Source: Shewanella sp.
GTDB lineage: Bacteria; Pseudomonadota; Gammaproteobacteria; Enterobacterales; Shewanellaceae
DNA length: 57,695 nucleotides
Direction of reading: 5' to 3'
NCBI GenBank assembly: GCA_021462625.1
Contig: JAJNAU010000004.1
Coordinates: 1-57,695, forward strand
The notes below the pieces were generated by a model that did no database searches, had not been told where the DNA came from, and worked only from the letters and a program-made list of their open reading frames with translations. The position numbers and the translations under genes are program-made. Positions 1 through 57,695 of the stretch are shown in pieces (within the stretch, counting starts at the first letter, position 1; the number at the start of each line of letters is the position of its first letter).

Positions 1-88
1 GTAGAACAACTACACCACAATCGCGTTGCTTTGTATAAAACAACGACAAAGTGCTGCAAAAACCATCTTCAAAGGTCAACAGACCCTA
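1..88. mobile_element. MITE family 1, partial copy at window edge
   Basis: This is the right end of the short inverted-repeat element that occurs four more times in the window. It reads through the same sequence as the copy ending at 47189 (CTACACCACAATC.. to CAGACCCTA) and finishes with the terminal inverted repeat AAAGGTCAACAGACCCTA. The left part lies outside the window. It sits about 110 bp beyond the flgP stop codon, past the flgOP terminator. No coding capacity; the ORF-track entry at 31..306 is spurious. Confidence 0.85.
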
Positions 89-144
89 GTGTACATTCGA
101 CGATTTGCAGTTCTTCCTGCAATTCCTTCCGGTCGGTAACAATA

Positions 145-170
145 GAAAGGACCCCGTTTCGGGGCCCTTG
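145..170 (-). terminator. rho-independent terminator of flgO-flgP
   Basis: GC-rich hairpin (AAGGACCCCG / CGGGGCCCTT with a short TTT loop and one mismatch) about 27 bp downstream of the flgP stop. On the minus strand it is followed by a short T-containing stretch (TTTCTATTG), so it probably ends the flgOP transcript. Confidence 0.6.
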
Positions 171-196
171 TCAAAGTAATGGTCAGGCAGGTAGCA

Positions 197-643
197 TCAG
201 AAATAGGTCACAGACTTCACTCGTTGCGAACGGTTTTGCTGCTGATACAGATCCCACACCAAACCAAAATCCAATTCCAGTTCAGTCACATAATGATCGC
301 CAGTAGGATAGCTTTTCACCACGCGGGCCCCCCTGATAAGACCACTGACGCTGGCTTTGACTTCATCACTTTTCAACAACCAGTCTCCCACCTGACTACT
401 GGCGGACAATTGCTGGCCATAGACCTGCTCGGCCAATTCACGATAAGCGGCGATTTTGGACGCCTTCATCGCCATAAGAACTCTGTGACTCTGCTGATCC
501 GACGGTTGGGTCGCCAGCGGCGCGTAACCAATTGCCGTCAACTTGGGAAAGGTTTTAGGCGCTTCGGTTTCCCATTGCACATACTTTTCATTACTGGAGC
601 AGGCGCCCAGTAACAACACCATTGCCAACACCCAGGTTCTCAT
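197..643 (-). CDS. flgP: FlgP-like flagellar outer-membrane lipoprotein (LPP20 family)
   Basis: 148-aa predicted lipoprotein with the lipobox LLLGAC near residue 15 after a short hydrophobic signal. The rest (repeated K/A-rich helices, then an ESLxTELELD-like C-terminus) fits the LPP20 lipoproteins; in Vibrio, FlgP is needed for flagellar motility and outer-membrane stability around the flagellum. The start codon overlaps the flgO stop (ATGA at 640-643), so the two are translationally coupled. The divergent flgT nearby supports the assignment. In this cluster order FlgP is the most likely identity; a generic LPP20 lipoprotein is the alternative. Confidence 0.8.
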   Translation of the reverse strand: MRTWVLAMVLLLGACSSNEKYVQWETEAPKTFPKLTAIGYAPLATQPSDQQSHRVLMAMKASKIAAYRELAEQVYGQQLSASSQVGDWLLKSDEVKASVSGLIRGARVVKSYPTGDHYVTELELDFGLVWDLYQQQNRSQRVKSVTYF

Positions 644-1272
644 CGTTTGTCTCCCAACATTTGTACCTGTCCATACCCCGGCTCTTCATAGCGATACAAA
701 AGCCCGTTGTCTGACACCACTTTCTGCGAAGCACTCAGATACGCTCCAAGCTCCTGATAGCTGGCATAAGCCGAGGCAGCCGCCACGACCCGGTTGTTGG
801 CCAGGTCAATCAACCTGGCATTGAGCTGCAGCCCATGAACATCCAAGCTCATGGTCGACACCAAGCCGTATTCCACCAGCATTTCGCCGGGAAGCTGCTG
901 CCAGTCACGGGTGAGCAACAAATTACCGATATCGGTAATACGCATCGCTTCGGCAACATTCACATCCACCACATTGAAATGGTTGTTGTGCAATTCAGCC
1001 ATCATACTTTGTTGCAGTTGCTGTCCCAGGGCATTGATATCCCGCATATTTCCGGCCATAACCGGGGTAGCTACCACAACTGGTTGACTGGGACGCAGGG
1101 CATCGTTGTTGATAACCAGTTCCAGCACGGTACGGCTCGCCAAATGATTAACCGCTGAGCGCGGGGGCTTGTCATATTCATGCTGTAGACTCATAGGATC
1201 AGGTATGGACGTTTGTGCCGCACAGGCCCACACAAATAAAAACAGGGGCAGCAATTTCATTAGGTTGAGCAT
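640..1272 (-). CDS. flgO: FlgO-family flagellar outer-membrane lipoprotein
   Basis: 210-aa protein with a hydrophobic leader ending in a lipobox-like WAC-A, then a FlgO domain (about residues 40-180) with the family pattern ALRPSQPVVVATPV...L....QQSMMAEL..NHFNVVDVN. FlgO proteins are outer-membrane components required for motility in Vibrio. The ORF track starts at a GTG (1290); I prefer ATG 1272 because AAGGA lies 7-8 bases upstream and the leader then begins directly at the signal peptide. It is first in the flgO-flgP pair, is divergent from flgT, and overlaps flgP by 4 bases. Confidence 0.82.
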   Translation of the reverse strand: MLNLMKLLPLFLFVWACAAQTSIPDPMSLQHEYDKPPRSAVNHLASRTVLELVINNDALRPSQPVVVATPVMAGNMRDINALGQQLQQSMMAELHNNHFNVVDVNVAEAMRITDIGNLLLTRDWQQLPGEMLVEYGLVSTMSLDVHGLQLNARLIDLANNRVVAAASAYASYQELGAYLSASQKVVSDNGLLYRYEEPGYGQVQMLGDKR

Positions 1273-1495
1273 GATGTCGTCCTTAATCACAGACGTGCTG
1301 ACAATGTGGTTGTTCTGATACTATATCGACCGAAACGCCCGGGACTTTACCCTGATTTTCTAAAGAAACCGTGGCACCGCCAGTTCCACGCAGGTATGAG
1401 GCATGGTTATTGCTTAGTTATTGCTTATTCGTGCAGCAGACTTTCGCTCACCATAGCGAACCGCCAACTGAATGACGTTGGAGAGGACACATACC

Positions 1496-2647
1496 ATGCG
1501 GATTTATATTGCCCTGTTTGCCATGCTGCTTACATGGCCGTTGCAGGCTGGTTGGATCACCGCGCAGGGCAGCGCCCAAATAATGGATGGTGACATCCAT
1601 AAAGCCAGAGAAGAAGCCATTGCCCAAGCCATCAGTTATGCCTCTTTGCAAACAGGTATCTCGGTCAGCAGTCAGCAACAGGTCACCGATGGCCGTCTGA
1701 CCATGGATCAATTCACTCTGACTTCGTCATTGAATAACCCGAATATTCAGATCATCAGTGAATCCATTCGTGACGACCTACTTAGCATCAACCTGAAAAT
1801 TGCCACCCGAGACGACAGTACCAGTCAGTGTATGGAAAACTCGATCAAAGCGGCGATATTGCTTCCCCAAAGCCTGCTCAGTCAACGTCAGCAACTCAGT
1901 TATGGACAGTTACTGGGGTTTGAATCTGCACTTTCAGCACAATTGGGGCAGATCATAGACAAGCAGTCCAGGGCCGCATTTACGCATCTGCACGCCGATG
2001 ACAAACTCGATTTGAACCAGGCACTGGCCGATACCACTGGCTACAGTTTGCCAACCTGGCTGACAGAGCACACCGATAGTCAGTATCTGTTGTTACCGAC
2101 AGTCAAAGATCTGTCAGTACTCCCGGCACAGTCGAGCCTGCTTGGCCTGTGGCAACATACACCGCTGCGCAACTTCAGTATCAATCTGGCGCTGTACCAT
2201 GGGATCAGTGGCGAGAAGATCTGGAGTCAGAACTATCACACTCAGGCAGAGTGGAGCTTTCCGCTGCAGGCCAGCGTACCTCCCGCTCAAAGTCAGTTCT
2301 GGGACTCAGAATATGGGCAGAAAGTCAGCAACACCCTGAGTAATGCCGTCAGAGACATAGACAATACGCTGTTCTGCAGGCCGGTACTGGGGCAGGTTGT
2401 GGCCCGTGACAATACCCGCATTATTCTCAATCTTGGGCGCAAACACGGAGTCCATCCGGGAGACAAATTCAAGCTGGTTCAACAGCAGCAAATTACCGAC
2501 AGATATGCTCGTCCCAAGGCCCTTGCCCACGAAAACGCCATCTCTGTCACCATAGATCAGGTCACTGAAATGAGTGCCACAGCACCGCTTTCAGCCGCGC
2601 CGGGAGCCCAGGCCATTCAGCTCAACGACCTGACGATAAAACAGTAA
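1496..2647 (+). CDS. flgT: Flagellar assembly protein FlgT (H-ring component)
   Basis: 383-aa secreted protein: signal peptide MRIYIALFAMLLTWPLQA, an N-terminal segment that begins GWITAQGSAQI and a C-terminal module with GRKHGVHPGDKFKLV, matching the three-domain FlgT family. In polar-flagellated Vibrio, FlgT builds the H ring around the basal body and helps stator assembly. The ATG at 1496 follows GAGAGGA with good spacing and leads straight into the signal peptide; the track start at 1472 adds eight non-conserved residues. It is divergent from flgO-flgP, and the 220-bp gap must carry both promoters. A small broken gene follows 9 bp downstream. Confidence 0.88.
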   Translation: MRIYIALFAMLLTWPLQAGWITAQGSAQIMDGDIHKAREEAIAQAISYASLQTGISVSSQQQVTDGRLTMDQFTLTSSLNNPNIQIISESIRDDLLSINLKIATRDDSTSQCMENSIKAAILLPQSLLSQRQQLSYGQLLGFESALSAQLGQIIDKQSRAAFTHLHADDKLDLNQALADTTGYSLPTWLTEHTDSQYLLLPTVKDLSVLPAQSSLLGLWQHTPLRNFSINLALYHGISGEKIWSQNYHTQAEWSFPLQASVPPAQSQFWDSEYGQKVSNTLSNAVRDIDNTLFCRPVLGQVVARDNTRIILNLGRKHGVHPGDKFKLVQQQQITDRYARPKALAHENAISVTIDQVTEMSATAPLSAAPGAQAIQLNDLTIKQ

Positions 2648-2656
2648 GGAGTCAAT

Positions 2657-2858
2657 ATGACAGGCCTGTTGCAGATCACCGCACAGCGTTGACTAGACAT
2701 AGCCCGCCATATCGTTTCCCTGTTCTTAGAGACAGACTTCGCCCCATCAGGCAGAGTTTATCCCCCACTGAAGCATCTGTTACAAGCCCTGGAGCGCCAT
2801 GACTCTCCTGGAATATGTGCTCACCGCGTTCATTCAACACGAAGGCGATTGCGCTTAA
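2657..2858 (+). pseudogene. Broken small gene downstream of flgT
   Basis: An ATG at 2657 has a good ribosome-binding site (AAGGAG, 5 bases upstream) and sits 9 bp after flgT. The reading frame gives MTGLLQITAQR, then an in-frame TGA (2690-2692), then continues open as LDIARHIVSLFLETDFAPSGRVYPPLKHLLQALER. A +1 shift near 2799 then continues with TLLEYVLTAFIQHEGDCA and a TAA at 2856. The amino-acid pattern is protein-like on both sides of each break, suggesting a roughly 67-aa gene killed by one nonsense and one frameshift change. I do not recognise the family. Sequencing error is the alternative. Confidence 0.4.
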
Positions 2859-3131
2859 AACCAAACAGGTAGTCTTGGCTGTAAGGTAACTGTCCACCGG
2901 GGCCGAGTTGACTTTCGTTCAAAAGGAGTTCCGCTAATAAGACGCAGATAAATCGTCTGTTTTTATGACTTGATTTATCGGCAAAGAAGATGATTAACCG
3001 ACAACGCACCCTCGATGAACGGGTACCTGTAAGAACGCAAAAACGGCTCCTTACCATCAGTTTGCCGAGTATTTAATCACTTGAATCTCAGCACTTTTCA
3101 TCCGGTTCAAAACCAGTATAATCAGACCCGT

Positions 3132-3207
<76 letters not shown>

Positions 3208-3230
3208 GTTGATTTTTAATTCAATAATAA

Positions 3231-3416
3231 TCAACAAGCTACATACTGAAAGCTCCAGCCCATGGATGAAGCTGGCATGCCGTTGATGACCGCCTGACGT
3301 AGTTGGTGAATATGGTCGTTACCCAACAACCTGTCCATGCGCTTAATGTTATGTTTCGTTTTGGCGCTCCCGGGCAGGTTTCGCCCAAGCACTGTCAGAG
3401 TGTAACTATTCACCAA
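3231..3416 (-). pseudogene. IS4-family transposase N-terminal remnant
   Basis: The minus-strand frame reads VNSYTLTVLGRNL then KTKHNIKRMDRLLGN, which is the conserved N-terminal part of IS4-family (IS10-like) transposases (pattern LTLTELGR...K..HNIKR.DRLLGN). Only about 60 codons remain, with no DDE catalytic region and no visible inverted repeats. The same frame stays open for about ten codons upstream of the called start. This is an old insertion remnant between tRNA-Arg and pseI. Confidence 0.7.
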
Positions 3417-3512
3417 TCCCTGTTGAAAAGTTTTTTCATTATGTCATGGGGAACAATAGATTAATGGGTTAACGATTCGTGAATTGCTCAACTACTCCCA
3501 ACTACACAGAAA

Positions 3513-4565
3513 TTAAATTTCAATGCAATCAAACGATAACGGTGTTCCTTTTGAAATATCCCTGGCAGCTTTTTTAGTCATGACTTCATCAAAATACTTT
3601 GGCTGTAACCCATAACCTGGACGTATACTTCTTACATTTTCGGAAGTAAATTGTTCGCCAGCTTTAATATTTTTTACAACATAGAGCGAACGACGAAACT
3701 TCACGTTACCTTTCTCAGCTTCTGTTCTTTCGTAATTAACCTTACCCAGCGCCTGCCATGCTGTTTTTGTGTCTTTGCACAGTGCTGTCAGCTCCGGTGG
3801 TTCAAGAGAGAAACTATCATCAACGCCGCCGCCATTGCGATCCATTGTGACATGTTTCTCTATGATACAAGCTCCCAGCACAACTGAAGCGATTGCTATC
3901 GCGTTATCAGTCGTATGATCTGACAAGCCAGATAACACATGAAAACGATCAGCTATATCGGCAATTGTTTTTAAATTATATTGTTCAGCTGGCGCTGGAT
4001 AGCCACTCACACAATGGAGAACGACTAGTTCCTGACAGCCATTATCATTTGCCGTTTTAATTGCTTCTGCAATCTCTTCTTCATTTGCCATACCCGTTGA
4101 GATAATCATTGGCTTTCCCATCTGGGCAATACGCTTGATCAGCGGTAAATCTATCACTTCAAATGAAGCAATCTTATATGCAGGTACCTCTAACTCTTCC
4201 AAAAACTCAACAGCGGTAACGTCGAAAGGGGAACTAAAAATTGTAATTCCCAGCTCTTTAGCCTTTTCGAATAGCGGCTTATGCCATGCCCATGGCATGT
4301 GTGCCCCTTTGTAAAGTTCGTACAAAGTTTGCCCATCCCACAGGCCACCATGAATTTGAAACTCTTCAGAATCACAATCTATTGTGATTGTCTCGTGGGT
4401 ATAGGTTTGTAACTTTATAGCGTCAGCACCCGCTTTTTTTACTTCCTCCATAATTTGGAAAGCGCGATTGATATCGCCATTGTGATTAGCGGAGAGCTCA
4501 GCAATGATGTATGGTGCATAATCTGGACCGATTTTGCGACCGTCAATGGTAATAAATGGCTTCAT
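3513..4565 (-). CDS. pseI: Pseudaminic acid synthase PseI
   Basis: 350-aa NeuB/PseI-type nonulosonate synthase. It condenses 6-deoxy-AltdiNAc with phosphoenolpyruvate to give pseudaminic acid. Visible features are the N-terminal TIM-barrel part with AELSANHNG (about 22-30) and KLQTYTHETIT, the conserved HCVSGYPAP segment, and a C-terminal SAF/antifreeze-like domain (about 285-350, VVKNIKAGEQFTSENVRSIRPGYGL). Last gene of the pse operon, 6 bp after pseG/H. Its AT content is higher than that of pseB/pseC. NeuB (sialic or legionaminic acid) is the alternative, but the neighbours are Pse-specific. Confidence 0.93.
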   Translation of the reverse strand: MKPFITIDGRKIGPDYAPYIIAELSANHNGDINRAFQIMEEVKKAGADAIKLQTYTHETITIDCDSEEFQIHGGLWDGQTLYELYKGAHMPWAWHKPLFEKAKELGITIFSSPFDVTAVEFLEELEVPAYKIASFEVIDLPLIKRIAQMGKPMIISTGMANEEEIAEAIKTANDNGCQELVVLHCVSGYPAPAEQYNLKTIADIADRFHVLSGLSDHTTDNAIAIASVVLGACIIEKHVTMDRNGGGVDDSFSLEPPELTALCKDTKTAWQALGKVNYERTEAEKGNVKFRRSLYVVKNIKAGEQFTSENVRSIRPGYGLQPKYFDEVMTKKAARDISKGTPLSFDCIEI

Positions 4566-4571
4566 TTTGCC

Positions 4572-6074
4572 TCAATCAATTGGTTGTCGGATATAAGTTT
4601 CTTCATCAATTTGTTGATAGCAGGCCTTTTTGAATAATCTTTGAGATGCAACATTGTCTTTCAATACAGATGCATGCAGTGTGACGTCTGGGTGAATTGC
4701 ATCAACAATAGTGAGTGCTTTAGACGCAATGCCCCTTCCATAACTTTGTGGGTCTACAAGTATAGACACAAGATAATGCCCAGCATTTATCCTATCTAAA
4801 CGCACAGCACCAACTTTTTTTTTATCAACCCTATCTACCATCATATAAAAATAGTCAGAGACTACTTGCAGTTTTCTCGACATCCAAGTTTGATGTTCAT
4901 CCCATGTTGGTACATGGGGAGTTAAAGCGTATTTTCTTGTGTCTGGGTGACATTGCCACTCATACATTAGCTCAATATCCTCTTGCGAAGCATACTCTAG
5001 AGATAATCTGTCAGACTCTTTGCTAACTAGTTGTTCAATTTCGAATACTACCCGGCGTGTACCTCGTCCATCACAAAGGACAAGATTAGCCTCTTTGAAC
5101 TTCGACCAGTGCGCCAACACTTTCTCAAACTCACCATGTAAACACTCAGCGATATCTTTGATATCAACTTGTAAGGCCACTGCATGATTGACCAATTGTT
5201 CACAAACTAAATGTTGATTCTCAGCAAGAGGCACAATAAGGCTTGGCAAACCAAGACAGGCTCTTTCCCAACTCGTTGTACCTGCGGCTCCAATAGCAAT
5301 ATCATGTGCCAGCATTAAGCTTGGCATATCAGAGACAAACTCTTGATGTACAACATTAGATCGCAATGAACACCAATCTCTTACCTGTTTAAAGTGAGGT
5401 GCTCGTGGAGATAATAGAACAGTAAATTCAGCGACAACCTTATCGCATAAAGATTCTAAAACCTTTAAGGTTGCATTAGGCGCATCAATGCCTCCCATCG
5501 AGATGAGTACTTTAGGTACATTGCCAGATAGCTCTCTTGATAGTGCAATCTCTCGCTTACTCACAAAGCCCGACTGTAATAGTGCATATTCACTACCCAC
5601 AAGCACTTGTGTTTCTGACTCGGCATAGTCCGCTTCATCACGTCCTGCTGTTTGATCCAAAATCAGATCGGCTTTATGACATCGCGCTAAATCGTCAATA
5701 GCAAACAAGCGGCAGCCCAGCGAATCTATCACCCGTTTCTGCCATTGCAATCCAATTGCATAGTGGTCAGTAATGACCAGATCTGCAGATGTTACCGCCG
5801 TTAAGAAGTCTTGAGCATCTTCAACAACACTCTTTTGAAGCCATGCTCCATAATCTGTATTATGAACTGGCTCTATTATTTTTTGAGGCTGAGGAAGAGT
5901 AATAACGTTGAATCCGCGATCAAGAACAAATGGACGCATATCTCCCTCGAGTGGAGAACATGCGAATAAGATCTTATGCCCTTTTCGACTTAATTCATCA
6001 GCAAGAACTAGGCACCGCATAATGTGACCACTACCAATCAGTAAGGACGCATCCACACGGAAAACAACCTTCAT
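4572..6074 (-). CDS. pseG: PseG-PseH fusion: UDP-sugar hydrolase plus GNAT N-acetyltransferase
   Basis: 500-aa bifunctional protein. Residues 1 to about 345 form PseG (RVDASLLIGSGHIMRC at the start, then GGIDAPN and GAAGTTSWERACLGLPSL), the hydrolase that removes UDP from UDP-6-deoxy-AltdiNAc. Residues about 358-500 form a GNAT domain (LEYASQEDIELMYEW...VDPQSYGRGIASKAL...NVASQRLFKKACY) that resembles PseH, which acetylates the 4-amino sugar one step earlier. In Campylobacter and Helicobacter these are separate genes. No other PseH is present, so the fusion completes the pathway. 8 bp downstream of pseF. AT-rich compared with pseC and pseB. Confidence 0.9.
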   Translation of the reverse strand: MKVVFRVDASLLIGSGHIMRCLVLADELSRKGHKILFACSPLEGDMRPFVLDRGFNVITLPQPQKIIEPVHNTDYGAWLQKSVVEDAQDFLTAVTSADLVITDHYAIGLQWQKRVIDSLGCRLFAIDDLARCHKADLILDQTAGRDEADYAESETQVLVGSEYALLQSGFVSKREIALSRELSGNVPKVLISMGGIDAPNATLKVLESLCDKVVAEFTVLLSPRAPHFKQVRDWCSLRSNVVHQEFVSDMPSLMLAHDIAIGAAGTTSWERACLGLPSLIVPLAENQHLVCEQLVNHAVALQVDIKDIAECLHGEFEKVLAHWSKFKEANLVLCDGRGTRRVVFEIEQLVSKESDRLSLEYASQEDIELMYEWQCHPDTRKYALTPHVPTWDEHQTWMSRKLQVVSDYFYMMVDRVDKKKVGAVRLDRINAGHYLVSILVDPQSYGRGIASKALTIVDAIHPDVTLHASVLKDNVASQRLFKKACYQQIDEETYIRQPID

Positions 6075-6082
6075 TATTCCCC

Positions 6083-6784
6083 CTAATTTTTTGACTTAGC
6101 GATCTTCAATGCAGAAAATAGGGATTCCGCAAATTCCCAATCTTCAGGAGTATCAATATCCTGTACACGGTGACGAGGTAAAAGTACAGCTTTAGAGTGA
6201 GGGGAGAAAATAGAGAGCTTAGCTAAAAAGGCATTTGTTAGCCCCCAATAAAACTGCCCTGCATCATGATAAGCTTCTTCAAGATCCTGTGATCTCACCT
6301 GCTCATTCTCTGGCAAAAACATAGATACTGAACCCTGTTTATCAAGTTTAATCGCTCGCTGAATTGGGAACGCAAAGGATGTTGCACTAAAGGCAAATTG
6401 CACACCAGTATCTTGCAATAGCTCATAACCACATTGTAAATATTCAGGTAAAACAAATGGAGCGGTCGCATAAATACAACAAGCTGCCTCTATATCCCAG
6501 CCTTCATTTTTACACCAATAGACAGCGTGCGCCATAACATCCATGGTAGTCGTGTAGTCATCAGATATTTCATCTGGGCGTAGGAATGGTACTTCTGCAC
6601 CATATTCCCTAGCAACCGCCGCGATTTCAAGATCATCAGTTGAAACAATCAGTTTATCAAAACAGTCTGATTGAAGAGCGGCTTCAATAGAGTAAGCAAT
6701 GATAGGTTTTCCGTGGAAAAGCTTAATATTTTTGCGTGGAATACGTTTACTGCCTCCCCGAGCTGGGATCACCGCAATCTTCAC
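6083..6784 (-). CDS. pseF: CMP-pseudaminic acid cytidylyltransferase PseF
   Basis: 233-aa nucleotidyltransferase of the CMP-NeuAc synthetase type: N-terminal IPARGGSKRIPRKNI nucleotide-binding loop, then STDDLEIAAVAREYGAEVPFLRP, and a C-terminal DIDTPEDW. It activates pseudaminic acid with CTP, giving the donor used by Maf glycosyltransferases. The start overlaps the pseC stop by 4 bases (6781-6784), so the genes are translationally coupled. NeuA-type activity on another nonulosonate is the alternative; operon context favours Pse. Confidence 0.92.
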   Translation of the reverse strand: MKIAVIPARGGSKRIPRKNIKLFHGKPIIAYSIEAALQSDCFDKLIVSTDDLEIAAVAREYGAEVPFLRPDEISDDYTTTMDVMAHAVYWCKNEGWDIEAACCIYATAPFVLPEYLQCGYELLQDTGVQFAFSATSFAFPIQRAIKLDKQGSVSMFLPENEQVRSQDLEEAYHDAGQFYWGLTNAFLAKLSIFSPHSKAVLLPRHRVQDIDTPEDWEFAESLFSALKIAKSKN

Positions 6785-7929
6785 AGCATCACCTTTTTTA
6801 AACAGTCGACAATATAGGTCTGCTGAGGCTGACTCAAAGCAGGATGCAATGGCAAGCTGAGGATCTCATTATAAAAGGCTTCAGCTTTAGGATGCTGTCC
6901 CTGAGTAAAACCTAATTTTCGATAGTAAGGTTGTAAATGTACTGGGAAATAATGCACATGTACTTGTATATTTAATGCGCGCAACTTATCAAAAATATGG
7001 CGGCGTTGGGTTGCATCGGTTAAACGCACAATAAATAGATGATAACTGCTGACGCTATTTACTAATGGTGATACTCGGGTAACAGGTACATCTTCCAATA
7101 ATTGCTCATATTGTTCAGCAAGCTTATTGCGAGTTTGCACAAACTCCTGCAGGCGGGCCATTTGACTCAACCCCAGCGCAGCCTGCAACTCTGTCATGCG
7201 GTAGTTATAGCCCAGCTCATGTTGTTCGTAATACCAATCACCTTCGTTGGGGCGTTGCATTTGCTCCGGCGTTTTGGTGATCCCATGACTGCGCAACAAA
7301 GCCATTTTGCTTGCAAGCTCAGGACAATTGGTCATGGCCATGCCACCCTCGGCCGAAGTGATTATTTTGACAGGGTGAAAACTAAAAACTGTGATGTCTG
7401 AATACTGACAGCAGCCAACCTTATGGCCGAGGTAATGGCCACCTATGGCATGGGATGCATCTTCAATTACCTGAACACCAACTTCTTGTGCAAGCTTAGC
7501 AATAGCTTGCATATCGCAACTGTGGCCACATAAGTGCACAGCTATGATCACCTTAGGTAAGCGGCCTAGCTTCGCCGCAAAAGCGAGTTTGTCTGCCAAA
7601 GCCTGTGGGCACATGTTACCCGTTGTCGCATCGACATCAACAAAATCGATATCGGCACCACAGTAAAGAGCGCAATTTGCCGAAGCAACAAAGGTGATAG
7701 GTGATGTCCAGACAATATCGCCTTTACCCACGCCCAAGGCTAAGCAGGCAATGTGCAAGGCCGATGTGGCACTATTAACCGCGACACCAAACCGAGCCCC
7801 GGTATAATTGCACACTGCCTGTTCAAATGCGGGAACTTGTGGACCTTGTGTGAGCCAGTCAGATTTCAGCACCTTGATAACCGCATCGATATCGGCTTGA
7901 TTGATGTCCTGCCTGCCATAGGGGATCAT
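6781..7929 (-). CDS. pseC: UDP-4-amino-4,6-dideoxy-L-AltNAc transaminase PseC
   Basis: 382-aa DegT/DnrJ/EryC1/StrS family PLP aminotransferase. It converts the 4-keto sugar made by PseB to UDP-4-amino-4,6-dideoxy-beta-L-AltNAc. Signatures include IPYGRQDIN at the N-terminus (typical for PseC), NSATSALHIA, EDASHAIGG (about 156-164) and the PLP lysine in SFHPVKIITSAEGG (K188). The start overlaps the pseB stop by 4 bases (7926-7929). Confidence 0.94.
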   Translation of the reverse strand: MIPYGRQDINQADIDAVIKVLKSDWLTQGPQVPAFEQAVCNYTGARFGVAVNSATSALHIACLALGVGKGDIVWTSPITFVASANCALYCGADIDFVDVDATTGNMCPQALADKLAFAAKLGRLPKVIIAVHLCGHSCDMQAIAKLAQEVGVQVIEDASHAIGGHYLGHKVGCCQYSDITVFSFHPVKIITSAEGGMAMTNCPELASKMALLRSHGITKTPEQMQRPNEGDWYYEQHELGYNYRMTELQAALGLSQMARLQEFVQTRNKLAEQYEQLLEDVPVTRVSPLVNSVSSYHLFIVRLTDATQRRHIFDKLRALNIQVHVHYFPVHLQPYYRKLGFTQGQHPKAEAFYNEILSLPLHPALSQPQQTYIVDCLKKVML

Positions 7930-8921
7930 GATGCATTATCCAAAGCCAGAATTTCTTCTGTTGTTAAAAAGTGTGGGTTGGTACCCGAGTTATATTCGTA
8001 GCCATCAGTCACCGCTTTACCATATTCACCCAGCGCATTGGTATAGAAGTCATTTTCACATCCAAAGAACTTAATACTCGGCGCTATTACAAAATGATCA
8101 TCAAATTCGATGGTATGGTGGGAATCATCGGCTGGGCACATGATTTCATGCATCTTTTCGCCGGGACGAATGCCGACAATGTCATGACGCAAATCCGGCG
8201 CATAGGCGGATGCCAGTTCGGTAATACGTACAGAAGGGAGCTTGGGGACAAAAATTTCCCCCCCCTGCATACGGGCGAAATTCTTCAGCACAAAATCAAC
8301 GCCATCCTGCAATGTGATCCAGAACCGGGTCATATCCGGATGGGTAATAGGCAAGCTGTCGACGCCTTCTGCAATTTTTGATTTAAAGAAAGGTACCACA
8401 CTACCGCGACTGCCTACCACATTGCCATAACGAACAGCGGCAAAGCGGGTTTCTCCCTGCCCCACCATATTATTGGCTGCCACAAACAATTTGTCTGATG
8501 CCAGCTTGGTGGCACCGTAAAGATTAATGGGATTGGCGGCTTTATCGGTGGAGAGCGCAATCACCTTTTTGACGTTGTTGGCAATTGCCGCCTGAATCAC
8601 ATTTTCTGCGCCATCAATATTGGTCTTGATACATTCCATTGGATTGTATTCAGCTGCCGGAACCTGCTTGAGTGCAGCAGCGTGAATCACATAATCCACA
8701 TCCCTGAAAGCCTGCTTCAAACGCTCGCCGTCTCTGACATCACCGATAAAATAGCGCATGCAGGGCGCATGATATTTCTGCTGCATTTCGAACTGCTTGA
8801 GTTCATCTCTGGACAGAATAATCACACGCTTGGGCTTATAACATTGCAGCAAGGTTTTAGTGTATTGTTGTCCAAATGAGCCTGTGCCACCGGTGATTAA
8901 TATCGACTTGTTATCAAACAT
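7926..8921 (-). CDS. pseB: UDP-GlcNAc 4,6-dehydratase (inverting) PseB
   Basis: 331-aa extended SDR, first gene of the pse operon. It dehydrates and inverts UDP-GlcNAc to UDP-2-acetamido-2,6-dideoxy-beta-L-arabino-hexos-4-ulose, the first step to pseudaminic acid. Rossmann motif GGTGSFG at 11-17, SRDELKQFEMQQKY (strongly conserved in PseB), active-site TDK at 125-127 and YGATK (Y135, K139). The operon promoter must lie in the roughly 90 bp before the family-2 MITE at 9280-9014, or inside that element. Confidence 0.95.
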   Translation of the reverse strand: MFDNKSILITGGTGSFGQQYTKTLLQCYKPKRVIILSRDELKQFEMQQKYHAPCMRYFIGDVRDGERLKQAFRDVDYVIHAAALKQVPAAEYNPMECIKTNIDGAENVIQAAIANNVKKVIALSTDKAANPINLYGATKLASDKLFVAANNMVGQGETRFAAVRYGNVVGSRGSVVPFFKSKIAEGVDSLPITHPDMTRFWITLQDGVDFVLKNFARMQGGEIFVPKLPSVRITELASAYAPDLRHDIVGIRPGEKMHEIMCPADDSHHTIEFDDHFVIAPSIKFFGCENDFYTNALGEYGKAVTDGYEYNSGTNPHFLTTEEILALDNAS

Positions 8922-9013
8922 AAATAGTCTTCCACTAGGTTGTTTTCAGCACTGTCAAAAACGTGGCAGCTTGAACATTGAAGCATACTTTATGCCAAAT
9001 AATTATCTATAAG

Positions 9014-9280
9014 GGAAGGTGCGAATAAGTCCCGTGCGTACTCTGCAAGTGATGACAGCCCCGAGATGCGCGACGCAGCTCGACGTTAATGGCCTGGGTC
9101 CTTAGCGAGAGCGGCAACCAAGCAGATAGGGCTGTCAGCCTCGCCCTTCGGGGGTTTTCGGGCAAATACGATGGCTGTGATATTCCACTTTGAAAGGCAA
9201 CCAACCTTGCTGCACCTGAATACCCTGAACTCGAATTTGCTCGTAAGCCAGAGCGGTGCGAGGACTTGTTCGCACCTTCC
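9014..9280. mobile_element. MITE family 2 (GGAAGGTGCGAA ends, TAAG target duplication)
   Basis: 267-bp non-coding element with near-perfect 19-bp terminal inverted repeats (GGAAGGTGCGAATAAGTCC and its complement with one change), flanked on both sides by TAAG (9010-9013 and 9281-9284), a probable 4-bp target-site duplication. It encodes no plausible protein (ORF 9007..9204 is an internal shadow). It sits in the divergent region between pseB and maf, so it could supply or separate promoters. Only one copy was seen here. Confidence 0.85.
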
Positions 9281-9414
9281 TAAGCTAACGCCCTGATTTC
9301 AGCGACCCACACTGAAATTTTCTGCAATGGACAGATCCTGATGGTTCAATTTTTGCTTGGTTTCAGAATTAACAGGCTTGGCAGACGGGAAACTGCCGCA
9401 AAGATGGAGAGAAT

Positions 9415-11862
9415 ATGTCACAGGCCAATGCACAGACGTTCGAGTTTGCCGTGAGTCCTTTCAATGAGGTGTATTTACCTGCCATCAACCGTCAACAATT
9501 TGAGACCCGGGAGTCTACCCGCGTTTTCGACGAGCGATATCCTGATCTGCTGGAACCCGGGTTTCTAAATCTGGTAATGGGTACTGATTCGGGTCTGCTG
9601 GCTGACTATGTGCTACAGCGGGGTGTTTTAACTGACAGCCGTTTTATATTCGTCGAACTGGAGTCTGTGCTTGAGATCCTGACCATTGACATTCCTCAGG
9701 AACAAGCCAGTGCATTGACCATCATAACTGTGGATGAACTGGCTCTGAGACTGAGCCAGGAGGGTAATGAAGTCTACATGTTGAAAAGCAAATTACGCCT
9801 GTTTGAGTCCCTCGGTGCTCAGAAAGCCTACGACCAAGACTACTTATCACTTAAGACCCACACCAACCGCATTGCCGAAAAAGCCATCTTTGATATCAGC
9901 ATCAATCTGACGCAAAAAATTTTTGTACAAAAGCAACTAATCAACCTGTGTGACAATCTACACCCTGTCAGCAAGTTAACAGGACGATTTCAGGGAAAAG
10001 ATTGCATCATAGTGGGCGGCGGCCCATCGCTGGATGAGCACATTCAGTGGCTCAAACAACATCAGTCCAATTTATATACCATTGCAGTATCTCGCGCCGC
10101 ACATCAACTGCATAAGGCCGGCATAGATGTCGATTTTGTGGTCAGCGTCGACCCTCAGGAGATGAGCTTCAGCGTCAGCAAAGAGATGCTGCAATTGCCT
10201 CAGTCAAGCATATTTATTAATTCAGATCATGCCGTTCCCTCCTTGGTCGGACAGTGGCCGGCGACTCAGCTTTATCTGGGCAATTGTATCCCCTGGGAGC
10301 AGGGAGACAATATTGCTACCGCTGGCCCGACAGTCAGTAATGCGGCCTTGTGGATGGCTGGTAATCTGGGCTTTGGACGTATTCTGCTACTGGGCGTTGA
10401 CATGTGCTGGTCCCCCAAAGGCTTCTCACATGCATCCGGCAGTCCCGAAGCTCAGATGGGGCCGGATATCAGTAAAATTGGCGTTTGGGTCGAGACCAAC
10501 AGGGGCGATACAGCCGAAACAACTGTGCAACTGGCGGAGGCAATGAAATTCCTGGAAGCCCAGATAGCGATGTTGCAGGATTGCCGGGTCTATAACCTGT
10601 CCGAGTATGCCGCCAGAATTGCCGGCGTTGCCTATCTGGCACCTGAGTCCTTGAGTCTTGACAGCTCTTTGGATAAAACACAGCTGCTGCTCAAGATCCG
10701 CCGGGATTTCAGCCACAGGGCCAACAAAGATGAACTAATCCGGTTGAAAAAACAAATAACAGGCGAGCGCAAAAAGTATCAGCATATTGCTTCTCAAGCC
10801 GAAAAAGCACTAGAACTGGTGACCCGGTTACCGGCATCTCTTGATGAGTTAAATGGGCTAGAGGACAATCTCAACGCCCAGTACCCACTGCACATGAAAT
10901 TCATGAAGTTTTATGGCTATAAGGAGTTCAGCCGATTTCTGTCAACTCAGGATGCCGAGCATTGGAACAGTGACGATATCACCGCCACGCATCATGACTA
11001 CTATCAAGCCATGGAAGAGGTGGCGCAGTCACTCAATCATTGTCTGGAAGATACCATCACTCATATCAAGGTTAGAATTGAAGAGCTAAAACCCAATCCC
11101 AATGCCGATATGATGTTCCCGGACTGGATGAAGTATAACCAACCCGCTCGACTGGACATGCTGCTGTCCCGACATCCAGACTGGCTCGATACTCTGACTC
11201 CGGCACAGCAGCACTCTGTGGCCCAGTTACGTAAAAAACAACAGCAAAGTCGGCAGGACACCCTGAAGTACTTTGCTACCAATGAAAAGCTCACCAGCTG
11301 GGGCCTTCAAATGGTGCCGCAGAAAATCAACTCCCTGATGGAAACCCAAAATACGCCTGGCCTCATTCAATTGATATACGCTCTGGATACCTTCCAGACC
11401 TCTGACGAAGCAAAACAGCTAAGCACCCGGGCTAAAAGCTATCTGCACGAAATCAAAGGCGAGTATCAACAGGCCTTCGAGTTACTGGCCGACCTGCCCG
11501 AAGCATGGCGCGGCGAAGTCGAAAATAAACAAATGGTGTTGATGGCCATAAAAACCGGCCAATGGGAAGCCGCGGTCAATAGTCTTAAACAACTTACCCC
11601 CTACAGCGATGAGTACCTGCCCCAACTGGCGCAGGTACTGAGGATCCGTAAAGATTATGCCGGTGCTCTGGAAACGTGGCTTGAGTACCTTAACAAACAC
11701 CCCTCAGACAGTGCCAACTGGTGCAAGTTTGGCGAAATGCTGTTGCAGCTTGAGCAGTACCAGGATGCCCTGAGTATCTATCAGCAAGCATTGCAGGCCG
11801 ATCCTGACAACCGACTCGCGCAGCAATATGTCGCTGAGCTATCCCGGAGGCTGGCAAAATAA
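9415..11862 (+). CDS. Maf-type motility accessory factor (DUF115) with C-terminal TPRs
   Basis: 815-aa cytoplasmic protein. An N-terminal Maf region is followed by a DUF115/MptE-like core with the nucleotide-sugar loop DCIIVGGGPSLDEHI (about 199-213), then DVDFVVSVDPQ and LLLGVDMCWSPKGFSHASG. The C-terminal 170 residues form TPR-like helices (EYQQAFELLADLPEAW, DYAGALETWLEYLNKHP, QYQDALSIYQQALQADPDN). Maf proteins transfer pseudaminic or legionaminic acid to flagellin before export; the divergent pse operon supports pseudaminic acid as donor. The start ATG follows GGAGAGA closely. Single gene; the flagellin substrate is not in this window. Confidence 0.9.
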   Translation: MSQANAQTFEFAVSPFNEVYLPAINRQQFETRESTRVFDERYPDLLEPGFLNLVMGTDSGLLADYVLQRGVLTDSRFIFVELESVLEILTIDIPQEQASALTIITVDELALRLSQEGNEVYMLKSKLRLFESLGAQKAYDQDYLSLKTHTNRIAEKAIFDISINLTQKIFVQKQLINLCDNLHPVSKLTGRFQGKDCIIVGGGPSLDEHIQWLKQHQSNLYTIAVSRAAHQLHKAGIDVDFVVSVDPQEMSFSVSKEMLQLPQSSIFINSDHAVPSLVGQWPATQLYLGNCIPWEQGDNIATAGPTVSNAALWMAGNLGFGRILLLGVDMCWSPKGFSHASGSPEAQMGPDISKIGVWVETNRGDTAETTVQLAEAMKFLEAQIAMLQDCRVYNLSEYAARIAGVAYLAPESLSLDSSLDKTQLLLKIRRDFSHRANKDELIRLKKQITGERKKYQHIASQAEKALELVTRLPASLDELNGLEDNLNAQYPLHMKFMKFYGYKEFSRFLSTQDAEHWNSDDITATHHDYYQAMEEVAQSLNHCLEDTITHIKVRIEELKPNPNADMMFPDWMKYNQPARLDMLLSRHPDWLDTLTPAQQHSVAQLRKKQQQSRQDTLKYFATNEKLTSWGLQMVPQKINSLMETQNTPGLIQLIYALDTFQTSDEAKQLSTRAKSYLHEIKGEYQQAFELLADLPEAWRGEVENKQMVLMAIKTGQWEAAVNSLKQLTPYSDEYLPQLAQVLRIRKDYAGALETWLEYLNKHPSDSANWCKFGEMLLQLEQYQDALSIYQQALQADPDNRLAQQYVAELSRRLAK

Positions 11863-11958
11863 TTCTGCCTTGTCCTGCCGCGCGTTTGGGAAGATGGAGA
11901 ATTCAACCCCTTGCCAGTATAATGCGGACAAATTTTTCCTCTCTCACCGGAGCCCGGC

Positions 11959-12438
11959 TTGAGCCATAACTATATCCCGCTGGATCAGTACAAGCGCAAA
12001 TGGATTTTTAATCACAAGGACTTGCCCGTCACTGACGAAGATAAAGCACTGATTAAACCTTTGAGCGACAAAAGTGCCATGCAGGTTTGGAACAATCTGA
12101 TCAGTGACAAGTGTCCGACCCCGGACAAGTTCAGCAAGGGAGATTGGCCGGCCAAGCCCAAAGCCTGGAGCAAAAGCGACAACTGGCAACTGGCCTGGGA
12201 TGCCGAGGAAACCGGACTGCCGCTGGCACTGGCTGAGTTTATTCAGTGGCCGGGCGATACCAAAATCTACTTCTGCTACGAGAAGTATCAGGTTATCGAG
12301 ACCAATTGGGAGGTCTTTGCCCGCAACTGGAAATGCTTTTTGTTTTTCGATGATGGTCCACTGATGATCAGTAACAAAGACAAGCAGGCGGTGATGTTTA
12401 ATCAAGACGGCACATTCCAAATGGGCTCACGCGGCTGA
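11959..12438 (+). CDS. DUF2947 family protein
   Basis: 159-aa soluble acidic protein with a TTG start preceded by GGAG at 6-base spacing; no signal peptide or membrane segment. The sequence YIPLDQYKRKWIFNHKDLPVTDEDKALIKPL, rich in Trp and ending in FLFFDDGPLMISN, fits the uncharacterised DUF2947 family of Shewanella and Vibrio. Function unknown. It lies 96 bp after maf on the same strand, but no operonic link is evident. The family-1 MITE starts about 70 bp downstream. Confidence 0.75.
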   Translation: MSHNYIPLDQYKRKWIFNHKDLPVTDEDKALIKPLSDKSAMQVWNNLISDKCPTPDKFSKGDWPAKPKAWSKSDNWQLAWDAEETGLPLALAEFIQWPGDTKIYFCYEKYQVIETNWEVFARNWKCFLFFDDGPLMISNKDKQAVMFNQDGTFQMGSRG

Positions 12439-12510
12439 GCCCTGATCAGACACTTGTAATAACTGGGAGTGCTGCAGTCTCGTTTTTTCTGTGTCTGGCA
12501 TACACATAAC

Positions 12511-12778
12511 TAGGGTCTGTTGACCTTTGAAGATGGTTTTTGCAGCATTTTGTCGTTGTTTTATACAAAGCAACGCGATTGTGCTGTAGTTGTTCTACAT
12601 AAATGAGCGTTAATGCAGTAGAAAGCGACGACAAACGCTGCCCGAAGGGCTCGGCTATACGCGCTTTACTCTTTGTTGCAAGGTATTTGCTTAGGCCCAC
12701 TCGGCGGCACACCTTGCGTCGCGATTAAAGCGCGTCTAGAGCGAGCAAAATTCAACCATGAAAGGTCAACAGACCCTA
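12511..12778. mobile_element. MITE family 1, full copy A
   Basis: 268-bp element with perfect 18-bp terminal inverted repeats (TAGGGTCTGTTGACCTTT ... AAAGGTCAACAGACCCTA), the outer TA being the likely target duplication. Nearly identical to the copy at 46923-47189 in the opposite orientation. Internally it carries a small CCCGAAGGG hairpin and a long hairpin: ACGCGCTTTA pairing with TAAAGCGCGT and GCAAGGT with ACCTTGC. Non-coding. It ends 35 bp before the next gene's start codon, so that gene's promoter lies inside or upstream of the element. Confidence 0.92.
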
Positions 12779-12813
12779 CATATTTCAACAACTCAAGCAT
12801 CCAAAGAGGTTTT

Positions 12814-13371
12814 ATGAAGCCCCTCTGTTCACTTTCATTAATTTCCGCATTGCTGTTTTCCGGCTCTGCCCTAGCCACTGAAGTTGCCGGCGTCGAGCTG
12901 CCGGGCTCAGTGATGATGCAGGACACCCAACTGACACTGAACGGCGCCGGTGTACGCAGCAAGTACTTTATGGACCTGTATGTGGGCAGCCTGTATCTGC
13001 CAAAATCCGCCGCCACGCTAGAGCAGGTAATGGCTGAGCCAGTTGCCATGGTGCGACTGAACATCACTTCCGGACTTATCACAGCGGACAAGATGCGCGA
13101 TGCCATCAATGCAGGTTTTGATCTGGCCACCAATGGCGACATCAGCCCAATCAAAGGTCAGATTGATACCTTTATGGCGCTGTTCGATGAGCCAATTAAA
13201 AAAGGAGAACAGTTCAGTTTCCTGACCACGGCCAAGGGCGTGACCAGTTACAAGAATGGCAAGCTGCTGAGCACTATCGAAGGAAATACCTTCCGCACTG
13301 CCCTGCTGAAAATATGGTTGGGTAACGAACCCGCCCAGGACAGCCTGAAAGAGGCCATGCTGGGCGAGTAA
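12814..13371 (+). CDS. Chalcone isomerase-like periplasmic protein
   Basis: 185-aa protein with a signal peptide (MKPLCSLSLISALLFSGSALA) and then the bacterial chalcone-isomerase-like domain (GVELPGSVMMQDTQLTLNGAGVRSKYFMDLYVGSLYLP ... EPVAMVRLNITSGLITADKMRDAI ... FLTTAKGVTSYKNGK). The bacterial members have no proven isomerase role and are usually exported. The ORF track begins at 12673 inside the MITE; the ATG at 12814 with AAAGAGG 4-10 bases upstream is the real start. Transcribed away from the MITE, convergent with the barrel protein gene. Confidence 0.85.
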   Translation: MKPLCSLSLISALLFSGSALATEVAGVELPGSVMMQDTQLTLNGAGVRSKYFMDLYVGSLYLPKSAATLEQVMAEPVAMVRLNITSGLITADKMRDAINAGFDLATNGDISPIKGQIDTFMALFDEPIKKGEQFSFLTTAKGVTSYKNGKLLSTIEGNTFRTALLKIWLGNEPAQDSLKEAMLGE

Positions 13372-13385
13372 GTCGCTAAGTCACA

Positions 13386-14255
13386 TCAAAAAGCGAATTT
13401 GACGGCCAGTGCTGCAGCAACCTGGCTGTCAAGTTCCTGACTCAGTTCGCCCACCTTAAGCTCAGAGTCAAAATACATTCCGGCAAACAGATTTACCGTC
13501 AAAGCATCATCCGGCTGCCAGGTCACCCGGCCAAAGCCTACCCACTCTTCAACTTCTGCCGCCTGCTGACCTTCCAGTGTGGTTAAAAACCTTTGGGTTC
13601 TGCGGGAATTCCCCAAACCAAACTGCCACTCATCTGACACTTCATATCTGAGCTCTAACCCCGCAGGACCGCTGAACCCGGCCTGGAATGGATTGGTAAT
13701 ACGCCAGCGCTCACCCAGTTGCCAGTTAATGGTCAGATAAGGAATCGTTCTCACCTCTTTAATGTCATTCAGGTAGGCCACCCCCACACCCAGAAAATGT
13801 CCTGAATCAAAACGATACATACCGGACATGATCACACCATAGGAGATTGCATCACTGCGATTGGCGCCGTCAGACCAGGCGTATTGCAATTTTGGGGCAG
13901 CCATAAAGCTCCAACGCTCATTGGCCCGGTAACGCACAAAGACCCCGGCCTGGTAACGCTGAATATCATCCCAGCCCTGACTGTAATCCAGAGGTAAACG
14001 GGTACTGTAGTCGAGCCAGTCGGCGCTGACCGAAACGCCAGCCATCCACTTGGGAGACAGCCTGAAACCCGCATCTAAATCCAGACTTGAGCTTTGACGG
14101 GACAGCCCATTATTGCCCGGCAATTCGGTATCTTCCGACTGGATATGGCTGGCGGTAATAGAGAAAGGTTTAATATGAGCCGGTTTAGCCTCAGCTGCGG
14201 TGCTGGCAACGCCCACCAGACAACCGCTTCCCAGCAGCAAAATCCTTGTTATCAT
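13386..14255 (-). CDS. Outer-membrane beta-barrel protein (DUF6268-like)
   Basis: 289-aa exported protein: signal peptide to about residue 23, then alternating amphipathic strands (DLDAGFRLSPKWMAGVSVSADWLDYST, RYQAGVFVRYRANERWSFMAAPKLQYAWS) and a C-terminal Phe (AALAVKFAF) typical of BAM-recognised barrels. The pattern fits DUF6268 outer-membrane proteins of unknown function. Its stop lies 15 bp from the convergent chalcone-isomerase-like gene. The TetR gene follows upstream on the same strand after about 110 bp. Confidence 0.75.
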   Translation of the reverse strand: MITRILLLGSGCLVGVASTAAEAKPAHIKPFSITASHIQSEDTELPGNNGLSRQSSSLDLDAGFRLSPKWMAGVSVSADWLDYSTRLPLDYSQGWDDIQRYQAGVFVRYRANERWSFMAAPKLQYAWSDGANRSDAISYGVIMSGMYRFDSGHFLGVGVAYLNDIKEVRTIPYLTINWQLGERWRITNPFQAGFSGPAGLELRYEVSDEWQFGLGNSRRTQRFLTTLEGQQAAEVEEWVGFGRVTWQPDDALTVNLFAGMYFDSELKVGELSQELDSQVAAALAVKFAF

Positions 14256-14367
14256 TTATGAAGATTCCTGTCAGAAAATGTCGACACGAGTTTATACATC
14301 AGGTTTTCAGGTTTGGGTCACTTTAATTTATCTGCCGTCACGTTTTTTATCAGTTGCATGACGGAGA

Positions 14368-14985
14368 TCAAGCCTGAATTCGATAGGCTTTCAGGAACAT
14401 AACAGCGGTATCCTGCACATACTCAAGCCGCTCCTGCTCTGACTCATGCACATCCAACCCCATCTCCAACCTGAGCTTGGCCTCACCGAATAACATCAAA
14501 CACAAACGTATGGCGGCATGATGACAGTTTCCAAAACTGTAGTTTCCCAGAGGCTCTACCTGAGCCAGATAGCCAGTCAACAAAGACAGCACATGGGCAG
14601 GGCCGGCATCGTAAAACAGCCTGGAAATTTCCGGATGGGTATCCGCTTGGGAGACGCAGGTTTTAAACACATGCATAGACTCAGGGGAGATAATCATCTC
14701 ACTGAAATGACGGGCAAACTCTTTGAGGGTCTGCTCCGGAGATGAAGGATCATTTAGCATATCCTCGCTCAGTTGATGCACCACACACTTAGACTCAATC
14801 GCCGCCACAAACAGCTCATCCTTACTGCCAAAGTGGGCATAAACCGTTTGCTTGGATACCCCGGCGTGCCGGGCGACCTCGTCCATACTGGTATTGGCCA
14901 GCCCCTGGCTGATAAACAGCTCTATGGCACTTTTCAGAATTTGCTGGCGCTTTTGTGCGCTGCGGCCGATAGCCACTGTCGTCAT
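14368..14985 (-). CDS. TetR/AcrR-family repressor of the adjacent RND pump
   Basis: 205-aa regulator. N-terminal TetR helix-turn-helix (about 12-58: KRQQILKSAIELFISQGLANTSMDEVARHAGVSKQTVYAHFGSKDELF), then an all-helical ligand domain ending in residues of the AcrR C-terminal type. The GTG at 14994 is too near GGAGAG; the ATG at 14985 has GGAGAG at 8 bases. It is divergent from the RND adaptor gene, with a 44-bp palindrome between them, so it probably represses both itself and the pump and is released by an unknown toxic ligand. Confidence 0.88.
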   Translation of the reverse strand: MTTVAIGRSAQKRQQILKSAIELFISQGLANTSMDEVARHAGVSKQTVYAHFGSKDELFVAAIESKCVVHQLSEDMLNDPSSPEQTLKEFARHFSEMIISPESMHVFKTCVSQADTHPEISRLFYDAGPAHVLSLLTGYLAQVEPLGNYSFGNCHHAAIRLCLMLFGEAKLRLEMGLDVHESEQERLEYVQDTAVMFLKAYRIQA

Positions 14986-15080
14986 CTGCTCCACTCTCCG
15001 TAACCCATCAGGCTATGCTTAATTCAGCTCTGGTTTACTCAACACCGCCATTAACACCGCCGAAACATTTAAGCACATAT

Positions 15081-15124
15081 TAGACTAGACAGTCCAGTTT
15101 GATCAAACTAGACTGTCTAGTCTA
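15081..15124. promoter_or_regulatory. 44-bp palindromic operator for the TetR regulator
   Basis: TAGACTAGACAGTC, C, AGTTTGATCAAACT, A, then GACTGTCTAGTCTA. The outer 14-bp arms are perfect inverted repeats and the inner 14 bp is itself a perfect palindrome; only the two bases flanking the centre do not pair. This size can hold two TetR dimers. It lies in the divergent tetR/RND intergenic region. Confidence 0.85.
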
Positions 15125-15152
15125 ATTTAACCTTTTGTTAACCACAGTCTGA

Positions 15153-16310
15153 ATGGAACTACCGGCCATGGAGACACACACAAGCGCCCGCTTTTCAAGC
15201 CGCGGTTTATTGCCCTACCTGGTCCTGCTGACCTGCACTTTTGGCCTGACGGCCTGCAGCAAACCGCAAACCGATTCGACCCAGGCTTCGTCAACAGATA
15301 CGCAAATCACCCTGCCCAATGTCTCCACCCGGGAACTGATTGAAGTCCCTGAATATCAACATACTCAGAATTTCACCGGTACCGTGCGAGCAGGTAATAC
15401 TACCGGCCTGGCCTTTGAGCTGGCGGGTAAACTGAGCTCGCTGTCGGCAGATTCAGGTGATCGGGTAAAGAAAGGTCAGGTACTGGCGACACTGGATACG
15501 TCACTGCTGGAAGCCGAGCTGAAAGAGATAAATGCGTCACTGGCGCAAAATCAGGCAGATCTGGCCTTGGCAGAGCGAACGCTGGTGCGCAGTGAGGAGC
15601 TTAACAAACAAAGCTATGTGTCAGCCCAGCAACTGGATGAACTGATAGGACAAAAGCAAAGCCTGCTGGCAGCAAGACAAAGACTGCTGGCCACCAAATC
15701 TGCCACTGAGCTCAGATTACAAAAATCCACCCTTATCGCCCCTTTCAGCGCTACCCTGTCCAACCGCAAACATAACCTTGGTGAAGTCCTGCCCCAAGGC
15801 AGCCCGGTATTCACCTTGGTGGAGGAGAACAATCCCAAGGCTTATATCGGCGTACCTGTAGATGTCGCCCGCAAGCTGCAGGTGAACCAGTCATTGCCGC
15901 TGCGGGTTGGTGAGCAGACATTCGATGCAAAGATTGAAGGGATAAGCGCTGAGGTCAACCCTGTGACCCGCACGGTAGAGATGCGCCTGTCGCTGCCCAG
16001 AGATGCCAGGGTGTTCAATGGCGAGCTGGCTTATCTTAGCTACCAACAAACCATAGCCAACAGCGGCTTTTGGGTACCGGTCAGCGCCCTCACCGACGGC
16101 GTGCGCGGCCGCTGGAACATCTATGTGCTGGATAAGCGCAATGACGGTGTGTATGTGGAGCGCCGGGATGTAGAGATACTCTACACCGATAAGAAACAGG
16201 CCTTTTTGCAGGGGGCTTTGAGCCCGGGCGAGCGTTATGTTACTCAGGGGCTGCATAAACTGGTGGCAGGACAAAAGATCAACCCGGTTAACCCTGTCGC
16301 GGTGAGGTAA
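15153..16310 (+). CDS. RND efflux periplasmic adaptor lipoprotein
   Basis: 385-aa membrane-fusion protein. N-terminal signal with lipobox LTAC (Cys about residue 35), barrel-sandwich and hairpin segments (GNTTGLAFELAGKLSSLSADSGDRVKKGQVLATLDTSLLEAELKEINASLAQNQADL) and the typical second lipoyl half (TLIAPFSATLSNRKHNLGEVLPQGSPVFTLVE). It bridges the inner-membrane pump to an outer-membrane channel, which is not encoded here. Start may instead be ATG 15168; neither has a strong ribosome-binding site. Two bases separate it from the pump gene, so they form one operon under the TetR operator. Confidence 0.92.
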   Translation: MELPAMETHTSARFSSRGLLPYLVLLTCTFGLTACSKPQTDSTQASSTDTQITLPNVSTRELIEVPEYQHTQNFTGTVRAGNTTGLAFELAGKLSSLSADSGDRVKKGQVLATLDTSLLEAELKEINASLAQNQADLALAERTLVRSEELNKQSYVSAQQLDELIGQKQSLLAARQRLLATKSATELRLQKSTLIAPFSATLSNRKHNLGEVLPQGSPVFTLVEENNPKAYIGVPVDVARKLQVNQSLPLRVGEQTFDAKIEGISAEVNPVTRTVEMRLSLPRDARVFNGELAYLSYQQTIANSGFWVPVSALTDGVRGRWNIYVLDKRNDGVYVERRDVEILYTDKKQAFLQGALSPGERYVTQGLHKLVAGQKINPVNPVAVR

Positions 16311-16312
16311 AC

Positions 16313-19300
16313 ATGGTCAAATCCCTGGTTGAGAATGGCCGCCTTGCCAGTTTAATCATCGCCTTGCTGCTGGTTGCAGGTCTCGGGGCCATCAACACTC
16401 TGCCCCGTATGGAAGATCCCCATATTACCAACCGTTTTGCCTCAGTTATCACCAACTACCCCGGCGCCTCCGCCGAGCGGGTTGAAGTGCTGGTAACCGA
16501 AGTACTGGAGCAGGAACTGAGACGACTTGAAGAGCTCAAGCTTATCCAGTCTACCTCCCGACCCGGCATTTCCGTCATCCAGCTGGAACTCAAAGATGAG
16601 GTGCTGGATACAGATCCTGTCTGGTCCAGAGCCAGAGATCTGGTCGGCGACAGTCAATTTTTGCTGCCTACGCCCGCTCAAAACTCCATCCTCAATGACC
16701 AGTTCGGTTTTGCCAACACAGTTATTCTGGCGCTGACCTGGGATGGTCAGGGTGCAGTAGCGGCCGATATTCTCAACCGCTATGCCAAAGAGCTGCAAAA
16801 CCGCCTCAGACAGCTTTCCGGTACTGATTTCGCCCTGCTTGATGGCGAGCCTCAGGAGGAGATATTGGTCGAACTGGATGGCGTCAAAATCAACCAATTG
16901 GGGCTAACGCCAGCGACCGTTGCCGGTTTGCTTGAGCTGGCGGATACCAAGGTTAGTGCCGGTGAACTGATGAACCAAAGCTTCCGCGCCCTGATAGAAG
17001 TGTCCGGCGAGCTAGACTCCCTTACCCGCATCCGTCAGGTGCCGCTGAAAATCGACACTCAGGGCCAGGTTATCCGACTTGGTGATGTCGCCAGAGTAAC
17101 CCGTCAGGTAAGAACCCCGGCCGAGAGCATCGCCCTGATAGATGGCAACGAGGGCATCCTAGTGTCCGCCCGTATGCTCAACAACACCCGGGTCGATCTG
17201 TGGCAGGCTCAGGTGCGCGACACCATAACCAATTTCGAGGCCAATCTGCCGGCCAATATCAAGGTTGAATGGCTGTTTGAGCAGGAAAGCTATACCCATG
17301 TGCGCCTGTCGGAGCTGATGCAAAGCCTGCTGATCGGCTTTGTGCTAATTCTGGCCGTATTGATGTTGACTCTGGGCCTGAAAAACGCGCTGGTCGTGGC
17401 AATATCACTGCCACTGACCGCTCTGTTTACTCTGGCCTGCATGAAGTTTATTGGCCTGCCCATTCACCAGATGTCCATTACCGGTCTGGTGGTGGCGCTG
17501 GGGATCATGGTGGATAACGCTATTGTGATTGTGGATGCCATCGCCCAGCGCAGGCGTGATGGCCAAACCGCCATCGAAGCTGTCTCCGCCACTCTTAAAC
17601 ACCTGTGGTTGCCACTGGCAGGCTCCACCATCACCACTATGTTGGCGTTCGCGCCTATCGTACTGATGCCGGGCGCCGCCGGTGAATTTGTTGGTGGTAT
17701 CGCCATCTCTGTGATGTTCGCGCTGCTGGGCTCTTATCTAATCTCCCATACTCTGGTGGCCGGCCTTGCCGGGCGTTTCACCAGCTGTGCCAATCACCAT
17801 TACTGGTATGAGTCGGGTATAGACTTGCCCTGGCTTGCCAACGCCTACAAGGCGAGTTTGCGCTTTGCTCTGCATCGCCCTTTACTCTCCGCGCTGGCCA
17901 TTGGTTTGCTGCCACTGACCGGCTTTTGGGCCGCAGGAAAGATGACCGAGCAGTTCTTCCCACCCTCCGATAGGGATATGTTCCAGATTGAAGTGTATCT
18001 TGCACCTCAATCCAGTTTGGACAATACCCGGGCTCTGGTGGGCAGAATGCAGCAGCGATTGAGATCGCATCAGTATATTCAGCGTATCGACTGGGTGGTG
18101 GGCGGTAACTTTCCTTCGTTCTACTACAACATGACACAGCGCCAACAAGGCGCAGCCAACTATGCCCAGGCCATGGTCAAAGTCAGCGATTTTGATACCG
18201 CCAATGTGCTTATTCCTCAACTGCAGCTGGAGCTGGATCAGGCTTTTCCCGAAGCGCAGGTCCTGGTACGCAAGCTGGAGCAGGGCCCGCCCTTCAATGC
18301 CCCGGTGGAGATACGGGTATATGGCCCGAATCTGGATACCTTGAGCAGTCTTGGAGATGAAGTCAGGCGCTTGCTGGCTGCTACCCCGGATGTGATTCAG
18401 ACCCGGAGCACCCTCAGTGCCGGCGCACCCAAGGTTTGGTTCCAGATAGATGAGGATGCGAGCCTTGCCAGTGGCCTGTCTTTGACCGATATCGCCAACC
18501 AGATCCAGATGTCCACTACAGGTCTCACCGGCGGCAGCATACTGGAACAAACCGAGTCACTGGCGGTCAGAGTCCGCTTGGGAGAAGAGCAAAGAGCCGA
18601 AGCCAGCCGCCTGAGTGAACTTATGCTGATCTCAAGCAGTGGCAGCGGTATTCCTCTGTCTGCGTTGAGCGATAATGAAATTCAGATAAGCCGGGGCGCC
18701 ATTCCCAGGCGTAATAGCGAGCGGGTCAACACCATTGAAGCTTATATCACCGCCGACATACTGCCAGCCGCTGTGCTGCAGGCAGTCAAACCTCAGCTGA
18801 CAGGCCTTATTATTCCGGCTGGATACCGTGTGGAAATCGGCGGAGAAAGTGCCAAGCGCGATGAGGCGGTGGGTAACCTGATGTCCAATATTGTTCTGGT
18901 AGTGACGGCGCTGCTGACGACACTGGTGCTGTCGTTTAACTCATTCAGATTGACCGGGATTATTCTGCTCAGTGCAGTGCAATCGGCCGGGCTTGGTCTA
19001 CTGATGGTCTACCTGTTCGGTTATCCATTTGGCTTTACCGTTATTATTGGACTACTGGGGTTGATGGGACTGGCGATCAACGCCGCCATTGTGATTCTGG
19101 CGGAACTAGAAGATACCCCGGATGCCCGATTGGGCGATCCGGATTTGATTACTGCAACCGTGGCCACCTGCGGCCGTCATATAGGTTCTACCACTATCAC
19201 CACGGTTGGTGGCTTCCTGCCGCTTATCCTGGCCGGAGGCGGCTTCTGGCCCCCTTTTGCGATTGCCATTGCCGGTGGAACCCTGCTGACGACTCTGCTG

Positions 19301-19378
19301 TCATTGATTTGGGTGCCTGTGATGTATCGCCTGTGGATGAAGCCATCAGACAAGACAATGGCTACTGTGAACGCTTAA
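16313..19378 (+). CDS. RND multidrug efflux permease
   Basis: 1021-aa AcrB/MdtB-like resistance-nodulation-division pump. TM1 near the N-terminus, the porter loops (AILNRYAKELQNRLRQLSGTDFALLDG), TM2-6 (about 335-480) with GIMVDNAIVIVDAIAQRR, and the second half ending FPLILAGGGFWPPFAIAIAGGTLLTTLLSLIWVPVMY. The TM4 proton-relay pair, DD in AcrB, is D-N here, as in several pump subgroups. Substrates cannot be predicted. It overlaps the convergent small gene by 4 bases. A separate TolC would be needed. Confidence 0.93.
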   Translation: MVKSLVENGRLASLIIALLLVAGLGAINTLPRMEDPHITNRFASVITNYPGASAERVEVLVTEVLEQELRRLEELKLIQSTSRPGISVIQLELKDEVLDTDPVWSRARDLVGDSQFLLPTPAQNSILNDQFGFANTVILALTWDGQGAVAADILNRYAKELQNRLRQLSGTDFALLDGEPQEEILVELDGVKINQLGLTPATVAGLLELADTKVSAGELMNQSFRALIEVSGELDSLTRIRQVPLKIDTQGQVIRLGDVARVTRQVRTPAESIALIDGNEGILVSARMLNNTRVDLWQAQVRDTITNFEANLPANIKVEWLFEQESYTHVRLSELMQSLLIGFVLILAVLMLTLGLKNALVVAISLPLTALFTLACMKFIGLPIHQMSITGLVVALGIMVDNAIVIVDAIAQRRRDGQTAIEAVSATLKHLWLPLAGSTITTMLAFAPIVLMPGAAGEFVGGIAISVMFALLGSYLISHTLVAGLAGRFTSCANHHYWYESGIDLPWLANAYKASLRFALHRPLLSALAIGLLPLTGFWAAGKMTEQFFPPSDRDMFQIEVYLAPQSSLDNTRALVGRMQQRLRSHQYIQRIDWVVGGNFPSFYYNMTQRQQGAANYAQAMVKVSDFDTANVLIPQLQLELDQAFPEAQVLVRKLEQGPPFNAPVEIRVYGPNLDTLSSLGDEVRRLLAATPDVIQTRSTLSAGAPKVWFQIDEDASLASGLSLTDIANQIQMSTTGLTGGSILEQTESLAVRVRLGEEQRAEASRLSELMLISSSGSGIPLSALSDNEIQISRGAIPRRNSERVNTIEAYITADILPAAVLQAVKPQLTGLIIPAGYRVEIGGESAKRDEAVGNLMSNIVLVVTALLTTLVLSFNSFRLTGIILLSAVQSAGLGLLMVYLFGYPFGFTVIIGLLGLMGLAINAAIVILAELEDTPDARLGDPDLITATVATCGRHIGSTTITTVGGFLPLILAGGGFWPPFAIAIAGGTLLTTLLSLIWVPVMYRLWMKPSDKTMATVNA

Positions 19379-19620
19379 GCCGAGTGAACGGTGAGCATGC
19401 CGTGGAGTTCGTCTTTTAGCTCTACCCGCTCCGCTTTCATCGCCACAAAACGGGAATCCGTTGTCGGAACGCCGTTCAATTCAAGACCACGGATCTTTTT
19501 ATCCAGTTCGTGATATCGCCGCGACTTGTGGGCAAAGTGTTCGTTGGATTGGGTAAGCTGATGGATAAGATCGGTAAATTCAGGAAAATCATGGGTCAGT
19601 GAGTGGTTTTCTCCCAACAT
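19375..19620 (-). CDS. YdcH-like DUF465 protein
   Basis: 81-aa charged, helical protein: MLGENHSLTHDFPEFTDLIHQLTQSNEHFAHKSRRYHELDKKIRGLE...PTTDSRFVAMKAERVELKDELHGML. This is the DUF465/YdcH signature, a short coiled-coil family of unknown function. Preceded by a GGAGCGTGCC-type ribosome-binding site on the minus strand. Convergent with the RND pump gene and overlapping its last 4 bases. Confidence 0.88.
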   Translation of the reverse strand: MLGENHSLTHDFPEFTDLIHQLTQSNEHFAHKSRRYHELDKKIRGLELNGVPTTDSRFVAMKAERVELKDELHGMLTVHSA

Positions 19621-19782
19621 GGCACGCTCCTTCTGTCGTCTGAAAAATACTCAGCCATGCTAGCAGGGAATTTCCCAACTCCCTAGTCTCTGACGGCAAA
19701 TTAATGTAGGGTTACCGTCTACTTCATACTTTTGATAATTTATCCAACAAGTTGGCACAATTTTAGCCAACTTGAGGCATAA

Positions 19783-19796
19783 CTGGAGTACTCCAG
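19783..19796. repeat. 14-bp perfect palindrome
   Basis: CTGGAGTACTCCAG is a perfect palindrome in the non-coding stretch 19621-20004, which also holds CCAAC-AA-GTTGG (from 19744), a hairpin ATACCAAACC...GGTTGGTAT (about 19878-19904) and the 18-bp inverted repeat below. The function is unknown; these may be decayed insertion elements. No gene is supported here (ORF 19660..19959 has no family pattern). Confidence 0.5.
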
Positions 19797-19917
19797 GCCA
19801 ACGGAATGTCAAGACCCCAAATGACGTACCACATAGCGCAAAGCTCCAGAACAATATAGTGCTCGCTTGTTGTCTTATACCAAACCGCATAGGTGGTTGG
19901 TATTCGTCTTTATAGTA

Positions 19918-19961
19918 GTTTGCCTCACCTCCTAACGTAACGCTTAGGAGGTGAGGCAAAC
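19918..19961. repeat. 18-bp perfect inverted repeat (large hairpin)
   Basis: GTTTGCCTCACCTCCTAA, an 8-base loop CGTAACGC, then the exact complement TTAGGAGGTGAGGCAAAC. No T-tract on either strand, so it is not a canonical terminator. It lies 9 bp beyond the cyd operon terminator on the minus strand. The stem contains an anti-Shine-Dalgarno-like CACCTCCT. Confidence 0.8.
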
Positions 19962-19970
19962 CATCTAATT

Positions 19971-19990
19971 AACCCCGCAGCCGCGGGGTT
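19971..19990 (-). terminator. Putative terminator of cydABX
   Basis: AACCCCGC, 4-base loop, GCGGGGTT, located 14 bp downstream of the cydX stop. On the minus strand it is followed by TAATTAG, a weak T-tract. Confidence 0.55.
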
Positions 19991-20004
19991 CACCAAGGCC
20001 TTGA

Positions 20005-20121
20005 TTACTGATCCTGATTAGGGGTTCTATCCATGTTTTCGGTGTTTTCAAGCCACAGGGCGTTGATAATACCAAATGAGCAGGCCAGCAATACGCCCAG
20101 AATCCAAGTGAAATACCACAT
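20005..20121 (-). CDS. cydX: Cytochrome bd accessory subunit CydX
   Basis: 38-aa single-span membrane protein, too short for the ORF track: MWYFTWILGVLLACSFGIINALWLENTENMDRTPNQDQ. The MWYF-W-LG-LLACSFGI-NALWLE core is the CydX signature; it stabilises the haem groups of the CydAB quinol oxidase. AGGAGA lies 9 bases before the ATG, and 17 bp separate it from the cydB stop. Last gene of the operon. Confidence 0.95.
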   Translation of the reverse strand: MWYFTWILGVLLACSFGIINALWLENTENMDRTPNQDQ

Positions 20122-20138
20122 ACTAATCTTCTCCTAAA

Positions 20139-21278
20139 TCAGTAAAGTGAAGTCTTGTTGTCTTCAATGTACTGACGGTTCAGTCGGCCGTACATCTTGA
20201 TGTAAGTCCAGATGGTGTAGCTCAGGACGATAGGCACGAAAATAATCGCAGCCCAGGTCATCACTGTCAAAGTCATCTGGCTGGCAGTGGCATCCCACAT
20301 GGTCAGGCTCACATTCGGCTCCAGAGAAGATGGCATCACGAATGGGAACATAGCTGCACCACAGGTCAGGATCACACCGGCAATCGCCAGGGAGCTGAAC
20401 GCAAAGGCAAAGCCAGAACGGTTCATGCGACTGAACAGAGCAACCAGCAGCGGCATAGCCAAACCCAATACAGGGAACAGCATGGTCACTGGATACTTGT
20501 CATAGTTTGCCATCCAGGCACCGGATACCAGCTCAACGGTTTTACCCGCAGGGTTAGATGCCGCAGCAGTATCAATCACAGAAGTGATCACATAACCATC
20601 AATACCTTTAGCCAGCCAAATACCGGCAACTGCGAACAATACCACCAGCGCAACAGCTGCAACCTGAGCCGCCTTGGCGGCACGGGCACGCAGTTCACCT
20701 TCGGTCTTCATCTGCAACCAGGTCGCACCCTGCATCATAAACATGGATACAGATACCAGCCCCGCCAGTAGGCCGTATGGGTTCAACAGACCAAACAGGT
20801 TGCCTTCATAGTAAGCACGCAGGTACTCATCAAAGTGGAAAGGTACACCCTGCAGCAAGTTACCGAATGCCACACCGATGATCAGTGGTGGAATGAAGCT
20901 ACCGAAGAACAGTGCCCAGTCCCAGGTCTTGCGCCATCTTGGATCTTCAATCTTGGAGCGATAATCGAAACCAACCGGACGCAGGAACAGTGCCAGCAGT
21001 ACCAGAACCATGGCTACATAGAAGCCGGAGAAAGATACCGCATAAACTGTTGGCCATGCTGCGAACAGTGCACCACCGGCAGTGACCAACCACACCTGGT
21101 TACCATCCCAGTGAGGGGCAACAGTGTTGAGCATCACACGGCGTTCAGTGTCATCTTTGCCCAGAATAGGCAGCAAAGCACCTACACCCATATCAAAGCC
21201 GTCGGTAACCGCAAAGCCGATAAACAATACGCCTACCAGGGCCCACCAGATAAATCTCAGGATTTCATAATCAAACAT
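20139..21278 (-). CDS. cydB: Cytochrome bd ubiquinol oxidase subunit II
   Basis: 379-aa polytopic inner-membrane protein, same length as E. coli CydB. Conserved N-terminus MFDYEILRFIWWALVGVLFIGFAVTDGFDMGVGALLPILG, then NTVAPHWDGNQVWLVTAGGALFAAWP and the RPVGFDYRSK loop. With CydA and CydX it forms the high-affinity oxidase used at low oxygen. 12 bp separate it from cydA. Confidence 0.97.
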   Translation of the reverse strand: MFDYEILRFIWWALVGVLFIGFAVTDGFDMGVGALLPILGKDDTERRVMLNTVAPHWDGNQVWLVTAGGALFAAWPTVYAVSFSGFYVAMVLVLLALFLRPVGFDYRSKIEDPRWRKTWDWALFFGSFIPPLIIGVAFGNLLQGVPFHFDEYLRAYYEGNLFGLLNPYGLLAGLVSVSMFMMQGATWLQMKTEGELRARAAKAAQVAAVALVVLFAVAGIWLAKGIDGYVITSVIDTAAASNPAGKTVELVSGAWMANYDKYPVTMLFPVLGLAMPLLVALFSRMNRSGFAFAFSSLAIAGVILTCGAAMFPFVMPSSLEPNVSLTMWDATASQMTLTVMTWAAIIFVPIVLSYTIWTYIKMYGRLNRQYIEDNKTSLY

Positions 21279-21290
21279 GGTATTCCCCTA

Positions 21291-22847
21291 TCAAGCTTCC
21301 AGCTTCTCAAAGTGATAACGACCCGTCTTCAGGCTGCTGGGGCCCAGGCGCGCAAACTTCAGCATCAGATAAACTTCTACGACCAGCAATACAGTGTAGA
21401 AAGCAGTGATAGTGATGATACTGAACCAGATGTCACTGACAGACAGGCTGGAGGCAGACATAAAGGTCGGCAGAACTTCAGAGATGGTCCATGGCTGACG
21501 GCCGTATTCGGCAACGAACCAACCACACTCAATAGCGATCCACGGCAGTGGCAAGCTGAACAGCGCCGCCTTCAGAACCCATGGCTTTTCATCAATCTTG
21601 TGGCGAGTGCTCTGCCAGAAAGCTGCAGCGAATACAAACAGCATTACAAAGCCCAGAGCAACCATGATACGGAAGCTGAAGAACAAAGGCGCTACCGATG
21701 GAATAGAAGAACGGGCTGCTGCCTTAATCTGCTCTTCAGTGGCATCAACTACCTTGTCCGTGTACGGCTTGAGCAGCAGGCCGTAACCCAGGTCAACCTT
21801 GGCCGCTTCGAAGGCAGCACGCAGTTCTGGGGTTTCATTGCCGGCACGCAGCTCTTCGAGCATAGCGTATGCCTTCATGCCGTTACGGATACGGACTTCG
21901 TGCTCTGTCACCAGATCGTGGATACCGGTTACCTGCTCATCCAGCGAACGGGTCGCGATGATACCCATGACATAAGGGATCTTGATGGCATAGTCGGTTT
22001 TCATGGTTTCATCATTTGGGAAACCAAAGGCGGTAAAGGCTGCCGGGGCTGGCTCAGTGTGCCATTCAGCTTCAATCGCAGCCAGTTTCACCCTCTGAAC
22101 TTCACCGGTTTCATAACCGGATTCGTCACCCAACACGATTACAGACAGGATAGCGGCCACACCAAAGCTAGCGGCAATAGCGAAAGAGCGACGGGCGAAT
22201 GGCAAGTCACGCTTCTTCAGAATGTAGTAGGAGCTGATGGCCAGTACGAACATAGCGCCCGTCACATAACCGGAAGCGACAGTGTGTACAAACTTAACCT
22301 GAGCAACCGGGTTGAACAGTACTTCGGCGAAGCTGGTCATTTCCATTCGCATGGTTTCGTAATTGAATACGCTACCCACAGGGTTTTGCATCCAACCGTT
22401 GGCAACCAGGATCCACAGTGCTGACAGGTTGCTGCCCAGAGCAACCATCCAGGTTACTGCCAGGTGTTGACGCTTACTGAAGCGATCCCAACCGAAGAAG
22501 AACATACCCACCATGGTGGATTCAAGGAAGAACGCCATCAGACCTTCAATGGCCAGTGGGGCGCCAAAGATATCACCCACATAGTGGGAATAGTAAGACC
22601 AGTTGGTACCAAACTGGAATTCCATGGCCAGACCTGTGGTCACACCCAAGGCAAAGTTAATACCAAACAGCTTGCCCCAGAATTTGGTCATGTCCTTATA
22701 GATCTGCTTGTTAGTCATTACATACAATGACTCCATAATTGCAAGCAGGAAGGCCATGCCTAGAGTGAGAGGAACAAACAGGAAGTGATACATCGCTGTC
22801 AGCGCAAACTGCAGGCGCGATAGCTCTACAACCTCTTCAACAATCAT
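21291..22847 (-). CDS. cydA: Cytochrome bd ubiquinol oxidase subunit I
   Basis: 518-aa inner-membrane subunit holding haems b558, b595 and d (E. coli CydA: 522 aa). Seen: [22 protein letters not shown] (haem ligand His near 21), the long periplasmic quinol-binding Q-loop around 250-380, and [22 protein letters not shown]. First gene of cydABX. The 1.2-kb upstream region contains an FNR/EtrA-like box at 23156, fitting induction at low oxygen. Confidence 0.97.
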
Positions 22848-22978
22848 TAGTCTCTCCTTACTTGGAACTGGATACCGACAAAAACATCGACCAGAATCTG
22901 TGTAAGTTGGTTAAATTTTTAATTTGCTTATCTCAAATCGAGGTAAACATCCTTTTTGTGTCAGCTTGCCAGATTTTA

Positions 22979-22991
22979 GGGGAATATCCCC
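22979..22991. promoter_or_regulatory. Short palindrome upstream of cydA
   Basis: GGGGA-ATA-TCCCC, an isolated inverted repeat about 130 bp before the cydA start, close to where a promoter would be. A second inverted repeat, TACAC-AACA-GTGTA, lies at 23035-23048. Either could be an operator; no regulator is identified. Confidence 0.3.
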
Positions 22992-23155
22992 ATAAAACAG
23001 TCACCCATCCACGCAATTGAGACGCAGCTCACATTACACAACAGTGTAGCAAGCATCATCACGTAGAAGGCTGACCAAAATACTCACAAGCTAATATTTT
23101 CAATTAGTTATGAAAATACAAGCTTATATACCGCTTAATTTTATACCACTCGCAT

Positions 23156-23169
23156 TTGATATAAATCAA
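23156..23169. promoter_or_regulatory. FNR/EtrA-type box upstream of cydA
   Basis: TTGAT-ATAA-ATCAA is an exact match to the FNR consensus TTGATNNNNATCAA. It is about 310 bp upstream of the cydA start codon and about 340 bp from the plus-strand unit starting near 23520, so which transcript it controls is uncertain. FNR/EtrA control of cyd genes is known in related bacteria; the role here is inferred. Confidence 0.65.
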
Positions 23170-23496
23170 TCTAATTCAAGGTGTTGACATCGTTTTGCGG
23201 AGAACAACACAGTTCTGCCGCAACCACCATTGCCAACCACATCAAAATGCAGTAGGGAAGCGACAACACCAAAAACAAACTTAATTTTTATCAAACTTCA
23301 CCACAAATCCAAGCAAAAATCGACATAAATCCAAATATTAACATTTAAGATTCAATTACACACGATATCACACTTGTAAACTTCAGTTACAACTTACATT
23401 AAAATACATATAAATCAACGAGATAGAGTTATAACCGGATTAATCAAAGCAAATCTTTAATTAGTTTTATTATTGATAGCATGGACTTTTTCTCGT

Positions 23497-23525
23497 TTGA
23501 ACAACTAAGCCACAATTAATAACAT
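23497..23525 (+). promoter_or_regulatory. Candidate sigma-70 promoter of a small transcription unit
   Basis: TTGAAC (-35), 17-base spacer, TAACAT (-10). This would start RNA near 23532, giving a transcript of about 250 nt to the strong terminator at 23749-23781. Confidence 0.4.
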
Positions 23526-23621
23526 ATGCCCTGTGTTAAGGAGACGCCTGATACACCCAACAAGCAGTATGGTGTGTCAACTCCGCGCACCTATCATCGA
23601 ATTTGTGTGGGGAAATTTGCT

Positions 23622-23699
23622 ATGAAACAGTTTTTTGAACGTCTAGTTAACTATTACCGCCCTGTTTTTGTTGAGCTTTTTAAGTCAAGAGAGCTCTAA
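23622..23699 (+). CDS. Possible 25-aa micropeptide
   Basis: ATG at 23622 encodes MKQFFERLVNYYRPVFVELFKSREL, then TAA; a basic, aromatic, amphipathic sequence. Upstream is only a weak purine stretch (GGGGAAA), but the ATG overlaps the stop of an 18-codon ORF (ATGA), which allows coupling. The frame extends in phase to ATG 23526 (57 aa), but that start lacks a ribosome-binding site and would precede the predicted transcript start. A terminator follows 50 bp downstream. Family not recognised. Confidence 0.4.
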   Translation: MKQFFERLVNYYRPVFVELFKSREL

Positions 23700-23748
23700 T
23701 TCAGGTAAAGACAGTTTTACTATTCTTAAGTTTTGTTAACGCAAACCT

Positions 23749-23781
23749 AGCTCGGTTACTGATAAAGCGACCGGGCTTTTT
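23749..23781 (+). terminator. Intrinsic terminator of the small unit
   Basis: AGCTCGGT / ACCGGGCT stem (one G-T pair) followed by TTTTT. The only U-tract is on the plus strand, so it ends a plus-strand transcript, although no annotated-size gene precedes it. Confidence 0.8.
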
Positions 23782-24054
23782 CCGTCTTCATCACTGGATA
23801 CCATTGTTCATTAAAACCCCACTTTTCTGTAAATACACAATTCAAGATACCTCAAACCAATATTTCATCTACTTTGGTATTTACTGATACTCCAGCATTC
23901 GCCCACATCTGCCTTCACCCGCCTATCTGAGAAAACAGATCGAAATGTTATCCTGCCTGCGCCGCTGTTTTTTGGCTGTTACATTTTCCTTCATCAACTT
24001 ACATACACTTAAGATACGAACAAAATCCTGTGGATCTCATAGATTTTTTTGAAA

Positions 24055-24081
24055 TAAAAAAAGCAGCCTTAACGCTGCTTT
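24055..24081 (-). terminator. Intrinsic terminator of purL
   Basis: AAAGCAGC / GCTGCTTT stem with a CTTAAC loop; on the minus strand it is followed by a run of Ts. Located about 36 bp after the purL stop. Confidence 0.85.
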
Positions 24082-24116
24082 ATTCTATTGAATAGGAGCT
24101 GTTGAATGGCTCCGAA

Positions 24117-27100
24117 CTACCCCAGTTTTACCCTGGCGTTACGGAACATTCGCATCCATGGGCTATCTTCACCCCATTCATCCGGATGCCAGGAGTTGGC
24201 CACAGTACGGAATACCCGCTCTGGATGCGGCATCATCAGGGTGACACGGCCATCCAGGCTTGTGATACCGGTAATGCCATTTGGTGAACCATTGGGGTTC
24301 AATGGATACTGCTTGGCAATATTACCGTTGCCATCCACATAACGCAGCGCGACAGTGCCAGATGCTTCTGCACCCATCAGTGCATCAACGGATGCAAACT
24401 CTGCCCTGCCCTCGCCATGAGATACGGCGATTGGCATGCGTGAGCCGGCCATACCTTCAAAGAACAAAGAGGGGCTGGGCTGTACCTCTACCAATGAAAA
24501 TCTGGCCTCAAAGCGCTCAGAGCGGTTACGCACGAAGTGTGGCCAATGCTCAGTGCCGGGAATAATCGACTTGAGATTAGATAACATCTGGCAGCCGTTA
24601 CACACCCCCAGCGCAAAGCTGTCGCCACGCTCGAAGAAGCGGCTGAACTCTTCACGGGCCAGATCATTGAACAAAATGGACTTGGCCCAGCCTTCCCCCG
24701 CGCCAAGCACGTCGCCATAAGAGAAGCCACCACAGGCCACCAGCCCCTGGAACTCGGCTAGGCTGATGCGACCGGACAAAATGTCCGACATGTGTACATC
24801 GCGGCTTTCAAAGCCGGCGCGATCAAACGCGGCGGCCATCTCCAGATGAGAATTCACCCCCTGCTCACGCAGGATGGCCATTTTAGGCACGGCGCCTTTG
24901 AGGAAGTAAGGCACTGCCACATCCTCGCTCGGGTCAAAGCTAAGATCCACTGTCAAACCTGGATTATTGATATCCAGCTTGAGCTCGAACTCTTCCTTTG
25001 CACATTGTGGGTTGTCACGCATTGCCTGCATACGGTAAGTGGTTTCTGACCAGCGTTTACGCAGGGCAACCAGAGACTCACTGTAAACTTCCCGCTCGCC
25101 GTCATACACAGACATCAGCATATCATCCGTCAGATTACCAATTAGATGACAGTTAACACCCACATCGTCAAAACGACTGATAATCTCCTGGGCATCACTT
25201 GCCGGGATCTGCAGTACGCCGCCCAGTTCTTCATTGAACAGACGGGAAATATCATCCCCTTCAATACCGCCCAGATTGATGTACAGACCTGTATTGCCGG
25301 TAAACGCCATTTCCGCCAGGGTTACCAACAGCCCCCCGTCACTGCGATCGTGGTAAGCAATCACTTGCCTGTCGGCCACCAACTGCTGGGTCAGATTGAA
25401 GAAGCCTTTGAGGTTGGCAGGCTTGTCCAGATCCGGCGCGGCATCTCCCAACTCGCCGTAAACCTGTGCCAAACAGGAGCCCCCCAGACGCTGCTTGCCA
25501 TCCGCCAAATCCACCAGCAACAGCGCAGTCGCGCCTCTATCGCTGCGCAGCTCAGGCGTCACGGTATTACGGATATCACGCACCACACCAAAAGCGGAAA
25601 TCACCAGTGACAAAGGCGCGGTGACACGCTTTTCTTCACCGTTTTCCTGCCAGGCCGTCTTCATGGACATAGAGTCTTTGCCCACGGGAATGGTCAGCCC
25701 AAGCTCTGGGCACAGCTCTTCACCCACGGCTTTGACCGCTTCGTACAGCCCGGCATCTTCGCCCGGGTGACCGGCTGCAGCCATCCAGTTGGCAGACAGT
25801 TTGATACGCTTCAAATCACCGATATCAGCACCGGCAATATTCATAATCGACTCGGCCACCGCCATCCGGGCAGAGGCGCCGAAATCAAGCAGCGCTAGCG
25901 GCGTGCGCTCACCCATGGACATAGCCTCACCGGCATAGGAGTCAAAGCTGGCCGCAGTCACCGCGCAGTCCGCCACCGGCACCTGCCAAGGACCAACCAT
26001 CTGATCCCGGTTCACCAGACCGGTCACTGTACGATCGCCAATGGTGATCAGGAACGTCTTGTCCGCCACTGTCGGCAGGCTCAGCACGCGGGATACAGCC
26101 TCTTTGATATCCATCGCGGCAGTGTCCAGCGCCTTACCTTCGGCCTTGAGAGTGCTGGCTTCACGGCTCATCTTGGGTGGTTTTCCCAGCAGTACTTCCA
26201 GCGGCAAATCGATTGGCTGATTGTCGAAGTGGTTGTCGTTCAGCAGCAGGTGCTGCTCTTGAGTGGCTTCACCCACTAGGGCAAAAGGTGCTCGCTCTCG
26301 TTCACAGATAGCGGCAAAGGTGTCCAGATCTTCAGCGGCTACAGACAACACATAACGCTCCTGGGACTCGTTACACCAGATCTCCAGCGGGCTCATGCCC
26401 GGTTCATCGGACAGCACATTGCGCAGCTCAAACTTACCACCACGACCGCCATCACTCACCAGCTCAGGCAACGCATTGGACAGACCGCCCGCACCGACAT
26501 CGTGAATAAACTGGATGGGGTTGGCATCGCCCATTTGCCAGCAGCTGTCTATCACTTCCTGACAGCGACGCTCCATTTCCGGGTTTTCACGCTGCACAGA
26601 GGCAAAGTCTAAGTCTTCGCTGGACTGACCGGAGGCCATAGAGGATGCCGCACCACCGCCTAGACCGATATTCATGGCCGGACCACCCAGTACAATCAGC
26701 TTGGCGCCAACAGTAATCTCACCTTTCTGCACATGGTCTTGACGAATATTGCCAAGGCCACCGGCCAGCATAATCGGCTTGTGGTAACCACGAACCTCCA
26801 CACCATTGTGACTTGCCACTTCCTGCTCATAGGTACGGAAATATCCCAGCAGCGCCGGACGGCCAAATTCGTTGTTGAAGGCAGCTCCTCCCAGCGGGCC
26901 ATCCATCATAATATCCAGCGCCGAGACAATCCGCTCAGGCTTGCCATAATCCCCTTCCCAGGGCTGAACAAAGCCCGGGATCTTGAGATTGGATACACAG
27001 AAGCCAGTCAGCCCCGCCTTAGGTTTGGATCCACGACCGGTCGCGCCTTCATCGCGGATCTCACCGCCACTGCCGGTAGCCGCACCGGGATAAGGACTGA

Positions 27101-27995
27101 TGGCGGTCGGGTGGTTATGGGTTTCCACCTTCATCAGCACATGCATAGGCTCGGTGTGGTAACGGTAAATCCCGTCGGCATCAGGGAAGAAACGACCGGC
27201 GACAGAGCCTTCCATCACAGCAGCGTTATCTTTATAGGCAGACAACACATGGTCCGGCGTTTTTTCAAAGGTATTTTTGATCATCTTGAACAGCGACTTA
27301 GGCTGCAGTTCGCCATCAATGGTCCAGTCGGCGTTGAAGATCTTATGACGGCAATGTTCAGAGTTAGCCTGAGCGAACATCATCAGTTCGATGTCGTTGG
27401 GGTTGCGCTCCAGACGGACAAAGTTTTCCACCAGATAGTCGATTTCATCCTCGGCCAGAGCCAGGCCCATCTCACCATTTGCCACCACCAGCGCTCGCCT
27501 GCCTTCGCCCAGGATATCAACACTGCGCAGCACACCCGGCTCAGTATGGGCAAACAGCATGGTGGCCTGCTCAAAGTCAGCCAATACCATTTCCATCATG
27601 CGGTCATGGATAAGTGACTTAACGGCAGTCAACTGGGAATCGCTCAATTCACCCTCAATGTAATAGGCAATACCCCGCTCAAGACGCCGAATTTTAGTCA
27701 GGCCGCAGTTATGGGCAATGTCGGTAGCTTTGGAGGACCAGGGAGAAATGGTGCCGGGACGGGGAGTGACGAAAAGCAAGATACCGCTGGGGGCGTGGAT
27801 GTCCATGGATGGACCATAAGTGAGGATTTGGTTGAGCTGCGAAGACTCCTTGTCATCCAGTGGCTCACTCAAGTCGGCCAAATGAATGTATTCGGCATAA
27901 ATCTGACTGACCGGAAGGGACTCACTGCTGAATGCTGAAAGCAGTTTCTGCATCCGAAAAATCGACAGTGCAGGGGCTCCGCGGATGATCTCCAT
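24117..27995 (-). CDS. purL: Phosphoribosylformylglycinamidine synthase
   Basis: 1292-aa large single-chain FGAM synthase (E. coli PurL: 1295 aa), fourth step of purine synthesis. N-terminal [19 protein letters not shown], the AIR-synthase-like ATP domains in the middle ([16 protein letters not shown]-type motif; [29 protein letters not shown]) and a C-terminal glutaminase with [15 protein letters not shown] (nucleophile Cys) and MPHPERVFR. The codon before ATG 27995 is GTG, an equally possible start. Divergent from mltF, the standard gammaproteobacterial arrangement. No convincing PurR box was seen upstream. Confidence 0.98.
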
Positions 27996-28327
27996 CACGT
28001 CTTTTCACCTTTTTATTTTTTAGTAATACCCGGGCAGGAGCAGATCCCTCGCAGCATGAAAACCGGGCGTAGCCTGCGTTTCACCGCTGTTCTTTGGATC
28101 TTCCGATAGCCTGGGTATACAGGGTAAGAGAAGGCCGTATTATAGGAAAAAGTGGCCCACAAATCATCAAATTGAAATGGAGAAACGGGCTGGATTTGTG
28201 CTATAAACACGCCTCGCCGCCGAAAACATTTTCCCCATAATCAAACGATAGGGTGACAACGCCTCCAAGCCGAGGCCAACCATTCGGCTTATTGCTTTTT
28301 TTATCTACTGTCGCAATATTGTTCTCT

Positions 28328-29761
28328 ATGACTTTTAAACACCTGTTGACGGCTTTGCTGTTCCTGCCTGCACTGTCGGGCTGCAACCCTGAGCCTGTCT
28401 CACCACCACCGCCAGCCGAACGCAGCGTGCTGCGGGTGGGGACGCTCTACGGCCCCCAAATCTACGTCAGCACCGGCCAGGGTCTCAGTGGCTTCGACTA
28501 TGAGCTTGCCGACAAATTTGCCCGCTATCTGGACAAACCGCTGAAGATGTTGCCCTACAGCTCTATCAAAGAGCTGTACCAGGCACTGAAGCGCGATGAC
28601 ATCGATATCATCGCCGCAGGCATGACCGACACCCCGGCCCGGCGTCAGCAGTTTCGACTGGGTCCACCTTTATATGAGGTGGATCAGGTGTTGGTCTACA
28701 AAGAAGGCAACAAACCTCAGGATGATCTGAATCAGCTGAGCAGCGGTTTAACTGTGCTAGCCGACTCCTCTTTTGTCGATACCCTGATCGAGCTCAAACA
28801 GCAATACCCGGATCTCAACTGGCAACAGGTGGTCGACAAAGACGGTGAAGAGCTGTTGGAAATGGTGGCTAACGGTGATATCCCCTATACCGTTGCCGAC
28901 TCGTCATCACTACAGATAAATCGCCGCTTCCTGCCAGAGCTGCGAATTGCGAGAGTACTGGAGACTAACCAGAGTGTGGTATGGCTATTGTCTCCCCGTG
29001 ACTCTGACAAGCTGATGAGTCAGTTGCTGACATTCTGGGATACCGAAAAGCGCAACGGTACCCTCGAACAGTTAAATGAGAAGTACTTTGGCCATGTGCA
29101 GCGGTTCGACTATGTAGACACCCGTGCCTTTATCCGCGCAGTGGACAGCAAGTTACCCAAGTACCGCCCCTGGTTTGAGGAACACGCCGGGGATTTGGAC
29201 TGGCGCAAACTGGCGGCCACCGCTTATCAGGAATCCCATTGGAATCCTCATGCCCGCTCCCCTACCGGAGTGCGTGGCATGATGATGCTGACTCTACCCA
29301 CGGCCAAGCAAATGGGAATAAGCAATCGCCTGGATCCGAACCAAAGTATCCGCGGCGGTGCCAAGTACCTGAGCAATATCCTCAGCCGTATGCCGGAGTC
29401 TATTCCAGAAGATCAGCGTATGTGGTTTGCTCTGGCATCCTACAACATCGGCATGGGCCATGTTGAAGATGCCCGCAAACTAGCGCAATCCATTGGGCTG
29501 AATCCCAGCAGCTGGGGGGATGTTAAACAGGTGCTGCCACTGCTGCAAAAGCGCAAACATTACAGCAAAACCCGCTATGGCTATGCCAGAGGCAGCGAAG
29601 CGGCGCATTATGTGGACAATATCCGGCGTTACTATGACACTCTGGTGTGGCTGGACAACCAGGCACAAACGGCAGCATCAACCCTGCCTGCACAGGAAAC
29701 AGAAAGTGTGAGCCTGGATACCGCTTCTGCGGCGACATATCACAGCACGTTGAATAAATAA
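28328..29761 (+). CDS. mltF: Membrane-bound lytic murein transglycosylase F
   Basis: 477-aa outer-membrane lipoprotein (lipobox LSGC). Residues about 38-270 are a solute-binding-protein-like domain ([31 protein letters not shown]), and about 290-450 an SLT lytic transglycosylase domain with the catalytic Glu in [27 protein letters not shown] and the later [13 protein letters not shown]. It cleaves peptidoglycan to 1,6-anhydro products. The track start at 28253 adds an unneeded 25 residues; ATG 28328 begins the signal peptide. Confidence 0.95.
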
Positions 29762-29891
29762 TAAATTCCGCTGCACTTCATCTTTTCTTAATCAGGGATT
29801 GTGATAATGTGACTCTGAAGGACAAACGGTATTTCTCTGCTTTTTTTGGGTACTTACGCCCCAGAGGATAACCGTATTAGGAGAAAGAAGT

Positions 29892-30011
29892 ATGAAAAAA
29901 AGAATTATCAACAACGCCGCACGCCGCCGCACCAACCAGAAAGCCCGCCACCACCGGACATTGCACCGCCAAAAGCTGTTTTTCACCTTTCTTCAGCAAC
30001 AAGCAGCCTGA
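29892..30011 (+). CDS. Small highly basic 39-aa protein
   Basis: Too short for the ORF track. ATG 29892 is preceded by AGGAGA at 7-base spacing and encodes MKKRIINNAARRRTNQKARH then HRTLHRQKLFFTFLQQQAA, ending TGA at 30009. Thirteen of 39 residues are Arg, Lys or His. It is convergent with tadA (3-bp gap). The good ribosome-binding site suggests it is translated. No family recognised; a nucleic-acid-binding or ribosome-associated role would be a guess. Confidence 0.5.
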   Translation: MKKRIINNAARRRTNQKARHHRTLHRQKLFFTFLQQQAA

Positions 30012-30014
30012 CGC

Positions 30015-30533
<519 letters not shown>

Positions 30534-30720
30534 TCACCTCAATCCGAGAAATAGTCACCTATGGGGGGCAGGAGTATAGCAAGGCATCACCGCAGACCTC
30601 TACCGACAAGAAAAATAAAAACCATAATTCGTCAACAGCCTGTGGCTATGCTCAAACAAGCGCGGCCCCTCCCCCTTCATGCTTTCGTACTACTTGGTGC
30701 GTTTAATCTAAGCTTATCAA

Positions 30721-31444
30721 ATGACACCTAATTTTCCCCACTTACTGATCTGCGCTGGCCCGCATTCATCGCGACGCTAACCCTTGCCTTCTGGCTTTGG
30801 TTGCAGGCAAGCCACGCCCTACAGCGGCCAGATAATTGGTTGCTATTGATGCCAGTCCTTCTGCCATGCTGGTTTGGTCAGGATTACTGATGGCGGCCAC
30901 CAGAGTGGAGATCCCGGGCGTTCGATTCTACCTGTGCAGGGGTCTGTCATTGCAGTATCTGGCGGCATTACGCCTGCCTTGGTAATGCTTAAGCTTATGA
31001 GGCAATTGACAGAACACAGCCAGCTGCTCAGCGGGCTGGAGACCGCCAATTCGTTGGCTGTTCTGGCAAACAGCCGCAACACAGTCCAATCCCGTGCGAT
31101 GGCGGGCCATGCGCGCAAGGCGGCATAGCTGGTCATAGGCATTGATGACTTTGCGCTGCTGAAAACCACCCACGGCCTGGCATGCTGCGACTTTCAGCTT
31201 AATTAGTAACTTTATCCGCAAGCAGAACTGAGTCATCCGCTGGGGCGGCGAAGAGTTTATTATTGAGCTTGGTGCTGCTGATTTGAATACCGCCCGGGTC
31301 AAAGCCGTGCATCTCAGAATGACCATTGCTGAATATCCGTTTTGCTTTACCGGGCAACCGCTCAGGGTAACTGTAAGTATTGCTATCGCTAAATCCGATA
31401 ATCGTAAGCTGGCTTTATTGGCAGCCAAAACCACCATGGCCTAA
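30721..31444 (+). pseudogene. Decayed membrane-anchored GGDEF (diguanylate cyclase) gene
   Basis: Fragments in different frames line up in order along the plus strand. First a hydrophobic N-terminus (LRWPAFIATLTLAFWLWLQ... WLLLMPVLLPCWFG), then LETANSLAVLANSRNTVQSR (equivalent to the TLTGLPNR region), then LVIGIDDFALLKTTHG (equivalent to the metal-site LDIDHFK.IND.HG), then RWGGEEFIIEL (active GGEEF motif, 31238-31264) and VTVSIAIAKSDN. Several frameshifts and the stops TAG/TAA at about 31202 prevent expression. Stop TAA at 31442. This explains the nearly 1-kb gap after tadA. Confidence 0.75.
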
Positions 31445-31518
31445 CTACCCGGCAAGGGTAACCGGATCCACCTACACCAGGGGCTCCGGACGCTGCTAAC
31501 GAGACAACACAGTCCCAA

Positions 31519-32316
31519 TCAATTTGATTTTTTTGTGACACAAATGAGATTGTTGTCATCGCCAAAATGTCTAAGTGGCGATTTCAGATAAACGAATCTC
31601 GCTTCATACATCTTGTCAAGTTTTGAAAAATACTCTTTATACTTAACCATATCCGTTAGGTTAACATCTTCTATGATGTAAATACCATCCGATCGAAGAC
31701 TAGTGATCATATTCTCAAAGAAACACTTTCCAGCAAAAAATTCGTGCAAGCCATCGTCTATAATAATGTCAACGGAGTCTTCTACTAGTTCAGCAGCGCT
31801 CAAAAATTTTTTGATTGAATTGCTAGATGTTTGATCGCACTGAAATGTTTTTATCCTATCTTCGCTAAACAAGATATCGCCATCAATATCACAACCAATG
31901 ACACTCGAATTTGGAAAATAATCACGCCATATTCGAAGACTAGCGCCAGGCTTCCCATTCACACCCATCGATGATTTAAGATTTGGGTTATTGGTACCGA
32001 GCCCACATTCGACAACACTTCTAACATCATATCTCCTAAGCCCAAAAATAAGATCGTAAAAATCCGCGTAATTATGGCTTGGCCAATCGTAGGGATTTGA
32101 ATTGGAAGAAACACCACCTTTGTCAGAGCCATAAGTATTGCAGAGATTATTTATTGGTGACTCATCATATTTTTTGTACTGAACTGCAAAACCATAATCG
32201 AATATTTCTGATTTAAAGTCGATTTTTTTATTGGCGCGAAATGAAGAATACCTTCGGATAAAAAACCCAAAAAAAAGCAGTCGATCAATTTTAATTATTA
32301 TTTTTTTCAATAGCAT
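31519..32316 (-). CDS. AT-rich class I SAM-dependent methyltransferase
   Basis: 265-aa protein. A basic/hydrophobic N-terminus is followed by a Rossmann methyltransferase core (about 60-260) of the type found in macrolide/glycan O-methyltransferases and cephalosporin-hydroxylase-like proteins: NTYGSDKGG, YADFYDLIFG, VVECGLGTNN, ASLRIWRDYFPNSSVIGCDID, SVDIIIDDGLHEF, GIYIIEDVN. The acceptor is unknown; a surface sugar is the usual context. It is a lone gene between the decayed GGDEF gene and guaA, and its base composition is far more AT-rich than the neighbours, indicating recent transfer. Confidence 0.75.
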   Translation of the reverse strand: MLLKKIIIKIDRLLFFGFFIRRYSSFRANKKIDFKSEIFDYGFAVQYKKYDESPINNLCNTYGSDKGGVSSNSNPYDWPSHNYADFYDLIFGLRRYDVRSVVECGLGTNNPNLKSSMGVNGKPGASLRIWRDYFPNSSVIGCDIDGDILFSEDRIKTFQCDQTSSNSIKKFLSAAELVEDSVDIIIDDGLHEFFAGKCFFENMITSLRSDGIYIIEDVNLTDMVKYKEYFSKLDKMYEARFVYLKSPLRHFGDDNNLICVTKKSN

Positions 32317-32680
32317 ATCGCCATTTCCTCAATGTTGGGCTTAACTTTGGCAGGAATGTATCACATTCCCTCGCTACTTGTCAGGTCCCCGGTGATAGAT
32401 AGGCTCCACGGGAAATCTTATGCTCACAGAAAAGCTATAAACAGCACCTATCGTATTCTAACGTCCTTCAACTATCTCTTTGGTGCGTACCTCAATCTTT
32501 CTATGCTCCAAATAGATAGCGACAGCATCAGCAATCGAAACGGAAAATAACTTTCTGCCACACACCAAACTTGTTCTGTTGGATGATTGTTTTGCCGCCG
32601 TATATGTCTATCTATTCAGTGCTCAAAATCTACGCTTTGTAATAGTTGATGTAGGTCCTAACTTTGCTTCTAACATTAAA
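32317..32680. other. Non-coding AT-rich stretch
   Basis: I see no supported gene in this stretch between the methyltransferase start and the guaA terminator. ORFs 32332..32550 and 32579..32764 have no family pattern and no convincing ribosome-binding sites. It should contain the methyltransferase promoter and shares that gene's AT bias, so it is probably part of the same transferred segment. Confidence 0.5.
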
Positions 32681-32712
32681 GAAAAAAGCCAACAGATCCA
32701 ACCATTGGCTTT
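32681..32712 (-). terminator. Intrinsic terminator of guaBA
   Basis: AAAGCCAA / TTGGCTTT stem; on the minus strand it is followed by TTTTTTCTTT. About 60 bp downstream of the guaA stop. Confidence 0.8.
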
Positions 32713-32774
32713 CGATGCCTATAACAACTTATCAACTAAAATACCTATAAAATCAGTACGTTAGAATTTTTGAG

Positions 32775-34352
32775 CTACTCCCACTCAATCGTCGCTGGTG
32801 GTTTACCGGAGATGTCATACACCACGCGAGAGATACCATCCACTTCGTTGATGATGCGGTTGGATACCCGCCCCAGGAAGTCGTATCGCAGATCTGCCGA
32901 GTGAGCCGTCATCAAGTCGATGGTTTCTACCGCGCGCAGAGATACAACCCAGTCGTACTTACGGCCATCGCCCATTACCCCCACAGAGCGAACCGGCAGG
33001 AACACGGTAAATGCCTGAGAAACCTTGTTGTACAAATCTGCCTTGTGCAACTCTTCAATGAAGATAGCATCGGCGCGACGCAGCAGGTCACAGTACTCTT
33101 TCTTGATTTCGCCCAGTACGCGAACACCCAGACCAGGACCCGGGAACGGGTGACGGTACAGCATGTCGTATGGCAAACCCAGTTCCAGGCCGATTTTGCG
33201 AACTTCATCTTTGAACAGTTCACGCAGCGGCTCAACCAGACCCAGCTCCATATCTTCCGGCAGACCACCCACGTTGTGGTGTGATTTAATCACATGGGCT
33301 TTGCCGGTGGCGCTGCCAGCAGATTCAATCACATCCGGGTAGATGGTGCCCTGAGCCAGCCACTTGGCATTAACGCGCTTGGAAGCTTCTTCATCGAAGA
33401 TTTCCACGAACACGCGGCCGATAATCTTACGCTTGGCTTCTGGATCGTTTTCGCCTTTCAGCGCTTCCAGGAAGCGGCTTTCTGCATTCACATGGATAAT
33501 GTTCAGACCGAAGTGACTGCCAAACATATCCATTACCTGATGCGCTTCGTTCAAACGCAACAGACCATTGTCGACAAATACACAGGTCAGCTTGTCACCG
33601 ATAGCACGATGCAGCAGCATGGCTGTGACAGAGGAATCCACACCACCTGACAGGCCCAAGATCACTTCCTGATCGCCCACCTGCTGTTTGATACGCTCAA
33701 CCGCATCTTCAATGATAGAAGCTGGTTGCCACTTAGCCTCACAGCCACAGATACTCAGGGTGAAGTGCTGCAGCATACGCAAACCCTGACGGGTATGAGT
33801 TACTTCAGGGTGGAATTGCACGCCGTAGAATTTCTTCTCTTCGTTGGCCATTACCGCAAACGGACAGGTTTCAGTCTGGGCAACCTGCACAAATCCCGGT
33901 GGAATTTCGGCAACTTTGTCGCCGTGGCTCATCCATACATCCAACAGTGGATTGCCGGCATCGCTGATACCGTCTTCGATACAGCTGAGCAGCGCACATT
34001 GAGCCAGCACTTCAACCTGTGCATAGCCGAATTCGGCTTCGCCCACACCTTTGATCACTTTACCGCCGAGCTGCTCAGACATGGTCTGCATGCCGTAGCA
34101 AATGCCCAGTACAGGAACACCGGCGTTAAACACATACTCAGGAGCCCGGGGTGAACCCGCTTGGGTAACACTCTCCGGACCACCGGCCAAAATGATACCG
34201 TTGGGAGCAAATTCACGGAGTTGCGCTTCGGTCACATCCCATGCCCACAGTTCGCAGTACACACCAATTTCGCGGATACGACGGGCGATCAGTTGGGTGT
34301 ACTGAGAGCCGAAGTCAAGGATGAGTATCTTGTGCTCATGAATATCGTTCAT
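32775..34352 (-). CDS. guaA: GMP synthase (glutamine-hydrolysing)
   Basis: 525-aa enzyme, same length as E. coli GuaA, converting XMP to GMP with ATP and glutamine. N-terminal class I glutaminase with [12 protein letters not shown] (nucleophile Cys) and [15 protein letters not shown] pyrophosphatase P-loop [15 protein letters not shown], and the C-terminal dimerisation domain ending [10 protein letters not shown]. Second gene of guaBA, about 120 bp after guaB. Confidence 0.98.
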
Positions 34353-34473
34353 GGAAAACCTTCATCAATATTTATCAACGCCTTTTACTGGCTTTTCTAA
34401 TAAGGGCGACCCAGGTCGCCCGACAGACAGTTGCAACAGCGGAACAAACCCGCAGTACAGCCATCTTCAATCA

Positions 34474-35940
34474 TTAGCCGCGGCTGCGGTAATTTGGTGC
34501 TTCTTTGATGATGGTCACATCGTGAACATGGGATTCACCCATACCAGCAGAAGTCACTTTGACAAATTCAGCCTTGGTATTCAGCTCGTGAATAGTGCCA
34601 CAGCCAGTCAGCCCCATGCAGGAGCGCAGGCCGCCCATATGCTGGTGAATGATCTCTTTCAGCTTGCCTTTATAAGGTACGCGGCCCTCGATACCCTCAG
34701 GTACCAGTTTGTCAGCAGCATTATCTGTCTGGAAGTAACGGTCAGAAGAACCCTCAGACATAGCGCCCAAAGAGCCCATGCCGCGATAAGACTTGTAAGC
34801 ACGGCCCTGATACAGTTCAACTTCACCTGGCGCTTCATCAGTACCGGCAAACATAGAGCCAGCCATAATACAGGAGGCACCGGCAGCCAAAGCTTTAGCC
34901 AGATCACCTGAGTAACGGATACCGCCATCGGCGATAACCGGAATGCCCCTGCCCTGCAGCGCGTCGACGGCGTCAGATACCGCAGTGATCTGAGGTACAC
35001 CCACGCCGGTTACGATACGGGTAGTACAAATGGAGCCAGGGCCAATACCGACTTTAACCGCGTTTACACCGGCTTCAACCAGCGCAAGTGCACCTTCGGC
35101 AGTCGCCACATTGCCACCGATAATTTGCAGTTCAGGGTACTTGGTACGGGTACCACGGATACGCTGCAACACCCCTTCTGAATGGCCGTGGGAGGAATCA
35201 ATCAGCAGCACGTCAACACCGGCTTTCACCAGCGCATCAACACGCTCTTCATTACCGGGACCAGCACCCACAGCAGCTCCCACACGCAGACGACCGAACT
35301 CGTCTTTACAGGCGTTTGGTTTACGCTCGGCCTTCTCGAAGTCTTTAACAGTGATAAGACCAGTCAGCTTGAAGCTGTCATCCACAACCAGGATCTTCTC
35401 GATACGGTTGGCGTGCATCAGACGCTGAACTTCTGCACGGGCAGTACCTTCCAGTACTGTCACCAGACGGCTTTTTGGCGTCATCACCTCAGCAACGGTT
35501 TTATCCCAGTCGGTGATAAAACGCACATCACGACCAGTGATGATCCCGACCAGTTCATTGGCTTCGTTCACAACCGGGTACCCGGCAAAACCGTTTTTGG
35601 CCGTCAGTTCACGCAGTTGCGCCAGCGTGGTTTCCGGGGTTACAGTCACAGGCTGAGCCACCACACCGGCTTCATAGATTTTTACGCGGCGAACTTCTTC
35701 GGCCTGCTGCTCAATGCTCATATTCTTATGAATAAACCCCAGGCCGCCTTCCTGCGCCATGGCGATCGCCAGCCGAGCTTCGGTCACCGTATCCATGGCA
35801 GCGGACACCAGAGGAATATTCAGGCTGATTTTGTCGGTCAGACGGGTGTTGAGATTGGCAGTGTTAGGGAGAATAGTGGAATGAGCAGGGACAAGCAGAA
35901 CATCGTCAAAGGTAAGGGCTTCTTTTTTTAATCGTAGCAT
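34474..35940 (-). CDS. guaB: IMP dehydrogenase
   Basis: 488-aa enzyme making XMP from IMP and NAD, the rate-limiting guanine step. TIM barrel with inserted CBS pair (about 95-205, [14 protein letters not shown] and [13 protein letters not shown]), catalytic loop [18 protein letters not shown], and the flap ending [12 protein letters not shown]-terminus [13 protein letters not shown] is typical. Divergent from xseA with a 120-bp intergenic region, as in many gammaproteobacteria. Confidence 0.98.
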
Positions 35941-36060
35941 GGCAACATCTCCCTATTTATATGGATTTCGAAGGTGAAATATTGCGGCGGCATTATACCT
36001 TGCGTCTTCCACTTGGTAAATGGAAAATTGTAAAAATCGGACGTTTTCGCTGGAAAGGCC

Positions 36061-37398
36061 ATGCAACTCCCTAAAAACAATATTTATACCGTCTCCCGTT
36101 TAAACGGCGAAATCCGTCAATTGCTGGAAGGCCAACTGGGCAAAATTTGGCTCAATGGTGAAATTTCCAACTTTTCGGCGCCGGGTTCGGGTCACTGGTA
36201 TCTAACCCTCAAGGACAGCCGCTCACAAATCCGCTGCGCCATGTTCAGGGGCCGCAATCAGAGTGTCACTTTTCGCCCTGCCAATGGTCAGCAGGTGCTG
36301 GTGCGCGGCACCATCAGCGTGTATGAGCCCAGAGGCGACTACCAACTCTTGATTGAATCCATGCTGCCCGCCGGTGACGGCCTGCTGGCACAGCAATATG
36401 AAGCGCTGAAAATGCAACTGGCGGCCCAGGGACTGTTCGCTCAGGACACCAAAAGACCACTGCCGGATAAGATCCAGCGGATTGGTGTAATCACCTCTCC
36501 CACCGGCGCCGCGATCCGTGATGTACTGCATGTACTTGCTCGGCGTGATCCCTCTATCGAAGTGGTGATCTACCCGGCACAGGTACAGGGAGAAGCCGCT
36601 ACCCAAACTATTATTCAGGCACTGAATATCGCCAACCGACGGCTGGAAGTAGATGTACTGCTGCTGACAAGAGGTGGCGGTTCACTGGAGGATCTCTGGT
36701 GTTTCAACTCAGAAGCCCTCGCCCACGCCATCTACAACTCCGCTTTGCCTGTAGTGAGTGCCGTGGGCCATGAAGTTGATACCACCATCGCCGACTATGT
36801 GGCTGACGTACGAGCGCCCACCCCCTCTGCCGGGGCAGAGCTGTTATCCAAGGACAAAGGTAATAAACTGCAAAAGCTGGCAGTGGCAGCAAGCCGTCTG
36901 CAAACCGGCTGGGATCATTATCATCTCAAGTCGGAGCGGCGCCTGAACTTACTGCAGCACAGACTGACGCTGCAAGATCCAGTGCGCACTCTGCAGCAAC
37001 TGGCGCAAGGTTTCGATGAGATGCAATTGCGGCTGGAAGGAGCGCTGGCTCGGCGCTTAAGTCAGCTGTCGCTCAGGCAGCAAAAACTTGCCGGCAGGCT
37101 GCAACAGCAGTCGCCCAGGCACCGGCTTGAAGCCGGGCAAAGCCGCCTTGGTTATCTGAGTAGAAACCTTAACGAAGCCATGATGCACAGGCTGGAAAAA
37201 GCCAGTGAGAAGTTGCAACATCAGGCCGGCATGCTGGGCAGCGTCAGCCCTCTGGGCACCCTGAGCCGGGGTTACAGTATTACCTCAGATGCAGATGGTC
37301 AGGTGCTGGACGATGCCGCCAAGGTCAGGGTCGGTGACACACTGCGCACCCGTCTGAAACAGGGGGAGCTGCAATCCACTGTCACCAAGGTGCTCTGA
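36061..37398 (+). CDS. xseA: Exodeoxyribonuclease VII large subunit
   Basis: 445-aa protein: N-terminal OB-fold ([51 protein letters not shown]), the catalytic domain ([25 protein letters not shown] ... [22 protein letters not shown] ... [29 protein letters not shown]), a long coiled-coil (about 270-370) and a C-terminal segment [10 protein letters not shown]. With XseB it degrades single-stranded DNA. XseB is not encoded here. Confidence 0.97.
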
Positions 37399-37409
37399 GC
37401 TTTAAAAAG

Positions 37410-37427
37410 GGCTCCCTCCAAGGAGCC
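37410..37427 (+). terminator. Terminator of xseA
   Basis: GGCTCC-CTCCAA-GGAGCC hairpin 11 bp after the xseA stop; TTTT follows only after 7 bases, so it is moderately strong. Confidence 0.55.
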
Positions 37428-37561
37428 GCTATCTTTTACCTTCTGACAAAACACCTTAATATCAGCAGAGTCCAATCGATTGGTCATTTCTGCAATATTT
37501 TTCTCGTCAGAGGCAGTGGCTTACCAATAGCCCCCATGAAACATGGACTTTCAGGGAGTAA

Positions 37562-37672
37562 TTGACGAAGAATTTTAAGAAATTGACCCGTTCCCTGCTG
37601 ACAGCAGGCTTGATGTCGGTCAACCTCAACTGCCTTGCCGGCAACTGGCAGTTAGCTGGCATTCGACAGTAG
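37562..37672 (+). pseudogene. Fragment of a secreted protein gene
   Basis: TTG 37562, with AGGGAG just upstream, encodes a well-formed signal peptide MTKNFKKLTRSLLTAGLMSVNLNCLA followed by GNWQLAGIRQ and a TAG. A secreted product of only about 10 residues is unlikely, so this looks like the 5' stub of a truncated gene. No family recognised. The rest of the gap 37428-37779 holds only a hairpin. Confidence 0.3.
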
Positions 37673-37699
37673 ATTCCTATCGGCGACCAAGCAGTTTAA

Positions 37700-37730
37700 A
37701 AAAGCTCGCATTGGGAAAATGCGGACTTTT
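37700..37730 (-). terminator. Hairpin terminator downstream of the PAS/HTH regulator gene
   Basis: AAAAG-CT-CGCATT / AATGCG-GA-CTTTT stem with loop GGGAA, A/T runs at both bases, so it could work in both directions. About 50 bp beyond the regulator stop at 37780. Confidence 0.6.
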
Positions 37731-37779
37731 GCTAAAACTAAACGCTAACACTGTTTAAATGGAACTTTTTAAACCTTTC

Positions 37780-38436
37780 CTACAAATTGGCCTTCAACTC
37801 CCGCAGATAGCGATAGATGGAATGTACTGAGATGTCCAGTCGATTGGCCGCCACCTGTGCACTGTCTTTAAACTCAAAAATACCCAGCTCATAGAGTTGA
37901 GTCACTATCTCGCGGCTCTTCTTCGACGGCGGAATTTCAGCATTCCCCCGTACATCCGTTGCCACCCCATCAATGGTAGAATGCAATGCCTCATCTATAT
38001 TGCGGGCAAATACCTCGGGAGACTGGGCCACTTCTGCGCTCAGCATATTATCGGGCAGCATAGTGCGCAGCACAGATTGCAACGGTGCATCCATATCTGC
38101 ATTGATACAGAGCAGTGCGATAGCCTTGTTCTGACTGTTGCGGATCACAGTCGTGGTGGACCGCAGGGTCTTACCATTGGCACACTTAGTTAGATAAGAA
38201 GCGGAAATATCCTGACCTGTTTTGAGTTTCAGCATCGCCAGATTGGTGATCGGCGCACCAACACTGCGGCCAGTAATATGACCGTTGGCAATTTTGATGA
38301 CTGAGGGATCTCTGGCATCCAGACTGTGAAGTACCACTTCGGCATGCTCGCCATACATGGCGGCAATACCATCGACGACATTCTCCATCGCCTTGAGAAT
38401 TTCAAAATCGCTCTGACTCAGTTCCTGCAGTTTCAC
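37780..38436 (-). CDS. YheO/DauR-like PAS and HTH transcriptional regulator
   Basis: 218-aa regulator: N-terminal YheO-type PAS-like domain (about 10-120: FEILKAMENVVDGIAAMYGEHAEVVLHSLDARDPSVIKIANGHITGRSVGAPITNLAM), and a C-terminal HTH (about 175-215: SREIVTQLYELGIFEFKDSAQVAANRLDISVHSIYRYLREL). The start is GTG with TAAGGAG at 5-base spacing. Relatives such as DauR control amino-acid catabolism genes. It follows the cyuA-like gene on the same strand after 63 bp, so it probably regulates this cysteine/amino-acid cluster; the effector is unknown. Confidence 0.82.
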   Translation of the reverse strand: MKLQELSQSDFEILKAMENVVDGIAAMYGEHAEVVLHSLDARDPSVIKIANGHITGRSVGAPITNLAMLKLKTGQDISASYLTKCANGKTLRSTTTVIRNSQNKAIALLCINADMDAPLQSVLRTMLPDNMLSAEVAQSPEVFARNIDEALHSTIDGVATDVRGNAEIPPSKKSREIVTQLYELGIFEFKDSAQVAANRLDISVHSIYRYLRELKANL

Positions 38437-38454
38437 TCACGCTCCTTACCATAA

Positions 38455-38475
38455 AGCCCCGGAGCTACCGGGGCT
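38455..38475 (-). terminator. Hairpin between cyuA-like gene and regulator gene
   Basis: AGCCCCGG / CCGGGGCT with a 5-base loop, followed on the minus strand by only TTTAT. Probably a partial terminator or mRNA-stability hairpin within an operon. Confidence 0.4.
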
Positions 38476-38499
38476 GGTTTATCTCGCTCGAGGCCGGAC

Positions 38500-39774
38500 T
38501 TAGGCCGACATAATGTTAATAATGGTGCTGTCCGTTGTGGACATACCATGGCTGACCATCTGGCCGATATTACGGATAGTTTGCTCAACGTCTGCGGCAA
38601 TAATGCCCTGACCGGAAACACTATGACAATTCAAAGCCATCAGAAACGCCCGCACTGCAGCACAGGAAGAGGTGCTGACCTTCATGGCACAGGACGCTTT
38701 GGCACCATCACATATCATGCCGGAACTGTCACTGATCACATTCTGAATGGCATAACAGGATTGCTCAAAGCTACCGCCCGCCAGATATACCATCGCCATA
38801 GACGCAGCGGCACTGGTTACTGTGTTGCCACAGAAGGCAGACAAAGGTGGATAGTGAGACTTAATATAGATAGCGCTCAGATGGCTCATGATCAGTGCTC
38901 TGGCCAACTGTTCATCGCTGCATTGATAACGCTGGGCGGTGATCACCACTGGAATAGTCGCCGCAATTCCCTGATTGCCGGAGCCAAAGTTACTCATGGC
39001 TGGCAGAGATGCGCCCCCCATGCGGGCATCTGATGCTGCTGCGGTACACATCACGATCTTGTTCAGCAGATCTTCAGCCAACATACCCTCATCAATGCTC
39101 TTTTTTATGGTACGGCCGACTTCAAGACCGTAGGAACGCGCCATCCCTTCATCCGACAGGCGGGTGTTCAGATCAGAGGCTTTGAGAATAAATTTAATAC
39201 GGTCGAAATCGACTTGGGTGGCAAAATCGTAGATGGCTGCAATACTGATATCCACACCATCGCAGATAGAACCTGTCGCCGTCTTGGTACTGGGCTCGAC
39301 GGCATAGATCACCTCACCATCAAGCTGTTTTTCCACTACCAGGGTATGACCCCCGCTGATGCAAACCAGCGCTTCCCGACCCTGACCACGGGCAATAACG
39401 CAACAGTAGATAAACTCATCAGTTTCAGTACGCCTTACCGATACCTTACCGGCATCGATCATCATCTGAGCACTGGCTACCTGCTCGGGGGTGATTTTAG
39501 CCAATACTTCCAGTCCGGCTTCGCTGTCTCCGGCGAGTGCTCCGGTTGCGGCGGCAATCGCCAGACCGATTTTCCCGGTCCCCGGCACAAACACACCCAT
39601 CGAATTCTTGTACAGGTTGTCAGATACCAATACCTCCAGTGATTCGGGCGCAGCGCCCAGGGTATCGGCCGCAACGGCGGATGCATAAGCTGCGGCGATT
39701 GGTTCGGTACAACCCAACGCCGGTTTCACCACCTGATTAATAATATCTATATATTGCTGCCATTCTTGTTTCAT
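38500..39774 (-). CDS. L-cysteine desulfidase-like protein (CyuA/YhaM family)
   Basis: 424-aa protein of the UPF0597/serine-dehydratase-alpha-like family. E. coli CyuA (YhaM) is the main anaerobic cysteine desulfidase, giving pyruvate, ammonia and sulfide. Seen: N-terminal [19 protein letters not shown] (iron-sulfur Cys), [18 protein letters not shown], and [14 protein letters not shown] with further Cys residues in [10 protein letters not shown] and [14 protein letters not shown], consistent with an oxygen-labile 4Fe-4S centre. The track start at 39915 adds 47 non-conserved residues; ATG 39774 has AGAGG at 8 bases. Confidence 0.85.
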
Positions 39775-39799
39775 GGGATTAGCCTCTGTGCGGGTACCT

Positions 39800-39926
39800 G
39801 GCTTACACCCTGTAAAAACCGGGATCCAGCAAATACTGGAACAAAAGCCGGTCCTTAACAGAGAACTTCCTGTGCCTCGATTGCATCCTGACTGGAATAA
39901 CGACACAGGCGACATTGGTGTAAGCC
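39800..39926. repeat. Degraded interspersed repeat with 10-bp inverted ends
   Basis: GGCTTACACC at 39800-39809 and its exact complement GGTGTAAGCC at 39917-39926 enclose sequence resembling the common GGATCCAG..CTGGAAtAACG type of interspersed repeat. It fills the 168-bp gap between ridA and the cyuA-like gene. Non-coding. Confidence 0.4.
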
Positions 39927-39942
39927 GCTATAGGATTAAGCA

Positions 39943-40323
39943 TTATGCCTTGTGAGCTATTGCTTCAATTTCGATCTTTACGCCCATAGGCAGATCTTTA
40001 ACTGCGAAGCAACTACGGGCTGGACAGTCAGTTTTGAAGAACTCTTTGTAAACTTCGTTAAATGCTGCAAAATCGCTGATATCCGCCAGATAGCAGGTAG
40101 TCTTCAATATAGTCTCCATACTGGCTCCACCTGCTTGCAGCACATATTGCAAATTCAGCAGGGACTGACGAGACTGTTCGCTGATACCGCCATCAACAAC
40201 ACCGCCTTTCTCACGACATACAGGCAGTTGGCCTGAGGTGAACACCAGCTCACCGAAGGAAGTACCATGTGAATATGGACCGATTGCTTCTGGCGCTTTT
40301 GCTGCGTTGATTGTTTGCTTCAT
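39943..40323 (-). CDS. ridA: RidA-family enamine/imine deaminase
   Basis: 126-aa protein: INAAKAPEAIGPYSHGTSFGELVFTSGQLPV, NLQYVLQAGGASMETILKTTCYLADISDFAAFNEVYKEFF, DCPARSCFAVKDLPMGVKIEIEAIAHKA. The active-site Arg is in CPARS and the Glu near the C-terminus is present. RidA clears reactive 2-aminoacrylate released by serine/cysteine breakdown. ATG 40323 follows GAGGAA; the track start at 40362 is too early. It sits just before the cysteine desulfidase-like gene, which would generate its substrate. Confidence 0.93.
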   Translation of the reverse strand: MKQTINAAKAPEAIGPYSHGTSFGELVFTSGQLPVCREKGGVVDGGISEQSRQSLLNLQYVLQAGGASMETILKTTCYLADISDFAAFNEVYKEFFKTDCPARSCFAVKDLPMGVKIEIEAIAHKA

Positions 40324-40371
40324 GACATTCCTCGTTTTGCAAAAAAATTTAATCTTTACCATCTATCACGG

Positions 40372-40387
40372 TGCAATATTATTTGCA
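40372..40387. promoter_or_regulatory. Candidate operator between ridA and the permease gene
   Basis: TGCAA-TATTAT-TTGCA is a perfect 5+5 inverted repeat with a 6-base spacer, 49 bp upstream of ridA on the divergent side. TTGCAAAAAA motifs recur at about 40338 and 40544 (near both divergent genes), so it may be the binding site of the cluster's regulator. Confidence 0.4.
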
Positions 40388-40602
40388 TTTTTAAGATTTT
40401 TCGCAACTACACTTTAGTGATTTAGTCGGTATAATGTCAGTTATCCAGCTCACACCCCACTTTACGAATAATTGCGAAGCGCATCTCATCATTAATATCT
40501 GCGGCGTGATTTTGATTGCTGCGGCCTTAACTCTCAAATATATTTGCAAAAAATTCTCGTAACTCCCCCTAATTAATTATTTCTATAATTTAAGGTTGAT
40601 GC

Positions 40603-41907
40603 ATGAAAGCCGAAATAACTGCAACAGAATGGACAGGTGTAGACCGCTCAGAAAGCGCTGCATGGAAAGAAGCCACACGCTTCGACAGCACGGACTGGGG
40701 CTGGATCATCATGAGTATAGGTATGGCCATCGGCGCGGGCATTGTGTTCTTGCCGGTTCAGGTTGGCCTGATGGGACTCTGGGTATTTTTGCTGTCGGCG
40801 GTGATAGGCTACCCCGCCATGTATATGTTCCAGCGTCTGTTTATCAACACGCTGGCGGAATCCAAGAAGTGTCAAGACTATCCCAGTGTGATTACCGGTT
40901 ATCTGGGCAAAAACTGGGGGATCTTCCTCGGTCTGCTCTACTTTGTCATGCTGGTGATATGGGTATTTGTATACTCGACCGCCATTACCAATGACAGCGC
41001 CTCCTTCCTGCAAAGTTTTGGTTTAACAGATGGTTTGCTGTCAGAAAACCCATTCTATGGTCTGGTGCTTATCTGTTTTCTGGTCGCGCTGGCCTCCCGT
41101 GGTGAAAACCTGCTGTTTAAGATCTCAACCCTGATGGTATTGACCAAACTGGGTGTGGTTGCCCTGCTGGGGCTGATGATGGTGGACAAGTGGGATACCG
41201 CCAATATTGGTGCCATTCCGGAAACTGGCAGCCTGATCAAAGACTCCATCGTGATGTTGCCCTTCACACTGACCTCAATTCTATTTATCCAGAGTCTGAG
41301 CCCCATGGTGATCTCCTACCGCAGCCGTGAGAAGTCTATTGAAGTGGCCCGCTTCAAAGCAATGCGCGCCATGAATATCGCCTTTGGTATCCTGTTTGTG
41401 GTGGTGTTCTTCTATGCCGTCTCTTTCACTCTGGCTATGGGCCACGATCAGGCGGTAAAGGCTTCTGAAGAGAACATCTCTGCACTGGCGATGGTCGCTC
41501 AGGGCATGCCTGGTCAGACCTTGAAGCTGCTGAGCCTGATACTGAATATCTTCGCCGTAATGACAGCTTACTTCGGTGTTTATCTCGGCTTCCGCGAAGC
41601 ATGTCAGGGCATCACCATGAACGTACTGCGCCGCTTCCTGCCGGAAAACCGCATTAATGCCAACAAAGTGGGCTACGGCATCATGCTGTTCACCATCCTG
41701 CTGTCCTGGAGTGCCATTGCACTGAACGCCCCGGTACTGAGCTTCACCTCCATATGCAGCCCTATCTTCGGTCTGGTAGGCTGCCTGATCCCTGCCTACC
41801 TGGTGTATCAGGTTCCTGCGCTGCACAAATATAAGGGAGTAGGTCTGTATGTGATTATCGCCACGGGTATTCTGCTGTGTTTATCGCCTTTCCTGGCTTT
41901 CAGTTAA
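40603..41907 (+). CDS. HAAAP-family amino-acid/proton symporter (CyuP/SdaC-like)
   Basis: 434-aa permease with about 11 membrane spans. Conserved start DWGWIIMSIGMAIGAGIVFLPVQVGLMGLWVFLLSAVIGYPAMYMFQRLF, and LPFTLTSILFIQSLSPMVISYR. This is the hydroxy/aromatic amino-acid permease family that includes SdaC (serine) and YhaO/CyuP (cysteine/serine). Divergent from ridA and the cyuA-like gene, so cysteine or serine is the likely substrate. AAGG lies 7 bases before the ATG. Two terminators follow. Confidence 0.88.
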   Translation: MKAEITATEWTGVDRSESAAWKEATRFDSTDWGWIIMSIGMAIGAGIVFLPVQVGLMGLWVFLLSAVIGYPAMYMFQRLFINTLAESKKCQDYPSVITGYLGKNWGIFLGLLYFVMLVIWVFVYSTAITNDSASFLQSFGLTDGLLSENPFYGLVLICFLVALASRGENLLFKISTLMVLTKLGVVALLGLMMVDKWDTANIGAIPETGSLIKDSIVMLPFTLTSILFIQSLSPMVISYRSREKSIEVARFKAMRAMNIAFGILFVVVFFYAVSFTLAMGHDQAVKASEENISALAMVAQGMPGQTLKLLSLILNIFAVMTAYFGVYLGFREACQGITMNVLRRFLPENRINANKVGYGIMLFTILLSWSAIALNAPVLSFTSICSPIFGLVGCLIPAYLVYQVPALHKYKGVGLYVIIATGILLCLSPFLAFS

Positions 41908-41924
41908 TCACATTGAGTAAAGAT

Positions 41925-41946
41925 AAACGCTCCTTCGGGAGCGTTT
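41925..41946 (+). terminator. Intrinsic terminator of the permease gene
   Basis: AAACGCTCC-TTCG-GGAGCGTTT, a strong UUCG-tetraloop hairpin 17 bp after the stop codon. Confidence 0.75.
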
Positions 41947-41963
41947 CAGCGTCATGACAAACC

Positions 41964-41983
41964 CCGCTTGAAAAGCGGTTTTT
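41964..41983 (+). terminator. Second intrinsic terminator of the permease gene
   Basis: CCGCTT-GAA-AAGCGG followed by TTTTTATTTT on the plus strand; a backup terminator before the convergent tdk. Confidence 0.75.
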
Positions 41984-42004
41984 ATTTTGAACCAGCCTGC
42001 CGGG

Positions 42005-42598
42005 TTAGTCCCAAATCGCTTCGCGGAAGTGTTTACGGCAAACAGACTCATAACTCTCATTACCACCAATCGCAACCTGCTCACCCTCTTTTATAGGCCG
42101 TCCCTCACCATCGAGACGCAGCACCATATTGGCTTTACGACCACAATGACAGATGGTTTTCAGCTCCACCAGCTTATCGGCCCAGGCCAGCAGATATTGG
42201 CTGCCGACAAAAAGCTCGCCCTGAAAATCGGTTCGCAGGCCATAACACAATACGGGAATATCCATTTTATCAACAACATAAGCCAGCTGTTTCACCTGCT
42301 CCTTGGTGAGAAACTGGCATTCATCCACCAGCACACAATGCAGCGTCTGAGCGCTGAGAGCACTGGCAATGATATCCACCAGGTTGTCACCGACACCGAA
42401 CACCTGGGCATCAGATTCAATACCTATGCGGGACGCGATTTTGCCCACGCCATATCTGTCATCGATGGAAGCCGTCATGACCAGAGTATTCATACCACGT
42501 TCGCGGTAGTTGTATGACGACTGCAACAAAGACGTGGATTTACCGGCGTTCATGGCCGAGTAATAAAAGTAAAGCTGCGCCAAATTCAGTTCCCCCAA
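42005..42598 (-). CDS. tdk: Thymidine kinase
   Basis: 197-aa type II thymidine kinase: P-loop [40 protein letters not shown], lasso-loop and zinc-finger region ([17 protein letters not shown] and a C-terminal CRKHF). It phosphorylates thymidine in the salvage route. The gene stands alone, convergent with the permease gene. Confidence 0.96.
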
Positions 42599-42646
42599 AA
42601 AATGTACGGCGGCATTTTACCATTGGCCAGCGCAGGGCAACACCAT

Positions 42647-42673
42647 AAAAAACGCGGCACCGGGGCCGCGTTT
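42647..42673 (-). terminator. Intrinsic terminator of nhaC
   Basis: AAACGCGG / CCGCGTTT stem; minus strand continues TTTTTTATGG. About 20 bp after the nhaC stop. Confidence 0.8.
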
Positions 42674-42692
42674 CAGATTGTCAGGATGCCTG

Positions 42693-44252
42693 TCAGCGTG
42701 AGGCTGCTTTGATTTTCAGGTAGATGATACTAAGTACAAACAAGCCGCTGCAGGTAGCAAGACCAGCAACCACAGATCCGGTAAAGCCCAGCACTGTGTA
42801 CCCCACCAGGCTTATCAGTGCCACAATGATGGCATAGGGCAACTGAGTCACCACATGGTCAATGTGAGGGCAGCTTGCACCGGTTGATGACAAAATAGTG
42901 GTATCAGAAATTGGTGAGCAGTGATCACCAAATACCGCTCCGGCCAATACTGAAGCCAGCATAGGCAGCATCATGCCGGTGTGGCTGCCCATCGCCATAT
43001 CGGCAGCAATCGGCAACATAATGCCAAAAGTGCCCCAACTGGTGCCAGTGGCAAAGGCTGTCAATCCGGCCAGCACGAACATGACCGCAGGCAGCATTTC
43101 CAATGGGATATTATCCGACGCCAGGCTCGCCATAAACTTACCGGTTTCGAGCTGACCAATGACTCCGGCAATGGTCCAGGCAAACAGCAGGATCCAGATA
43201 GCAGGCAGCATAGACTTGGCACCGACAGTCAAGCCTCTGAGGATCAGTTTCTTGTCCTCCCCCTGCACCAGAACCATCACCAGGGTGACACCCAGACCAA
43301 TCAGCGCTCCGTAAAACAATGAAAAGCTGACATTGGTATTCTCAAAAGCCTTAATCAAATCGAATGCCTTGCCATCGGCAGCAAGGGCATTAGCACCGCT
43401 GGATACCATAAAATACACAGTCGCCACAACCAGAGTACCGATAGGCAGGAACAGCCCCATCACTTTACCAGCGTTCGATTCAGGCAAATCAGCATCGGCA
43501 CCGGGTGGAATCTTGGCAGGGTCCCACAGCTCGCCTTTCTGGGCATTGCGTTCATGGGTACGCATTGGGCCGACATCCAGACCAAACAGGGACACACAAA
43601 TCAGCAGCAATAAGGCGAAGATTGCGTAGAAGTTCATGGGGATCATTTCCACGAATACGCTCAAGTGACCGGTCTCACTCATGCCATAAGTCGCCAGAAT
43701 GCTGCCGATCAGGGCGATGATGTAAGCTCCCCAACTGGATACCGGTGAAATAACACAAACAGGTGCTGCAGTGGAGTCCAGCAAATAAGCCAGCTTGGCC
43801 CGGGAAATATAGTATCTGTCAGTCAACGGGCGACAGACGCTGCCAACAACCAGCGAGTTGAAATAGTCATCGATAAACACCACACAGCCCAAAAAGATGG
43901 TCAGCAACTTGGCATCACGTCTACAGCGAATGCGCTGACGGGCCCACTCGGCAAAAGCACGGGCGGCACCACTCACGGTAACCAGGGCAGTAATCATGCC
44001 CAGCAGGAACAAAAAGCCCAGAATATAGACATTCCAGTTGTTCAGGGCACCATCATCCCAGAACAGCTTGGTGACGCGGTCCCCCAGATACAGGGCAGTA
44101 TCACTAATATTGAATTGGGACAGTAACAAGCTGCCCAACACGATCCCCACCCCCAAAGACAACAAAACCCGGCGGGTCAAAATCGCCAGGAGAATTGCTA
44201 CCACAGGCGGCAGCAAAGAAAACGCCGAATCGGAATAGCTGATAACTGTCAT
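42693..44252 (-). CDS. nhaC: NhaC-family Na+/H+ antiporter
   Basis: 519-aa inner-membrane transporter with about 12 spans. Family motifs: RRVLLSLGVGIVLGSLL, FIDDYFNSLVVGSVCRPLTDRYYISRAKLAYLLDSTAAPVCVISPVSSWGAY, FATGTSWGTFGIMLPIAADMA, and GAVFGDHCSPISDTTILSSTGA. NhaC proteins exchange Na+ for H+ (some relatives exchange malate/lactate or arginine/ornithine, so the substrate is not certain). A family-1 MITE begins 24 bp upstream of the start codon. Confidence 0.9.
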   Translation of the reverse strand: MTVISYSDSAFSLLPPVVAILLAILTRRVLLSLGVGIVLGSLLLSQFNISDTALYLGDRVTKLFWDDGALNNWNVYILGFLFLLGMITALVTVSGAARAFAEWARQRIRCRRDAKLLTIFLGCVVFIDDYFNSLVVGSVCRPLTDRYYISRAKLAYLLDSTAAPVCVISPVSSWGAYIIALIGSILATYGMSETGHLSVFVEMIPMNFYAIFALLLLICVSLFGLDVGPMRTHERNAQKGELWDPAKIPPGADADLPESNAGKVMGLFLPIGTLVVATVYFMVSSGANALAADGKAFDLIKAFENTNVSFSLFYGALIGLGVTLVMVLVQGEDKKLILRGLTVGAKSMLPAIWILLFAWTIAGVIGQLETGKFMASLASDNIPLEMLPAVMFVLAGLTAFATGTSWGTFGIMLPIAADMAMGSHTGMMLPMLASVLAGAVFGDHCSPISDTTILSSTGASCPHIDHVVTQLPYAIIVALISLVGYTVLGFTGSVVAGLATCSGLFVLSIIYLKIKAASR

Positions 44253-44276
44253 AATTGTTTTATTTTCTTTGTTGTT

Positions 44277-44547
44277 TAGGGTCTGCTGACCTTTTACGGT
44301 TAAATTGTGCTCGAGATAAAAGTATTTTAATCGCGGCGAGAGGTTTGCCGTTTGATCATGCTAAGCAAGACACCTCTCAACAAAGAGTAAAACGCTTTTA
44401 GCCGAACCCTTCGGGCAGCGTTTGTGGCTCGTTTCTACTGTGTTATCGGCTTATTCAGGTAGAACAACTAGATTTCAACACCTTTGCCTTGTATAAAGAG
44501 AATCCACAAGCTACTGCAAAAACAAGCTTAAAAGGTCAACAGACCCT
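44277..44547. mobile_element. MITE family 1, diverged copy C, upstream of nhaC
   Basis: 271 bp. Ends TAGGGTCTGCTGACCTTTTA and TAAAAGGTCAACAGACCCTG (last base changed). Same orientation as the copy at 46923. Sequence is clearly diverged from copies A and B but keeps the internal long hairpin (AAAAGTATTTTA..TAAAACGCTTTT; AGAGGT..ACCTCT) and the small CCCTTCGGG hairpin. It must contain or displace the nhaC promoter, since its edge is 24 bp from the start codon. Confidence 0.85.
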
Positions 44548-44741
44548 GGTACGACGAATGGAGCACACTGAAGGAATGGAGATAAGTCACGGCCATGCGA
44601 AGACATCACATAGGTATGCAGAGCACCTGTCCTGTCAGTAGCGCTCCATAGTAATAGCTTTCCATCATCCCGTTGGAAAATACTATGGCAGTGCTGTCCC
44701 TGTTCGGCAACAACCCCAGCGACTGGCCCTGATAAGCTCAA
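44548..44741 (-). pseudogene. Possible truncated gene fragment beside the MITE
   Basis: The minus-strand frame reads SGPVAGVVAEQGQHCHSIFQRDDGKLLLWSATDRTGALHTYVMSSHGRDLSPF and then runs into the MITE edge. The composition is protein-like, but there is no family match and no continuation on the other side of the element, only nhaC. Could be a remnant removed by the insertion or a chance ORF. The rest of 44742-44929 holds only a hairpin-rich stretch (AAGCGGTTGGGG.. / CCCCAAATCCGCTT) that probably ends etfA transcription. Confidence 0.25.
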
Positions 44742-44929
44742 TCACTTCGGCACCAACTCCTTTCCCGATCGATCACTAGTATCATCCTGGCAATCGGTAC
44801 TGATAGGTAGCGCAACCTCTACTTAAGAACACCTTAATCTCAGGCGTGAGGGAGATAAAACCATAAGCGGTTGGGATATTGCTACCCCAAATCCGCTTCA
44901 AAACCGCTTATCGTGACCAATCTCACAGA

Positions 44930-45853
44930 TTAAAGCATATCGGTTAGTGCAGGAACTGCTTCAAACAAATCAGCCACCAGGCCATAGTCGGCAACCTGGA
45001 AAATTGGGGCATCCGGATCCTTGTTGATCGCCACGATCACCTTGGAGTCTTTCATTCCGGCAAGATGCTGAATCGCACCGGAAATCCCTACGGCTATATA
45101 CAGCTCAGGCGCGACGATTTTACCTGTCTGCCCGACCTGCAGATCATTGGGCACAAAGCCAGCATCGACCGCAGCGCGAGAGGCACCAAGCGCTGCACCG
45201 AGTTTATCGGCCAGGGTTTCCAGTAGCGCAAAGTTTTCACCACTGCCCATACCCCGACCACCAGACACAATGACACCGGCACTGCCAAGCTCAGGACGTG
45301 CTGACTTGGTCAGCTCCTGAGAGACAAATTCGGTATTGGCCTCATACACTGATGCAAGAGGCTGCAGCTGAGCATTGCCACCATTAGCGACGGTATCAAA
45401 AACACTGGTACGAATGGTCATCACCTTCTTGTCGTCCAGACTCCTAACGGTTGCCATGGCATTACCGGCATACACGGGACGAATAAAGGTGCTTGCATCA
45501 ACAATGCTGACCACTTCAGACAACTGAGACACATCCAGCAAAGCTGCAACCCGCGGCAGCATGTCTTTTCCCTGACTGCTCGCCGCTGCCAGGATATAGC
45601 TGTAATCAGCAGCGACTTCAACCACCAGACGGGCAAGATTCTGTGCCAGATGGGCACGGTAAACGACATTGTCTGCCAGCAACACTGTGCTGACACCGCT
45701 CAATTGGCTGGCCGCCTGAGCAACACCGGCGCAATCATGACCGGCTACCAGCAGATGGATATCACCACCGATTTGTGACGCCGCGTTGATGATCTTGCCC
45801 GTTTCAGGCTTCAAACTGACATTGTCATGTTCTGCAATTACTAAAATCGTCAT
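44930..45853 (-). CDS. etfA: Electron transfer flavoprotein alpha subunit
   Basis: 307-aa FAD-binding subunit. N-terminal half with [19 protein letters not shown]-terminal FAD domain [72 protein letters not shown]. With EtfB it carries electrons from acyl-CoA dehydrogenases to the quinone pool. Directly adjacent to etfB (1-bp gap). Confidence 0.97.
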
Positions 45854-46603
45854 TTAGATCACCTTGGCTTCGTTTTTTAATTTATCAACCAGAGCCGCGA
45901 CCGACTCAACCATTACACCGGCCTGACGGGCAGCCGGTGGCGTCACTTTCAGTACTTGTTGATGGGTTTTCAGGGTCACGCCCAGATCAGCCTCTGTCAT
46001 CACATCCAACGGCTTACGCTTGGCTTTCATAATGTCCGGCAATTTGGCATAGCGGGGTTCGTTAAGGCGTAAGTCCGCAGTCACCACCGCAGGCATAGGC
46101 ATTGTCAGGGTCTGCAATCCGCCATCGACTTCTCGGGTGACTGTCAGCCGCTCACCTTCAACCTTAATTTCGGAGGCAAAGGTCGCCTGTGGCGCATCCA
46201 TCAGGGCTGCCAGCATCTGACCTGTTTGGTTGTTGTCGCCATCGATGGACTGCTTACCCAGAATAATCAATCCAGCCTGCTCTTTGTCCTGAACGGCTTT
46301 GAGCAATTTGGCCACAGATAAAGGTACCAGCTGTTGCTCTGTATCCACCTGAATACCGCGATCTGCGCCTAAAGCCATCGCAGTGCGCAATTGCTCCTGT
46401 GAAGCTTTATTACCTATAGTCACCACGACAACTTCAGAAACGATACCGGCATCTTTCAGTCTGACCGCTTCTTCAACTGCAATTTCGCAAAATGGGTTCA
46501 ACGCCATTTTCAGGTTTGCCGTGTCAACATCAGATTGATCAGGCTTAACCCTCACTTTGACATTGGCATCAACAACACGTTTTACCGGCACTAATACTTT
46601 CAT
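45854..46603 (-). CDS. etfB: Electron transfer flavoprotein beta subunit
   Basis: 249-aa AMP-binding subunit: [71 protein letters not shown], and [23 protein letters not shown]. First gene of etfBA. A LiuR-type box (46715-46730) lies about 110 bp upstream, fitting control with branched-chain amino-acid and fatty-acid breakdown. Confidence 0.97.
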
Positions 46604-46714
46604 GGGCTCTATTCCTAGGTCTCAGATTTCACTGAAAAAAAGCGTAAGCTGCGCGCTACCGCTTCCCTGTTGAGCTGGTTGCACAGCACAAATGTTACGC
46701 CACTTTACTTATTG

Positions 46715-46730
46715 CTTACGTTTACGTCAA
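46715..46730. promoter_or_regulatory. Putative LiuR binding site upstream of etfBA
   Basis: CTTACGTTTACGTCAA closely matches the LiuR (MerR-family) operator described for gammaproteobacteria (TTTACGTTTACGTCAA-like). EtfBA is an expected member of the LiuR regulon because isovaleryl-CoA dehydrogenase delivers electrons to it. No liuR gene is in this window. Confidence 0.6.
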
Positions 46731-46856
46731 CTAGACTCAATTAGGCTAGCTGCAATTAAGCAGTTCGCCCCTTCCCAGACTCTTTGCCTTTGATAATTTG
46801 ATAATACGGGCGGTGAAATGTCCGGTCTGAGTTACAGATATCATGCCCTGCTGAAT

Positions 46857-46891
46857 AAAACACACAGCCTCCAAAGGAGGCTGTGTGTTTT
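46857..46891 (-). terminator. Strong intrinsic terminator of aroF-tyrA, displaced by a MITE
   Basis: AAAACACACAGCCTCC-AAA-GGAGGCTGTGTGTTTT, a 16-bp perfect stem. It now lies about 300 bp beyond the tyrA stop. Removing the MITE would place it about 31 bp after the stop, the normal distance. Works on either strand. Confidence 0.85.
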
Positions 46892-46922
46892 GAAACTCTT
46901 GTCTAATTTCCATATCCCGAAC

Positions 46923-47189
46923 TAGGGTCTGTTGACCTTTCATGGTTGAATTTTGCTCGTTCTAGACGCGCTTTAATCGCGACGCAAGGTGTGCCGCCTA
47001 GGGGCCTAAGCAAATACCTTGCAACAAAGAGTAAAGCGCGTATAGCCGAGCCCTTCGGGCAGCGTTTGTCGTCGATTTCTACTGCATTAACGCTCATTTG
47101 TGTAGAACAACTACACCACAATCCCGTTGCTTTGTATAAAACAACGACAAAGTGTTGCAAAAACCATCTTCAAAGGTCAACAGACCCTA
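46923..47189. mobile_element. MITE family 1, full copy B, inserted in the tyrA stop codon
   Basis: 267 bp with perfect TAGGGTCTGTTGACCTTT ends and TA on both flanks, nearly identical to copy A in opposite orientation, so both moved recently. Its right TA is the TA of the tyrA stop codon (TAG, 47187-47189 on the minus strand), with the element's first G as third base. The empty site would also read TAG. It separates tyrA from its terminator. Confidence 0.92.
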
Positions 47190-48332
47190 GCTGTTGGCTG
47201 GCTTCATATCGTTTACCGACTGCAACATCGCCCTGCTCTCGTTGCGGAATTGCGGTGCAAAATCACCAAACCATTGGGACACCTCTGTAAACCATTGCTT
47301 GAATGTTTCCCGGTCACCCCGCTTCAGCAGGTCCAGCGCTTGGCAATAATTGTCCAGATAGTCACTGATTGCTGCCTGGCTTTTACCCTGTGCAAAAATA
47401 ATATCGGCGTACAATTCCGGACTCTGGGCAAACAGGCGCCCCACCATAGCCAGCTCCAGTCGATAAATCGGTGAACTGAATTGCAGCAGCGACGCAATGT
47501 CAGCTTGTTCCCGGCACAAATTAAGACCATAAACAAAGGTCGAAAAATGGCGCATGGCCTGTACCAACTGCATTGCTTCATCGTGTTTCACTGCCTCAGC
47601 TTCAACCAGCCTGGCCCCCCAGATGCCAATTTGATCCAACAGCCACTGACATTTTTCCGGGTAACGCCCCTGGCAAACCACCACCACCTGTTTCGCAAGA
47701 CTGCCTACATCTGGGCCAAACATAGGGTGCAATCCAATGACCGGCCCTTTATGAGTTTCCAGCATCGCCTTAAGCGGCGCCATTTTGATGGAGGTAAGAT
47801 CCGCAAGTACACAATGCTCAGGAAGATTCGCCAATTTCTGGCGAATGACTTCGCAGGTAATACTGATGGGGACACTCACTAATACCAATCCGGCATCATC
47901 GAGAAGAGCTTCGGCCCGGGACCAGTCATCTTTATCCAACGATCTGATCTGATAGCCAGACAAGGTTAGCATCTGTCCAAATAATTTGCCCAACGCACCG
48001 TTACCCCCAATGATGACAATGGAGCCAAGATCAGGCTTGATCTGCTTAAAGCCCATCTCTTTTTCGTTAAGATAGGATTCGCGCATCAACCGCCGCAGGA
48101 TATCTTCAATTAATTGTGGCGGGATCCCCATATCGGCGGCCTCTGCACGCCTTTTAGCCAACATATTGGCCTCTCTGTCGGGAGCATAGATAGGCAACCC
48201 GGCACCATGTTTAACCACTCCGACCCTCGCCACTAAATCCAGTCGCTTACGGATCAATTCCAGCAACTGCTGATCGATCTCGTCAATCTTATCCCTCAGC
48301 GCTTCCAGCGCCTGCGTGCTCTGCTCACTCAT
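47187..48332 (-). CDS. tyrA: Chorismate mutase / prephenate dehydrogenase
   Basis: 381-aa bifunctional enzyme of tyrosine synthesis. Chorismate mutase domain about 1-90 ([51 protein letters not shown]), NAD-binding prephenate dehydrogenase domain ([42 protein letters not shown]). The C-terminus is full length, slightly longer than E. coli TyrA. The stop codon straddles the edge of a MITE. It is 15 bp downstream of aroF in a common operon. Confidence 0.97.
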
Positions 48333-48347
48333 ACTACCAAAATCCTG

Positions 48348-49439
48348 TTACTCATCTGCCCTCCCGAGCATAGCAAAACGCCCGGGTAAAATTGAACTGA
48401 GTTGTGCAGCCCCCTCCCGCAACACGCTTTCGGTTGCTGGCCAGTCGATACAGGCATCAGTGACAGAGACCCCGTATGTTAGCTGCGAATAGGGCAATGA
48501 ACACGATTGATTTCCCTCATAAAGATGGCTCTCGAGCATGATACCGATAATGGATGTGTTCCCCTGCACAATCTGCTTAAACACATCCTGACACACCAAA
48601 GGCTGGCGTCGGTGGTCCTTATTGGAGTTCCCATGGCTGCAATCCACTACCAGACGGGCATTTAAATCGGCCCGATGCAGACGGTGCTCGCACTGACTGA
48701 TACTCTGTGCATCATAGTTAGGCAGCTCACCACCTCGCAGGATCACATGTCCGTCAGGATTGCCATTGGTTTGCAACAGCGCGACCTGTCCGGCCTGATT
48801 AATACCCATAAAACGATGGCAGCTTGCTGCCGCCTGCAAGGCATTAATGGCCACGTCCAGCTTGCCGTCAGTGCCATTCTTGAACCCGACCGGCATGGAA
48901 AGACCCGAAGCCATTTCTCTGTGGGTCTGAGACTCTGTTGTACGGGCACCGATTGCGGACCAGGTCACCAGCTCTGACAGGTATTGTGGGCTTATGGGAT
49001 CCAACGCCTCGGTTGCCGCCGGCAACTCCAGCTCTGCCAGATATAACATCAAATCCCGCGCCAGGTGCAGGCCTTTTTCCACATCGAACGAACCATCCAT
49101 GTCAGGGTCGTTGATGAGTCCCTTCCAGCCAATAGTCGTTCTGGGTTTTTCAAAATAGACCCGCATCAGTATAAAAAATTGGTCCTGCAGTTCGTCCTGC
49201 AGCTTTTTCAACTTATGGGCATATTCTTTGGCAGCATCAAGATCATGAATTGAACAAGGCCCTGTGATGACCAGGATCCGACTGTCCCTCTTGTGAATGA
49301 TGTCTGACACTGTTTTTCTGGAACGCAGCACAAATTGCCTGGCTTGCACTGACATAGGCAAAGCGCGCTTTAGTTCTGTTGGTGTTATCAACACTTTTTC
49401 TGCGGTGATATTTACATTTTCTATCTGTTCCTGAGCCAT
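48348..49439 (-). CDS. aroF: DAHP synthase, tyrosine-type
   Basis: 363-aa class I 3-deoxy-7-phosphoheptulonate synthase, first step of the shikimate pathway: ITGPCSIHDLDAAKEYAHKL, MRVYFEKPRTTIGWKGLINDPDMDGSFDVEKGL, GARTTESQTHREMASGLSMPVGFKNGTDG, VDCSHGNSNKDH. The pairing with tyrA points to the tyrosine-feedback isozyme AroF. The ATG at 49439 has AGGATG upstream; the track start 49487 has none and lies in an ATTAC/GTAAT repeat that looks regulatory. Confidence 0.93.
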   Translation of the reverse strand: MAQEQIENVNITAEKVLITPTELKRALPMSVQARQFVLRSRKTVSDIIHKRDSRILVITGPCSIHDLDAAKEYAHKLKKLQDELQDQFFILMRVYFEKPRTTIGWKGLINDPDMDGSFDVEKGLHLARDLMLYLAELELPAATEALDPISPQYLSELVTWSAIGARTTESQTHREMASGLSMPVGFKNGTDGKLDVAINALQAAASCHRFMGINQAGQVALLQTNGNPDGHVILRGGELPNYDAQSISQCEHRLHRADLNARLVVDCSHGNSNKDHRRQPLVCQDVFKQIVQGNTSIIGIMLESHLYEGNQSCSLPYSQLTYGVSVTDACIDWPATESVLREGAAQLSSILPGRFAMLGRADE

Positions 49440-49477
49440 ACTGACATCCTGCAACGTTGTTACTGATAACTTTTCCA

Positions 49478-49520
49478 CATTACCCATAGCAGTGTAATGC
49501 TACGCCATTACTCCATTACA
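49478..49520. promoter_or_regulatory. Clustered ATTAC/GTAAT half-sites upstream of aroF
   Basis: CATTAC...GTAATG-CTACGC-CATTAC..CATTACA. Four related half-sites lie in 43 bp, including the perfect inverted repeat GTAATG-N6-CATTAC. TyrR boxes (TGTAAA-N6-TTTACA) are expected for aroF-tyrA, but the spacing differs by two bases, so the identity is uncertain. Confidence 0.35.
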
Positions 49521-49599
49521 CGATGCCTGAGTTCTATAGGCTACTCAAGTGTTATTTTGCTTTTGACAGGAATAGATTAATCAATAGAAGACTATTGAG

Positions 49600-49819
49600 C
49601 TGTGCATACTGACAGAGGCTTCGGTGTGTAGCTAGCCTACATGAGAAGCCGATAACGCAGGAGAAATGGGCCACAAACACTGCCCATAGGGCTGGGCTAA
49701 AAGCGTTTTAAGCTTGGTTTGGTGTATTTACTTAGCATGACTATGCGCCGCACACCTCGGGGCGCCTAAAACGCTTTTCAGCAGTACATCATTCGACCGC
49801 GAAAGGTCAGCAGACCCTA
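49600..49819. mobile_element. MITE family 1, decayed copy D
   Basis: The right end GAAAGGTCAGCAGACCCTA (49801-49819) is intact; the left end is not recognisable, so the left boundary is approximate. The body aligns with copy C (AAGCCGATAACGCAG.AGAAA, CCACAAACACTGCCC). The long hairpin is perfect: AAAAGCGTTTTA / TAAAACGCTTTT with GGTGT / ACACC inside. Directly abutting is another TAGGGTCTGT (49818-49827), possibly the end of a second lost element. Confidence 0.7.
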
Positions 49820-49831
49820 GGGTCTGTAAAC

Positions 49832-49857
49832 AAAAACCCGCCACAAGGGGCGGGTCT
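49832..49857 (-). terminator. Intrinsic terminator of the rpsP-rimM-trmD-rplS operon
   Basis: AAAACCCGCC / GGCGGGT hairpin; minus strand ends GGCGGGTTTTTGTTT. About 45 bp after the rplS stop; MITE remnants begin right after it. Confidence 0.85.
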
Positions 49858-49901
49858 TCGTGCGAACACTTAACGTCTTTTTTGTACTGCGAACTAAGTG
49901 A

Positions 49902-50252
49902 TTACTTAGCCAGCTTCTCACGGATACGTGCAGATTTACCTGAACGTTCACGCAAGTAGTACAGTTTGGCGCGACGAACGCGACCGCGACGCTTCACTTC
50001 AATGCTGGCGATCAGTGGGCTGTGAGTTTGGAAAGTACGCTCAACGCCTTCGCCATTAGAGATCTTACGAACGGTGAAACCAGAGTGCAGGCCACGGTTA
50101 CGCTTGGCAATTACTACACCTTCAAACGCCTGCAGACGCTCTTTTTCACCTTCTTTAACACGTACCTGTACAACCAGGGTATCACCAGCGCCGAACTCTG
50201 GTACGTCTTTTTTCATTTGCTCTTCGTTGAGCATCTTGATGATGTTGTTCAT
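49902..50252 (-). CDS. rplS: 50S ribosomal protein L19
   Basis: 116-aa ribosomal protein: [79 protein letters not shown]...[27 protein letters not shown]. It sits near the 30S-50S interface. ATG 50252 with GGAG upstream matches family starts. Last gene of the operon. Confidence 0.98.
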
Positions 50253-50290
50253 AAACACTCCATCCTAGTAATAACTGAGCTACGACTGGA

Positions 50291-51031
50291 TCAATTGTCC
50301 GTTTCTTCAACGAACTGAGCCAACAGTCTCTTTTGTTCGTCAGTCAGAGCTAGATTTTCAAATAATTCCGGTCGTCTGAGGAAAGTCCTGCCAAGGCTTT
50401 GCTGCAAACGCCAGCGTCTAATTTCTTCGTGGTTGCCGCTGAGCAACACTGCCGGAACGTCATACCCTTCAAGGCATTCAGGTCGCGTATAGTGGGGGCA
50501 ATCCAGTAAACCGTCAGAGAAAGAATCCTGCTCTGCGCTGGCCTGTTTACCCAGCACACCAGGTACCAGTCTGGATACCGCATCGATAAGCGTCATTGCC
50601 GGTAATTCACCGCCCGAAAGCACGTAATCACCGATTGACCACTCCTCGTCCACTTCAGTCTGAATGATGCGCTCATCGATACCTTCGTAACGACCACACA
50701 CCAAAATCAGCTTTTGTGATCCCGCCAACTGCGCTGCGCCCCGCTGTGTAAGCTTGCGCCCCTGAGGAGACAGATAAATCACTTTTGCGCCTTCGCCCGC
50801 TGCCGCCTTGGCAGCATGAATAGCATCACGCAGAGGTTGCACCATCATCAGCATTCCCGGCCCACCGCCATAAGGGCGATCATCAACCGTGTTATGTCTG
50901 TCATGGGTGAAATCACGGGGATTCCACGTTTGCAACGTCAGCAGACCGTTTTTAACAGCCCGACCCGTCACTCCATAGTCGGTGATGGCACGAAACATTT
51001 CCGGAAAAAGGGTTACGACCCCTAACCACAT
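50291..51031 (-). CDS. trmD: tRNA (guanine-37-N1)-methyltransferase TrmD
   Basis: 246-aa SPOUT methyltransferase making m1G37 to prevent frameshifting. [29 protein letters not shown], the [12 protein letters not shown] loop, [14 protein letters not shown] and the knot [30 protein letters not shown]. Ends close to rplS within the ribosomal operon. Confidence 0.98.
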
Positions 51032-51046
51032 GTGTTGTACCTCGAC

Positions 51047-51577
51047 TTAAAAGTCCGGATCCCAATCCACTAAAATCTGTTTGGCCTCGCTGTCCACCTT
51101 GATGATGAACTGCTCGGTAACAAAGGGAATCATGCGCTCCCCTTTGCCAAAGGCATCTTTGGCGTTGGCTTTCACCACCAGTACATCGTTAGAGCCTGTT
51201 TCCAGGATCTGGTCGACAGTACCCATGTTATAACCTTTGGTGTTCACCACTTCACAGCCAATAAGGTCACGCCAGTAGAACTCATCTTCCGGCAGATCCT
51301 GCATCTGCTGTGACAGGATGGCAATCTCACAATTTGTCAGCGCCTGTGCCTGCTCACGGGTTGAAACGCCTTCCAGTTCCGCAATCACAGCTTTGCCATG
51401 AACACGCCACTGAGCGACTTTCACCTCACGCCATTTTCCCTGTTCAAACAGCAACCAGGGAGAATAGTCAAAAATACCTTCCAACGATTCGGTATAAGCG
51501 GTGATCTTCATCCAACCTTTTACACCGTAGCATGCGCCGATTTTGCCCAGTACTATCGGTTGTTGGTTACTGCTCAT
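51047..51577 (-). CDS. rimM: 16S rRNA processing protein RimM
   Basis: 176-aa 30S assembly factor: N-terminal [22 protein letters not shown] and C-terminal PRC-barrel ([40 protein letters not shown]...[25 protein letters not shown]). It binds ribosomal protein S19 during 30S head maturation. The codon before ATG 51577 is TTG, an alternative start one residue earlier. Confidence 0.97.
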
Positions 51578-51597
51578 CAAGCTATACCTTTACGCTA

Positions 51598-51849
51598 TCA
51601 AGCAGTTGCTTTACGAGCGTCTTTGATCAGTTTTGCTACGCGAACAGTAGTGCCAGCACCGTTAGAAACCCAGTGTTCAACGCGTTCCAGGTCCAGACGC
51701 AGAGTCTCTTCCTGACCACGAGCCAGAGGGTTAAAGAAACCGATACGCTCGATAAAACGACCGTCACGAGCGTTGCGGCTGTCAGCAACTACGATGTTGT
51801 AAAAAGGACGCTTTTTAGCGCCACCACGAGCTAAACGAATGGTAACCAT
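51598..51849 (-). CDS. rpsP: 30S ribosomal protein S16
   Basis: 83-aa protein: [76 protein letters not shown]. First gene of rpsP-rimM-trmD-rplS, as in most bacteria. Its promoter is in the 200-bp gap after ffh, which shows nothing else. Confidence 0.98.
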
Positions 51850-52053
51850 GCGTTAGTAATCCTCTAATGATTTGCTTGAAGCAAAAATAAAAACTGGAAC
51901 CCCGTGTTCGCGAAGAGTCCCAGCATAGAAAGCCGAAAGATTTTACCTGACTTTTCAGCTAATGCAACCGCCGCGCTCGAATTTTACTCCGGTCGCACAG
52001 GGCTTATTCAATCTGCCACAGGCGCTGTTCCCAAGGCCTGCACCTGAATTGGA

Positions 52054-53427
52054 TTAACGACCGGGGAACTTCACTCCTGGTGGCATCATGCCACGCATAC
52101 CGCGCATCATCTTTTGCATACCACCCTTTCCAGACATTTTTTTCATCATTTTTTGCATCTGGGTGAACTGCTTGAGCAGACGATTGACGTCCTGGATTTG
52201 AGTACCGGAACCCGCCGCAATACGGCGCTTGCGGGAACCTTTGATAATGTCAGGGTTGCGCCGCTCTGCCGGCGTCATGGAGTTGATGATGGCTTCCATC
52301 TGACCGGTGAGCTTGCCGTTTTGCACCTGCGCCAATGCTTCAGGTGGCAACTGACCCACACCCGGCAGTTTTTCCAGCATCCCCATCATGCCGCCCATGT
52401 TCTTCATCTGCTGCAGCTGATCGCGGAAATCTTCCAAATCAAAACCGCCACCGGATTTGACCTTGGACGCCAGCTTCATCGCCTTTTCTTTGTCAACGCC
52501 GCGCTCAACCTGTTCGATCAAGGAGAGCACATCGCCCATGCCCAGGATCCGTGAGGCTACGCGATCCGGATGGAATGGCTCCAAAGCATCGGTCTTTTCA
52601 CCGACACCCAGGAACTTGATTGGCTTACCGGTAATATGACGGATGGACAGCGCCGCACCACCACGGGCATCACCATCAACTTTGGTAAGCACCACACCGG
52701 TCAGCGACAAAGCTTCATTGAACGCCTTAGCCGTGTTGGCGGCATCCTGACCTGTCATGGCATCGACCACAAACAGGGTTTCTACAGGATTAACCGCGGC
52801 ATGCAGCGCCTTGATCTCGTCCATCATGCCTTCATCGACATGCAGACGACCTGCGGTATCTAGAATCACCACATCGATGAATTTCAGCTTGGCATGAGCC
52901 ATGGCTGCTTTGGCAATATCGATAGGCTTTTGGCTTACATCGGATGGGAAGAACTCAACATTCACTTCACTGGCCAGAGTTTCCAGCTGCTTGATTGCCG
53001 CCGGACGGTATACATCGGCACTGACCAGTAACACAGATTTCTTCTGACATTCCTTGAGGAACTTGGCCAGCTTGGCCACAGAGGTGGTTTTACCCGCCCC
53101 CTGCAAACCTGCCATCATAATCACGGCGGGAGGCTGAACCGCAAGGTCAAGCGCCTCATTGGACTCGCCCATAGCCTTTTCAAGTTCACTCTGAACGATT
53201 TTGATGAACACCTGGCCGGGACTCAGGCTCTTGGTGACCTCCTGGCCAACCGCTCGCTCTTTGACGGCATTGACAAACTCCCGCACCACAGGCAGCGCAA
53301 CATCCGCTTCCAACAGTGCCATACGGACTTCCCGCAGGGTTTCTTTAATATTGTCTTCGGTTAAGCGACCACGACCACTGATATTTTTCAGTGTCCGCGA
53401 TAGTCTGTCAGTCAGGTTCTCAAACAT
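52054..53427 (-). CDS. ffh: Signal recognition particle GTPase Ffh
   Basis: 457-aa protein of the SRP, which directs nascent inner-membrane proteins to FtsY. N domain from MFENLTDRLSRTLKNISGRGRLTEDNIKETLREVRMALLEADVALPVV; G domain with GLQGAGKTTSVAKLA, DTAGRLHVDEGMM, TKVDGDARGGAALSI; methionine-rich M domain (about 300-457, QQMKNMGGMMGMLEKLPGVG ... KMMKKMSGKGGMQKMMRGMRGMMPPG). The track start 53526 is upstream of the true ATG 53427. Confidence 0.98.
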   Translation of the reverse strand: MFENLTDRLSRTLKNISGRGRLTEDNIKETLREVRMALLEADVALPVVREFVNAVKERAVGQEVTKSLSPGQVFIKIVQSELEKAMGESNEALDLAVQPPAVIMMAGLQGAGKTTSVAKLAKFLKECQKKSVLLVSADVYRPAAIKQLETLASEVNVEFFPSDVSQKPIDIAKAAMAHAKLKFIDVVILDTAGRLHVDEGMMDEIKALHAAVNPVETLFVVDAMTGQDAANTAKAFNEALSLTGVVLTKVDGDARGGAALSIRHITGKPIKFLGVGEKTDALEPFHPDRVASRILGMGDVLSLIEQVERGVDKEKAMKLASKVKSGGGFDLEDFRDQLQQMKNMGGMMGMLEKLPGVGQLPPEALAQVQNGKLTGQMEAIINSMTPAERRNPDIIKGSRKRRIAAGSGTQIQDVNRLLKQFTQMQKMMKKMSGKGGMQKMMRGMRGMMPPGVKFPGR

Positions 53428-53689
53428 CTTCCTGTGCAATACCTTGTAAGCATTTTCTATATTGGCCTGTATTATAGCGATGCCTGAGTTTTTAGCTACT
53501 CCGGTCGCCTGCAGTGATCGCCACAATCAGGTATGAGGCGAAACAAATTTGGCTAAACGTCAGAAACTGCTTAAATTTGCCACTTGTATCACTGCCCAAA
53601 ACTCTGCGGCTCATGTTATTCTTGCCACATTAGTGTTCATTGCGTTTTCAGGCTGCTCAGCCAAAACACAGACGATAGGTTATAACTCC

Positions 53690-54478
53690 ATGGTTATCTA
53701 TTCTGCTACTGCCATGCTCTTTTACTGCATCGCCTTGGTGCTGGTGACCAGTCGCTTGTTCCATTCCGAAGGTCCCAATCGCACACTAGTTGCTGCATTT
53801 GCATCAGTGGCAGTGCTGTTCCACGCTGTAGCCCTGTTCCAGGCCATTAACACGCCGGATGGCCAGAACTTCAGTCTGACCAACGTTATCTCGCTAGTTA
53901 ACTGGATCATTGCCCTGAGCTTCACCATTCTGATGTTCCGTCTCAAAGTGATGGTGGTGGTGCCTGTGATCTACGCCTGCTCGGTATTGGCTGTCGCCAT
54001 GCTGTGGCTGGTGCCCCCCCGATTTATCCTGCACTTTGACCTGCACCCTGAAGTGCTCGTGCATGTGGTGTTGTCGCTGATGGCCTACAGTGCGCTGATG
54101 ATTGCTGCGCTGTATGCCATTCAACTGGCCCTTATCCAAAATAAGCTCAAGCAGAAAAAGTTGATGCTCAGTCCTGCAATTCCGCCTTTGCTGACTGTAG
54201 AGAAACAGCTTTATCACCTGGTGATTATTGGTGTGGCGCTGCTGAGTCTGTCGCTGGCAACCGGCTTTATTTTTCTGGATGACATGTTTGCCGAAGGAAA
54301 AGGTCACAAGGCGATTCTGTCCATTGCCGCCTGGGGTGTATATGTGATGATGCTGCTGCAACACTATCGCGTTGGCTGCAAAATCCGAACTGCCGTGATC
54401 TATACCCTCACCGGCGCGACCTTGCTGTCGCTGGCCTATTTTGGTGCCCGTGTTGTCAAGGAACTGATTATTCGCTAG
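53690..54478 (+). CDS. ypjD: Inner-membrane CcsA-like protein YpjD
   Basis: 262-aa membrane protein with about eight spans and a cytochrome c assembly (CcsA/ResC-like) domain: MVIYSATAMLFYCIALVLVTSRLF, LFHAVALFQAI, HVVLSLMAYSALMIAALYAIQLALIQNKLKQKK, LATGFIFLDDMF...KAILSIAAWGVYVMMLLQHY. Its function is not settled; the ffh-divergent location is conserved in gammaproteobacteria. The track ORF starts 47 codons early. Confidence 0.88.
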   Translation: MVIYSATAMLFYCIALVLVTSRLFHSEGPNRTLVAAFASVAVLFHAVALFQAINTPDGQNFSLTNVISLVNWIIALSFTILMFRLKVMVVVPVIYACSVLAVAMLWLVPPRFILHFDLHPEVLVHVVLSLMAYSALMIAALYAIQLALIQNKLKQKKLMLSPAIPPLLTVEKQLYHLVIIGVALLSLSLATGFIFLDDMFAEGKGHKAILSIAAWGVYVMMLLQHYRVGCKIRTAVIYTLTGATLLSLAYFGARVVKELIIR

Positions 54479-54595
54479 CGATACTTCGCGCCCGGAGCCC
54501 TTCTGTAGCACAGCTATTCCCCCTTTGGATAACTTGACACCCGTCATTTCTGCCAGTATTTAGTTAATCTCAAGCCATCGCATGGAGCACCCTTT

Positions 54596-55870
54596 GTGGA
54601 AGATATACCCACAGGAATCCTTTTAACGAGCTTAGTTATTTTACTTATCATCTCTGCATACTTTTCCGGCTCCGAGACTGCCATGATGAGTCTCAACCGT
54701 TATCGTCTGCGACATCTGGCCAATAAAGGACACCGCGGTGCCATGCGCTCCCGGCAACTGCTGGAGCGACCGGACAGACTGATAGGGCTGCTCCTTATCG
54801 GCAACAATCTGGTGAATATCCTCGCCTCATCGATTGCCACTATTTTGGGCCTGCGCCATTTCGGCAATGTGGGCGTCGCTATGGCCACAGGTATTTTGAC
54901 TCTGGTAGTACTGGTGTGTGCAGAAGTTACCCCAAAAACCATCGCTGCACTACATCCAGAACGTATCGCCTTCCCTTCCAGCGTACTGCTGCGTATTTTG
55001 CTTAAAGTTCTCGGCCCGCTTGTCTCCATCACCAACTGGATCACCTCACAGTTTTTGAAGTTACTGGGAGTGGATCATGCAACAGCCACTGATGCATTGA
55101 GTCAGGAAGAGCTGCGCACTGTGGTGCATGAAGCAGGAGCCCTTATTCCCCAGAGCCACCAGGAGATGCTGCTGTCAGTGCTGGATCTGGAAAAGGTCAC
55201 GGTTGAAGACATTATGGTGCCCAGGGCTGAAATCTATGCCATCAATGTCAACGATGATTTTAAGGCCATCAACCGTCTGGTCATCCAGAGCCCACACACC
55301 CGGGTGTTGGTTTACCGTGAAAATATCGATGATGTAGTCGGCTTTATTCATCTGCGGGATGCTCTGCGCCTGCAGTCCAAAAACCAGTTTTCCAAATCAT
55401 CCCTGCTCAGAGCTGTCAAAGAAATTTACTTTGTGCCTGAGAGCACATCGCTGAATGTACAGCTGGCTAATTTCAAACGTAATCGCGAGCGTATTGGCCT
55501 GGTGGTGGATGAATATGGCGACATTCAGGGGTTAGTGACACTGGAAGATATTCTCGAAGAGATCGTCGGCGATTTTACGACTTCCATGACCCCTGCGCCC
55601 AGCGAAGAGATCATTCCCCAGCAGGATGGCAGCTATCTGGTGGATGCCAGTATCAATATCCGCGATATGAACAAGGAGATGAACTGGCTGTTTCCCATTG
55701 ATGGTCCCAAGACGTTAAACGGACTGCTCCTTGAATATCTGGAAGAAATCCCCTGCGCCAGTACCAGCCTCAGGGTCGCTGGTTACCCGGTTGAAGTCGT
55801 TGATGTAGCCGATAACATGATAAAGATGGTGCGCATTATGCCAGCCTATTATCGGCCGCCAGTCGCTTGA
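54596..55870 (+). CDS. HlyC/CorC family CNNM-type transporter (YfjD-like)
   Basis: 424-aa protein with GTG start (GGAG at 9 bases). N-terminal DUF21/CNNM transmembrane domain (about 1-180: LLIISAYFSGSETAMMSLNRYRLRHLA, GLLLIGNNLVNILASSIAT, CAEVTPKTIAALHPERIA), two CBS domains (about 205-320, DIMVPRAEIYAINVND) and a C-terminal CorC/HlyC domain (about 340-420). Such proteins are linked with Mg2+/Co2+ movement across the membrane. It follows ypjD in the usual order. Confidence 0.92.
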   Translation: MEDIPTGILLTSLVILLIISAYFSGSETAMMSLNRYRLRHLANKGHRGAMRSRQLLERPDRLIGLLLIGNNLVNILASSIATILGLRHFGNVGVAMATGILTLVVLVCAEVTPKTIAALHPERIAFPSSVLLRILLKVLGPLVSITNWITSQFLKLLGVDHATATDALSQEELRTVVHEAGALIPQSHQEMLLSVLDLEKVTVEDIMVPRAEIYAINVNDDFKAINRLVIQSPHTRVLVYRENIDDVVGFIHLRDALRLQSKNQFSKSSLLRAVKEIYFVPESTSLNVQLANFKRNRERIGLVVDEYGDIQGLVTLEDILEEIVGDFTTSMTPAPSEEIIPQQDGSYLVDASINIRDMNKEMNWLFPIDGPKTLNGLLLEYLEEIPCASTSLRVAGYPVEVVDVADNMIKMVRIMPAYYRPPVA

Positions 55871-55904
55871 TTGTCGAGAGTATCCATTCCAATATCCAAA
55901 CAAT

Positions 55905-55931
55905 AAAGGCCATCAGCAATGACGGCCTTTT
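55905..55931. terminator. Bidirectional intrinsic terminator
   Basis: AAAGGCC / GGCCTTT stem with a 12-base loop between the convergent CorC-like and DUF962 genes; T-run on the plus side and A-run on the minus side. Confidence 0.7.
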
Positions 55932-55953
55932 GACTATCTGATAAACAAGATAT

Positions 55954-56475
55954 TCAACCGCCTTTAGCGGTTTCCAGCGCCATCCGCTTACGATGGGCAA
56001 TAGGCTCAATTTCCTGCGCCAGCGATTTCTCCCATCCCAGCGCAAAATAGACCTCAGCCATCAGAAATAAGGGGCCGATCAGCAACTGATTCAAATCATC
56101 GATGAAGGCAGGTTTGGCCTTTTCATATTTATGGCCAATCAGCTGAAATATCCAACCAATCACAAATACACTGATGGCAATCCACAGTGCATGGGGCGAT
56201 GCCACCATGACTTCAGAGGTATAAAGCACTGGTAGAATAAAGACCAGCATACCGAGAGCCAATCTGGCATGCAGCCACAGATAATAAACCAGCACGAACA
56301 GAGTAAACACCATAGCGACACTCACTTCGCCTCCCGGAGCCTGCAGACGTACCATACCCAGCAGCAAAAACAGTGACCAGATGATCATAGGGATACCAAT
56401 AAAATGAGTCTTAATATTATTGGGGTTTAAATGCACACTCTTGTATGAGGAGAGTTGCTCTACTATGTCTTTCAT
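55954..56475 (-). CDS. DUF962/Mpo1-like membrane protein
   Basis: 173-aa protein with four membrane segments: DIVEQLSSYKSVHLNPNNIKTHFIGIPMIIWSLFLLL, MVFTLFVLVYYLWLHARLALGMLVFILPVLY, IGWIFQLIGHKYEKAKPAFIDDLNQLLIGPLFLMAEV. The HxN..N...H.IGIP and GHxxEKxxPA motifs define the YGL010w/Mpo1 family; yeast Mpo1 is an iron-dependent dioxygenase of phytosphingosine breakdown, but the bacterial substrate is unknown. ATG 56475 has AGGAG at 6 bases. Confidence 0.85.
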   Translation of the reverse strand: MKDIVEQLSSYKSVHLNPNNIKTHFIGIPMIIWSLFLLLGMVRLQAPGGEVSVAMVFTLFVLVYYLWLHARLALGMLVFILPVLYTSEVMVASPHALWIAISVFVIGWIFQLIGHKYEKAKPAFIDDLNQLLIGPLFLMAEVYFALGWEKSLAQEIEPIAHRKRMALETAKGG

Positions 56476-56876
56476 ATCCAGGCTCCTGTCTATCACGCTT
56501 TAATTTTGATCTGTGCATCCTTGGCACTTAGTGTGTACATATCTACCAAGTCGTCAACAACATGTAAACACCAGCTTGTAAGCAAGGGCAAATTCAGCCT
56601 AGTAAGTCACTACAACCTGTCCTAGACCAGCCTTTTCGCAAGCCCACCAAAACTTTAAAAACCACCCTAACCATCTGTTTTAGAAAGAATAGATATTTAA
56701 TAGATATATAAACGTGAAAGAATCGACGCCCTGTTAATTGTTGCGCCCAGCCCAACCCCGTAAAAGTGATGTTGCAGATTTGTTTTAACAACTCAACGAG
56801 TGCAAAACAGCCAACAACCAAAAATCAGATAACGGCTTCTGCTGCGATAACACCGCATAAGACGGACGAGGGAATC

Positions 56877-57695
56877 ATGATGAACAAGAAAAAAATCACC
56901 AGTGCGGTTCAGGCCGTTATTCTGGGGTTAACACCGACAATAGCCCTAGCGGCGGACGACACGGCTATTGAAGTATCGGCAGTAAAAGACGCTCAGGCTA
57001 ATGCCAGTGAAGTTGCTCCTGCTGATGAGAAAATAGAAAAAATTTCTGTAACCGGATCCCGCATCAAGCGCGACAGTTTCTCTGTGGCTACGCCCTTAGC
57101 CACCCTCGATAGAAATGATATTGAAGATGCCGGTATTGGTTCACTGGCAACCATTCTGGTCGATGAGATCCCTCAGGTGTCAGAGGGCAACAGTAACTCC
57201 AACTCTCAATCAAGCGTACAAAACACAGGCTTGTCTACCATTGATTTACGTAATTTGGGCACCAACCGTACCCTGACTCTGATAGATGGCCGCCGCGTGG
57301 TGTCCAACAGCTACTCGGGCAACTATGTCAGCCTGAGCACCATTCCCGCCAGTTTTGTTAATAAGGTGGAGATCATCACAGGCGGGGCATCTGCAGCTTA
57401 CGGATCTGATGCCGTAGCAGGTGTAGTCAACATCATTACCCAACAGGATCAGGAAGGCTTCAGCATCAACGCCCGCGGTGGCGAATCTGTAGAAGGCGGA
57501 GGCAAAGAGTACAGCATAGATGCCGATTACGGCACCACCTACGACGATGGCGCCGGCTACTTCTTCTTCGCCACCTCATTCGATAAAGAGTATGGCTTGG
57601 ATTATTGGGATAGAGACAGAGCCCAGCAACAGGATGCCTGGACCTATGATGATGACGAAATGTGTAATGCCATGCTCACCGAGAATGGCTACCAG
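56877..57695 (+). CDS. TonB-dependent receptor, 5' part (runs off window)
   Basis: First 273 codons, missing from the ORF track because there is no stop. Signal peptide MMNKKKITSAVQAVILGLTPTIALA, a short Ala-rich linker, then EKIEKISVTGSRIKRDSFSVATPLATLDRNDIEDAG, NTGLSTIDLRNLGTNRTLTLIDGRRVV and AAYGSDAVAGVVNIIT: the plug domain. The GSRIKR start and the LRNLGTNRTLVLIDGRR pattern are typical of the large Shewanella/Xanthomonad-type TonB receptors for oligosaccharides or peptides. Two adjacent ATGs (56877, 56880); GAGGGA upstream. About 400 bp of AT-rich sequence precedes it, holding nothing else that I can identify. Confidence 0.9.
   Translation, partial: MMNKKKITSAVQAVILGLTPTIALAADDTAIEVSAVKDAQANASEVAPADEKIEKISVTGSRIKRDSFSVATPLATLDRNDIEDAGIGSLATILVDEIPQVSEGNSNSNSQSSVQNTGLSTIDLRNLGTNRTLTLIDGRRVVSNSYSGNYVSLSTIPASFVNKVEIITGGASAAYGSDAVAGVVNIITQQDQEGFSINARGGESVEGGGKEYSIDADYGTTYDDGAGYFFFATSFDKEYGLDYWDRDRAQQQDAWTYDDDEMCNAMLTENGYQ

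Follow-up and report, generated by a model that had tools for sequence, protein, structure and literature searches.

A putative GcvA-controlled gene for a 25-residue small protein between cydA and purL in Shewanella

The intergenic region between cydA and purL in Shewanella raises the question of whether it hides a gene and, if so, to which signal this gene responds. In the window, i.e. the whole analysed stretch of 57,695 nucleotides, this region holds a putative monocistronic and unannotated transcription unit, whose transcript of ~250 nt would cover positions 23532 to 23784 of the plus strand, the start being deduced from the -10 element. The initial annotation had noticed there a promoter-like pair, an AAGGAG, a hairpin, two tiny ORFs overlapping as ATGA and a terminator, all of which were recovered. 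A generic single-sequence scanner listed neither the promoter nor the terminator of the unit, which, folded as a whole, shows only mild stability (z -2.15); the single-sequence statistics are unimpressive, and the case that can be made from one sequence alone is weak. The unit stands above chance because it is conserved, in terms of DNA, peptide, promoter, compensation within the terminator and selection on the second ORF. Taking this evidence as a whole, we consider, with a probability of roughly three in four, that the locus is a stand-alone Shewanella gene, in which a ~250-nt transcript under GcvA control encodes a 25-residue amphipathic small protein.

Conservation in relatives, which had been suggested as a check of the unit, was found both by a DNA search, in which 24 of 60 relatives, all Shewanella, match the unit region, and with peptide profiles. 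A first profile search retrieved 44 named loci, again all from Shewanella, and a broader profile found the peptide, in one copy each, in 115 of the 128 Shewanella genomes that are at least 95% complete. Outside this genus, no credible match to the peptide profile was obtained in 296 genomes of the order and 369 of the class, and a peptide search of plasmid and phage collections gave no match. Every Shewanella locus with both flanks readable has cydA and purL as neighbours and the unit in a constant orientation, transcribed away from cydA. The peptide is missing from 13 Shewanella genomes (e.g. G005, G017, G018, G152 and G282), apparently through loss or strong divergence, and most of them still carry a second small RNA preceded by a GcvA box, described below. 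No Rfam family matches the unit, and no earlier report of it was found in a literature search that covered mainly the main texts of open papers.

Regarding its control, the unit is preceded by a predicted sigma-70 promoter defined from alignments, with a -35 element TTTGAA (23496 to 23501, plus strand), just before which lies a conserved TTTTTCTCG, and a -10 element TAACAT (23520 to 23525, plus strand; consensus TANNAT). The arrangement TTTGAN-N18-TANNAT, with its spacer of 18, is present in 58 of 58 units. Further upstream, the window carries ATTAGTTTTATTATT (23460 to 23474, plus strand), a copy with two mismatches of the GcvA-type LysR box ATTAG-N5-CTAAT, centred at -65. Across the 58 units, the box has no mismatch in 20, one in 31 and two in 7, the background rate of two mismatches or fewer being 4.7e-4 per position, and it is centred exactly at -65 from the inferred start in 57. 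A phylogenetic footprint from the literature places the GcvA repeat ATTAG-n5-CTAAT at two positions before E. coli gcvB, with centres at -65 and at -43 (PMC5002191).

CTAAT was recognised as the GcvA motif of E. coli, and this assignment was then tested on other genes. In several genomes, the same box directly precedes Shewanella gcvA, a gene assigned with NF008352, which scores 485.8 bits where the cut-off is 288; it also precedes gcvTHP in eight genomes, carrying 0 to 2 mismatches. Membership of the unit in the GcvA regulon is thus argued on sequence by the box at its promoter, by the presence of GcvA in the same genomes, and by the same box at gcvA and gcvTHP. However, a study of Shewanella regulons described the GcvA motif of this genus as wholly unlike the E. 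coli one (PMC3223726), a statement that conflicts with the box seen before Shewanella gcvA and gcvTHP. The GcvA repeat at the unit promoter points to glycine metabolism rather than to an oxygen switch. In the window genome, the two mismatches of the box come together with an altered 3' hairpin (TTAACG...CAAACC), so that GcvA control may be weaker in the window's own species. As a separate observation on the glycine cleavage genes, the loci L118 to L125 show, upstream of gcvT, a second conserved half site (TTCGGATTAGAAAATTCTC) after the GcvA repeat, adjoining the gcvT promoter.

As to the product, ORF2 (23622 to 23699, plus strand) has 25 codons and the translation MKQFFERLVNYYRPVFVELFKSREL. 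Its mean pN/pS over 53 distinct coding sequences is 0.34, compared to 0.82 ± 0.21 in column-permuted null alignments, and its variation falls mostly on the third codon position, with entropies of 0.51, 0.44 and 1.04 at the three positions (permutation p 1.5e-4, a value to be read as indicative since the 53 sequences share descent). The Ka/Ks check suggested by the initial annotation thereby turned out in favour of this ORF. Besides, ORF2 is kept in clades with a diverged leader, and a Shine-Dalgarno sequence GUGGAG lies at the right distance from it. In genome G137, the open frame counts 24 codons from stop to stop, hardly beyond the peptide, and the situation is similar in several other genomes; the start of ORF2 is therefore fixed. 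These data argue that the 25-codon ORF is a protein-coding gene. The consensus of the peptide is MTKLFERLVNSYKRVFVELYTAREL, with invariant Y12, F16 and E18, and residue conservation spans its whole length, with no runs of one regulatory codon. It is predicted to form a strongly amphipathic helix with a net charge of about +2 and a hydrophobic moment of 0.54-0.65, which is attained by 0.05-3% of shuffles. The membrane micropeptide envisaged in the initial annotation does not fit these features, since the helix is charged and amphipathic rather than membrane-spanning. Neither Pfam nor NCBIfam contains a match to the peptide, and a profile search of the PDB returned nothing; these 25 residues would define a protein family of the near-core genome of Shewanella that neither Pfam nor NCBIfam lists and that the collections of plasmids and phages lack.

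The same cannot be said of ORF1 (23569 to 23625, plus strand), whose 18 codons overlap ORF2 as ATGA. As a gene, it was rejected: the frame upstream of ORF2 is open for 0 to ~60 codons depending on the genome, with unrelated sequences. The ATGA overlap, found in 53 of 53 sequences, is universal because codon 2 of ORF2 always begins with A, and the AAGGAG (23538-23543), being 25 nt away from the ORF1 start, is too far to serve it. Out of the two tiny ORFs first proposed as possible micropeptides, the 25-codon one thus holds, by its purifying selection, while the 18-codon one is not conserved.

Translation of ORF2 may be governed by the leader. Its 5' GGAG arm (23540 to 23543, plus strand) is predicted to pair with the CUCC at 23581-23584, forming helix A, whereas the longer CUCCGC (23581 to 23586, plus strand), an arm shared by both structures, may instead form helix B with the Shine-Dalgarno region GUGGGG (23607 to 23612, plus strand; GUGGAG in relatives) and hide it. 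Helix A pairs in 120 of 120 cells over 30 sequences and helix B in 180 of 180, counts that come from near-invariant GGAG and CUCC columns beyond covariation testing, the shuffle control of helix B being likewise uninformative. The two helices are mutually exclusive; RNAalifold picks the closed form, and single sequences fold either way. Between the two arms, the predicted leader hairpin TGATACACC/GGTGTGTCA (23549 to 23579, plus strand) shows a compensatory change in L047, the nearest relative, where a G-C pair has become A-T, and the central hairpin of the main clade covaries.

At the other end of the unit, an intrinsic terminator (23749 to 23781, plus strand), with its stem before the T-run in nearly all units, shows compensatory changes at five of six stem pairs, so that the covariation check suggested for the structure was positive for both the main-clade leader hairpin and the terminator. 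In view of this compensation, of the promoter common to all units and of the purifying selection on ORF2, the hidden transcription unit with micropeptide and terminator that had been supposed is, on comparative grounds, real. Just before the terminator, a predicted 3' hairpin (23730 to 23747, plus strand) is in the window a degenerate copy of GTTTTGTTAGCGCAAAAC, a near-invariant hairpin; 50 of 59 distinct units carry its first 16 letters, GTTTTGTTAGCGCAAA, without any change. It is kept also in clades with a different leader, and the motif occurs once per genome in seven genomes with an exact copy. An exact-match target search with the seed complement TGCGCTAACAA, which has only a few occurrences per genome, established no target in trans. 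One match, seen in G003 only, precedes a porin-like gene by 36 nt. The gene kbl (glycine C-acetyltransferase) was considered as a target and rejected, the 14-nt match in G272 being absent from 15 other Shewanella kbl and following codon drift.

The near-invariance of this hairpin, together with a GcvA box and promoter layout matching those of gcvB, could mean that the transcript is a purely regulatory small RNA, which takes over the function of GcvB and contains the ORF merely by chance. Indeed, GcvB (RF00022; E. coli, Vibrio) resembles the unit in being a small stand-alone transcript that ends in a terminator and has a GcvA repeat with its centre at -65, and none of 10 Shewanella genomes has an RF00022 hit above the cut-off. 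Nevertheless, the RF00022 covariance model does not match the unit even at E 5, and the unit, which is not located beside gcvA, appears to encode a conserved protein whereas GcvB is non-coding. The codon-level selection on ORF2, which outlives the divergence of the leader, makes such a reading unlikely, and if Shewanella has a counterpart of GcvB, a second transcript that shares this promoter is more likely to be it.

In the preferred reading, that of a GcvA-controlled small-protein gene, glycine-bound GcvA would activate the transcript, as it does for gcvB in E. coli. The CUCCGC arm would leave the ORF open when paired with the 5' GGAG and closed when paired with the Shine-Dalgarno sequence, thereby setting ribosome access. 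The hydrophobic face of the peptide might then dock on a protein, either an enzyme or one in the membrane, that takes part in the metabolism of glycine, one-carbon units or amino acids; the Gcv enzymes of the regulon are candidates, as are dehydrogenases, the kind of partner that AzuC-like peptides have. As the least certain and frankly speculative step, the RNA might also base-pair in trans through its invariant 3' hairpin. Shewanella is a model genus for respiration, and in this reading the new family would have a known regulator, GcvA, as well as a signal open to testing, glycine.

By analogy with AzuCR or VcdRP, the unit is possibly a dual-function RNA, as it combines an ORF under codon selection, with a Shine-Dalgarno sequence in place, and a near-invariant 3' hairpin. 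VcdRP of Vibrio cholerae (PMC8672173) has a similar layout, with a leader of ~100 nt, a conserved ORF of ~25-30 codons, a conserved 3' element and a terminator over a total of ~250-300 nt, but it is repressed by CRP, uses a four-cytosine seed and lies at another locus, whereas the C-run of the Shewanella unit sits in a variable terminator stem and its regulator would be GcvA. Homology of the peptide to VcdP drew no support from the 296 and 369 genomes searched with its profile, a sample that may or may not contain Vibrio. AzuCR of E. coli also yields a small peptide, of 28 aa, from a small regulatory RNA, although it is CRP-repressed and has a different neighbourhood. The two peptides share a weak pattern, K-I/L...N-x-Y-x-x-x-F; the score of their local alignment is reached by 0.56% of shuffles and the hhalign probability is 9%, so homology to AzuC is only suggestive. 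In the same way, SgrST combines on one transcript a small ORF and, distal to it, an RNA element, but it has another regulator, and its seed is better conserved than its ORF, unlike the unit, whose ORF is conserved genus-wide. The fullest version of this idea, which we put forward tentatively and with more doubt than confidence, would be an RNA with two inputs and two functions: glycine, through GcvA, would set transcription, a second signal acting on the three-arm leader (5' GGAG, CUCC and Shine-Dalgarno) would set translation, and the 3' hairpin would regulate mRNAs in trans, the job of GcvB being split with the second GcvA-controlled small RNA.

A link with oxygen had been proposed from the neighbourhood, by which the unit would be an oxygen- or FNR-regulated respiratory micropeptide tied to the cyd operon. 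Small subunits such as CydX are known in bd oxidases, the position beside cydA is invariant, and a perfect and conserved FNR-type palindrome, TTGATATAAATCAA, lies in the same intergenic region at 23156-23169. However, this palindrome is ~330 bp upstream of cydA and ~370-380 bp upstream of the start of the unit, whose promoter holds the GcvA box instead; in addition, the peptide is charged and amphipathic, and purL is a neighbour as constant as cydA. The oxygen link is therefore not supported and is considered highly improbable. A CydX-type oxidase subunit in particular was rejected, the unit being transcribed away from cydA and its amphipathic, charged peptide not being a single transmembrane segment. 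Regarding cydA itself, the palindrome is found within one mismatch in 24 of 24 loci, at about 270-345 bp upstream of the gene, which is unusually far.

Two further readings have hardly any chance of being correct. A leader peptide or attenuator of a downstream gene, which a short ORF ahead of a terminator, together with the alternative pairings of the leader, may evoke, lacks a gene to control, as no same-strand gene follows and purL is in opposite orientation with its 3' end beyond the terminator; moreover, conservation extends along the whole peptide instead of marking stretches of a single regulatory codon. A type I toxin-antitoxin peptide, for which the small size and the structured leader able to hide the Shine-Dalgarno sequence would speak, is as implausible given its occurrence once per genome, at a constant position, in nearly all of Shewanella, the lack of matches in the plasmids and phages searched, and a charged amphipathic helix instead of a hydrophobic spanning segment.

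The second unannotated transcript mentioned above lies downstream of a motY-like gene and has the same promoter, with a GcvA box at -65 in 15 of 15 cases. It was located at L100:1501-1770 (about 6996-7270 of G000:C58 in the genome that the window comes from), and also at L096, L099 and L169-L180, and its invariant core of 30 nt, GACTTCCTTCCTTCAATTTGTTGATTGCAA, is present in 116 of 126 Shewanella genomes when up to two mismatches are allowed. It has a terminator, is not in Rfam, and scores 23.6 bits against the GcvB model, whose cut-off is 42; its CUUCCUUCC suggests a pairing with Shine-Dalgarno sequences. The micropeptide unit and this second GcvA-driven small RNA together suggest how the glycine response might be wired in Shewanella, in which the search of 10 genomes found no recognisable GcvB. 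Finally, elsewhere in the window, a lysine riboswitch (RF00168) was found at 44631-44829 on the minus strand, with 112.9 bits.
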